In this document: in pieces, positions 1 through 64,000 of the stretch | Layout of the letters: every line of letters starts with the position of its first letter | Position numbering within the stretch: position 1 is the stretch's first letter | From: Mesaphorura yosii | Lineage: Eukaryota > Arthropoda > Collembola > Poduromorpha > Tullbergiidae | NCBI GenBank assembly: GCA_009869945.1 | Contig: WIXG01000001.1 | Coordinates: 310,001 to 374,000, forward strand | Reading direction: 5' to 3' | DNA length: 64,000 bases | Position numbers and translations under genes: made by a program | Notes under the pieces: generated by a model | What the model saw: only the letters and a program-made list of their open reading frames with translations | What the model was told of the DNA's origin: nothing | The model's database searches: none

Positions 1-1553
1 TCGTGCTCTACTCTAGAAATTATTTCCTATTTGTATAAACTTGTATGTAGTGTCCTTTGGCCCAATGTTACAATGATCACGATGGGATCAGGCTTGACAT
101 ATCTTATTTCGATGCAATGTGAATTCGTTTCTCTTTGTGCCGTGCCATTGTCATTGTCACTTTGCGAATGAAACTTAACGCTTGTCTGCACGTAATCGCA
201 AGTAATCGTTGAATGAATTGAATCATAACAATAGCATACGCAATAGACGCGCAAGTGCAGAGGGAGAGGAGAAGCGATGAGAGCGATTTTAGTCGTCATC
301 GTCATCCTTTGTTGATTGTCTTGTCTTTGCTGTCTCTGTCGCTCTCTACAGTACAGAGCTTTATGAAACTGTTTCTATTTCAATGCATTATGCATTTTCC
401 CGTTGGATTTATTCGGTGATTCTCTTTTGCTGTCATCAGTGCATTGTCGTCTTCTCTCTCTGGGTGCTGTGACTGCCATACCGATTATTTATCCCTTTTA
501 ATGCTTGAACGGTGTCTCCAAGGTGGAGATAATTCGGAAGATACATATTGCACAATATTTACTTGTGAGACCCAACGGTGCAGGCCTGGCCCGAGAGGAT
601 TATCGTAATGATAATGAATAGGTACTGCTTCCTCCAGCTTCTGGTTCTGACGATTGGGGAGCGGGAGTGCTCGCCAAAATCAAAATTCTGGGCCATGATT
701 CCGAAATCTTTTGAAGAAGCATTCAAAGTTAAATCGATACACCGGTGGTTTTGTTTATAGGAGTTGAATCTTTCAATTTTAATGGCTGTGCTGCATTTTT
801 ATTTTCTCAATTGTTGGAAATCACTGTTTGATTCAATCTTGATTCGACAGACATAGAAATAAAACACAACTGTTCTTCAATTCTTACACACACGGCGTTC
901 CTACACTTTACTTTTAGATTGGATCATTGCTGTCAGCACTCGAGCCTCAATGCAAGGCAATGAACAATGACAGAAAGAATGTGAGACGATTTCCGCTTCG
1001 CATTTGAAGAGAGATACGCGCTAAGATGGAGCAATCACGCAGCAGACAATATCTTCAAAAGGGTTGAATTGCTAGCAGGCAGGCGTTAGGCTGAGATTTG
1101 ACATAAAGATAATCAATAACAGAAATAAAGACGTATTTTATAGAGCATGAAAATGGAAGACGAAGAACAAGGCGATAGTGTTTTGACTTTATGCTTCCAA
1201 ATTTATTCAGGACTCAAGCCTGCTGCTGGTGTTATATTTATGATTGCTATTATTACAATACAAACATCGAACATTCATTTTTATACGAGCAACTCGCTTC
1301 TCATGACACATCCTAAAATACTCTGCTAAAATGCGCCCATGAATTTTATTGTTATGCGATACCCCGAGAGAAACGGATACAAGCAGCTTAGGACGCTTGC
1401 ATCTTGTTTGTAGGTGAAGAATAGAAGAATTGGATGGATACTTTTTGATTCTTATCGGACCCTGTACTGGCCGTACTCGAGTCAGCGAGCTCTCTGCCAC
1501 AAAGAGTTGTAAATAAAATGAATTCTCGCACTGGACTTATTTAGGACCGACCA

Positions 1554-1579
1554 TCTCGACTCTCGACTCTCGACTCGAC
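1554..1579. repeat. short tandem repeat, 7-bp unit TCTCGAC
   Basis: Three exact copies of TCTCGAC lie head to tail at 1554-1574, followed by a partial copy. This is a minor local duplication and no function is inferred. Confidence 0.85.
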
Positions 1580-2080
1580 TTGGAGATATGAATACGAGAT
1601 AAGCAAGCCTAATGCTATTTTTATGTACGAGCTTCCTGTGCTGTCTTATTTGTCTTTATACAAATGGAACACAGAAAACAATCCCATAAATTTCCGCTAC
1701 GACTGGGCATCGAGATTCGTGTACAAGTACGCGTAGCAGATGGTCTTTATTCGCTGACGTTGCATTGTGTACTTTCTTGTACAATCGCCGATTTAAACTT
1801 AATCTCAAAATTTCAAATACAAAATTGCCAATCTTGCCTGTAAAATGTAAAATTAGATCATAAATGTCGTATCAGACTCGATTCATGGTCATTGCCTATT
1901 TTATGGTTTTTGTGTCCGAAATAAATTGAGGTTGAATAAATTCATACCAATACAATACGTTTGATGCCATGAAGAGTTTTAAAATTGTACTCATTTACCA
2001 GCTTTCGTATCAAGGTGGGTCTTGCTCGTTGAGTGCTGGGGCTTCAGCCTAGTTTAGATGCAATGGGCCTGAAAGTTCCA

Positions 2081-2097
2081 GATAGATAGATAGATAG
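2081..2097. repeat. GATA microsatellite
   Basis: Four full GATA units and one extra base follow each other without interruption. It is an ordinary simple-sequence repeat. Confidence 0.9.
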
Positions 2098-5000
2098 GTG
2101 CAGTAAAATGAGGACCGAATTGCCTGCCAATGCCTATAATTGCTGGTATACAGTGTATTCGTAGCGAATGTCATTGTTCAGTGTACTTGCGCGTGTGCGT
2201 ATTGCACGCGTAATAATCGAAGACATCATGCTGTCCGACAGCACGACGGCGAATTGCCTCATCTCATCTTTCTGTGCACTGAGCTGCACTCGTTACAATA
2301 TTCCTGAACCGCATGTGTTATCAGAAATACATAGATGCATGTACATAGATGGAAAGACAGACAATGGAAATCAGATCACTGCCGCTACCACCCAACAGCT
2401 TTTCAATACCGATGCGATATGAGAGCAATAACACACAAAACATTACATGAAAGGTGGAACGCTACTGTCGCTGTCGCTGATGCCCCTGCGTCCTGCCGTG
2501 AAATGCGCTTGGAATTGATTTGAAAGGAGAAATACTTCAAAGATGAAAACACGGAAATAAAAGAATTTACAACAGATAAATAGAGAAGCTCAACCTCAAG
2601 CAGGGTCGGCCACTCCGTACATTCCTATCTGTATTGTTACTGTGCGTGTGTATTCCAGAAGACATAACACGGTGAAATGGTCCAGGATCAGACGACGAGA
2701 CCACAGCCAGGATCGAGATTGGTTTTCCGTGACGATGTTATAAGATGCGATTCGTATTTTGTGCAGAAAACGAAGACGATGATAAAATTCTCATAAAGTC
2801 ATGACACGAGGAATTCATGCATGTAAGTATTCGCCATGTCTCTCTTCTGTTGTATTACGTAAAGATTTCTCCGACTGAGTCATCACTTTATGGTACGAGG
2901 AAGGCGACTCGACTCGGACCCTCTTCCTTCCTGTGCTCCACCACGAGAAGAAATTACAATTGGAATAATGGCACGCAGAACGCTGAAAATGTGTTTCTGT
3001 GACGAGCAAGCATCTTTCTTATCTCTTTGCAATGGTGCACTGTTAGAAATAAATGAGAATGGGAAGAATGAACCCGGACAGAGATTTGAATCTGTGAACA
3101 ACAAGCAGCAAGCTCAGGGTTTACGTTTTGTGCTACGACTGAATGAGAAAATTGCACAATTTTCTCCCAGCTGCGTTGTTGACTTCGTTTTGCATGGCAA
3201 TGGTAATTCCAATTGTATAATGGTTCGGGTATAAATTAGATTTTAAGAGGAAAGATAAAATACGAGTACGGGAAGAAAAGCGGCCTTAAAATGTCAAGCT
3301 ATTTCATCTTGAAACAAAAGAGCTGGCCAAGAACGAAGAACAGGAAGACGAGAGAAAGCAACCTGCTTCTGGCTGTTTCTCTGCGCAGCGCATTGTATAT
3401 TGTAAATATAAATGATAATATTTTATCTCGTTCATTCAGCTCAGTTCACAACAATAAAATACAGGCGTTATTATTATGCATGGGTTAACAACGTGTAGAA
3501 GAAGACGATTTTTGCAAACCAAATTCAAATTCTACCTTTTCGCATTGTAAACATTGCGCGCTTCAATGAACCCTTTGAAAGTTAGTTTCCCATTCCGGAG
3601 CTGCATGTAATCCGTCGAAATGCGTACCACACGCTACCCGTTTCATTCGTTCGCATTCGGACAATTCGACGTCAAATTACCGTTTGAGTTGACGTAAACG
3701 GTTTGAGTAGCCCACGATTAAGCTGAAATTCATGTCGGGCCTTGAAATTCCATTTTTGGATGGTATTTTACAGCTTGCATTTTGGACGCAGATTTTTTCG
3801 CCCAAAGAAGTGCACGATTCCATTTTGGTATCTCTCCACATCTTTTCCGCCGTGATCGTGGTCGTGATGAAATGCAGATCAGCCTGACTTATGACTTTAT
3901 TACACTTAATAACGCATTTGGCAAAGATTAAACTTTACACTACACATTCTGTACTCTGCACGAACTCTTTATTCCGTCTACGCCTGCAAGCTTTCGTCTC
4001 GTCTTAATAAGACCATAATTTATAGCCACAGTCCAAGGCGAAGTGGCGTAAAGCATTGAACTTGAATGCATTCGCTTCTTAACACATTGCTCACGACCGA
4101 CCAGCAAGCTAAAGAATTCCGTTATATTATTATTGCGTACTTTTGAATTAATTTTTCGTTATCACATCTTGCATCCACAATAATTTAAAACCCATAACTC
4201 TTCAGGCCCGCTTTTTTCGCCGCATATTTGTCTAAAAGTCCGTCGTAGCCGTGGACTTGACGAGAATTTTTAAGTGGACGGGCGTTATGAGAAAATGACA
4301 CAATAAAGTAATGACCCTGACAATAGCAGCATAAAGAAGTTGAGTACGTGTGACTCAATGACATTTTCACTCGCCAACTTTTTTCAGCACTTCTTTCTTC
4401 TCGATCCTGTTTTGCATTAATATATCTGTTATAATCTTGACAAGAAGAACGACCGACGACCGGCTCGTTTGGCTCTTTCATGATCGTATTCTCAAGCACG
4501 ATCTTTTCAAGCCTGCACTGTGTTTTTTTCAGTGCCAGCATTTTACCTTACGGCATCGCGTAATCTAATGTTCATGTAATACTTTGTAATATTTACTTAG
4601 AGACGCGGCGTAGCATTGCACTGGCAATCACTTGACTTGATTTTCTGGTAGCAGAATTCAGAATCCAAAAAACACATGCAACGAATTCATCCTGTCAAGT
4701 AAACTTCTTTTCAATTCACGTTTAACATTAACCCATTACGGCAGCCGAAGTCCATCACAAAATGATTGCATAAAGTTCTCGCTTCTTTACCTCTGCAAAT
4801 GTCAGTCAAGAGGACAACAGCGTGACATTGGACTTTGCCGTGAATCGTCAAATAAAGAAGGCGAGTTTGGCGTAAATCATGAATTGAAGATTGTGACAAG
4901 TTATTCTGCGGTGGGGATTTAAAACGAAGATGCGTCACAGCTGAGATCCCGTTAATTGAAACTGTGCTAGCGCTAATGCGAAATTTGCACGAAATGACAA

Positions 5001-8000
5001 ATCATGCCTTACCATTTAAAGAGGAATTTCGACTTTTCAATTCATGAAGGTCATTCTTATGTTTCTGCATTTTGCCTTTGGGCTTCGCGACAAAAACTCG
5101 AATTGAGAAAACTTCACTCTCCTGCAAGTATCGTAATTTATAATTGGACTCAGCAATTAAATCCCGCCTGCTTGTAATTATGGACAAATTAGCGAGCTCT
5201 TACAAGAGCGACAACATTCCGTCGCTTATGAATGGACGCCATTGAACATCGCCATAAACAATGTCGTGTACTTTATTAGATAGAAAACATGCATTTTACA
5301 TTAATATAAATATTAGATAATCTCTTTTCTTTCTCGTTTCATGCAAAATAATAAATACAGCACGACAGAGTCTCCGAAGACCAACTAAGGTAGAATGCGA
5401 CGGCGGCCGTGCATTATTATTAGGTTTTAGTCTCATTAGTTTCGGTACGTTGGAATTTTTATACGATGACGATGACGACGAGAAATTCAGCGTAATGCCG
5501 CGCACACTGAAGGGGTTATTATTATTACGGTTTTTATAAATAGGAAAACAGCCTTCCTAATACGAGACTGCAATACAAAAGATTACAAAATAATACAGCC
5601 GTCGAGCTCTTAAGCAACTCGTAAACTCGTTTTAAAGGTTTTTTTTGCTTATCTCAAACCGATCTTTTCATTTTTAAGACTCTCTTGGAACAAATTATGC
5701 AGGCTGGCAATAATAATTACGCGCTGGTTATTACTTTCGTCCAAGGCATCAGGAAAAGAGTAAAACACACTAATTTCAATAAGAAGACTTTCTTTTGCCC
5801 AAACGCGCAGCGCGAACGGAATTCTTCTGCTCTTGCTCTTCTCAATGGACCGAGCTTAAGTTAAATTACATTTTAAAGTAATAAGGGGCTTACAATTAAT
5901 TCTATGAAAATATTTTCCGGTAAGGAGTCTCATCATTGAATGGGCAAATAGCAAATGTTCTTTTCATTAAATGAACGTAAAATCCATCATGCATATAAAT
6001 AATATTGTTGTTTAGGGACAAGAAGTACTTTATGGGCTTTATGGAGTGTGGTTATTTTATTGCTTGTCCTTATGCAAATAATTCAGCGTAGATTCAAGCT
6101 CCTTATTGATGACTTCGAAACTACATGCGAAACATCTTAAAGAATCCCGGACACGGTTCTTTCATTGGCGCTTTACTTATTCGTCTCTATGAAACACCAT
6201 AATCATAAACCTGACCCTGCCACGTTGTAATCTTATAAATGAAACTTAACCGTTCGTTATGTTAATCCATTTACATTTGCCGTTGCCGTGGTCATGAATA
6301 TGGTAGAAATTCTAAGGTTCTTAGTTTACAATTTTACTTAAAATCACAAACTTGGGCGATGAGATGCATAAAACCATGTTGATCCTGATGATAATAAGAA
6401 AATATGGATGCATTTTAGGGACATGACACGTTTTGAGTTGAGAGTATGATAATTGGGGCACTTGAGATTTGAAACAATAATGCCATATGAACACGCATTC
6501 ATATCTTTGTCCAACTGAGGAAATTAGCTTCATTACACAAATAATTGTGTGTCAGACGTTAAATGAGATGCTCAGCTTGGTTGTCAGTGCGCCGGCGCTT
6601 CTTGTGTTAAGATGTAACTCAGAAAAACCAGGAAAATTTGCATTCACACGAATCTGCTCTAAAAAAAAAGAAGCAAATAACAAGTCTTGCTGTGCTCAGA
6701 ATGAAGTCATATATTAACTCGACCGGCCAACCGTGTACAATATGAATAGTGGACCTTTGTAATTTTACCGCAGAAATTAGGCTCTCATTTTAACTCGAGG
6801 AGTAATTTACGCGCTGAGCCAGATCTTCATGTAAGGAAAATGCTGTGGCACTCAAAACGCGTCCGCGTACGTATAGCATATCTCACGCGTTCAAGTACAG
6901 CGTGCAACAAGAAATTAGTAATGCCATTTCTATTCAGGTAATCTCCCGTTCTTAAAGTGTTCCTTATCTTAATCTCTTCGAGAGAAACGGTCACGAGAAA
7001 GGAGTAAAAATATATTTATGGTGTTAAATGCGTGTTTTCATTGCCATTACCATCAAAATGCATTTGCGCGTACATTAGTGTTGAAAAATTTACCTTTTTC
7101 TTGAAAGGTAGATTTGTGAGTGCGATGCGATGCAGCAAATGTATTATGCAGATGATGATGATACAATTGCGTATTCATTATAAAAATCATTTACTTGGTC
7201 TGGTCTTCGACTTCGTTCCGCATGCACCGTCATTAAAGATCAAGTGCATAGATACACAAACACGTACAATATTTTTAACCAAGCTAAGAGGCAAGGCAAT
7301 AAATGCGTCCGTTCGGACAGAACAGGCAAACTCATGTTTCATGTTTAAGTTTCAACTCTTCTCTACACGCAGTGGATAGCATTGAAATATTTATAAACCC
7401 GGTCTCAGAAGGAAACAATTAGAATATGAAGAGGATTCGAAACATGCAAAAAGGCGTGACACCAGAGACAAGAAATTCCAAATTTTTCATCATAAATTAT
7501 TCCAGGTCGAAAGATTATCCCGCGATGAGCAATGAGAGTTCGGCCCACTTCTTAAGTTAGTGTCTTTCCGTGCCAAAGCCATTTTCCCATCCACTGTCCA
7601 AATGTCAGTTTACAGACACTTGGCTCTCAGAAACAAATTCTTCGCCACAGCCCTACACAAAAACTGTTTTATTTATTTGCTTAATTAAGCATATTTCTTG
7701 GAAGAATTAAACCCAAGAATCAAAAATTCGTTTAGACTATTTAGGTTTCAATGGCAAGCAGGAAGAATCGGCATTGACAGCATGAAATACATGCAGCTAT
7801 TTACACGCTTAATAAAACCCTAAAGCATGGTAATATGATTTATGCGTGACTGATCTCGAGTGTATGTTTACGTTCAAAGACGAGGAAGATGGTCAAAGTC
7901 AAATGGTGCTGAGGGATTTTGATTTCGAGAAGCTGTGCACCGGCGCTGAAGAATTTCCTCGCGTTAGCGTCCGTCAGTCAAGTGAAGTTATGCGCGCAGG

Positions 8001-10390
8001 ACGTGCTGCTCAAGTTGCGATGAGACAGCTTTATTTCTTTTAATTTAAAGAAAGACGTATTTAATACTTGAGTAGTGCTTTTTTTTGCCTTCGCTTCTTT
8101 TCGTCCCTTTTTGAATTATTGCTACTGATTTAACCTAAAGTAAACTCATTTAATACATCATGTTGTCGTCGTTTGTCCGTGCGCGCAATTCTTGGTATTT
8201 TCTTTATGACTTATTGGGCTAGCACTTGGTTCTTCTTCCTGTTGCACTTACCTCGCCTAATCAACTTCATTTGGATGGGAATTAATTGGATTGTTGATTC
8301 TCCTCAGAGTTAAGCAGTTTAGTCTTTCACAACAAATGAGTCTACAAGCCACTTGTTCTTGCTCTTTTTGTTCCATCACTAGCTCTAGCTATCTAAAAGG
8401 ACGAGCGATTCAATTATTCAGGAATCGGGCCAGCGCTTGACGAAATGGGCAAATAGGCTTTTAGTCATCCTAAATTAAAAACTAAACGAGCGTCCACCAA
8501 GACTCGAGTACTTTTTGCTTTCATACAATGTGCGTTTTCATTTTATTTACACTGTTTAAAGCCTCTCATTCAATTCTGCATGCATGTGTCTGTTCTGTTC
8601 CAGGAAGCGTCGTGCAGCAAAAAGTTGGAACTCGTGTAAAAATTGATAGTCTCAACTTTAACAACAACTTTTATGATACAGCTCACCGTTCTTCATTTTG
8701 TCTCAACTCCTGAACAAGGTCCGTTAGAGTAACTTCCACTTCATGAAAGGTTAATTTCTGGTGCTTCTCCCGACTGTGAGTCGAGTATGCGAATACGAAT
8801 CCGCAGCAAACTGTGACCATTGAGTCTTTAATTTTAAAAGGATGAGAGAAAACCACAAATTAAAGACGTGACTGCGATAATAAACAATTCAAAAGCGTAC
8901 GAGTACGTAGTAAGAAAGGGCCCAATGCCTATGGGTGAGCCATGGCCATTATACACTCTATTACCTCTCTGAATTAAAGATACGGTGCTTTGCTTTGCAA
9001 CGCAATGCGTTTAAGGTGAAAAGAACCGAACGAAACAAAAAGTTGGCTTAAATTCAGTGGAAAACCTTTGAAATATAAATGCATTTCTTTCCCGGCCCGC
9101 AATTCCGCCGGTGCAAGCTTAAATAAGGTGCTGCTGATGCAATATTTAAACAAGGTAAAATAATAGGAAGTTGGAGTCGACGATTCAACTACCAATTTTA
9201 GCGAGAATCCAAGACTCACGACTTTGCGCTTGCACTCCCATTTTGGTATTTCTTGCTAAATTCTAAATATAAATTATTCATTCAACGTGAACCGTAGCCA
9301 GCCGTGCTTGGAGTTTGTTCTTGTCAATTGCATGAACAGGGAAAAAATATTACCTCATTCCGCTCCTACCAAATCAATCAACAGACAGCACAGGAACTAA
9401 ACGAGAAGCACGATTCGAGGGAAGACAAGGCGGAACTTAATGCAAATATTGCAGAAGATTTGGACAGCTTTTGACTGACTGACAACCTGACTACGGCAAA
9501 TGCGACTGAGTGAAGAGACGAACGAGTGAATAGTGCTTGCACAATTGACCTTCATCGTGACGACTTGACATTGCCTTTCTAAGAACAGCCCGCAATTAAG
9601 GAAATCAACGATGACCGAGAAGGGATGGAATCCTTAGGGATAGGAAGTAATTGCCCGGTCGAATTCTGCGTAATTTTTGTCAAAGCAATTCGAGGACAGG
9701 AGGTTGCTCTCTATCGCAAATTCAAGTATGAACGTCTTTCTAACCATATTTTTATGAGACAACAAAATTTCTTTGTTCCATTGGACGCTCAAGCATGTGC
9801 AATACAGGACATTGTCCAGTTGCAGGCGCATGTAAATTAACCTAAATTCGTTCGCAAGTTCCCAGACATTCAGTGCTTTAAGTTTTAGGCATTAATTGGG
9901 CCGAACTAAACCTATGTATGACAAAATAGTTAGTAATAGTAATTTGGAACGAACCAATCACAAATTGTGAAATTGCAGTTAATTATTCAATCCATTGGAC
10001 CACTGGAGTGTCCTTTAGTGATTAGTTCCCATACAACTTTACGTTTGGTTTTTGGTGAAAGCAATTACCGTACTGATGCTGATTGCGTTGCATGGCAATT
10101 ATTAATTCAGCTTGAGACTGCCCATTTCCTTCCTGCTGGTCATTTTTTCGCAGGCTGAGCTTCTACACATAAGCTTCAATAATGGCGTAGCTCACGGGTT
10201 CTGTTAATTGTTGAGGATTGGATTAGGGCTGGTTAAGTGCTTCCTGTCTACACTGCGGTTACCGTTATACGTTGGCTGTGGATTATGTACTTTAAACTGG
10301 TTCATTTAATCTTGGTGTCTCACTCTTGGTGTGATTCCACTTGATCATTGCACCGCATTTTAGGCTCGCTCGTGTATGTTTTATGTATGG

Positions 10391-13300
10391 CATGCGTGTG
10401 TTTATTCCAGATAAGGACATCATGGGGTTGTTTTACTAACACACATTTCCAGCCAAAACTCAAGATACTGCCAGGCAGAGCAAGGGGAAAGGATAGGCCG
10501 AAGCCTGAAATTCTATACGTTTACCACATTAAAAGACCGAGATCCAGACCAAGAATGCAGCAGGGCATAGAATAGAATTGCTCCATGGACATCACACACA
10601 AGCCCAGTAGAGAAATCAATGGATTCCAATTATAGTTGAGTAAATAGTAGTTAGTACTGGTGCTATGTTAAAGCAAACACCGAGAGTAGTTCAGTGGTGA
10701 GAGTTGGTTGGAAGTGGAAGAAATTCGAATCTCTCCCAAGCCACAGCTACTGCTATATTACTTTGAAACATAAATACGCAGCACACGTACTCGTACGCCA
10801 ATGCCATTTATGTGCATGGTGTCTGGCGTGGTGTGATGGTGTGAATTCAAGCCTCAGCCGAGTGTGAGTGTAAAATTGGAATTTTATTGACAGGATTAAG
10901 TTACTAAAAATTAGTGTTTACACACAATTACCACTACAACGCGAATCGCCCCACGCAAGAGCTCAACTGCCAAACTGCCAGTATGCAATTGGACCACAAT
11001 GAATTAAATTTTGTTACTCCTGCCGCCAAGCCTTCTTGACAAATTTGGCCACTTCGTTTTGCCGATACCAAATCACACGTGCCGAGTTCTAAAAGTTATG
11101 ATTGCATGGCTTGCAGGAGCATTGGAGTACATAAAAGGCTGTTTATTTACTCTTGTGTTTCATGCACCACTGAATTGTGTACCAAACACGAAATTTGAAG
11201 GAGTTGTTGACATTATTATTCGATATTTGCTTGCGCTTTGTTGGTTTTTATGCGGTAATAAATATAACAGTATTTCTGTCACCAGAGACTCGTACTCAAG
11301 CTCGCCACTGGTTCGAGCATGCTTGCATGTGAAGGTCTTTAATTCTAATCCGTATTCGCGGCCAACAACTCGCCAACTAGCCAAGACAGCACAGCAGCGA
11401 TCGCGTGACTCCAAATCATTCTCTCGTATTTTCTCCAACCCCTTTTTACAATGCTTCTTCCGTCCGATAATTTTTATACGCCAACCTCTGCCATTATAAT
11501 CATAACTTCATAACACATAGCTTACTTTCACCATTCTGCATTGCACACGGCGTTCGCGACACGGCATTTCCTTCGATGATATTATTCATTGCTTGCCTTG
11601 GCTTTCCTACCCGCTTCACGGTGTCGTTGCGGGTTCAGGTTACATTAATACATGGCTCGGAGTGCACCAAGCTCCATACTTATTTCATTAGTGGTATCAG
11701 AATTACGCGTCACCGTATTATGATTATTGTAGGCAAGCACAAATGACTCACTCGCACTTCATTAGACGGCCCTCGTGCTGTTGTTATGAGTTCGATCTCA
11801 CCGCAAGGGAAATGCGAGCACAGCGTGATAATAATCATCAGAGTCATCACAATTATCATATTTTATGCAAATGTAGTAATTTGATGGATTGCATACGAGT
11901 TTATGGCTACAGACTGTTTTTGATCGCGTTTAAGACAACGAGAACTCCAGCAGCCAGGTTCAAGCCAAATTTCTTCCACAGTCCACCATCCAGCGTGCTC
12001 TGTTGGAAAAGCCCGGCTCATTTTAGCCGAATTGGCTAAACCAATGAGCACATGAATAATTAACTGTGCGTGCAAAACGGTTCCGTGTTCCCCTTAACAT
12101 GTAACTAAACTTTACCACGAACGAAGTCACCCTTTCTCATTTAAGGATTGCGTGAACATTTATCAAAAATAAAAGTACTTGTGACTGCTCGAGCGAGTGA
12201 ACGCTATACTCTCAAGCCACAATGCTTGGTGACATTTTTTGTCTTTTCGTAGTCACGACCGACCACGACAGGACATTTACTTTATTTACTCATTTAATAT
12301 TGGTATTGCCATACTTGAAATGAAACAAGTACGCTGTAACCTAAACCAACAGTCAGGTAACCTGCCTACCTTTTCATGGTTGCTGTAAATTTGAGAATGC
12401 GTGTGCAATAAAATAATAACCATGTGTGCAAAATGTGTGGTTTATGATTATTCATACTCTCATCAAGATTCCATCATGCTACGCCGAAGCATGGAAAACA
12501 AGTTCCTTACTCACAAAATTGGAGTGGATTGTCGTCTTGAAGTAAACGAATGAAACATAAATGAAGTAACGATGATGGCGTTTACTTTTCCGTTCTTTAC
12601 CTCAATTGAATATGTCATTTTTCGCAAGTCCACGCTCCTAAAAGCTACCTGATAATGATACGAATTGATCGACCAGCAACTGTTCGAAATGGAACTCTGT
12701 CTTTGTGAAATACAGCGGACAGATTTCGCATTGGGTGACTCGTATTTGCATTTTGACTTTTTTTCCTTGCCTGCTTCTGCTTTCGATTCTTTTGACACGA
12801 AGTATCTTAGATTCTTGACTGGCGCGTATCGCTGACGAACCATCTACTTTCTTGACGGTACCGGACAGTCCCGCGTCCAAATGAAGCAAACGCTGAAAAT
12901 GGTCAAGCGTCTAGCTACTTTTATTTGTCTTATTTTGTACCTGAAGTAATGAATCAAGTGGATTCTATTCTAACGGTAGAACAGTAGATGTTTTATCTTA
13001 ATTTCTAATTCCTAGACTGGTGCTTCAATATGATTTTTGACACTTTTGTGCCGTTTCGAATCTTTAAATGTTGGCACCTGACGTCGATACTCGAATCAGA
13101 TCTTGCACTCGCTAAGGCATGTATTTACAGTCGTTTTAATTGAAAGCATGAAGTTCTCGTCTGATTCCATTTCTCCTGTGCACAGGAAGCCCAATGACAG
13201 CTTCACACAACATCGAAATAAGCTTAGGAAGGGGTTATTCATTGTAATAAATTAGTTCGAGACCCATTTTTCATTGAGCAGTGGAATGAACGCAACTCGA

Positions 13301-16300
13301 ATTTCACGTTACATTTCCTGGCTCTCAGCTTGGTTCGTTTGATTGAAGGGTTAAATAGTCACAGTTTGTAAAGGGTTTATTTGGATTTTGGAGAGACTTG
13401 AGGCAGTTACCTTTCCAAAGACAATTGAACAAGCAATTCAACTGCACTTTATTTAATCAGCCTGCTCGCCTTTCGTTATTCATTCTTTAAATGCATTCAG
13501 TTCAGTGTGTCATTGCATGATATGATGAATTTTGTGGATTGCGGGGCACAAACCGGAAATCTGTACATCCTCTCACTGCTCGGTTCCATGTTTCAGAAAA
13601 TCCCTGAACGCACACGAAAAGGTAATTCAGGTTGCCAGAATGAAGCAAATGAAGTTATTATGTGAAGAAGCGTAATACGTAAGTAGAAATAAATTAAACG
13701 AGACTGAATTGTCTGTCCTAATAAATGTGAACGCGACTTGGCGCTGAGGTTGGCGTCTCATGCAACATTGCAGTTGATTACTTTATGAGATTCATTAAGT
13801 TAAGAGAGAACGAGTAAATAGGCGCATATCCCAATTTGAAAGACATATTTCATCCTCTTAAGTGCTACCTACGCCGTCGCTCGAAAGAGATCTACCCACA
13901 CCATCATCATTATCATGATTGACTCAAATTTTATTGCGACGGCTTATAAAATCCGAATTGAGCAAAATCATGCAATGCAATCTTAGCCCACTGCACTTGG
14001 AAGAGTTGCGTTATGCTTCTTTGCACAAAATATTCCATTCTATCACGCAAAAAAGGTAAATCAATCTCGAAATCCTCAGCCACTCGAAGAGCTTTCTCGT
14101 AAATAAATTTGTCGTAGACTCGAATTGCGAAATGCGAAATAAAGGAGAAGAAGCAGAGGAAGAATATTTGAGTGGAATAAGAAATAAGCCAAGAATTCCA
14201 TCAAACACGAACGCGAAGATGCGACAGAAATCTGGTCTTTTGTACGACATGAATAATTTTATTCTCCCTCTTTGTATTTCTGCAATCAGGCGTGACAATC
14301 CACTGTCAATGATACATGCTTAAATTTTGTCACATACTCGGAGTCTAATCCTTTGATACAAAAATATGTAAGAGAACGAATCCGTATTTTTGTCATCATC
14401 ATCAGCGTCACCGTCACCGTGCTGCTGGATGCAATGCATGCAGAAGAGTGGGATCAATTTTATTCACCGACTGAATGCGAAATAAGGAAGGAGCTCGTGT
14501 GAAATAAGTGATCGTCTTCTCAAGCGGTGCCACCGTGCGTGTATTCTCTTTGATGGGACGCGGGATGATTTCTTCCCATTTCCGATGATGATACCACACA
14601 ACAGGAATAACAAGTGCTTTGACGCCTTCCTTTGCAAGACGCAAACCTCGCACTGAGCTAGTTGGGAAAGAAAAGTGGCTGGAATTTAAAGGTTTGAGAT
14701 GACAGTGACAGAAATCTTCGGTGATTTCATTTTCTACCATCGAAAGTTGCCAGAAATCCTCTTAATCTGTACGAGTCAAATATTTGCGAATTGGAGTGAG
14801 ATCCTGCCTCATAAAATATATCCATAAAACACCAAACAAGACTTCGCCAAACATTCTGTTCTGATAGCTTGATGGTTGGGTCTGCTTTATAAAATCCTAC
14901 ACATTCCGATGAAATTTAATACATTGCAGCCAACACCCGTGCCCGTGCGCGCGGAATGCGCCAGGAACAAGCGACGAGCACAAGATTTGTGAACGCTTGA
15001 TGCATTTATCATGTAACTTGTAGCGTCGTCTCGTAATGGAATCTTAGCTTAATTCCACATCCACCCTTCGTTCTTCTACTTGTGTGCATTGTTGTCTCGT
15101 TGCTGTTTTGTACTCTCCTTTCATAACTCTGTACGCAATTTATAAAATATCATATTACGAAACAAATAATGATAATAATAATAAATGCTTGCCATTTACA
15201 ACTTGTCTGCTTGCTGTGGGCTTGTTATCTTCTGCTATGCAGTTTGGAAAATATTTTGGTATATGGCAAGAACAAGCTGTAACTGAAGGGAGGGGACATC
15301 GTTTGATAATAACATGAGACGAAGAACATGACGAATTATTTCGAGCATCGGTTTTCATTTCATTGACAAAACCTCCCCAAACCTCAACGTCATATTTTAA
15401 TTTCGGACCCAAGATTCTGACGCTTGATAAGAATTAAGCATTGGACAGCAATTAATTATCATTAAAATCTTTTCCTGTCTGCAGTCTGCTCTGAAGGTCA
15501 TGGTGCTTGAGCTTGCGTTGCTTATGTTGTTCAGCTGTCAGAGAAGGAATTGTTGTAATGCATGAAATAACGGATTAATACTCCGCCGAGTCCAACGGAC
15601 GGCAAGCGTATATTAACGCACAAATATAGAACGCATAATAAATCAAAAATTCATACGCTGCGAGTGAAATCAGATTGAATAATGATTTTGGCAGTATCGG
15701 GATAATAAATAATGACAAACTCGATAATCTTTGGTCTACGTTGAATGTGCTCGTGATCTCTGAATAAAGAATAAAGAAAAAATTGACTTATGCTAATAAG
15801 CACATAATTAATGGTCGTGGCCAAGCAGCCGGCCAGACTATGAGCTAAGTCGGGCTTATCCAAGCCAATATTCATAGACACTAGGAATTATATGCCAGGT
15901 TGGGATTTGGCTTTGGCCGTGTGTCTATGCTTGTGCCATGTTCCTTTCTCTTTATACGTGACACGAGACGTAGTTAATTTACATAAAACCACAGCCCATG
16001 TTGAATCGTATTGATAATCAGGCTCAAAGCGTGAATGGCACAAGCCAAGAGTCGATTGTTATCGCGATAATTGCATTGCGAAACCTTGTTGAATGTTAAA
16101 CATCGTCCACACAGAAAGATTTTGCCCTAAGAAATTCGAAAATTAAGCATTGTTAAATTGTCAAGATTAGCAAGCAAGTCGTAATTTTTGGCAATAACTT
16201 TCTGAAATTAAGCTCAGTACAATTAAATTCTGGATTGTACATTTTGAATGCTGCTTATCACAACAAAACTACAAATTGACGCTGTCAAGATAGTCAAAAA

Positions 16301-19300
16301 GAAGCTAGGAACGCACAAAGGCGAGAGTAATACAAGACTTAAGACTGGCATTGACACATAACAAGACAGGGTATCAAAATCAATTTGCCAGCAATGCCAA
16401 ACTCCCTTTTAGGACCGATAAAACAATCAATTAAACGCACAGTGATTTCACGACAATGACAAATGATGAAAGGTAGAATTAATTTAGAAACAGCAGCCCA
16501 GCCTGGCCCTGCCTTCGAATTGAATTAAATGCATACAAATTGCATAACTTGTCAATCAAACAGCATTCTGATTTTTGATGCACGCGTACGCGTATTTTTA
16601 GCTTGAATAATTCGCTTCGCGTTGAAATATTTCACCTGATCATCATCCACGTTGAAGAAGTTGGCAGACGGGCATGCATTTGCTGAAGATTTGCACTGCG
16701 GTTTCACTTGGATGATGACAAAGAATGCCAATGCCTTGTCTGCGAATAAAAGCGGAGAGAAGAGATTCATCATTATCAAAGAAGCGATGACGACGATGAT
16801 GAATATTTCATCTCTATCATTATTGCAGCTGTGTTATATATGCAGTGCTCTGATGACACAAAGAGTTAAATTATAGAGACCAGAAGCCAACAACTGCAAC
16901 CGTAACAAATGTAATAAAAGAGCGCATTGCTTGAATGACTCAGCTTGTCTTTCTCTGCATGCATTGCACAAATTGAATAGCTACTGGCGATTTTATCCGC
17001 CGTGCGATGCCTTGGTGCTTGCTCTTCGCCCAGTTGCGCTGCGCTGCATGTTATTAGTGTTTCAATAAATCTAAAATTAGCTTATATGCAATGCGATGGT
17101 TTAGAAAGTAAATTATATCATCGTACGTAATCATAATCATATGTTATGAAGAATCTTGGTTTGTAGGCCGGCCGTCTCGTACAAAATTAGGGCTGAAAAT
17201 AAGAGTAATTTGCAATTACTTGAATTAAGTCATTCGAGCAGCAGTAAACGAAGTAGCAATTTATGATGAGTAATGAATGGAAGCTGAAGACGAGCGCTTA
17301 CTTGGAAAAATGAGAACTGTGAAGGATTGCAATAGCGAAGTGTGGCTAGGCCTAATTTGGTGCTTATTATTACGAGTCTTCTGCTTCTGTCTTCTTTTTC
17401 TTGGCGTTCGCCCAGAGTATTCAAATTATTTCAGCTGATTGTTATAATAATTAGATCGTCGTGTCTTGTCTCGGCTTAGTTTGACTTTTATCTTAATTTA
17501 GAGCAGAGCATTGCTTTTGCATTTGCTGTTACAAGGAACTCAGTGACATCAAAAGCGGAGACATAAACAACATGTTATGCAAGACTGCAGCAAATACGAT
17601 ACACGAGCAAGAAAGATTGAACTAGTTTTGTGGTGGGTAAGATGAGAGTCACACACGTTTAAGCAGTAGTGAGTAGGAGGGAGTCAATCAGGTATTCAAT
17701 TACGAAGAAGCAAATTCGTATTCGCACACGATTGCGTGGCTTGTCGATCGTTACAGTTTCTGCGTATCGTGTAATGTTATGAAATTGGATCACTTTCACT
17801 TTTCAGTGACGCTGTAATTGGAAATTGACACGTAGATTTATTTTGCAGCTGCGAGTTCCTTTGATGTTTTTTCCGTCTGTCAATCCTGCCACTGCAGCCA
17901 CGACGTGCGTAATGCAATGCGAAAATAATTGGTTTAAGAATTATGCGTTCGACTTCGACCTGACCTGGTGCACTGGTCGCATGCATCATCTTGTTCGCGA
18001 ATTAATTTTTACGATTGCACAATGCAATGCTTGACATGATTTTGTGAGTTTGCCAATTCCACAATGCAATTGGCAATTATTGTTTTCACTGAATTACAAA
18101 TTCAAGTTGCGAATTTGTTGACGGGCGTACGCAAAACGTCAACAGGAACAAGTGTAGCATGCAGTTATTACAGGTGTAAGAGGCGGCAAGGACGTGCGGT
18201 AGCTTTTCCAAGTCGAGCAACTGTTAATTATCTTTTAATCTTACCTGTTTCTGTGATCCTCAATTATAATTATCTACAACGCTTCGCAGTTCGAGGCGAA
18301 CTCGAACTGCCGAAGGTGCAAAAGAAACTCCGCAGCCCCAGTCTTAATTGCCGCCAAACAACGCAGACACATCATTTCAGCAATTGTGGGCAAAATCATT
18401 GCAAATTCATGAGCAAATTGAAAAGTTAATCAAATTAAAAAGTGGTAATTGCGTTTATTTGTAAAGTGTAATTTGAGATATACAGTTGGCCAGTTGGTAT
18501 ATGTACCTGGCCTCGGACAGGCAAAAGGAAAACAAGCAATAAATCATGCAAAAAGCTGTTTACTACTAACTTCAATTTTCTTTTATTGACTTTGGACATC
18601 CGTCCATCGTTGTCATTTGTGAACTGAAATGCTGAAAGTTGTAGCTGATGAAAGATTGGTGGACTACTGACTGCTCGTATGAATAATTTTCTACCTGCAT
18701 TGTTACTTTGAGCCGTGACAAGGCTGGCCGGACCGCTCGAGAGTCGTGCGCTACATCTGCCGTTATTTTCTTGAGAAGCGGGCCGTAAGTGAACGAGTTT
18801 GTTATTTGACCGGCTTTCGTCTCAGGAATTATTTTTCTTAACTCCTCGCGAGTCAAGCTTCGGACAGATTAAAATGGTATGGGCATGAAAGATGGATTTG
18901 ATGGATTGAATTCTTCTGTCGGCATGTCAAATCGATTAATCAATTGTCTGGCTAGGAAAGTCTCGACTGATCTTGAAACCGTAACAGTAATTCTTCCTAA
19001 CATAAACCATATTGTTTCAGATTCGAGACAAGTACCGGTGTTTGTGGTTACGTTTCGTTCAGAGTACGAAAACCACGTTCATAGCGCAGCTCGTTAACGT
19101 CTTCCTTCTGATACACTGTCGCTACGGGACTGTATTGACGAAATTGTCAGCGGGGGTCCCTGAAGGATACGTACTCGTCCACGCTATTGCTTCTCTTCTG
19201 TCTATTGTTAGCAGTTGGCACTTGTCTAACGCGAATCGCGTTAACAAGCGTCAAGTTGAATACGGCAAGTTGATTACGGGTACGTCAAAGTAGAGAGTTT

Positions 19301-20000
19301 TAAAACAGTGCCAGCGCGCCGAATTTGGTGACATTCAGTCCCGCTCTCCACCCAAGAAGCCCGTAAGCACTGCTTGATGATTTTTGTTACAGTTCCTTGA
19401 AAAACAAACCCATGCCAGGAATACGGATCACAAAAATGCTTCCAGTATGCGCATATTGTTTTATTTCTCATCTCATGGAGAACAATTTCCCCGAATTGCG
19501 AGTTTTTCTCATGACAGACAATGAAAATATGTCTCTATGCTTACGTACCCGTGCATTCATTCGGCTTTCAATTTTTGGTCTCCCGTGTCGTTCCTCCGAC
19601 ACTGATAAGTGTGATGCATTAGTCTTGTGTCCGCACCTTTTTACTAGCAGCATTCTCACTGAAAAGACTGACTGTCTCGTGTGCGTGTGAGTATTGCACT
19701 TTCTTTGTGTATCATTAAACACTGGAGTACCGCGTCGCAGATGATCATTTTTACGGATTCGAAATCAACCAGCATAAATCCGTCGCGGAAATCTGTTTCA
19801 ATTTACAACGACAAACTGCGGAGTATTTACAAGTGTTCATAATCCGCGAATTGAAACTTACAAAATTCTGTTCGGTCCATATTTATTGCCTTGGAATGTT
19901 GTGGCATGCAAATCGGCTTCAATTTAACACTTGAAAAGTTTTTATTTGTAAAGTTGTGAGCATTTAGTAGAAAGTTAAAATTGAACACTTTCAGGGGAGG
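10391..20000. other. gene-poor region, no recognisable gene
   Basis: No conserved coding region was recognised. The longest open frame (11011-11499, 162 codons) starts with TTG and has no motif. A degenerate tRNA-like promoter signature lies at 10687-10732. Minus-strand frames at 12511-12843 and 14414-14740 begin with real ATG codons but resemble no family and have lengths expected by chance in AT-rich DNA. Confidence 0.6.
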
Positions 20001-23000
20001 AAATGAAATTGGAAAGTGCGTGCGAGTGAAATCAAACGAAAGAATCAATTTCCTCGTGAGTATTGTGAAAGATACTTTTGAAGAAGCAGTTGAACTTCTT
20101 CCGCGTATTTGTATCAATGCAAATACTGCGCTCGAGCACAAGCGCAGAGCGTGAGAGTAAGAAATAAAGTTTTACTTCCGTTTCTTCTGTGTCGAAATCT
20201 TTTGCAATGCGCTGCGGAGAAAGAACCAAGAAAACAACACAAGAATAAACTTTTACATTCATTCAACTCAATTCCACTTCAGGGCATTCCCGATTTTGAA
20301 ATTTGAAAGAGGCGGAAGGAAAGGTGCTGCTGTAAACTCTTTTCACGTGGCGCTCGTACTATGAATTCCTTTCCTGTCGCGAAGTTTGGCTTTATCAAAA
20401 TGTTGAATTTGTAGTGCGCAGAAATTAGAATATACCTGTAGGGCTTTGTTGTGGGTTTTTTCGAGAGCTCGCCAAACTTCGTCCTCAGGATCGTCTGAAC
20501 ACTGTGTCAGCAAAGTTGGTCCAAGACCGCCAGACCCAAAGCTTAGCCTTAATCTCCATTCGTCAATGCACAGCTCACAATGCACAATGACGCTATTGTA
20601 ACCGCGCAATCAGGATGCATTGCTTAGGCTCAGTTATATTATGTAATTTGGATTGTGATGCAACCCTGCGTCCATAAATATTTAATCCTCCCCAAACAAT
20701 GCAATTTTGGAATTCCATTGTATGTCTCTGCATTACATTGTATTCAGTGATCTCGTGCACTGCATGATTCGGGAAGATTATAAATCGAGAGTATTGTTCG
20801 GTGCATGAAAAACAAATTTATTCCGTGGCCTTGCGACGGTTATTATAATACACTCCGAATAACGACACGACAGCACAATGCGCTGCGGAACAGTAACGGC
20901 AACAGTCACACGAAAGGTATGAATACATTCGACAGACAAAGATCTGAATCATTTCATGTTTCATCTTCATATACCATCAGAAATATGATGCATGTACATT
21001 TTGAATGCAAAGTCCCATGAGACTGAAAGATGCAAGAAGATGAACAGATTCCTGCCCTGTCTGTCAGCGTGAACCTGAACCTTGGGTTGCGCTGCGCTGC
21101 AACTGCACCGGGACGGCCTGATTCGAATCTAGTGATATGCAAACAAGTGTAAGTGCAGGGCAAAGAAAGACATCAAAGGAGTCGTCCCAAAGGTAGCAGG
21201 GAGTAGCAGCATCTCTTCTTCCCACACCGCAGTTTGCTCGTAGCAGCAGCCCAGAAGGTCGGATAATGACGCATACTTCTTGTATCGACAGTAATAATAC
21301 CCGCATACGCAACAGATACAAATGTACACCAGACGGCATTCCACAAGTCCTTTCTCCTGGTTTCATTGCATTGAAAGCAAATCTCTCTTATAAACATCAA
21401 TTTGTATCATTGCCGAGGGTTCCGAGCCGAAGGGTTGAGTTTTCCCTTTAATTGCATCACATTTCTGAAATTGTTTACTCAATGCAAATGCAGAGAAAAG
21501 CAATGAGAAGCGGGTACAGGAAATATGCAAATCTGTCCAAATATGCTCCAAATGAAATGCAATCAATGAGGCCCGGAAGACTATGGCCCACAAGGGAATC
21601 CTGTCTAAATTTTTATTACCATTGCTATTGCGTAAAGTGCGTAACGAAGTTGTTGATGAGTCACTCACTTCAACTTCAAACCAACTTCAAAAAGAGTTAA
21701 ATCAAAAGCGTTACATTTTATTAATAAACACCAAGCGACGATGACGGATTTATTGCTCAATATGATGAAGTAAAGGAATTCCACAAAATTAATGCGGTAC
21801 ATTACCCACACTTAATACCACTACAGCTCAGACTCATAACTTTTTCTATTAAACTCAGAAATAGCAATATGGTTTCGGAGTTCCGATCCTGAGCTGAAAC
21901 TGCGGTAGTCGTTGCAGGATTTTGTGCATTAAGCCTGCACTAAAGTAAGGGCGTGCAGATGATTAAGTGACAATTTCTTACATAATGTCATGATTATAAT
22001 CGGACTGCCATCGCGATGAAGCGAGTCAAGTCCAAGCCAGCCCAGGTCCATGCACTTGCTCGTTGTGCACGTGAATGTGAGGCTTTATAAAAGTGAAACT
22101 TTATTCATTTATCGAGAGCACAAAAAGAGACAGGCGAACGCGTACAGCGAACTTGTTAAAAAGAGTCGTCGCGTCGAGAGAAGCGCGTACGACGAAACTT
22201 TCCTCATCTATTGAATGATGTGTCATCAATCATCTTCAACAACTCTGAGGCGAAAGAGTGGAAAACAGAAAAAATTGTCCCAAGACCGACAGGAAAGGAA
22301 AAGGAAGAGGGACTGACTGAAAAAATGCAACGAGCACATGGCTAGACACTTCGTGAAGTGTTGCCATGCTGTAACTCTTTTTATTCTTGGTCTGCTCTTC
22401 TTGGAGATCTTCATATTTCATGATGGGAAAATAAAGCACACAAAACTTCGAATCGAACACTGAACACTGACGCTGCTGGGCCGATGTTCATTTAACTGGT
22501 ACTCAAGCAAATTGAAAGAACTGAACCAAACAGACTAGACATGAAAAATTGATGCGTACAAATAAAATTCTTTCTGTTGTTTTTCAAGCCACGCATCTTT
22601 CAACGAGTTATCATCTTTCATTGCCATTGCTTCAGCAATTCACCATCTCTCATAATTTCTTTCATTCGGGATCAACGCACATTCTACGCGTTGGGATTGG
22701 GCCGGGCTACGCAACCCACGCAATAAAAGCTTCATTTATAACCGCTAACAGCTACAAATTTGAATTAGCGATTCTCAAGTGGCATAGACAATCCATCTCA
22801 AATATTAATAGAAAAAGTCAAGAGCTAATGCGCAGCCTAAAAATGAGAGCATTAATTTCCATTAGCAAAATTAACCCAAAATTGGCAAACGCGGATGCAG
22901 ACGCAATAATTAATTACAGGCGAGCATGCTCGTGCGTGTTGTATCACATCATCAAGTACCAAGGGTAATGAATTTTGCAAAAGTTCACCACACGAATTAC

Positions 23001-25800
23001 AAACATGTCATTCGTACTGGGCTCGGCTTAATGATTAATCAAATTCTCGTTGAATAGTAATGGAATGAGGTCATTCTCTTCCGTTGATGTTGATCTAAAC
23101 AATAGCGCATTGCCTGTCCTATGGAGAGTATAATTTATAATACCTACATAAACTCGAGTGACCAGGCACCAAAACTCATGTTTCATGTCATTGTCATTTG
23201 TCACCTTTTGCTCAGCGTTGTTACTCGCCGACAAATGATTTACATGCAAACGGACAAACGACAAAGTGTCACACTCGCAGAATAACAAGACCAAAAGCTG
23301 CTTACAATGCAACATGACGCAGAGTACAAACTCATGACTCGTCTCATCCCAAAGGACCAGCTTGCATTGCATGCATTGTTTCAGCTTCAGCTGTACGGCA
23401 AAGTTTAACAATGATATATTTGACACTTTGTACTTCTTTCTTCTTCGCCGACACGACATGACTCACATGTTTAGCTGAAACTATTTTGTTTTGCAAGCAA
23501 AAACTGCAAAAACAATAAAAATTGCAAAAGCAAAGTTTTATGATGACATTTGAACGTTGAAGAGTTTGCGAGGAGTGAAGTTTGGACTTGGAAAATAAGT
23601 ATTTTTGCGAATTTGTCGCCGTCATCTTGAAGCGGTGCAGAGCAGCTGCGACTGAATTCTGTTTTTGTGATCTGGGATTCTGAATTCGTCATCGCCTGAT
23701 CACCTCAAGTATTTGTGCTTGCCCAAGGAACTTTGAGGAGCTTAACGACGTCGCATGAGTTCAAAGATTCTCCCTGGCTTGACTTGCTTGAAAATGTAAT
23801 CCTATTATTGTCTCACAAACGTAAGATGAACCTTTCTCTTGTATTAATTGTGTAAGAGCCGAGCTGAGAGAATTACTTTAAGCTCCACACTGCTCAAAGC
23901 TCCATATTTACTTGACTTTGTGCTCGTATTCATGTTATATAATTTCTTCCTTCCAGGAAAACACAAACAAAAGCATCGACTTCGCGCTTGGGCTCAATTC
24001 ACAGTATTTAATTTGAGGTTTGTAGGCATGGAATTAATTTCCACTTACTACTCAGATGATGATTTATTTCAGATAAGATAATAACACAGTACGGTGCAGC
24101 AAAGTTGATGTAGTGAGGCCAAAATGTAAATACAGGGCTCCGGTTCCTGACCCGAGGCTATGGCTTGGTTTTAAGAGAAAACAAACAAAGCTACTTTGTG
24201 CTTTGTACGGTGAGGATTATTACAGAGACAGAAATTGATTCGGCACGAAGGTAAGGACTCATTATGGTGTAAATCAAAGGGAAAAGCGTATATGTGAATG
24301 CTGTGCACAACCTGCGCACAAAGCGAAGATTATTAATGCACAGCACCTGATAACTAGAAAACTGGCCACAAGACCAAAGCTAGACCAGGAAATAAATCTA
24401 ATTATGCTGCGGCCGCTGTTCTTGACACTCTTTGATTTATTTCAAGAAAGTACTAATAAATTTACACCGATTATAGCACAACAGCCTTCAGTAACTGCTC
24501 TTGCGTCCGAGCACCTGAACAACATTTAGTTGCATATTGCTGCCAATTTTGGAATTTGTATACGGCATTTGGAAAAATCACCAATCGAACCTCCCAGTTC
24601 ATTGTGACTGCGCCAGAAGGCCCGATGGTGAGAAGAAACTTGACATTATGCAGTCAGACCTCGCTGAGAGCATTTAAACTTCTTTATGTCAAGTAATCCG
24701 GGAAGGAGAAAAGCCAAAAAGATGTTACCGCTTACAGCAGCAGCGACTCAAATGATGTTCAGGCGGGCCGTGATCCAGGACGAAGAGCAAGCAAAGTAGG
24801 ACAGGGAATGTGTAAATGCCAAATGCATTCCATGCCCGAAAGTCCATTTCGTCAAGCCATTAGCGGGGAACGTGTCTGGATTATCTTATGCAGCGGGTTG
24901 GCTGCTAAATCTTCTTTCAATGCATACGCATACGCACAAGTCCGGTACGCAAGGCAGGTTTCTTTGTATTCGTGTCCCGTGCGTGAATTTCGTTGCACCC
25001 ACAAACTGCAATGTGGATTTACATTTTGCGCCCATCTTTCTTGGTGGTCATCAAAAGTAGTAGCTGGAGTACTCTGACATATGTTTACAAATGGAGTGCA
25101 TTTTCACGCTCCCGCAAAATATGAGATGCTGACCGGCCATTTATCATTCTCATCACTTTCCTTGCGATGAAGTTTTGCCCTTGTAGATCGTCAAGCCAAG
25201 CAGAATTACATATTATGTTGTAAATGATGCCTCGTGCTCTTGCTCGCATTGTTCACAGGACTAAACTAGACACAGGTTGCGACGAACTAATGAGTCATGT
25301 GGACAGCGCAAGACTAATAAATTCGTAATCTTAACTTGCAGACTGTCGCAAGGCAGACGACGCGGCGGTCTTTTGTCAAGTGAGGCAAGCAAGTCAGAAT
25401 TTAAAAGCTCACCGTGTGTCTGCCATCTTGTCCATTTGTCTATGCAAAAGCATTAAATATTATCATCGGACCACAAAGCTGAAGCTGCCGTGAATAAAGT
25501 ACGAGAAAGAGTACAAATATGTAATGTGAGTGTAATAGGTCAATTTTATAACAAACTAGTTTCTTGTATCCCGAGAAAGACAACGAAACTCGCTTTGGGT
25601 GGCCGCAAAGTTAAAGAGTGTACTTGCACAGGCAGGTTAAAGATACAATGTATTGATAAGTACTTCACTCACTCTAAGTACTTGTGATTGTCATGCGTGC
25701 AATGCAATAAAGAAAAATTACAACGACTTGCGTTGTAGGTTTTTGAGTCTAATCAGAGACGAAAAGGAAAGAGCAGCCAGCCACGAATTTGGGATCAAAA

Positions 25801-25816
25801 ATGCAATGCATTGCAT
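25801..25816. repeat. perfect 16-bp palindrome of the TGCAATGCA word type
   Basis: The sequence ATGCAATGCATTGCAT equals its own reverse complement. It is built from the ATGCAAT half-site that recurs through the gene desert. Such a site could bind a dimeric bZIP or POU factor, but this is inference from shape only. Confidence 0.6.
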
Positions 25817-27643
25817 AACGACAACGCATTCGATGAGAAACCTTCGAAAAATGAAATGACATTCCTTCCACCTTGTGTAAACAGTAAATATTGCTTCAGA
25901 ATTTTTCGGTGTTGTGTGCAGGAGAGCGCAGTGCAGTGAAAAGAAAAGACTGAAAGGATTGAAAATTCAGAAATGCGTTTCAATTTTGATGAATAATTCA
26001 TTTAAATGCAGTGCAGAGCTGCTCATGTTTATTTAAGGAATCAATAACAGCAGGCTATACGTGAGTTATTTCCTTAATTCTCGCACCACCTGCAGTACCG
26101 GCAGCACTACTATTATGTGCCGTGAGTAATTTGATCGGTTTTCCATTTCCATCTCGTGACGCAATACAATTATCTCACCCTGTTACTTCTGCCTTTAATG
26201 ATCTGTAAGTGCATTCATTCATGGTGGTGGAAATCATCGTTATCTGATTCGGAACCAATAATTTGCGGTTGGTCGGTGTGAGACAGAAGAATTTATAATG
26301 CACTGCAGCAACGACAGTCGATCGATCAGATTATGGAAATGCAGTAAACTCACACTCATTGCACCTGGTCGACCCGAGGCATGAGTAATAATCAACTCAT
26401 AATCAACTGCGTAATTATGAGCTGCAGAATACTTACCGAGCATTTAATTTGCAAATTATACGGCGCCTGTAGTGCAGGAAAGTGAGCGAACTACAATGTT
26501 GTAATTGCTTAATTTGACACTGCATTAGTTACGCATGGTTGGGCACAATTTCTTGGCTCATGTAAATATCATGTGGCTGACAGTTTGACCGATCTGAGGT
26601 GATAATGAGATGTCATATGCGTGCTAACAGTATCCGGACCCTCTCCTACGAAACATTTAATACATGAAAGTGTAAGAAAATGCTTTCTGGGGAGTTGGTT
26701 CGGTGAAACGCAACAGTAATAGATCGTCTAATCAGTTCTTTATTGGACTCGACTCGTAAGAATTACATTTCGCACATATCAGGGGACAGTAAACTTTGTC
26801 TCCTGCAATAGGATTTGTGGAAACATTCATTCTTTAACACTGAATTAATTAAATATGGCCAGCTTAGAAATTCATATTCTGAGACCTTTCTCCGCATCTC
26901 ATCAACGCTTTTAGAGACACAGCAAACTAAGTTTGTATGTAATGAATATTATCCAATCATTCCATTGGCGTGATTTGTTTAGCCGCAATCTTGGACGAGA
27001 CAAGAGTTAACGGGTTGGGCTCCAGATAAGTCGAGCTTTGCAACAAACATTTACATCTACCTTAATTGCATTCACTTATTTGCACCCTCGAAGCCAATGC
27101 AATTGCTTAAATTAATTTTCTCCCCTTCTTTCAGGGTTAGTTATGGCGCAATAAGAAACACAAGCTTCTCCCACGTTAGTAGAAGCTAAGTGCAACGATA
27201 ATAGGCTTATAAATGTCACGCACATTTCTGCAAAGATCACGGCCGATTATGGACGCATTCGAACCTTTGCGTGTTGCACCGTCGTCGTCGTATCGTTGCA
27301 TTCTTAAGCTTCAAGGTGAAGGAGCTTGATTCCAAAAAGGAATTAACTAAAGTCATCGGAGGGAATTAGTCATCAGTGCAGTCACCATTCACCGCTTTAG
27401 TCTTAAGGTTTTATATACGATGTGACTCTACGAGGCAGTCGTATAAAGGTGTAGCAGTTTCTGTAAACTCGGCTTTGCAGAGGAAATTAAAACAGAGACT
27501 CGAAGAGATGTGCAGGTTGAAATTCAATCCTATTACAACAAACCAAATTCTTTGTGCGACATGAAAAGCACGTTAACGTTGTTTATTGAGCTGGAACTTA
27601 ATGCGTTATGCCGCAATTCGGACAAGCAGAACGAAAAATCCCT

Positions 27644-27659
27644 TCCCAATGCATTGGGA
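27644..27659. repeat. perfect 16-bp palindrome centred on AATGCATT
   Basis: The sequence TCCCAATGCATTGGGA reads the same on both strands. It shares its AATGCATT core with the palindrome at 25801. No gene lies beside it and its role is unknown. Confidence 0.6.
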
Positions 27660-30400
27660 TCAGATGGTTTGTTTCTGGTCGTGGGATTAATTTGTGCAAT
27701 AATGAAAAACACCTCTGCGAACAAGCGCGAGCCAAGAGTCCTCGAACCTTTAAGGAAATGTCAACCAGTATCTTCACAAGTTCTGTTTATCTTTCCTTCT
27801 CCAGTTTATTCTTTTGAGACTAATGAGGGCTTCTATTCAAGAATCAAGCTCTACGCTCATCGCTATGCAACTTTTGCCAACTTTGGCTCACATTTCACCT
27901 GAGGACTTTCTCCCGGCAAGGCAAAGGGCGGCTCGCAAAGTTGAGTTGAGAAGAAAGTTTTACTTTAACAACTCAAGTAGAAAGTTATGCGAAATGAATG
28001 AATTTTGCAGTTGTGCTATAAGTTGAGCGTTAACCGACGGCCTGAATCCCGGGGAGCATTCAATTAAATGATTATTTATGCACAGATAAACACGAATAAA
28101 TTTTAATAACTCAAGTTCCGGCCTCATTTGAATACACGCTGCATAATTTTCAGGTTGGACAAATTGCAAAGGGCCAACTTCGAGCATAAACAAGAAAATA
28201 TAAAAGTAAGACAACGAATAAATTCATGTCTTGGCCCTTTTGGACAGCGGATGATTAAATTAACAAGTCCACATCACTGCTTGAGATAAGGAACAATTCT
28301 CGAGAATTATAATGAGTACGACTGAACAAGGGTTGAGTCCTGAGTTGATTAGGCTCTGAGAAGAAGAATGAAACGTCATTTCATTAGTCCGTGGAAAGTT
28401 GTAATGCGCCACCAACGTCGAAATTATTACCCAGAATTTGTCATACACGACAAGTTACGACCTCCATAACTTGTCTAACGTCTTCCTACGTGCCGTGCTG
28501 AGGAAAATCCAGGTTCAACTTGGCGCTGCTCCACTTCCATCGTCCCAGTCTGGCCTAATGAAGCAAGAGCAAAGTGTGCGCACAAGAAATTCACGAGAAA
28601 TTAAATCATCTAGAAACTGTACGCAATAATAATATGAAGTATGGGCTTCCGCTCCGCTTGGCTGAGTCGAGTCAAGTCAATTCCCTTCCATTTGAAAGAA
28701 ATCAACGAAGCAAGCCTGAACTGGAACTGGCATTTTCAAAGGAGAACTTGGTAAATTAGAATTTCTGAAGTGGTGGGTCTAGCACAGCACAACACAATAT
28801 TGAACGCGTAAAATAATACACTCACGGTCTCCAACTCCAGTATTCCAACATATCCCAACATATACCGCCATGAGGTAGTGCTTTCATTCAGGTTCACTGC
28901 ACAAGGTTCGTCCGACCAAGATTTCCACAGCTGAAGGAAGTGCTCATTGTGTTTCTTTCTTAATTTAATAACGCACTGTAATAATCAGAGCGATCTTGCT
29001 TTCTCCCGGCCTAAGTTTATGATAATTGCACGAGTACGATTGTTAATGTCACAAGAAGAATTCGGAAACTGTGGTTGGATCTCTGCTTTAGGTCGACTGA
29101 GTGCTTGCTCTCTGCCTTGTCAACCCCTTCTTCATAAAGTACAAGTACATTTTCTACCCTACTACCCTGACTACCCTTGTTTCATAGCTTGATCTTAATC
29201 TACAAGAAAGAAATCGGTATTGCTTGGCTTGCTTTGGCTTTTACTGATTTCACCCTTCCGTTTTCCGCCTTCTGGAAAACAATAAAAAAGGAGACAGGAG
29301 AAAGAATCACATAAATTCACAGAACCACCTCATATTTTCTGCAAAAAATGTATCCTTGGGAATGGCTTTTGGGGAACAACTGCATCTATTTGCATATGCC
29401 TCCGATCTCTGATTTCTTCAAGTTCAGGCTTTCTGTGTACATAAAAGAAACTCGGCATTTCAGGAGAAAGAGGAGAAAAATGGTAAATGGTTCTTGATTG
29501 TATAAATCTTGGATTACAAAACGGAGCGTTTTGTTCTCGTGCCTTTAATATTTTATAAATTTCTCTGTGAGTTCGAGAAGAGCTTGAATTTCATATTGGA
29601 CGAGCAAGCGACTATGAAAAATTTCTTATTAAGAAAATATAGGGAATTAATGTGACAGCTTTGAAATTATTCCAGCTTAACATTCTAATACTCGAATCAT
29701 AAATCGCGATCTCAGGATGAAAGGAGGCAAAATCCGTGCGAAAATTGAATTTATGCCTTTAGCTCTGGCATTTTCATCTGCCAGCGTTGTAAGCTTGAGT
29801 TCGTGAGGAGGACGGGTCGCAGGTGCATTCAGATTTAGAATCAACGCGAATTCAGTCGGAATAGCAAATGTGACCAGTGCAATGCAATCTAAATGCAAAA
29901 CAAGCTGCTCTCACCAGCTGAAATACAAGCGAAACAAGAGGCATGATGTATTAATTTGTTCCGAATTTGGAAATCAATGCAAAACACGATTTGCAAGGCA
30001 CAATAAAATCGGCTTTACTTTGACATTTTCTTCCCATGGCACAAATGGTGTCTCTCTAGACCCTCTACACTGGAAGTGTTCCTCACACGCAAGCGTCACG
30101 CAATCAGGACGAACTCATCTTTTGTGATGTGACATTTTAACAGCTCCACGCATTGTCGTCCGCGCCATCGTCTAGCGAAGGTGGTTAACCGCCATTTTGC
30201 ACAATGTCAAACGGAAATGTTTACTTTACTCAAGGGAATTGCACCTCCATCGCAGGATGTCCAGAAAATGATTGCAAAATTGGATTTGCCGGTTTGTTCT
30301 CATGTTGTGTTATTGATCGTGTCTTAAATGCCACCACGACCACGCTGGATTGAAGTTCGGACGCAACTAGAATTCCATTAACCTCTGACCTGCATGAAAT

Positions 30401-33400
30401 TGCTTTCGCAGTTCCGGTGCCCTTTCAGTTTAGAATTTTAGCTGCCACGTGCTGCGGTACGTGGCAGGGACATGGAATCCGAATGAATGGCATGGAATTT
30501 TTATTGCAACCTCTTCCTTGGACTTGGCACCGTCGACAGAACAGAAAAGTCAAATTTCCGGCACACCAATTTTATGTGTTTTAGGTTCGCAGAGAATTCG
30601 CACTGGTCATGAAAGCTGCTTCAGTTCATCTTCACTCTCTCTCGACGTGTACTGGTTGGGTCGTAAGGTGAATATTTTCACTCGACCAGATTTATTCGTT
30701 TTCTATCCGCCAAGCGACTGCCACGTTTTACGAGAAAATGAAAGAGGATGGAGGATGTTGTGGAATTTCACGGATGCTGCTGTCATTCAGCAATTCAGCA
30801 CCAGCGGTCTCACAGTAACCCAGATCCAAAGTGAGTGAGCGTATAAACCATCGGAATCGGAACGTAGGAGAAAAATGTGAAAATCTATTTCAATGGGCTG
30901 GAAGTAGAAAAATTGTACTGTTCGATAGACAAACACAAATAAAACGTGAAAGCGAAGAGGAGGAATGCAATAATAAAAGACGGCCATAGCCATTTTATAG
31001 ACTTTTCAACGTATTCGTACTCAGAAAGGAAAGTTCGACTCAGCTCGCAAGTTTCCTTGAGAAAAATATTTACTTGAGTCCAATTCCAAAGAAAGCAGCA
31101 GCAAGCTTAACGTCCTTCTTTTTATTATCATTTGTTACACAACACAAAAATATTTATTGGATTTTCTTCTTACGGCCTTCGTCTTTAAGGAATCGGGAAG
31201 TCCAATTCTAAATCATACACGAATTCGTTCACGAAACATTGCACAGGTTTATAATCCATTAATCCTTCCAAATGCCATCCCGCAGAAATGCAACTGGAGT
31301 CTGTCTGGTCTGGCATATTAGACATCGAATGGATTTCGCCAATAAGTCTTCCAGACGCTTACGCCGTAAAGAGTTGTAATTTTTGCAATTGCAGTGGATT
31401 CCTTTTGAATTTCTGTCAATATCCATGCCACACGTTGCAAGGAAAATCCCAAACCAGCTCAATTCGAAGCCTAATGTTCCGCTAAGGCAAGACATAGGAT
31501 GGTTGCTGGATGTGTCCACATAATTTTGGTAACTGTAAGACGTTACCCTTTCATAATCCGTCCGCTTTGGTGCCTTCCTGCTATTTTTTACTTGTCCGTT
31601 GTACTGTATGCAAAGGGTATCAAAGAACTCGAACAAATCATGTTTGGTTACGGTTAACGAGATTGGATGCGGGGTAAGATAACCCCCGCTGATGCATCGA
31701 ATAGCCTCAAGTTCTCTTTAGATTAAGCGAGCCCGGCTGGACGGATGGCTGCCTGCTCTAGTGACTCTTGTTGTTGTTACTCCGCAATCTCACCTACTAG
31801 TGAATACAAATAAGGTACGGCTGATCTCTGAAAGAATGTTCCACATTGTGTTTTCACATGAATTGAGACAATAATTGATTAAGACTATTCGTCGCGCTAG
31901 TGGAAATGTTGTATTCTTAATTTAACGAAGCATTGAGGCTTAGATCAAGAATCTCTGAGACTTTTGCGTATTTGTGACAACTACGAGGATACACCTATAG
32001 GGGTTACAATTTTTAATATACCGGAATGGAGACTGTTCTAATCCACTCTTATTTCCAGCATTCCAGTCAGTATCCAGATTTGATGTTGAATTATGTGAGA
32101 CGGTTTAAGGGACCCCAGCTCATTTAACTATTTATGTGTGCCCAGGGTCTGAAACTGTTCACAGGCGAATGGCTAATGGAATGCGGCGAGATGCGAGAAA
32201 CTTAAAGACAAAAAATTGAATTAGTGGCTTCGAAAATGAAAACGTCACTTAACCCATTAGCTCCTCTTAAATTTGTTAACCGATCAAATGAACAACGGAA
32301 CTTACGAAACGTAACATGACGATGATGACGGCGAGATGATGAGAGAATTTTTTGTGAGCCTGGCCGTGCATGTTTCCATGCACAAGTTCGATAATAGCAA
32401 AAAAACCAGGCTCAGCGCTCAGGCTTCGGTGTAGTACCGGCAGAAAGTGGTCCATGATTACATTTTACACGCTATTAGTCCACTTTGATTGAAGTCGGCA
32501 CAACTTTCCTTTCATCAAATCGTCGTCGCGCAGACGAAAACATGAGTCTTTCTTCTCTGATCAGGTAATTCAACGTGCAGGGCTGCGCGTCTACGTTTGC
32601 AATCTTAAAAAATGTGGATATAAATCTTCTTTTTGCTAACTTTTCTCATCTTCCAGGCACCTCATCATCATCACCAGGCAGATCTCCTCGTCATCATCAT
32701 CATCGTGTTCGGCGCTCTATGTTCATGTTCTTTTTCATCATTATAATCCGTTTTCTATTCAGCCGTCCGCGTCTGGTTCTTGCCTCTCGTTACATTTCAA
32801 CGCGCGTGAATTAATGCCGAATTTCTGAACGCGCCGTATAATGGGAACCAATTCTAATTTCTGATCCTTTGAGTTTTGAGTTCCTGTGCCATGATTTTGT
32901 GAGGTTGCGCTAAGCGGTACTCGTGAAGATGACGGTGAGAAATGGAAATGAGCCCAGGAAATCTTGCAGTCTCATTCGAATCGGGTCAGCGACTTCTGTG
33001 TAAGAACGCATCTGCGTAAGGCTCATTTTGTAAGTTGGCTTGAGGGAGCAGTTTAATTACTTGATATAATAAGATAAGGTGAACGACGTTGAGAGCTAAA
33101 TTCAAGTTAATGCTCAATGTTTCCATTTAACGGTGCATGTCATAATCCACAATCTCGATTACTGTGAACCAAATTGTGGCTATAAGTGACACTTAAAATT
33201 GCAAAGTTTGGAGTCGCCGTTAAATGTTTTGACCCCGTGAATCCTAATCATCGTTCGATTTCAAGGCTGCGGGAGTTGGAAATGGTGCCACTGACATGCC
33301 TGCGTACTTTTCTTCATTTCTATTCCGATCAGGAGCAGAGATTCAGAGAATAACCTGGAAAGAAGCTTCTTCATTGAGCGGGAGTGAGCGTGGACCACCC

Positions 33401-36400
33401 ACCCAATCGTAGGTTAAATACAGAGGCAGAATCAAGAAGCAGTTTCTTGATTGACAATTATTATTAACCCCAGGCAAGCAGAACGCAAACTGCTGCTGGA
33501 GAGCCCAGCGTAGCAGAGAGTAAAAGACGATAAAAGAAAATGACTGACACTAAATAAATAATAAAAATCTTAAATAGTGCATGCATGCAAGCATGCGTGC
33601 TACCGCTGATTACATTACAAAGTCGGGCCGAGGGACGTGATCGCATGCATGTAGCCATCAGCTGTCTATTTAATATTCACACAGCCACGCTGATGTGGCT
33701 CAGCTCGTCATCTGTTGCGCTCGGTTCGTTGATGAACTTCATTGTTGACTGACTTTAAAGTGGTAGTCAGACGCAGACTTCGTTACCGAAGATACGTAAG
33801 GCAAGACAAAGGGTCCAAGTCCAACTCTTGAATTCCTCACATTCTCACATTTCGCAGAAGGCAGTCTGAGAAAAGCAAAAGCACAAAGACATCAATCAAT
33901 TTATTTCACTCTTCACAATAATTCTTCTTCCACCACTTTCCATCAGCCGACCCGTGGAAATCAAGAGATGAAATGGGCGAAAGTGGAAACGAGACAATAG
34001 CACTCTTGGGAAGTAAATTTCCCGTATTACTTTTCTACAAAAATTTCCCCCTTGCTTTCTGATGCTTCTTTTGTGCCGGTCGCGGAAGGAAGGAGAAGTT
34101 GACAGAAATAAAAAAGAATGCCACGCGATGGGAAGTTCAATGATCAAAGTAAAATACAATAGCCTGACAAAAAGTTGGAGTGCAGTGAAGAAGGGAAACT
34201 TTTGGGGTGGATGCGGGATCTCATCTGATCCGGCTTGGTGTATTGTTTCAAAGGAATTATGTTCTTGACCATCAACAAAATGTAAAAAATGGTTCTGATC
34301 TGATCAGTGCAAGTGCAACGAATGCAAGGAGAAATGCTAGTCCAATCTTTCACGGATAGATGAAGGAATCATCGATTTGCAACTGACAAGCAAGCGAAGA
34401 GAACCAGCAACATTCGCGAATTTCTATCCACAACACAACGAGGACACAAGGGAGATATCGGAGAGATCAAGTGATAGCGAATAATAGGAATCGGAATGCT
34501 GTAATTAATCTTCCATCCCTCGACTTGCTCGATTTCCACCTACAACACTGCAACCGTTTACTACCGATACTAGTGAAAGCATGATTACACTTTATGAAGA
34601 TTTCCGAAGATTTAAAGAGGCATGAAAGCTGGAGAAGACGCTAAAGCTAAATTGGCTGGTTGACTTAAAAATTACGTCATTCAGCTCAACTGGAAATTAC
34701 TTTCTGGCTGGAGATGATAGTTCGGTAATCCTGCTGGCTCTGGACTTAATCCTCTTCACTGATTTGGAAATGAAAAACGTGACATTAAAAATTGCATTAA
34801 GCCTTTGAATTGTCCCTTTCTGCACTCTTCACGTCGAGCCGAAGCCCACTCTGCTGGTAGCATCGGAAATCCATTGTGTAGTTCTGGAAATTGTGAATTA
34901 AGTATTTGTCACCACATCATCACTTGAAAGTTGGAAAGGTTTGACACAACGAAAGCTTTCAATGGAGCGCCGTGGGTTTGGCTATAAGTATAGGAGAAAG
35001 CATAACTTGAAACCGAATGGAGCAGTTCATAAAATTGTGAATACGGAGATTAGAAATTAGGAAAAAATGGCCGCTAGAATGGTTTCAACTCTTCGAAATT
35101 CACTCAGGAAGTGTATCAAACTTTGGATTGGATGGCAGTACCCTTTCGCCTCATCTCTCATGCGGAAATTATTGGTTTCAAGAACCTAAAGCAAACAATG
35201 TACCTTGGCTGCAATTAAGGAGGAGTTTAATTGTTCTCTACTTCCCCGTACGCACCAAATTCACATACGTAAAGCGTACCTTAAAGCTGATTTCCAGCAC
35301 CCTAAAGCTCCAGCTGGCTCGATGTCTTATTGCTCTCGTAATTTGATTTCCTTCTCCTTTCTTTTTTTAATTTGATTTGATTTCTTTCGTTCTGCCCTCT
35401 GTTTGTTTTAGGTAAGAACGTAATGCTGGTGTTCAGTGCAGCGCAGCACAAATGCTCCGAGTGAATCAAATCATATAATTAGATTACAATTTACTCTCTC
35501 ATTTACAATACCATCGGTCTTACGCTCTTCTTGTGTAATTGTCTTATTTTCTTTTGTCTCGGCTCACATCTGTGCCCTGCGCTATGCTGTAGGAAATGAA
35601 CTTCTTCACTGTGGTGCAATGAGCATCCGTCATGAATTGATTACATGTTTCACGATCACGATGCAATACTCCTGGAAACAGATACACGAATACGGCGCAA
35701 GTTTCCCATTATTATAGCACCTTTTCTATTATTAGTATCAAGAACAAGACCAAAATCCTCCCGAAGGTTATTTATTTACTTTTTGGGACTAAAGCCTATC
35801 ATTATAGTCTCTGGTTTGAATCACTGAGGAAAGAGGAACAAACCGAAATTGTGATACAATTATATTATCACCCTATCATTTTCTCTTGGATCTTCACTCG
35901 TCATTCCATTAGAATTCAACAATCCTTTCTGTAAGTAATGAATGAGTCGAGAGGAGAAATCGAATCCAGACAATCTAGATCATTTGCAGTAAATTTAAAA
36001 GGCGTGATACACATTTTAGCGACCCATTTGCGCTGACGTTGTATAAACTGAAACTTGAGAAAACTAGATATACAGTCTCGGCATAAATAGCACGAAAGGA
36101 TCTTCGAGTCCAGGATCTAATGTTCTGGAATAGAGTGTTGTGTAAGTAAAATCCACTCCAATTTGTTGGTTAATTCATCAAATTTGTCGTTAATTACAAT
36201 TTTCAAGGCTCCAGAAGTGAAGATGCGGAACCCGTCAGAGTTGATTTATAGTTCGCCAACTGATTCCTGCGTTGTGAATCATGCGTGGACACAACTTTCG
36301 ATGGGATGATAATTGCTCCACAAGTTCTAAGGTAGATGTGGACTGGATTACGATATCTTGATCTGCGCAGCGTTGAGCGGAACAGGGGAATTAGTTGGCA

Positions 36401-39400
36401 AGAGGAATTGCCTAGATTAAGTTAAGTTATGCCCTTGGTAGCGGTATAGTGGTGGTACTGCTACACCTTTGGACCGGGCTCTGAAGGGCTTCCGAATTGA
36501 TGGATTCTCCTGCAAGATGGAATGTGTTAATGAAGGAAGACATGAACGAGGGGAAGTAGCAATTAGTTCCAAATGCAACTGCAGCAGTTCCCTGTACGGG
36601 AGAAACTTTTGAGGAAGATCAAGTTGTCAGTAGCTTTTGCTAGCACGGTATCTCGAACGAATTTTCGTGAATTATTAGCAAACTGAACCTCTTGGGATGG
36701 AGAGAAAGTCATGCGTTTTATTACTCCAAGTTAACTGAAAATCAATAGCAATTTGAGCCGGACGGGCAAATTATGAATTCGCGTCACATTTTTAAAACTT
36801 CATAAGCGCATAAATTATCATGTCTGGGATTCTCGCGCAATAACAACCGACTTATTGCTTTCTTTGCGCTCCACTCTGGCCATTGTTAGTATTGGTACGA
36901 GCGCAGTTTCCCTTGTCACCTTAAATCTTTATAATATGCAAATTATATATTTTAATATGTCGTTTGTCGTTTTTATGAACCGGGCTATTCGATAATGTCG
37001 GCAGGGACATTTCTATATTCACATTCGCAATTCGTAGTGCGTAAGTTCGGGCTCTTATTACATTATTATTGTTCAAGCGTCTGGATTATTGTCTCCCATA
37101 ATTCTATTTTATCTCTCAGTGAGTCTCCATCATCTGCCGTTGCTGGAACAAATGCCAGGCTAAGCGGCAGTTCAGACGAGCTCGAATCTAAAATGGATTA
37201 ATGTCCCATTAACTCTGTCTGCTGAGGGCTGAATGGATCAATGACTTCCACTTGCCAACCGAGAATGTGACAACGCAGCGCAGTTTAAAATTGCCTGGCA
37301 TTATGAGATTTAATGCGTGAATTATGACAAAATTACTATTAAAACCGACAGTATTCGAGGCGTAAAGAATATGCCTCAATAAAAATTTGGTAGCAGCATC
37401 TTTAGAGTTGATGATCTCGTCTTCATTTTCTCAGAAAGGTTCGCGACAGCTTCCAGTGACGTGACATCAAAGAAAGGACAGCAGAAAGTAGAATGTAAAA
37501 ATTCGACGGCGAACTACGGTTTTGGGGGCACACTTGATACAAATTCGATAACCGACACATGTTTGATGGCTCGATGTGAATGCAAATTCAATCAACTGAA
37601 CAGAATAAAGCATTTACCAATTTCCGTACCAGAATTTCATCCTCCCGGTGCAAAATTGAATTTAAAATCTTGCTACAAGATAATTGACGCGGAAGAACTT
37701 GCTGAATAGCACTTGTAAGAATAGTATTCAGGAGCACGATATATAAATTGAATTGTTCCGAATTCAAGTGTTAAAAATATGTGACAAGCGACAAATATGC
37801 AAGAATTCGTAAAAATTGTCCGATAATGAACTTATTTTGTTCTCTTATTCGCTGTCATTCAAAGTTGTCGCAAATGATCTAAAGTTACGACCGATTCACA
37901 TCATGCATGTCATACAGGCGAAAGGAAAGTCGCAAGTCTCGCAAGTGTGTCGCGTAGCAGAGAGTTGTCCACTTCATTCGCCGGCGTTAGTTCATTTTAA
38001 AAATATGGTTTTTATGCGCGTTGTTCATGCCAGTTCTGCAGAGCCGGGTGAATTAACTTCATCAGTTATGACACATTAAATGCAAGTATCATTAGGTTCC
38101 GCAAGGCAGCCACTTCCACCACGCTTGGCTAACTTTGGTCTAGTGCGACCCACGGGCACTGATTTTGCATTTGAAAAGCACAGGCATGGCAGCTCATTTT
38201 ATTATCCGCAATTTCTCAGCGTCAGAGCCGGCTGTCGAGTCGACTAATCCGCAGTTTGAATGATGGGACACGAATTTCCATCAGGGCCCTAAGAAGAACA
38301 GACTGCTTGCTTGCTTCGTGTAGATGCATTGTCTAAAATATACCAGTCCGCATCCGCAAGCAAAATATTTCGCCAGAGTAAGTTAGACCTTAAGCTAGTT
38401 GCAAAATCCCAGCAATACTTCAAGTTTATTTGGGTCAGTCATTTAAGTAACGTGCACGGCCCAACATAAATTCTACAAATATTTTGCAGGCAAGCCACCA
38501 ATTTATGCATGGCATAAATTTTGCGCGATTCATTGCATATTTAGCACGATCGTGTATGAGTTATTACATGCATCACGGAATTCCTGCAAATTCTGTATAT
38601 GTTTTGACTCCGAATCGGGCTGTAGCTCCAAAATCAGATGTGGAGCCAAGTTGAGGATGGAGACAAAATTGTCAATGTTAACAAAGAATGGCAATATGAG
38701 TGATGGAAGAGGGTGTTGGTGTTAGAGAGACTTTCTCCGAACCAGCGAGCGGATAATTCTCTTTGCAGCTCAGAGTCGGCTAATTACATCCTTTTCCCCT
38801 TCATTGAGCCGGCTGAGTACACAAAACACAAAGGAAAAGAGTGTTTGATGCGCGCGCCTTCATTAACACACTTCTCACTCCTTCAACTCCTTTGGTGTTG
38901 ATCTTACCAATTTTTCCTCGCCAAATCCTTCTCTTCTCTCCGCTCTCACCCTCGCCTCGCCTGTCGTCATCTGATTTTCCTACTGCTCTCACTGCTGCAT
39001 GGTGCGGGTTGTAATTTTCACAGCTTTTCAACCCGTCTGTCGCCGTCGTCACCCTTCACATGCAAATACTCTTTACCGACTTTATTACTGGGCTTAGAAG
39101 TAAGCATCCACAGCATAACGAACGAACAATTTGATTACAGTACGCCCGTTCGTTCGATCCACAGAGTATGAATTTAAGTTTCGGATTTTTACTCGAGTTC
39201 TTTAATTGGAAGCTGTCAAAAAAGAATGACAAAATCTTTTCGCCTTTCTGTCGTGTGGTTTCAAATTCTGTTTTTTCTGAAACTTCGGAAGGGGAATCTG
39301 GGAATGCGATTAGCGATTAGAGCAGAAAACGGAAATTAACAAATCAATTTATCGCACTTCGCCAATGCTGCTACGCGTTTCCAGATTCAATAATTTAGTC

Positions 39401-40395
39401 CCTCACCCTTCTTCGCCACAGCTTGCGCATTCATTCTTGTTCTACCCTGCCTACGCGCATACAGAATTTACAGAATACAGACCTGTACCCTCTTTTGTTC
39501 TGTAATTGTAATTGCATAACGATAACAGATTCCGGCTTCATTTTTCTTTTGTCCATCAAGTCGTCATAGCCTGTCTCTAATTTCCCACAATTGGTTCAGA
39601 TTGCCGGTCTTTTGTTAACTGAATTAAATTTAGAACAGCATGAAAGGGCGTACAGGATTTTCGCATATTTGAAAGTTGTTGGGCCAGGCTAGTAATCATC
39701 ATCAGCAAGTTCTCAAAGTCCAAAAGCAAGTTCAAGATTAACCAATTCAATGCGACTTGTCGTACGTCCATTTATAAGCAAGCCTGAGACTGCACTCGCT
39801 AAATTATGTTGTCGGAGTCTCATAAATACTTCGCACGGTCTCAAGGAATAGGCTGCTACTACGGAATAAGTTATCGTAAATAAGGTTCTGAACCCTTCCC
39901 TTCCATCCACCCCCCGTGTTCTGACCGTTGGTGTTTGCCAATTGCAGTTCGAAGCGCACGGTCAACCTCGAAAGGAAAGAAGAATTGAAGTTGGAGTACA
40001 ATTTGATGTGTTTATATACCTTCCATCGCATTACATTGCGCTGGGAAATGCAATACTGCACCACGACAAGAATCCCGTGCGGATGGAAACCTGAGTGATA
40101 AATGAGACACACAAGCTGTTATCCGATGAGGTACAAATAGGAAATGCAATGTAAAAGCAGGCAAGCAGGCGACCTAGAGCAAAGACTTGGGGTTGGGGAA
40201 GGTGGGTAGAAAGATGGACCGGTCGTAAAGATAATGCAGGGAAAGCTTAGCCGGACTTTTCTGACTTGGCAGCGGTACGTTTGCACGAGACGTCTATCGA
40301 ATTTATACTTATTTCTCCTGGGATGCAAATACGGATCTCGAAGTTCGTAATACATTATCAACCTTGTTGATTCTGTATTTTGTTTCCTCATCTCG
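30401..40395. other. gene-poor region with isolated candidate exons
   Basis: No gene was recognised. A splice-bounded open segment at 30585-30830 is the best candidate exon (separate entry). CAT-type trinucleotide runs occur at about 32662-32705 and GCATGC-rich DNA near 33580-33602. An ATG at 36995 is followed by a GTAAGT donor at 37041. The rest shows no supported feature. Confidence 0.55.
30585..30830 (+). CDS. candidate isolated internal exon, unknown protein
   Basis: The segment is bounded by a pyrimidine-rich acceptor ending in TTTTAG and by a GTGAGT donor, is 246 nt long and is open in one frame. Both ends fall after the first base of a codon, so it could be skipped without shifting frame. 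The encoded 81 or so residues contain two cysteines and several aromatic residues but match no domain I know. It could be one exon of a large gene with long introns, or chance. No partner exons could be linked to it. Confidence 0.25.
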
Positions 40396-40896
40396 CATCA
40401 TTCCAAAGCAGATCCAGAGTATTTGGTCGCGGATGCGGACAAGATTGCTGAAATTGTATCTTCGGACCGCGATGGTTCGAGCAAAATGAAGAAGGATTAC
40501 AGGCCATGGCCTTAAATCTCCGCCGTGGATTGGCTAATTTACTGGACTTTAGCATTAAATTCATTGGAAGTAAGAGCACACGCGGAAACACCGAAATTTC
40601 TGGACTTCAACAAGGAGAACTGCTTAAAGAAAAGAATTTGCCTTATTGGTTCAGAGTTTTGGTCGACTGGATTGCTGGAATTTAGCTGCAAAACATGCAA
40701 TAGTGTCCCTCACAAATTATCCGATAACGAACAAACTGTTAATTTAATATACGTAAGAGCTGACTGTATTGAAAGTTTTTGCGACGTTAAATGTGGGACA
40801 CGGCCTTCAATGCAAATGAAGAAGAATGAGAAAGGTAAAGGTCATTTTGATTTAGTGGACGAAGAGACGAAGACGAAGATGGTTATAAACACATAA
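40396..40896 (+). CDS. hypothetical open segments, same frame, one stop between
   Basis: Two open segments lie in one frame: about 40396-40512 ending at TAA 40513-40515, and 40525-40896. Neither has a usable ATG: the second would begin with GTG, and its first ATG is far inside. The translated second part is mixed in composition with six cysteines, several in C-x2-C or C-x4-C spacing, and looks more protein-like than the desert frames. A branch-point-like CTAAT and an AG at 40551-40552 could start an exon. I do not recognise the product. It may be an exon of an unresolved gene, a decayed gene, or chance. Confidence 0.25.
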
Positions 40897-40958
40897 ACTA
40901 GAATATTCTAACTTTAGTGTATTGACAAGTTATAATGAACGATGGTCGCAGCTTCGTC

Positions 40959-42969
40959 ATGAGACAACTGCTCTTTGATTTGGCGATTTGCTTTCTAATT
41001 GGTGCTTCCGCCACCAACGACGAGACCGTGTACGAATGGAATTACTGGGAAGAAGAGTATGGCACGACAACTGGCACTGTTCCTCCGACGGAGCTACCGA
41101 TATTGGTTTGTCAAGACAAACTGATTTGTGATTCCATCGACCAGATTGAGACTCAGGTGCAGAGCATAAGGGAACTCCGCAACCGCATTTTGTCACTGGA
41201 ACAAACAGGTTCATTGGTCCATACACTCAGGATTTTAATCTTCAGAGCAGGGCCCCAGAATGCTTAACACGCCTTTTAATTTTCAGTTTGGAAAATTTCC
41301 AATGCGAACTTTAGATGGGTTGACTGCAAACGTGGTCCTTGCACCTGTGAACCTGAAAATTTTGTTGTCAATTGTTGGCGACTGGGATTAGAAACTCTTC
41401 CGGAAGACCAAACTCTGCCAACTGATGTAATTTCCCTGTGCGTAATTACTATGCGTACATTTTAACTTTTCATGTCGTGCAAGGTCGCCTCCACTAATTC
41501 ATTACCAACTACTTTCTCAGGGACCTTGGATCGAATAATTTGGAATCTTTGCACAAGCAAACCTTCAAAAATTTCCAACGACTGATGCAGCTGTAAGCCC
41601 TTTTGCCTAGCGTCACCTTTACTAAATGCTTCCGTTTATTTTGATGGATGCGTAATATTTTTAGTGACGTCTCAAGCAATAACCTTGGTTATTTACCTCG
41701 GTCGATATTTGATGATCTTCGAAGGCTGAGATACTTGTAAGTAGTGTGTGTCAGCGAAAAGGCTGACAATGGAATTAGTTTTCTGTGTTCAAAGGTATTT
41801 ACAGCGGAACAATCTGAATTCGCTAGACGAAAACTTATTTCGGCATCTAACCGATTTGGAAACCATGTAAGGCAATAGATTATGGATCATCAAAATGAAA
41901 AATGGCGTAGGGCCTTAATTATAATGCTTTATTGCCGTCAGAGATTTGTCTGAAAACAACTTCGTCTCATTTTCATCGCAAACGTGGAATTCATTGGGTT
42001 CTTTGAAAATTCTTCAACTGTCCCAAAATCAACTTATCTCTTTTGACCATTTTCAAACACTACGAACTCTTGAAGAGTTGGATTTAAGTAAAAACTCATT
42101 GACCTCACTGCAAAACTTTGCCTCGCTCTCGAATTTAAAACGGCTGGCCCTACACGCAAACCAAATCGGCTTCCTTCTGCCGAATACGTTTCTGGGGTTA
42201 GGAAAATTGGTTACATTGACTTTGGCTGACAACAAATTGGAAACTCTTCCGCCAGCGATCTTCATGAGCTTGAAATCGCTGGAAACACTGGACTTATCCA
42301 GCAATGTAATTACAGAAATTGTGCAGAGCAACTTCAATGGACTCATCGCACTGAAGACTCTAAGTTTGGACAGAAATATGCTGACAACGCTGCTCAATCA
42401 TACATTTGATTATTTGTCAAGTCTGGAATCGCTGTCGATAACCGGATGCAATCTTGAAAACGTGGAACCCGATGCTTTTCACGGGCTGGCGAATTTAACT
42501 ACTCTGCACTTAACCAATAATTTGCTTTCTGTCATAAAGCAGGGGACATTTGAGGCGGTGCCGAATTTAGTCACATTGTAAGTTTCGTAAGTAATCGAAC
42601 TTCGGACCGACAAAATTATGATGCATGCAATTTTCATTCCAGGCGTCTTGATAGGAACAACATCCAACTCATCGAGCCTGAAACCTTGGAGCTGGTAACA
42701 AAATTGAGAACGGTAGCATTAAAATGGAATTCGTGGCATTGCGACTGTGACATTTTGTACTTGGCCAAGTTAGAACTCAAACTGTAACACTGACATCCAA
42801 GTATAACCAGTGACCATCCAATTAATACTCAATACTCTTTTACAGCTGGATCAATGATCACCAGTCTTTAGTTGAAGGAGTAACAGAAATTAAATGTGTG
42901 GACCCGTCACACGTGGAAGGCAGGACGTTGACATCGTTGACTCATGCTGACCTGTGCGACCGGTTATGA
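40959..42969 (+). CDS. secreted leucine-rich repeat protein with LRRNT and LRRCT caps
   Basis: Eight exons join in phase: 40959-41208, 41287-41437, 41521-41592, 41665-41736, 41795-41866, 41942-42577, 42643-42783, 42846-42969 (TGA), giving 505 aa. I chose the ATG at 40959 because it opens with a typical signal peptide (MRQLLFDLAICFLIGASA); an in-frame ATG at 40935 would add eight residues. After a short acidic stretch comes a cysteine cluster of LRRNT type, then about 13 LRRs of 22 to 25 residues with LxxLxLxxNxL cores, then an LRRCT cap with CDC and two later cysteines. No membrane segment or GPI signal follows, so it should be secreted. Exons 3 to 5 are each exactly 72 nt and encode one repeat, with all introns in phase 2. 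The architecture resembles slit/connectin-like LRR proteins and arthropod proteins often named oplophorus-luciferin monooxygenase non-catalytic subunit; the ligand is unknown. An ATTAAA at 43066 may be the poly(A) signal. Confidence 0.9.
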
Positions 42970-43348
42970 AGGGCCGACTGTTTGTCACATGCGAAAAGGT
43001 TTCATACTTATACTTTGGCGAAGGCGAATTTTAAAAGGCGAAATACTTTGCAAACTTCAGAGGTTATTAAATATGATACATGGATTGGACATTGACGCCC
43101 AATTCAGCTTTGGTCGACGTCAATAATTTTTTTGCTTCTTCTCACTGTTACTGTGCAAGTGTACTGGGTTGATACAGATGTGAGTTATCACTATCGTGCC
43201 ATGTACATACGCATGGGGTGGTAAATTAGTCGTAACATGAATATCATAAACTTCCTTACTCACTCACTGTCATGTCACTGAAGTTAAATTGCGGTGGTAG
43301 TAAAGTTTTAGAGCGAGGTAGGAACGTACACTCGGCCGTTCATGCCGC

Positions 43349-44047
43349 ATGTCTTTCGTCATGTTCGCCAACGACACACATCTGAAACAACTGGCGGAAT
43401 GGATCCCGATGAAGACCACCCACTCAATTCCAGCGGGGTCGTTGATCGGCGGCGTTGACCGTGGCCGTGACATGTACGTTATCCGAGCCAAGTACGCTGG
43501 GAATTTAATTCCGGGAAAGCTAGCAGCATTTCCAAGCTGTTGCATCGGATGGATTGCGTATTGTGGCGTAGAATTGCATGTCCAAGAATTTCAGGTTAGT
43601 TCAAGATTATTTTAATTAGTTTGAAAGGAAAAGCGATCGAAGAATTCATTTCAGTTCTTTGTTTTTCCCATTACTTGACAGATTTTGAAGTTGCTGCCGG
43701 AGTATGCCATCTGGAAGCCGGTTCATGAAGACGAATTCGGTTCCAAGCTGATGTCATCTGTAGTGGAAGCAGGGTACTCAACTGAAGGAACACCCTTACT
43801 GATCGGTCGAGCCCCATTCGACGGGACCGTGTCAATAGGAAAAGTGGATACACGGACTAAAAAGTTGCTGGTTCCATACGGCGGGACAGAGTACGAGTTT
43901 ACAGACTATGAAATTCTGTGTTACAATTTGGAGAGTATTAATAATCTCTGCAAGAGGCCGACCACGCTGGTGCGTGCAATTATGGGCAGCAATGAGAACA
44001 TGAGATACAGCATTCATCCGATGTACGAACGAGATGTTCAGGCTTAA
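43349..44047 (+). CDS. DM9 domain protein (DUF3421, natterin-like)
   Basis: Two exons, 43349-43594 and 43682-44047 (TAA), join in phase 0 and encode 203 aa. The first DM9 repeat starts near residue 18 and shows the WIP...IPAGSLIGG and YVIRAKY...LIPGKL pattern. The second starts near residue 90 (YAIWKPV) and carries LLIGRAPFDG, GKV and a YGGTEYEF segment. Paired DM9 repeats are known from insect proteins, fish natterins and oyster mannose-binding DM9 proteins, so carbohydrate binding in defence is a reasonable guess. No signal peptide is visible; insect relatives are often cytoplasmic or released without one. The stop lies 60 bp from the stop of the convergent TRP gene, and the AATAAA at 44067-44072 sits in that gap. 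Confidence 0.92.
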
Positions 44048-44050
44048 TTT

Positions 44051-44073
44051 ATTTATTGATTCAGTCAATAAAT
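44051..44073. terminator. inverted repeat carrying poly(A) signals for two convergent genes
   Basis: Arms ATTTATTGA (44051-44059) and TCAATAAAT (44065-44073) are exact reverse complements around a 5-nt spacer. The right arm supplies AATAAA on the plus strand for the DM9 gene (stop at 44047). The left arm supplies AATAAA on the minus strand for the TRP gene (stop at 44108-44110). If cleavage occurs 10 to 30 nt beyond each signal, the TRP transcript would end inside the last codons of the DM9 gene, so the two mRNAs should overlap. The sequence is direct observation; use in vivo is inferred. Confidence 0.75.
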
Positions 44074-44107
44074 TATAAACGTGATTACGACATTAAATGG
44101 CGTGATT

Positions 44108-47100
44108 TTAATATTGTGATGAGTAATACGACTTTTGGCAAATCTCGCGAATTTTAGCTCGCAGTTTTTTGTGCGGGATTTCCGCGTTGCTGTAAAAGTC
44201 TCTGGTCCACCTCAAGTTGTGCTTGTGGCTGTTTAAAAGAATTGTACGTCACGATCACATGAAAACAATTGCCACTTATCGCGTAAAAGTCTCACCACAC
44301 TGTCGAGTCGACATGCTCCTGGTCAACCACAAGGAAGTTCGCAATCCATAAACAGTTCCTTTTCCCAAAAATGTTATTGGAAATTCTGGAAATCCAGAAC
44401 AAAATCTTTTCCATAATGGCAATTTGCTCAAGCTGGACCAGCAAATGGTGCGTTCTTCCTTGTTGTACGACGACCTTTGCAATCGCCAGGGTTAGAGCCG
44501 TATACCGATGATCTAAAGTGTAAATTATGACGTACTTTGATTTCGGTGACCGCCAAACCAATCAGGAGGTTTAACAGTATTATGGGCATGACGAATACGA
44601 AGAGTCCAAAAAATATTTGTACCACGACCAAAGAGCAAGGACTTCTAATTACATTCTGAGGATTGTAGAAGAGGTCGATGTAATCCAGTTCACCGCTCAT
44701 CATTACGACTGATTTGACAAGGGCGGTGGGAAGATACCGAAATTGTTGATTCTGCGATCAAAGTAATGATGAATTTTTAAGTGAGGTTTTTGCTATAGTT
44801 TATGACTTACTCCTGGCAAAAGAATCTTGAACGTGAACGTGAATGCTATCAAAAGTGGAAGGAATGCCAGTACCAGCCAAATGGATCTTCGAGTGACCTG
44901 AAAATGAGAGACTTGAATATTTCATACCAAATAAGGGGAATTGAATAAAAAATTCTCACTGTTTTGAGCACTGATACATATTTGCCAGCCTGTGGAATCT
45001 TTCCGATTTGATGAATCAGGACAATCCAGGAAACACATAGTCCAAACTGTAATAAGGTGGAAGCAAATGACCTGATGACCTCAGAATCGTGACTTGGACG
45101 GTAGGACGAAGTGTGAAGAACTTACTCCAGCGACGGTGTACCGCCAGTCTTTCAGCTCATCGCCATGGACAAAGATGGACCCACCATTAACCGCCATGAG
45201 AATTCCATCCATCAATTGCCAAAGCTTGGTTTGATGACTGTAAAATATTTCTCTGTGATAAAGTTGCCATAATTCCTTCACCACAATGTAGAAGGCGTAA
45301 ATTATCAAGATGGTGGCAATAAATTTCGAATGCATCGGCACACAACTCTTTGGAGTTGGTAACGGGGTCTTTTGCGGATCATCTCCATCTTGTGGTTTCG
45401 GTGATGGTAAGTGTGGAAGCGGTGGCGATCTTGTTGTAGTTGGTTTATAATCAAAATTTGGAAAACTGTGATGGTAGATAGGTTCACCGATGCCATCGTA
45501 AAAGGATCTAAATGAAATTGCTCCGTCCTTGTGGGTAGTACTGTTTGCGTCCTTGTACGGACATGAAATCGTATACACGTCAAATATGAACCATGAGTAA
45601 AGCAGGAGCATCATAAACTAAAAACAAACATGAGAACATATATGCAACATTGTATTAAGGTTTTGTGTCAGTTGTGTGGTGTGTCAAGGGCGATCACTTA
45701 CGTTTACGATCTGGTACGAATAAAATATGAATCTCAACTTCCTCCATTTCATAGCGATGAACGTCTTGACCAGTGGATGGTGCATGACGGGACTTTTGTC
45801 TTTAGACAACGAGAATTTCAGGAGGTTGATTAGGTACGTAGTTTCTTCTATTAGTTCGCAGGTGCGTGAAGACTTGAGGATTGTGTAGTTGTTCAGACCA
45901 ATTAAAGGGCTATGGAATTAAACAAGGCATATCACATCACCTCTTTATCTGAAAATGAGTGGAACTCTTATACCTGAATGTGTAGAATAATTCTGACGGC
46001 TTCGGCTTCGGCTTCTTTGTTTGGGCAATAATCTGCTCTTCAGATTTGGCCATGTCTTCGTTATAATCTATGTATCCTCCGCATGAGTTCAGATACTGCA
46101 CAATTGTCGAGGGCATTTTATTGTAAATTTGGTAAAGAAGATCCTGTTTTTCATGACCCTTAGATTTTGTCCATGGCTCATCGTAGATATCGCACCCGTA
46201 TGCCAGCAGAGATGTACACGCTGGAATCAAATTCTTTTCGACGGCAATTCGCAGGGCCGTCTTGTTGTTTTTGTCTCGAACATCCTTAACGGACTTGTAA
46301 TTGTTGTGGTCCTCTCGGAGTAAGATTTCCAGGCACTTCTGCCCTCCTTCCAAGTTTTCTGCAGTACGAGTTGACGTGAGCTGTCGTTCTCACAAGAGTA
46401 AATTAGTTGACTAACCGCTCAGCACGGCGCAATGCAACGGAGTTCGTCCTTCATTATCCATAACCCGAATTTTGACACTGAAATGTCTGAACAGGGTCTC
46501 TAGAATAATATCCAGGCCATACAAACATGTTAAATGTACCACAGTCATCCCTTTTGCGTCTTTCTTGAAGGTCACGGATATGCTACCGTGATGGTCAGCC
46601 AAAGAGCTGATGATTCCCTCGTACTTTTCTACATGTACGGGATTACGTAATACAGATGAAGAAAAGCGTCGTATGCTTGTGGATTATTTCGTGAGTTTAC
46701 CTTTTGGAAGCTCGCGTTTCCTCGCCCCCTGAATATTTTGCATCAATTCGTGCCCTATTGTGCTCCTCGTCCGACAAAACTCTAGTGCTTTGACTATATT
46801 ATGACTACCTCGTCGTTGAGCGATACTTAATGCTGTATCGTCGTGCTTGTCTCGCATATCAATGAACTGTACATCCTCGTAAATGTTGCTCTTTGTGTAG
46901 TTGGCTGAGGTTTCCTCTTCGTGCCTCGTCAGTGCGAAAATGATGAGAATGGCGTTAGACTCGGAGTATCTCGAAGCTACTCAGGCGAACAATAATGCAA
47001 CAGATTACATTATCTGGGCTGGAATCTTGATTCTGGTAGGGCCTGGCTTCGGAGAAGTGTGTACTAACCATCATAAGACACTGCGCAGTGTAGCGGTGTC

Positions 47101-47580
47101 CGTCCCTCTGCATTTCTTGCCTCGATGTCAGCGCCATAATCCAGCAGTAGCATGACCATCTCCACGTTCCCGATTTCTGCTGCAATGTGCAGCGCAGACT
47201 CACTACGCGCGTTCTTCGCGTTCACCACCTTCTCCAGTAGCTGTTTTTGCCCTTCAATCGTTGTGTCTGGCGTGTGAGGTATGGACTTAAGCAGAAATCG
47301 AGCCACTGGCACCACTGAATAAAGGGGCGCACGTTCCAATCGCAATGAGGCAACCTACGCTGTGTCTAGATATTAATTTCGGCTTACATAAATTTTCGAT
47401 GTGCAGAAATGTTCCACCCGCGTTGCGCCATGTGAAATTATTTGAGTCTTCACCATCCTCATCATGCGGGGCAATGTCCAAGGTCAGCGGCAGAAATGAC
47501 CTGAGGCCTTCCAAGTTTTGCTGGATCAGCTCTAGATCATTTGTCGAAATGATTTGGAAAACTGGGCTGAGATTGTGCAT
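44108..47580 (-). CDS. TRPA-family ankyrin cation channel (painless/pyrexia-like)
   Basis: Twelve exons join in phase: 47580-47388, 47314-47069, 46976-46701, 46628-46416, 46358-45974, 45909-45702, 45617-45126, 45046-44960, 44897-44811, 44751-44536, 44474-44296, 44228-44108, for 900 aa, the usual size of painless. Residues about 55-410 hold roughly seven ankyrin repeats (for example SALHIAAEIGNVEMVMLLL and two copies of GRTPLHCAV). S1 is at 508-526, S2 near 606-625, S3 near 639-657, S4 near 666-687, S5 at 706-724, the pore helix at about 738-747 followed by SGE (748-750), and S6 ends in NLLIGLAVTEIK near 801. The C-terminal tail of about 100 residues includes a short basic stretch. Arthropod TRPA channels of this type sense heat, touch or irritants in sensory neurons. 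The S1-S2 loop is unusually long and proline-rich. The ATG at 47580 is the first in frame, though the frame stays open upstream to about 47668, so an earlier exon is not excluded. Confidence 0.92.
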
Positions 47581-48767
47581 TGTGATTCCACATGCCGGGA
47601 GCCGCAGGACTATGCATTCACCTACACCTTCAATTTTAAGTTGGAGAATTAATGCAACGGATGCTTGTACTTAACTGTCGATTCTACGGACTACGCAATG
47701 TGTGTTTATGATTAGCATTGCGGTTTGATTTTAAGCTAAATATTCTATGCATTGTATATGTGTCACCTCTCAATGTTAACCACAAATAAAATGAAAGTGC
47801 GCACGAATTCCTTATAAACGGAAAAGTGATGGGTCGAATTTATACGTATTTACCGTATCATTTGCATTCACTGGCTAAAATGAGTTCGTATAACTGTAAA
47901 ATTGTATACTTGGGTCTGACCATATTATATCCTTCACGTAGATTGAACACACATTCCAGAGCTTGCCACTTTCATTCTCCTTGAGCCCTTGCATTCTGAT
48001 TCCGTGTCCTTAAAATGGACTTGGTCAAGATGCCATCATGCACTGGACTTCAAGAATGTTTTTGTTGCTAAATGTGAGCCTTGCCAAAAGACAGGACATC
48101 ATTATGTGAATCGAACTTGGTGAAGTAACGTCGATAAGAATCTGAACTCGGTCTGAAGTAATTTAATTACATAATTCGTATTCATAATTTGCAACGTAAC
48201 CGCGATTCTGCAATCCAGATACTAATTTGCTTGGCTCTTGAAAATACACTGAAAATTGCTACAAGAATCCGGCGGCTAGGCTGTGATTGTGAACAAGATG
48301 CAATCGCCACGTCGAAATTTCTCACGGTCAAAACAATAAAGGAAATTGCAAGAGCAGCAAAAAACTTCCTAACGTGTCGAGTTCTTCGTGATGTCTGTGT
48401 TTGCAACTAGCTTACTGATGTACAAATTGCAGCCAGCAACGTATTGAGTTCACAACTCGGCAATAGAAATAGTTTAGGGTCCCAAGGCCAGTGGGTTTGT
48501 AGCCGCTGACGCCGACACAGACTACAGAGTCCCAGGTGATGGAACATGAGCCTGACCTAGTATCACCGATACGCATACGCACTATGACGTATTGAGTATT
48601 GTCAACTTCATTTAATTGGGTGAACCAAGAACTGGTTGAAGCACGTTTTTTTCCGCTGTGTCCTCCCCGTAAGACGAAGGATCATCTGGAAAAACATCCA
48701 CTCGCCAAAAACTCGATACTAAGCAACAGCTTGTAACCTTCTCATACGAAAGCGAAGAATCTCAAGA
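47581..48767. other. shared upstream region of the TRP and ABCH1 genes
   Basis: About 1.2 kb separates the start codons of the divergent TRP (-) and first ABCH (+) genes and must hold both promoters unless 5' exons lie elsewhere. I see no clear TATA box or initiator for either gene. The 48182-48410 open frames on both strands lack motifs. No repeat or RNA gene was noticed. Confidence 0.6.
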
Positions 48768-51503
48768 ATGGGACCGTCAGTTGTTGCAACGAAATGGTAA
48801 GTTCCGTCGTCGCATAAAGTTTGAGTCTTGGTTAAATTGTGTACTCATTGAATAAATAGGTCCGCCCTACGCGAAGAAACGATCTCAAACACAGATCTGA
48901 ACTCCAACGAGGGAAGACCGGTTGCAAAGATCACTGACAGCGGCAAAATGGTGAGTGAGTGCGTGGTCAGAGTAAAGGACGGCCGAAAGGCGTACGGATC
49001 AAATGTGGTTCTCAATGAGCTGAATATGAACTTGGAGGCCGGGACAATGTAAGTGAGCACTGATTACATTTCGCCTCATACGTTAAAATGAGTATCTACA
49101 GATACGCCTTGCTGGGAGCTTCCGGTTGTGGCAAGACGACGCTTCTGTCTTGCATCGTCGGAACAAGGTCGCTTGACGCGGGCGACGTTCTTTTCTGTGG
49201 AGAGTCCATGGAGTCCATAATCAGGAACGGAGGACTGAGAAACCGAGTCGGTTATATGCCGCAGGTACGGATGACAACTCGAAAAGTTCTGTTAACCTGT
49301 ACGGTATTGGAACTTCTATGACTTGATAGGAGTTGGCCTTGTACAAAGAATTCACGATCAAGGAAGCTCTGATTTACTTCGGCCGCATTTTCGGGCTGTC
49401 GAACAACTACATTTCGCAGGAATCGATTTTCTTGATCAAATTTCTCCGGCTCCCGTCGGAAGACTCGCTAATACGCCAATTGAGCGGTGGACAGCAAAGA
49501 CGCACCTCGTTTGCAGTCGCTTTGCTGCATAAACCGCAACTCTTAATTCTAGACGAACCCACCGTAGGAGTGGATCCGCTACTGCGGCGGAGGTAGGTCG
49601 AATGTTGCCTGATTGGCACCCTTTTAATAACCCATCCAAAATGCTTCGTATTAGTATTTGGGAACATCTGAGAAGCCTGGTCAACGCTGGTAAGACCACG
49701 GTGGTAATCACGACGCACTACATCGAAGAAGCTCGGAGCGCGGACACTGTAGGAATGATGAGAAGCGGGCGGATCCTGGCAGAAGGTGCGCCGAACAATC
49801 TGCTTGAAACTCATCGCTGTTCCAGCTTAGAAGATCTGTTTTTAAGTTTGAGTCTCGTCGACGAAACAATGGGAGCCGTGAATAGGTCTACAAGACTTCC
49901 ATCCGAGGAGGCGAACAGCAAAAACTCGTCAAAATTGGACATGTTTCGCCCAAGATTTAACACTTCAAAGTGCTGGTCATCGTCGGAGCGCACAGCTTAC
50001 TTTAACAGACTTCGTGCGCTAATATTAAAGAACGTCCTTACCACGTACCGCCAATCGGCATACATTTTCTCATTCCTGCTCCTGCCCGCCATCGAAGTCC
50101 TTCTCTCCTGTTGGGCCGTTGGGAACGAACCCCACGATTTGAACTTTGGAATTGTCAACCTTGAAATACAACGAGTTAGCGGTTTAACTTACTCTGACCG
50201 AGCCAGCTGTGCATCGTATCTGAAAAACCGAACCTGCGACAATTTTCTACTCAGCTGTGATTATGTGGATGGCCTTGAAAAGTCGTCAACGTTCAACATC
50301 AAGCACTACAACACGTCTGAAGAGGCTTTGAAGGCCACTACGGAAGGGAAAACGTGGGGATTCTTAACGATTCCATCCAACTTCACACGACTCAGCTTGG
50401 AAAAGTCGCTGGCAGGCTTGTACGCTGATAACGAAACTGTGTTCAACTCACGGTTGCAGATTGACATGGACATGAGCAACATTCTCATTTCGACAGCAAT
50501 TCAACCTGCGCTGTTCGAAACATTTCGTGACTTGATGAAAAACATGGTGATTGAATGCGAGCCAAGTTATGTGCCAGAAGTTATCGATGGGCCTTTACTG
50601 GTTAAGTCCGCTTTCTTGTGATGCTACCCGCACCCGTTTCAGTCGACTCTAACTATTTTTTAATTTTGCAGTTTAATAAACCAATTTACGGGAAGGAGAA
50701 ACACAAAAGCGTGACCGAATTCATAATCACGGGTCTGGTCCTTTTGTAAGTCTCAAGAACATCAACATTACTCTAAAAATATTCATACGTTTACGTTCAT
50801 GCGTTGAATTTACGCAGAAGAGAATCAATTTCTTACTTATAGAGTCATGTACTTTGCTGCGATTTCAATCACCGGCATGAGCTACGTTCAGGAGAAGAAG
50901 CACGGGATGCTGGAGCGGACAATCGTGGCAGGCGTCTCCACGACCGAGATCATCACGGCGCAATTGCTCACACAATATATAATCGTCATAATTCAAATTA
51001 TCGTTTGTCTGTTTGTTGTTTTCGGAGCTTTTCAAATACCCATGAACGGTCAGATTGGATTCATCATGCTACTCATCCTCCTGCAGGGCAGTCTGGGAAT
51101 GCTGGCAGGTAATATAGCAATTTAATTGGATTACGGTTGAGGTTTGTGACCAAAACGAATCGGAACTATTTAATTGGTTCATGCAGGAATTGCGCTGTCC
51201 AGCATTTGCGATGAAGAGACAGTGGTTATGCAAATCAGCATCGCACTGACTGTCCCTTCGGTGATCCTCGGTGGTATTTTCTGGCCACTGTCAGGCATGC
51301 CAACTATTGCTCAGTACATCGCCATCACTTGTGTCCCGCAAACCGTTGCAAACGAATCTTTCCGATCCATGCTCATTCGAAATTGGGGTATCACACATCC
51401 CAGCGTCTGGCCAGGATTCGTGATCAGTATTGCATGGTTAATCTTCCTTTGGACGATCGCCATCGTGTTTGCGAAAAGGAGCGTCTCACCATCGTCGCGA
51501 TAA
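48768..51503 (+). CDS. ABC transporter, ABCH subfamily half transporter (copy 1)
   Basis: Eight exons join in phase: 48768-48796, 48860-49048, 49102-49264, 49330-49592, 49655-50600, 50672-50745, 50843-51108, 51187-51503 (TAA), giving 748 aa. The nucleotide-binding domain comes first: Walker A GASGCGKT (78-85), Q-loop Gln127, signature LSGGQQRR (178-185), Walker B LLILDEP with Glu203, H-loop His236. A membrane domain of ABC2 type follows, with a first helix near 345-365, an extracellular region of some 170 residues with conserved cysteines, then five or so helices to the end. NBD-TMD order and the LYKEFTIKE and [10 protein letters not shown] motifs fit ABCH, often annotated as ABCG20/23-like. 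All catalytic residues are intact. Half transporters must dimerise. In beetles and locusts ABCH-9C moves lipids to the cuticle surface; substrate here is unknown. Signal AATAAA is at 51576. Confidence 0.93.
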
Positions 51504-51575
51504 AGAGCATTCAAGCACTCATTCATTCACTCACTCACCTTATCTCAAACTCTATTGCTTATTGCTACGTATGTG

Positions 51576-51581
51576 AATAAA
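51576..51581 (+). terminator. poly(A) signal of ABCH copy 1
   Basis: AATAAA occurs 73 nt past the stop codon, the first in the 3' region and well placed for cleavage. Usage is inferred. Confidence 0.65.
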
Positions 51582-52178
51582 ATTTTAATTTTATACACCG
51601 TGAAGTCGATTGTGAAATGCAGGGTACCCGTGGGTAAGATTCTTTCTTACAAGTATTGATCCTGAAGGCAATTCGGCTGACAGGTTGTGATAAAGTAATA
51701 AACCATCGCGTAAGGTGAAAACTTCCACCAATTTGTAATTTATGGACAAAACTTGCCGACGATTGTCCCTAAACATACTCAATCATTGGACACAGCGTTA
51801 TAAGACCAAGAACACACGAAGACCAGACGGCCGAGACCATCTTTCGGTGTACATGAATTGCGACTGCGAAACCTATTTGCCAGTGCCAGAGCCTAGCTGT
51901 TTTTGTTACGTCGAGATTGCGATCCTCGTACAGGCAAGGCTACGTGAGAATTGATGACTTCTGACTTGCTTGTTGTCTGCTATTAGTACGACTTTAATTT
52001 ACCCTTGATTGTCGGGTAGATTTTTTTGGTGTCGGCATCGGTCCCTTGTTGGCTGCCAAAGGCAGTTTGAAGTTCATTATTCCAGTTTGTCTGCACATTA
52101 ATCCATTATGCTAATGGAATTAATAGTTGGATGGTTTTGATGTAATGCAATTTCCACTTCCATGCAAAAACGCGCAAA

Positions 52179-52215
52179 ATAAAAGGGCATTTTCACGTAG
52201 AGCTACCGCCACAGT
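52179..52215 (+). promoter_or_regulatory. putative core promoter of ABCH copy 2 (TATA-like plus initiator)
   Basis: A TATA-like AATAAAAGG starts at 52179 and an arthropod-type initiator ACAGT lies at 52211-52215, about 32 nt downstream, the usual spacing. Starting there gives a 5' leader of just under 100 nt with no upstream ATG before the start codon at 52309. This is inference from spacing and consensus only. Confidence 0.4.
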
Positions 52216-52247
52216 GAAGTTGAAGACCGATTCTCAATCTTTAGCGG

Positions 52248-52268
52248 ACTTCCAACGGGTTTGGAAGT
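52248..52268 (+). promoter_or_regulatory. hairpin in the putative 5' UTR of ABCH copy 2
   Basis: Arms ACTTCCAA and TTGGAAGT are exact complements separated by five bases (CGGGT). If the transcript starts near 52211, this stem-loop lies about 40 nt in and 40 nt before the ATG. A translation effect is possible but not shown; chance is not excluded. Confidence 0.35.
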
Positions 52269-52308
52269 TCAAGTCACATCAGTAAGGTAAAACACAGAGA
52301 AACAAGAA

Positions 52309-55092
52309 ATGGTTCCTCCGTCGATTGACCCCTTGACTTGGTAGGAATGTAATTTTTAACATTTACTTGACGAATCTAATTTGATACACATTATTCATAG
52401 GTGCGCCACGAATGAGACAATTGAATTAAGCGCAGAGGAAGCCAGACGCCAGAGTCATACCACCAATGCCAACAAGACAGTGAGGAATTCTCTGATCGTA
52501 GTGCGAAACGGTGTCAAGGGGTATGGAAGTAAACAGGTGCTGAAAAACTTGAATTTGAATGTGGAATCCGGAACGATGTAAGTTCAACAGATTCAACACA
52601 TGATACCAGGATTGTTTACTCATTGGATACTTAAAAACTTTAATTCTGATGCGATATATTAGATATGCTCTGTTGGGAGCGTCAGGTTGCGGAAAGAGCA
52701 CTCTGCTCCATTGCATCGTTGGGACAAAGGCACTAAACAGTGGACAGATATATTTCGATTGTGAATCAATGGAAGTGATCAAGAAAAAGGGAGGATTACG
52801 CCAGCGCGTGGGCTACATGCCTCAGGTAAGTCGATAAAGTCAAAGCGAATTAATGCTTTCTCTATCAAACGGTTGTCTTTGGCAGGAACTTGCGCTGTAC
52901 AAAGAATTCACCATAAAAGAATCGCTCCTTTACTTTGGACGCATTTATGGCTTGACGAAAGATTTTATCGCGCAACAGACGGAGTTTCTCGTTCAATTTC
53001 TCCAGCTTCCATCCGCAGACGCGCTGATTGGGCAGATGAGTGGTGGTCAACAAAGGCGGACATCGTTTGCAGTTGCTCTGTTGCACGCGCCGCGCCTTCT
53101 CATCCTTGACGAGCCCACCGTCGGTGTGGATCCATTATTGAGGAAAAGGTAATGTTTGTCAATTAAAATGTTTATCAAAATATGGCTCGAAAATTTCTAT
53201 AAATTCTTTATAGTATTTGGGAGTACTTGCGTAAAGTTGTAGACGCCGGAAGCACAACCGTCATCATTACGACTCATTACATCGAAGAGGCAAAGGATGC
53301 TGACGCAATTGGAATGATGCGAAGTGGCCGAATACTCGCTGAGGGTCCACCCGAACCATTATTAGCAGCCAACAATTGTTCCAACTTGGAGCAATTATTT
53401 CTGACGCTGAGCATGCAGGACGCGTCTCAAGGTCAGGGGCAGGAACAATTCAAAGTAAAAACTGGAAACGACGTAACAGTCGAAATTGCTAACACGCCAG
53501 AAAATCTCAGGAAGAATACGGCGCTAATGTCTCAGATGATTTGCAACCCGTTTCGCGATTACGACTTTCAAGCATATCGCAACCGTCTGAGTGCCCTCAT
53601 CCGCAAAAACGTCATTTTCACGTACCGACAATTTACGTACATCTTCGTGCTTCTCCTCTTTCCGGCGATTGAACTCTTGATGTGCTGCTGGGCCGTTGGA
53701 AATGATCCTTGGGGACTTGCGTTTGGAGTTGTTAACCACGAACTGAAGCAGTATCACATCGACAAGGATTTAGTCAACCAAACCACCTGCGATGAACTTG
53801 CGAACAAAACCTGTGATTTCATGCTGAGCAGTTGTGATTTTGTGAGTGAGATACAAAAGTCTGACACATTCAAGTTGAAGCATTTTGATTCAGACGAACA
53901 AGCACTGAATGCGGTGAAGGATGGCGATATTTGGGGTTTCCTCGCAATTCCACATAATTTTACTCTACTCGGCATGGAGAAGGCGCTTGCTGGACTGTAC
54001 GCGGACAGCGAGACGGTCACCAATTCGCAAGCGCGTCTGGAGATGGACATGAGTAATTTTTATGCATCGGGTACAATGAGAAGAGATCTGTATATGATCA
54101 TCAACGATTTAATGAAGAAGCGAATTGCTGAGTGTGAGCCGACTTATCTGACAGAAATCCTGGACGGCCCGATTCGGGTAAAATTCTAAAACTAGCTTTT
54201 GGATTTGGATGCGATGCATATTTACGGGTAAAAGAATTATTATTGTTTCAGTTTGATGGACCAGTTTACGGAAAAGTGAACCAGGCGTTGACGGATTACA
54301 TGAGCACCGGGGTTCTTTTGATGTAACTAGAATGTGTTTAATTTGTCGAGCTGGACTAATTGTTGGATAATCTTAAGGGTCATGTATTTCGCTGCCATTT
54401 CCATCACCGGAATGAGTTACGTCATGGAGAAGAAGCAGGGCATGCTGGAGCGGACAATCGTGGCTGGTGTCTCAACAACGGAAATCATCACGGCACAATT
54501 CCTGACCCAATACATCGTCATATTCATACAAACTCTGCTCTGTCTTGGAGTTGTATTCGGTGTATTTAAACTTGAGGTTAACGAACAGCTTGGCTTGATT
54601 ATTCTCCTCATCCTGCTTCAAGGCAGTCTTGGAATGTTAGCAGGTACGGATGGGTAAATGCATTGAAAAGAGAAGTTCATAACTCTTCTTGTTCCTCTGC
54701 AGGATTCTTTTTATCCAGCATTTGTGATGAAGAGACGGTCGTCTTGCAATTAAGCAGTGCGGTGACGATTCCATGCTTGATTCTTGGAGGTAGAAAAATT
54801 AATCTGAAATCTCAACTCATTTAATCTCTAATTGGAGCTTAACTTATTGCTTATACCCTTTACAGGAACAATTTGGCCACTTGAAGCGATGCCCACGTTC
54901 CTCCGTTACTTCTCCGTGATCTTCGTCCCACAAACAGTCGCAAACGAGTCATTGAGGTCAATGGTGATCCGTAATTGGGGATTCACCCATTCACATGTTT
55001 GGCCGGGTTTCGCTGTGACTGTCGCATGGATTCTTGTCCTCTGGACCGTCTCAATAATTTTCGCCAAACGGAGTGTATCACCAAAGAGCTAA
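52309..55092 (+). CDS. ABC transporter, ABCH subfamily half transporter (copy 2)
   Basis: Nine exons join in phase: 52309-52340, 52401-52577, 52663-52825, 52886-53148, 53214-54177, 54252-54322, 54378-54643, 54703-54789, 54866-55092 (TAA), giving 749 aa. Walker A is GASGCGKS (75-82), the signature is MSGGQQRR (175-182, Met in place of the first Leu), Walker B LLILDEP has Glu200, and the H-loop His is at 233. The membrane domain matches copy 1 throughout, including the two conserved extracellular Cys-rich segments and VANESLRSM near the end. Exons 3, 4 and 7 have exactly the same lengths as in copy 1 (163, 263, 266 nt) and all shared introns keep phase, so the genes are tandem duplicates. Copy 2 has one extra intron (54790-54865) that splits the last exon of copy 1. 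The first coding exon (about 10 residues, ending in TG before the donor) was placed by analogy with copy 1. Substrate unknown; cuticular lipid export is the family precedent. Confidence 0.92.
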
Positions 55093-55963
55093 AATGAGAA
55101 TTATGCTACTTTATGAAACGAGACTCCTCACTGAGGAGTTCTCAGGACTTCCTACTTGTATTATTAGAATGCACTTGTAGATGTTAGATGTAATCACTTA
55201 AATTATTTAGCCAATAAATTGCGAATTACTATTGCATCCGAGCTCTCTGATGTAATGAGTTTTAACTCAGGTCCAACAAATGGCACTACTTAATGCATGC
55301 TAATGGTTAATGCTTGAGACTTGCATAATGCCATGAACCAGTGAACAAAGAGTATGTACGCATGTTGCAGTTAATGCAGTTAAGTTGATGGATACAAGGA
55401 CGAGGGAGCCGTGAGCGTCATCATCACCAAGCCAGACAGACGGACGAACAAGAGCTGTGAGAAGAGACAGAAGTCGCGCGTGGCTCTTCTTCATACAAGC
55501 AATGCACCTCTGCATACAAACCACAGCAAGCAACGCACTGATAGCACAGGCAAGGAGTGAAGAGAAAGTTTTTTTTTTTAGCATTTATTGCTTTACTTTA
55601 CAGGCGCCATGTAAAAAACTCTTACACACGGCAGAACAGACTTCTTTTATGTACCACAACTAAATCTTAATCATTTCAGAAGAAAGTGTGTGAACGACCC
55701 AGATTTCAATTAATTAATTGCGTCCAGTTAATTGAACGAGCATTGCGTCCAGAGGCGGCTGAAAAGAAATCGGTAAGTACGAGAAGCAGAAGAATTAAAA
55801 CGTCGCATTGCAGGCTTTGATTAATCAAAAAGCCAGTAAGGCCTAATTAATTGATACCGTTTGAGCGGTCAACAATGACCATCATCTATCTACATGCTCA
55901 TAGCTGATCCTGCTTTGAATTTCAGGTTACTAGCTGGGAGTTTCCAATCGATTTGATTTGAAT
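55093..55963. other. intergenic region and BTB 5' leader
   Basis: The 3' UTR of ABCH copy 2 occupies the first part. A run of nine or ten T lies near 55569. The right part holds a likely noncoding first exon of the BTB gene ending in G|GTAAGT at 55773 and an acceptor TTTCAG at 55920-55925, giving a 5' UTR intron of 153 nt. No core promoter element was clear. Confidence 0.5.
55213..55218 (+). terminator. poly(A) signal of ABCH copy 2
   Basis: AATAAA lies about 120 nt beyond the stop codon and is the first in the 3' region. Usage is inferred. Confidence 0.6.
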
Positions 55964-56757
55964 ATGGCTGGCGAACAACAACAGTTTTGCCTGCGCTGGA
56001 ATGATTTTCAGTCCAACATCGTGACATGCTTTAAACATCTTCGAACTGAAAGAAGCTTCACTGATGTGACTCTGGCTTGTGATGGACAAACTTGTAAGGC
56101 TCATAAAATGGTCCTCTCGGCGTGCTCGCCTTACTTCAAGGCACTTTTGGAGGTAATTTTAAACCTTAGATTTTTATGATTAGTGGTTGTTTGCACAGTA
56201 CAGTTGTGAAATGATGAAATCTCGAGTCTGGACAAAAATGATGGTACTCAAGCCAAAAGGATTCTGAAAATAGTAAATGGTTAAACAAATGAACGTTGTT
56301 CCTTCACAATAAGCCAACCATAATCTAAAAGATGTACTAATGATTTTCATGGAAGGATGTGATAACTAATTGGAGTTTTACTTAATTTGTAGAACAATCC
56401 ATCGAAGCATCCCATCATTATCTTGAAAGACGTTCCATTCAATCACTTGCAGTCAATCTTGGAATTCATGTATGCTGGTGAAGTCAACGTTCCACAAGAT
56501 TCGCTTCCCGCATTTCTCAAGACCGCTGAGAGGTTGAAGGTCAAGGGCTTGACCGAAGGTGAGCTTTGCCTTAAGCTATCAAGCCCACTAGGGCATCAGT
56601 TAACGTATGATGACATATTTTGAGTCTTGAACCAATGATGGTACTCATGCTAAAAGGATTCTGAGCAGATTTCTTAATTTTTTTAAAAATGCATTCAACA
56701 CTACATATTACCTAATTAAGTTTATGTGTATACTTTTCAGTCAAGCGTCAACCATAA
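55964..56757 (+). CDS. BTB/POZ-domain-only protein (lola/tramtrack type)
   Basis: Three coding exons, 55964-56152, 56393-56558 and 56741-56757 (TAA), join in phase and encode 123 aa. The protein opens with QQFCLRWNDFQSNI, continues with FTDVTLACDGQTCKAHKMVL and ACSPYFKALLE, and after the intron with HPIIILKDV, LEFMYAGEVNV and LKVKGL. This is the arthropod BTB domain of the lola, tramtrack and bric-a-brac group, which dimerises in nuclear transcription factors. The intron after KALLE is common in this family. The ATG is well placed and followed by the family's usual start. Unlike typical members, no zinc finger, HTH or pipsqueak domain follows: the third exon adds only five residues after the BTB domain. 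Retention of intron 2 would give a different short tail ending near 56621. It could be a BTB-only dominant-negative partner, or the common exons of a gene whose DNA-binding exons lie elsewhere. Confidence 0.85.
56237..56267 (+). repeat. intronic direct repeat copy A (BTB gene, intron 1)
   Basis: A 31-nt core beginning AATGATGGTACTCA and ending AAAAGGATTCTGA is shared with copy B at 56634-56664, with two mismatches. Weaker similarity extends about 35 nt upstream. It lies 85 nt after the intron 1 donor. Confidence 0.85.
56634..56664 (+). repeat. intronic direct repeat copy B (BTB gene, intron 2)
   Basis: This matches copy A at 29 of 31 positions and lies 76 nt after the intron 2 donor, so both copies occupy equivalent places in successive introns. 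Confidence 0.85.
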
Positions 56758-56998
56758 ATCCAATCTCACACGGATGCTACGAAGCCGCTGGAATGTTGAA
56801 AGTTGAAACGGACTTCAAGAGTTGGGCGGCGAGTTTTATTCATATTATATTATATTACACACTTTACCATTTTGGACGTTCTAGTATTCTTGTAAGGATA
56901 AGGTGTATTTAATTTTGCCACGTTATTTCCATAAAGAACTTTGTAATAATAATTTACAATATTATTTCATCAACTGTAAAGTAAATATAGTCGCTAAA

Positions 56999-57004
56999 AA
57001 TAAA
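56999..57004 (+). terminator. poly(A) signal of the BTB gene
   Basis: AATAAA lies about 240 nt after the stop codon of the three-exon model, the first exact match downstream. Usage is inferred. Confidence 0.55.
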
Positions 57005-57299
57005 CGTGGTCGGTGAGTCGGTGTACATAACAAGGCACGATTAACAAATTAACGACCGGGGTCTTGAATTCGTATATGAAGTTTCGTTTCTCAAGCAGTA
57101 ATTCGCCAAGGTACAAGGGTTTTGAACGATTATATTACTAATTTGTCCCTCATGCCCTTGCCGATGTTGTGACATTCAAGGCATAGTGCGCATCTAAAGG
57201 CGTTGGGTTCTAATCCTAGTCACCTGGTCCTATTACTGAGCTGACTCAACCTCCGTTGTAGCAAAACCAAGTTAAGGAAAGATTGCTCTGTCACGACAA

Positions 57300-57305
57300 T
57301 TTATT
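57300..57305 (-). terminator. poly(A) signal of the DUF4246 gene
   Basis: TTTATT on the plus strand reads AATAAA on the minus strand, about 130 nt past the stop codon at 57433. Usage is inferred. Confidence 0.6.
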
Positions 57306-57432
57306 GAAATCGAAAACAAAATCCAGTACGAATAGAGAATCTGTATCTATTCTAGGAGCTTAATGGTGTAAAAATAAGCTCTAGAGCCAAGTGGTGGGCG
57401 GTGTTGCTGGATTTGTTCTGGATTGCTGACCC

Positions 57433-58695
57433 TCAATCGCGTCTGCCACCGCCGCAACATTTTCGCTCGGAACGCTCGTCGTGGAATCCTTCCCGGTACT
57501 GCAGAGCCTGTCCAATATCATACGCCCCAGACACATTTCCAACGGCTCCATACTCCTTCGCGTCTGTGTACCAATCCATTTGTTGTGGAGGAACAGCGCT
57601 GGTCGACGGTATCTGCCAGGTTGGGTCCAAGAGGAAGAGCACCAATACTTTTCTATGACCAGTGTTCGCCTCGGACAGAAGTCGGTATGTCTCCACTCGA
57701 TGATGATAAGTGTTAGGAAACACGACGATTCGCCCAGTCTTGCAGTGAACATGGCCAAGCTGAACGAACTCTGTGGCAGATGCGCTGAGGTTTGCAGTAG
57801 CCGCTGGAGCAAACCCCTTTGGTAGTTCCAGTTTGAACTGAAGATCCGTCTGCGTTATGTTTTGTATGTCGTAATAATAAATGGCGGTTGCAATTATGTG
57901 CTCGTTGTCCAAGCCTTCAGTGTGCCACTGTGAGCCAGGAAACATGGAATACTGTGTGTTCACATGAACAGATTTTATGTTGAAGACCAACTGCAGACTT
58001 CGACCAGCTAAAGTCACAGGCGCCGGTCCTGTGCGTGACACCAATCCCAGTGATCGCTCGAAAAGAGGAAAGATGAACGCAAGTATTGAACGCAAATCAT
58101 GATAAAGTTCCTGGTATGTGCCAGGATGCAGATTGTTGATATACGACTTCAACTCTAAGTCTCCAGTGTGCGGGTTGATCACAACGTCCGTGGGCAGCAT
58201 TTGGTAGCGACTGGAATACTCCGGATCCATGTTTCTCGACGGGTCCAAGTCCAGGCGTGCCACCGAAAGACGTCCGTCGCTCATCATTCTTGTCACTCCC
58301 GACGTGTACGGGTAGAGGCCATTGTCCACCAAGTTTAGCAGTTTGTGACTTGGGTACTGGTCCCATCGATGCTTGTCCCAAGACAAGTCTCCTTCAAGTC
58401 TTCTAATATGTTCCGCGAAGCTTGTAACGACTGACGGAGCTAGTAAATTGTCTCGTTGAATGATACCATATTCCTCCAAGTCGATCGTACCTGGTACTGG
58501 ATGTTTCCAGACTGGGTTGAGCCTTTCTGGCATTTGCTTTTCGAAGATGGAGCTGAAGTCGAGTTTCTGGACGTGTGTCTGAAGACTAAGTTCCAGTGCT
58601 GTTTGGTGTGGACACTTGAATCCAGAACCACTGTCGAATTGAGCCAACACCAAGGTCGAAGAAATGGCCAGCTGGATGAAGACTGGAAGAAGCAT
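57433..58695 (-). CDS. secreted DUF4246 protein, fungal-type, dioxygenase-like
   Basis: A single open frame encodes 420 aa from the ATG at 58695. I chose this ATG because the frame above it has only a TTG start (58809), and because it begins with a clear signal peptide (MLLPVFIQLAISSTLVLAQ). Residues 184-190 read SYINNLH, followed by WHTEG (257-261), NEHIIATAIYYYD, GRIVVFPNTY, HHRVE (331-335), GHRK (346-349) and PSTSAVPPQQ. These are the hallmark segments of DUF4246, common in fungi. His258-x-Glu260, His332 and Arg348 are spaced like the metal and 2-oxoglutarate ligands of Fe(II)/2OG oxygenases, so an oxygenase role is likely but unproven. Fungal members are usually longer and lack a signal peptide. 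There is no intron in the coding region, unlike the other genes here; a GTGAGT on the minus strand near 58990 could end a 5' UTR exon. Horizontal transfer from a fungus is plausible. Confidence 0.85.
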   Translation of the reverse strand: MLLPVFIQLAISSTLVLAQFDSGSGFKCPHQTALELSLQTHVQKLDFSSIFEKQMPERLNPVWKHPVPGTIDLEEYGIIQRDNLLAPSVVTSFAEHIRRLEGDLSWDKHRWDQYPSHKLLNLVDNGLYPYTSGVTRMMSDGRLSVARLDLDPSRNMDPEYSSRYQMLPTDVVINPHTGDLELKSYINNLHPGTYQELYHDLRSILAFIFPLFERSLGLVSRTGPAPVTLAGRSLQLVFNIKSVHVNTQYSMFPGSQWHTEGLDNEHIIATAIYYYDIQNITQTDLQFKLELPKGFAPAATANLSASATEFVQLGHVHCKTGRIVVFPNTYHHRVETYRLLSEANTGHRKVLVLFLLDPTWQIPSTSAVPPQQMDWYTDAKEYGAVGNVSGAYDIGQALQYREGFHDERSERKCCGGGRRD

Positions 58696-61600
58696 CTCGG
58701 TTACGATCTCTAGATTTCTTGCTTGCCTAGGAATTGTCAGTTCGGGGTCCGAAGCTTGAATGATAGAAAATCTAAGCAATCTGTTTGGAATTGCAGCCGG
58801 TATGTCCAAGTTCGTTGACTCATGAACTTTGGGCTACTTTCCGGTCATGCCATTTCTCGGAATCGTGGCAGGGTGGTCATTTGGGACACGCTGTAACAAG
58901 AAATCAGTTCCGGGTTCAAACTGTGAAACAGTATGAGGAATCTCGTGTCTATAGCCCAAGAAGCCGATAGAAAACAGAGAAGATCACTCACTTGTGTAAT
59001 GTTCTAACAAGTTAGATTGTCTTGGATGTCTGGAAATTGAAGGTTGTGACCATGTGCATGTACCTAAAATTGCAATACTGAAGGCACTGAAGCATGACTA
59101 ATTACAAAATGAACATGTGCAATGTGTAATTTGAACGCACATTAAGCCTGTCAATTAAGCACCGCAAAAACCAACGTAATAAAATGCTAACAATGAACTT
59201 GTTCGCAATAATGGGCGTGTTTTCTTTGTTCCTCGTGCAAATTCATATGATTTATAGCACGGGAAGATAATGAACACAAATTCCTTAGTTATCGGCTGTG
59301 GATGGGCCAAGAAGCCTTAAACTTGAGAATTTCACCTCATCGAGTGCAAGCTGCCTCTGCCTGCACTTGGTCATGAGAAATAACGATTACGCATTCATCA
59401 TTAAATCATTATCATCAGCAAACTGCAGACTAAACGATTTTACGAGTGCCTACATAAAGATCATCCCTGTACGACCAGAGATCAAGACTTCAAGACCAAG
59501 ACAAGTTTTTCACCCTAAGACCCATGGCATGGCCGAAACAACGAGTTGGATATCCAGTACTTAAGTACGCAATAATAAAATGAAAGGGAAATAAAACCAC
59601 AGCAGGGCACAGCATTGTGAACCTCCCTATTTACTTAACAAAATGAAGTATTTTCTTTTTAGTGTCTTTTGTGTAGCGCTGAATTGATCGTAAAAGAAGC
59701 ATCATCGCGATCGCGATTGCATGTTCAATAGACAGTTCAGCTCCATACATGATCCATGTTCATGTTTCATATTTTATGGTTTATGATGATGAGAATTATT
59801 ATTGCCATAATTCTGGCGGCCCGGTCCGGTTTTCTTATGTAAATAGAAGAAATATTTTTTCAGTCGGCCAGACAGTCCTAGAAGCTTAGTCCCAGCCCAG
59901 GTTCATTGCATCTGAATTCTGAATACCAACACGGTGCAGGTGGGTCGTGGTTGTGGTTCGTGGAGTCAAGATAAAAGAATTCCATTTAGTGTTAACACGA
60001 CGTTGGCGTTCGAGCCGAAGGCAATAACCGAGGCTGGAAGTATAAATCAAAAACTGTTGTTTGCATATGGAATTAGCAGGAGGTTGCGTAACTTCCAATT
60101 AATATCATCGTTTTAATGAAAACGTTGACCGAGACTTGCTTTGCCCACGCCGTGAACGACAGGTCAGGACGTAGGAGGACGAAAAATTACACAGGCGGCG
60201 AATTCCTCACCCCAGCCAAATCGTGGTATTTTTACCATATCCACCAAATCGTCGTCGACGAACATCCAAGTTCCTATTCCGACGAAAGGTGACGAACAAT
60301 ACTGCCGAATGAATTCTGTCCTGTCAAGTTCATGTATATTCCCAATTAACAGGTATGTGTTACAAAATTGCGTTAGCTGTTGGTTTTGTAACATTGAAGT
60401 CCGAAAAAGCTGAAGCTGCATTGTCTTCTCGTCAAAAGAAGTCAGTCACGGTGTGTGGTGGCCGGTTGTTACTTGTTAGAATGACGTCTTGGAAAAGGTT
60501 AAAATTAAATTAACTTCATTGTATTCAGATTTTGAGCGTAAAAATATTACAAAGAAAACTTGCACGTAATTTCTGGTTTTTGTTTCTTCCGTTTGTTTAT
60601 GATGAGTTCATCAAACAATGATGTACGCAGAGGAGTACAATGAAAATGAACGCACGTCGAGAATGAAGCATGTCGAGAATAAAAATATTTATTACAATGA
60701 CAACAAAGCCAACACCATCAAGTTTTTGACTTGAACTTGGGTGGATGATGTGTCAATTTCGCGATGGCAGACGTCGAAAGTTTGTTTCTTCTGCTAATTA
60801 TTGGATCTCATTTCCCGAATCGGGTAGTGTATTCAAATATTTATAATTTTATTGCGCGGAAGTAGGCCGGCCATTCAAGTACCGACAAAACAGTTGATTC
60901 ATAAAGCCGTCAAGCAAATCGGCAATGGAATGGCTTCATTCAATTGGCGATGCTGCGCAGCGCGCAACACTGTTCGTGTCTATCCTGACTCAATCGCCAC
61001 ACAATCAGGCGCGGAATTGACATTGACGCACAACAAAGCCAACAGTGCAACCAGCAGTGGGCAATAAAAGTGCCAAATTTCCAGGAAAGTGCCATAAAAT
61101 GAGATGAACTAGGTTGTTCAAACTGAGCATGACTTTATTGCCACAATTTTATTGTTCTTCGTTGTCTCAAACTGCCGGTGTCCTCCCTCGTATGAAGAAT
61201 CGGGTGCAGCGCTCTGATTTGTCACGGTCAACCCGCACCCGAACTGCCACGGCGTAGCCTACAACTTACTTAAGTTATTTGGAGTTAACAAGAATTGATA
61301 CAATGACTAACCATGACCGACCACCATAAAAGCCAAACCCTACCAGCGAAAACAAGGCAGTAAACCTCCGTGCGGGTAATTTGGAAGACCAAGATATGAA
61401 TAAATCCAGCCCTAGTTACTCAATGCACAATTGATTTTGAACCGCTTGCTGGTGCCTGTCAGACATCCATTCCAGCCACGCCATTTCGTGTATGGCAGAT
61501 AATTTTGTCTTTTTGACTTTGAACGACTTTGCATTGAATTCCATAATCATTAGTAAAACTATGCTTATGACAATCTTCGTATTGAAGTAGCTCACCGTAC

Positions 61601-64000
61601 CCAGGCATAGTTCGACAGAAAATGTATTCATAATCCACAAACATGTGTTCAGCGATCAGTTTGCAGCGTTTTTGCTCGGTTCACATCAAGAATAAGTGAC
61701 CAGATCATAATTTACTGCCAATGTCAATGGTTGAACCTCCGAGTCCTATCGAATTATATTTATAGGGAGTTTAACGACTTTTGCAATTATTGCAAATTGG
61801 CTCAGACTTGGATAACCAGGACTGTTCTGCGAATATTTAATCATTAATGTGTAATCTGTTCTTGACATTCCCTCCGAAAGCAACACGTTGTCTAAATATT
61901 TCTCACTTCTCATCCATCTATTATTTTGCATCTTAACACTCTTGCCAGTTTCTGTTTTTCTATCTTTTATTTCCTCACTGTGGCTGCTGCCAGCGAACAA
62001 TTGACACGAGAAGCTTACGGTTTGATGGATTGGACTTTGCAAATACTTCTACAAGACTGAATCCATGATCCCATGCACGTCCATCTCATACATTACATGA
62101 AACTTTGCTGAAACTTGAATCCGAAGAAACTTACAAAGGGATTACGTGACCCACTTTTACGTACAAGACTTGCAAGTATAAATCAATCAGTTTTGTTGGA
62201 CTACACTTACGGCCGTCCAGATCTCCGAGAGGCCAACCAGCTGACTCTCATCTTGAATCGGCATTGGATGTCCGATTCAGAATTAATTCGATAATTTAAA
62301 GCCCCATGATTTCACACACGAAGGAATGCGGCCATTTTCGCATTCGTTCAGGTTCAGATTTTTTGGCCTTGTTTTTATTCAAGCAGTTGCTTACTCTGTC
62401 CCCTGTCCTCGTGGTCTGATCTTTTGAGTTCTGTTGCGACTCTTCCTGTTTTGCTTTATCCCCAAAATATTTCGTGACAGTATAAAATTTAAAGTAGAAT
62501 TTATGGGATGAGCCGATGAACATTTCTATGCGCAAATGGACCAAACCGGGCGCAGACGAAGGAAGATGAATGCGATGTGTACATTTGAGCGTGATGATCC
62601 TCTCACCTCTTTATACCATGCTTATGCTCACACTCGGCTCAGATCATAATATTTTTATTCCGTAAATCATAAATTCATATTTGCTCAACTGGCAAGTGCA
62701 TATTCCACGTTACATTCACAAAATTTCGGTTTGAGGCCAAGCCGAGTCTTGGTCCCTGTGGACGTGGAATCCGCATCGGCCCCATTTCGGCGTTAAATAC
62801 GACATTTATGAGTTATTTATGGCCGATGAATAGTAAAATGAGTGCATGAAATGAAGCCTGCCTTTATTTTACGACCCGCACTGCAAATTTCACTTTACAT
62901 GCTTTGAATTACTCGTTTCGTTTTCAAATGCGACGTTTGGCTCATGTAGGATTCTAGAGCGTGGCTTAAAGAAGCGATTTTGTGTCAGACTCATAATAGG
63001 GCTTGATTGATCGATGCTTCTGACGGGTTTCGAAGGCTAAGGCGTGACTTTCGATAATCATTTACGTCAATATCAATAGCAGCAGCTAGATACCATAAAA
63101 TATGTATAGAAATGAGCCTGTAACGCGACATTAATGATATGGAAGATGAATCACAGGTTTCCGAGTGTAATTCAGGGTGCAGGCTTCAAGTCCCACTGCG
63201 AATCGTCAGCGATCTTTTAAAACTGGTCGCTGGGCTGATTTTAAAATTCATTATTAATTAATTTTTATTGAATTCACGCATCGACTCGACTAGTCGTTTA
63301 ATTTAGTGTGACACATTTTTGTCGTTATCAATGCCCACTGTGATTTCCCCTTCTGTAACTCCACCGTGCCTTTTTGATTCAGTTCTCTGTTTGATTAACT
63401 CAAAGCAGGGCTCGCACTGTTCAGCATCCGCGTTGTCTTGTCTCATTAAATGATTTATGTCCCTGAGTGCATTGAGCATTGTCAACCATGTTGAAAATTC
63501 AATGGCCACAGTTGCGAGGACATGAAACAAGACAAGAGTCGACCCCATTTTTATGCCAGACTCGATTTAGGGCGAATTTTTACCAATTCCCTTTCAGGCC
63601 GATACAAAGTTGCACCCTTGATAATGCGACTCCGCGAATTGTCTGTTCTCTGAGGGCGCTGTACTTGAATTGAACTCATCCGCGAATAGATCATGATAAA
63701 TGGGATGAACAGGCTTAGGACTTAGGACAAGCATTAGCATTATGTATTTAATGCATTTTGGGATTCCCTCGTGTAATGCATCCGGTGCATACACGCGTGA
63801 GACAAAAAGCTAAAGCTGCTCCGTCGCTTGGTGGCAGCGACAGTAGAATGGAATAAAAGTCTCATTTACAAGCTGGAAATCTAATTTTTACGACCACACG
63901 CACAAAAGCGAATGTGAACATCAGCTCTGACCGTTGAACCCATTACTGCCATTGCATGGGATAAATTAGCCCAACTCATTGCCTGGTTGAAATAGTCAGC
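58696..64000. other. no recognisable gene
   Basis: Apart from the possible 5' leader of the DUF4246 gene near 58700-58990, I see no conserved coding region, RNA gene or transposon protein. Open frames are under 100 codons and without motifs. A TATA-like GCTATAGA on the minus strand near 58955 is a weak promoter candidate for the DUF4246 gene. Confidence 0.55.

Follow-up and report, generated by a model that had tools for sequence, protein, structure and literature searches.

The arthropod genome analyzed here harbors a DUF4246 gene which, in our judgment (probability about 0.6), is a resident gene of microbial ancestry, taken up long ago and now likely to encode a secretory-pathway or extracellular oxygenase. 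The gene is real and lies on the minus strand of the window (i.e., the whole 64,000-base stretch of DNA under analysis, bases 310001-374000 of the 970,415-base contig C1, from an assembly of 93,006,257 bases and 1127 contigs). The intact open frame reported there by a first-pass annotation stood up well: the protein spans 420 codons counted from the first ATG within a 466-codon stop-to-stop frame, while shuffling the bases of the 5 kb around it 500 times gave stop-to-stop frames of at most 239 codons. The features of the gene in window coordinates are:

57433-58695, minus strand: DUF4246 coding sequence for 420 amino acids, a single exon, stop codon counted in
58639-58695, minus strand: signal-peptide-like hydrophobic start, residues 1-19 (MLLPVFIQLAISSTLVLAQ), proposed from hydropathy
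58039-58476, minus strand: first DUF4246 block, profile positions 29-175, from the Pfam profile alignment
57562-58005, minus strand: second DUF4246 block (profile positions 241-400), where the putative metal and 2-oxoglutarate site lies
57916-57924, minus strand: H258-x-E260, putative iron ligands, invariant in all four aligned sequences
57700-57702, minus strand: H332, putative distal iron ligand, invariant in all four
57652-57654, minus strand: R348, putative 2-oxoglutarate-binding arginine, invariant in all four
57300-57305, minus strand: AATAAA polyadenylation-type signal, about 130 bases beyond the DUF4246 stop codon

The genome itself reads as that of an arthropod, since the cuticle-protein model Chitin_bind_4 has 66 matches in it, one of them on C1 at 886 kb. 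A search for COX1 found no match, and a springtail is our guess as to the host. Within the window, Pfam searches identified an LRR gene, a DM9 gene, an ion-channel gene and the two nearest neighbors:

49533-54657, plus strand: ABC transporter exons, three of four scanned pieces above the Pfam cut-off (the piece at 53203-54189 falls below it, 28.6 vs. 31.6)
55964-56757, plus strand: BTB/POZ gene, convergent neighbor, exons 55964-56152, 56393-56558 and 56741-56757 assigned by eye (the Pfam BTB match lies in exon 1 only)

The ion-channel gene (44428-46389, minus strand) combines ankyrin-like and ion-transport exons in the manner of a TRP channel, with Ion_trans above its Pfam cut-off and the ankyrin repeats below theirs. 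Just outside the window, 15.7 kb past the DUF4246 gene, a Toll-like receptor gene (C1:384419-389446; L020:419-5446) forms a single open frame of 1675 codons, with leucine-rich repeats and a weak TIR match (e-value 0.0033, below cut-off). The DUF4246 gene thus shares C1 with BTB, ABC transporter, Toll-like and cuticle-protein genes, and its physical linkage to arthropod genes, as first proposed, is confirmed by the animal-type genes on either side. The accompanying statement that the gene has no introns while all its neighbors have several was right for the gene, which is a single exon, but not for the neighbors, as the Toll-like gene is one frame. A rival reading is that a fungal fragment was joined into an arthropod contig through contamination or misassembly. 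Contig ends elsewhere in the assembly do share exact 119-base overlaps of the kind left by short-read assemblers. However, the window gene sits in one place on one contig, with zero N in the window and the next 10 kb, its codon usage is host-like, and further copies occur on other contigs; the genome also lacks any match to DUF4246_N or Fungal_trans_2, a weak argument as both models were silent in all controls. We therefore regard an assembly artifact as highly improbable.

Membership of the DUF4246 family, the initial assignment, is well founded: the window protein matches Pfam PF14033 (DUF4246) with an e-value of 1.3e-68 and 232.5 bits (cut-off 26.7), and a copy on contig C1074 does so with an e-value of 6.5e-67. 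The window match falls in two blocks, at positions 29-175 and 241-400 of the 401 in the profile (a whole-profile match being no curated requirement). Positions 176-240 are missing from the window protein and 178-239 from the C1074 copy, a middle segment covering 62-65 positions of the profile. The Pfam search found no DUF4246_N (PF21666) in the window protein at e-values up to 1, nor was there a match in the whole genome, where the model's silence was shared by every control; in place of that leading domain, the arthropod copies have a signal-peptide-like start. Judging from these alignments, the window and C1074 proteins have a shortened DUF4246 form in common. An NCBIfam search with both returned no match.

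Searching the genome with the window protein recovered three places, namely the window gene itself, C1074:5609-6559 and C977:13229-13600, and the DUF4246 profile recovered the identical three loci. The C1074 copy is 48% identical to the window protein over residues 72-417, and the truncated C977 copy 50% identical over residues 270-417. At its start the C1074 copy has a hydrophobic stretch (MTNLRAFFVFVLALSAGKARG), behind which a 79-base GT-AG intron (5507-5585) is probable; past this putative intron the frame continues, giving a 350-amino acid protein. Single-exon structure had been taken to fit horizontal entry, an argument that we reject in view of the single 1675-codon frame of the Toll-like neighbor and the probable intron in the C1074 copy.

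Comparison of C977:11018-13788 with C1074:1-8629 indicates that about 6 kb of C1074 is absent from C977, which truncates the DUF4246 copy there. The two contigs have the 3′ part of that copy and its downstream flank in common (96% identity over 483 bases, 94% over 2000), their first 201 bases are 99% identical, and one end of each overlaps the start of C481 by 119 bases (100% and 99.2% identity). Since both ends overlap C481 in this way, C1074 and C977 are likely two versions of one region differing by presence or absence between haplotypes, and less likely to carry separate genes. The deletion in the C977 version looks to have removed a GMC oxidoreductase gene together with the 5′ portion of the DUF4246 gene there.

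This GMC oxidoreductase gene (C1074:2737-4129, minus strand, perhaps 2529-4449; L010), with several exons judged by frames, lies between the DUF4246 copy on one side and an O-methyltransferase gene on the other. The O-methyltransferase gene spans the C1074/C481 overlap (L010:1-739; L026: ~1-515). All three matches to PF00891 in the genome fall in the C481/C1074/C977 region. Five plasmid records match the C1074 part of this O-methyltransferase, the best two being cyanobacterial (Nostoc, 40.9%, and Gloeothece, 36.5%), which makes it a second candidate for foreign origin in the neighborhood of the DUF4246 copy. It is tempting to speculate that these genes represent an animal biosynthetic or detoxifying cluster made up partly of foreign genes, in which a branch of secreted animal DUF4246 oxygenases, its N-terminal domain swapped for a signal peptide, would have placed one copy in a small O-methyltransferase/GMC oxidoreductase/DUF4246 metabolic cluster (C1074/C481), complete in one version of the region but missing some of its parts in the other, although we hold this extended scenario to be unlikely.

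As to function, an alignment of two arthropod and two bacterial proteins shows H258-x-E260, H332 and R348 to be invariant in all four. In 2-oxoglutarate/Fe(II) oxygenases such residues are expected to run HxE...H and then arginine, as they do here, and H258, E260 and H332 provide the HxD/E...H pattern of the metal triad, here as a sequence pattern. Profile matches are fainter: to the 2OG-Fe(II) oxygenase family PF13759 (cut-off 27), the window protein scores 18.4 bits (e-value 0.003) and the C1074 copy 20.9 bits (e-value 4.9e-4), while the two bacterial proteins give no match even at an e-value of 1, i.e., two of the four aligned proteins match. The oxygenase family phrog_81 is matched by the C1074 copy at an e-value of 1.9e-4 and by the window protein at 0.14, the best PHROG for the latter being a family labeled DNA endonuclease V (0.0056), ahead of the oxygenase family. 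Likeness to PF13759 and phrog_81 thus consists of the ordered HxE...H and arginine, with weak local matches that cover the distal histidine, whereas the scores of the window and C1074 proteins lie below the Pfam cut-off. PDB sequence searches returned nothing under an e-value of 0.24, and a single-sequence structure prediction of the window protein (pLDDT 30) was unusable for the fold. The DUF4246 protein likely works as a 2-oxoglutarate/Fe(II) oxygenase, and because its PF13759 scores are below cut-off we do not file it as a proven member of that superfamily.

Both arthropod copies also appear to carry a signal peptide. Hydropathy at the N-terminus, as the mean over 12 residues, is 2.10 and 2.38 for the arthropod copies vs. 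0.78 and 0.91 for the bacterial proteins, which lack the hydrophobic start seen in the window and C1074 proteins. We infer the signal peptide from these values with some caution, since a second 12-residue stretch elsewhere in the window protein reaches 1.97. The window protein has three N-glycosylation-type sequons, which carry no weight by themselves.

Evolutionarily, the claim that the gene is still under selection is supported by several signs. Its own frame is intact, the copy 48% identical to it is free of stop codons, and over 124 codons C1074 and C977 differ by six synonymous vs. two amino acid-changing substitutions, plus a 9-base in-frame gap. For the pair formed by the window gene and the C1074 copy (345 aligned codons), synonymous divergence is saturated (pS 0.81, with dN 0.52), and the ratio is therefore below one, without a definite value. 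Measured against pooled host exons, the codon-usage distance is 0.164 for the window gene (0.153 when the pool is smaller) and 0.202 for the C1074 copy, within the spread of 0.113-0.288 obtained by leave-one-out for nine host segments; the corresponding distance for a Streptomyces gene is 0.445. With a host-like GC3 of 0.533 as well, odd composition as a sign of transfer was rejected. Host-like codon usage and saturated divergence between the copies mean that the DUF4246 gene is old in the lineage, or at least fully host-adapted.

Composition of this kind shows only that the gene looks native, and fits vertical descent as well. DUF4246 could be an ancient eukaryotic (opisthokont) family that some arthropods and fungi have retained but most model animals have lost, a history to which the deeply diverged copy with a probable intron and an architecture unlike that of the bacterial proteins would also be suited. 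However, the family is not known from fly, worm or human, and its absence there would require many independent losses. The PF14033 model was also silent in 14 control genomes, although this says little as the named controls are prokaryotes. Overall, we consider vertical inheritance unlikely.

Among 72,556 plasmid records searched by tblastn, three matched the window protein. In the aligned stretches, identity is 33.2% for Streptomyces sp. NBC_00158, 30.9% for Streptomyces sp. NBC_01431 and 38.1% for Embleya sp. NBC_00888, where the match takes in 35% of the query. Both Streptomyces proteins are annotated as DUF4246 domain-containing (WP_331728458.1, WP_329467979.1) and the Embleya frame is unannotated. 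Since these three records encode the family, it is not confined to fungi. The initial label “fungal-type” thus holds only in part: such proteins are encoded by actinobacteria as well, and two portions of the bacterial proteins are missing from the arthropod copies. We take the family to be mainly fungal. In the Streptomyces NBC_00158 record, annotation places the DUF4246 gene near genes for a phytanoyl-CoA dioxygenase, a 2OG-Fe dioxygenase, an ATP-grasp protein, a methyltransferase and an MFS transporter (L016:5777-15977), surroundings that look like a biosynthetic cluster.

The 31-38% identity of the three actinobacterial proteins over matched parts, and putative active-site residues identical to the arthropod ones in the two Streptomyces proteins aligned, raise the question of a bacterial rather than fungal donor. 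The bacterial proteins are 502 amino acids long (vs. 420 for the window protein), however, and both Streptomyces proteins scanned combine DUF4246_N with a complete DUF4246 domain (profile positions 2-395; 399 and 391 bits), whereas neither DUF4246_N nor the middle segment is present in the window and C1074 proteins, which thus differ from the bacterial ones in architecture. The three bacterial proteins are moreover ~80% identical among themselves, far nearer to each other than to the arthropod ones, and could be fungal imports. Acquisition from an actinobacterium such as Streptomyces seems rather improbable to us, and a fungal donor may be more likely, given the mainly fungal distribution of the family.

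Searches of other collections added no relatives. A set of 50,697 phage records yielded no DUF4246 match, and peptide pattern scans of viral contigs confirmed no relative. The same was true of pattern scans of prokaryotic genome contigs, a result which is uninformative because the patterns (e.g., E[LI][KE]SYINN) were derived from the arthropod copies; some of them fail on the very Streptomyces proteins recovered from the plasmid records by tblastn. Main texts in the literature searched do not name DUF4246, and the portion of PMC13342648 available to us holds nothing on the family. Where the string “PF14033” occurs, in papers on Plasmodium or other unrelated subjects, we take it to be a locus tag.

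Taken together, the mainly fungal distribution of the family, the precedent of springtails and the bacterial relatives make horizontal origin likely for this resident gene. The DUF4246 gene would have been acquired long ago, probably from a fungus and less likely from an actinobacterium, and would then have been duplicated and have adopted host codon usage. Along the way it may have acquired a signal peptide, or been fused to one, while its N-terminal domain and middle segment were lost. In the resulting enzyme, H258, E260 and H332 would hold the iron and R348 the 2-oxoglutarate, allowing it to hydroxylate or otherwise oxidize a small molecule, e.g., a dietary toxin or metabolite, either extracellularly or within the secretory pathway.

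If this is right, an uncharacterized oxygenase family joins the microbial enzymes adopted by soil arthropods, with a changed cell compartment. Because no main text in the literature searched names DUF4246, a function for it, if found, would probably be new for the entire family. Less expected are the change of architecture, as read from the sequence comparisons, and the neighborhood of the second copy, with its O-methyltransferase (best plasmid match Nostoc, 40.9%). Surprise is otherwise moderate, since springtails with hundreds of foreign genes have already been reported: 809 genes of Folsomia candida (2.8%) were judged foreign, 39.9% of them bacterial and 32.8% fungal (PMC5490193). GH45 cellulases, for their part, have 12 matches in the present genome, on contigs C873, C561 and C430 (L023-L025) and, below cut-off, on C567; several are interrupted by stop codons, where introns may lie or the copies may be broken. 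Springtails and oribatid mites have horizontally acquired genes such as GH45 cellulases, and Folsomia candida an isopenicillin N synthase (PMC13084967, PMC5490193). Like these acquired genes, the DUF4246 gene is of foreign type and has animal genes as neighbors, in a genome that has GH45 matches too, and it is probably a further case of microbial genes at home in an arthropod, of a kind already known from soil arthropods.
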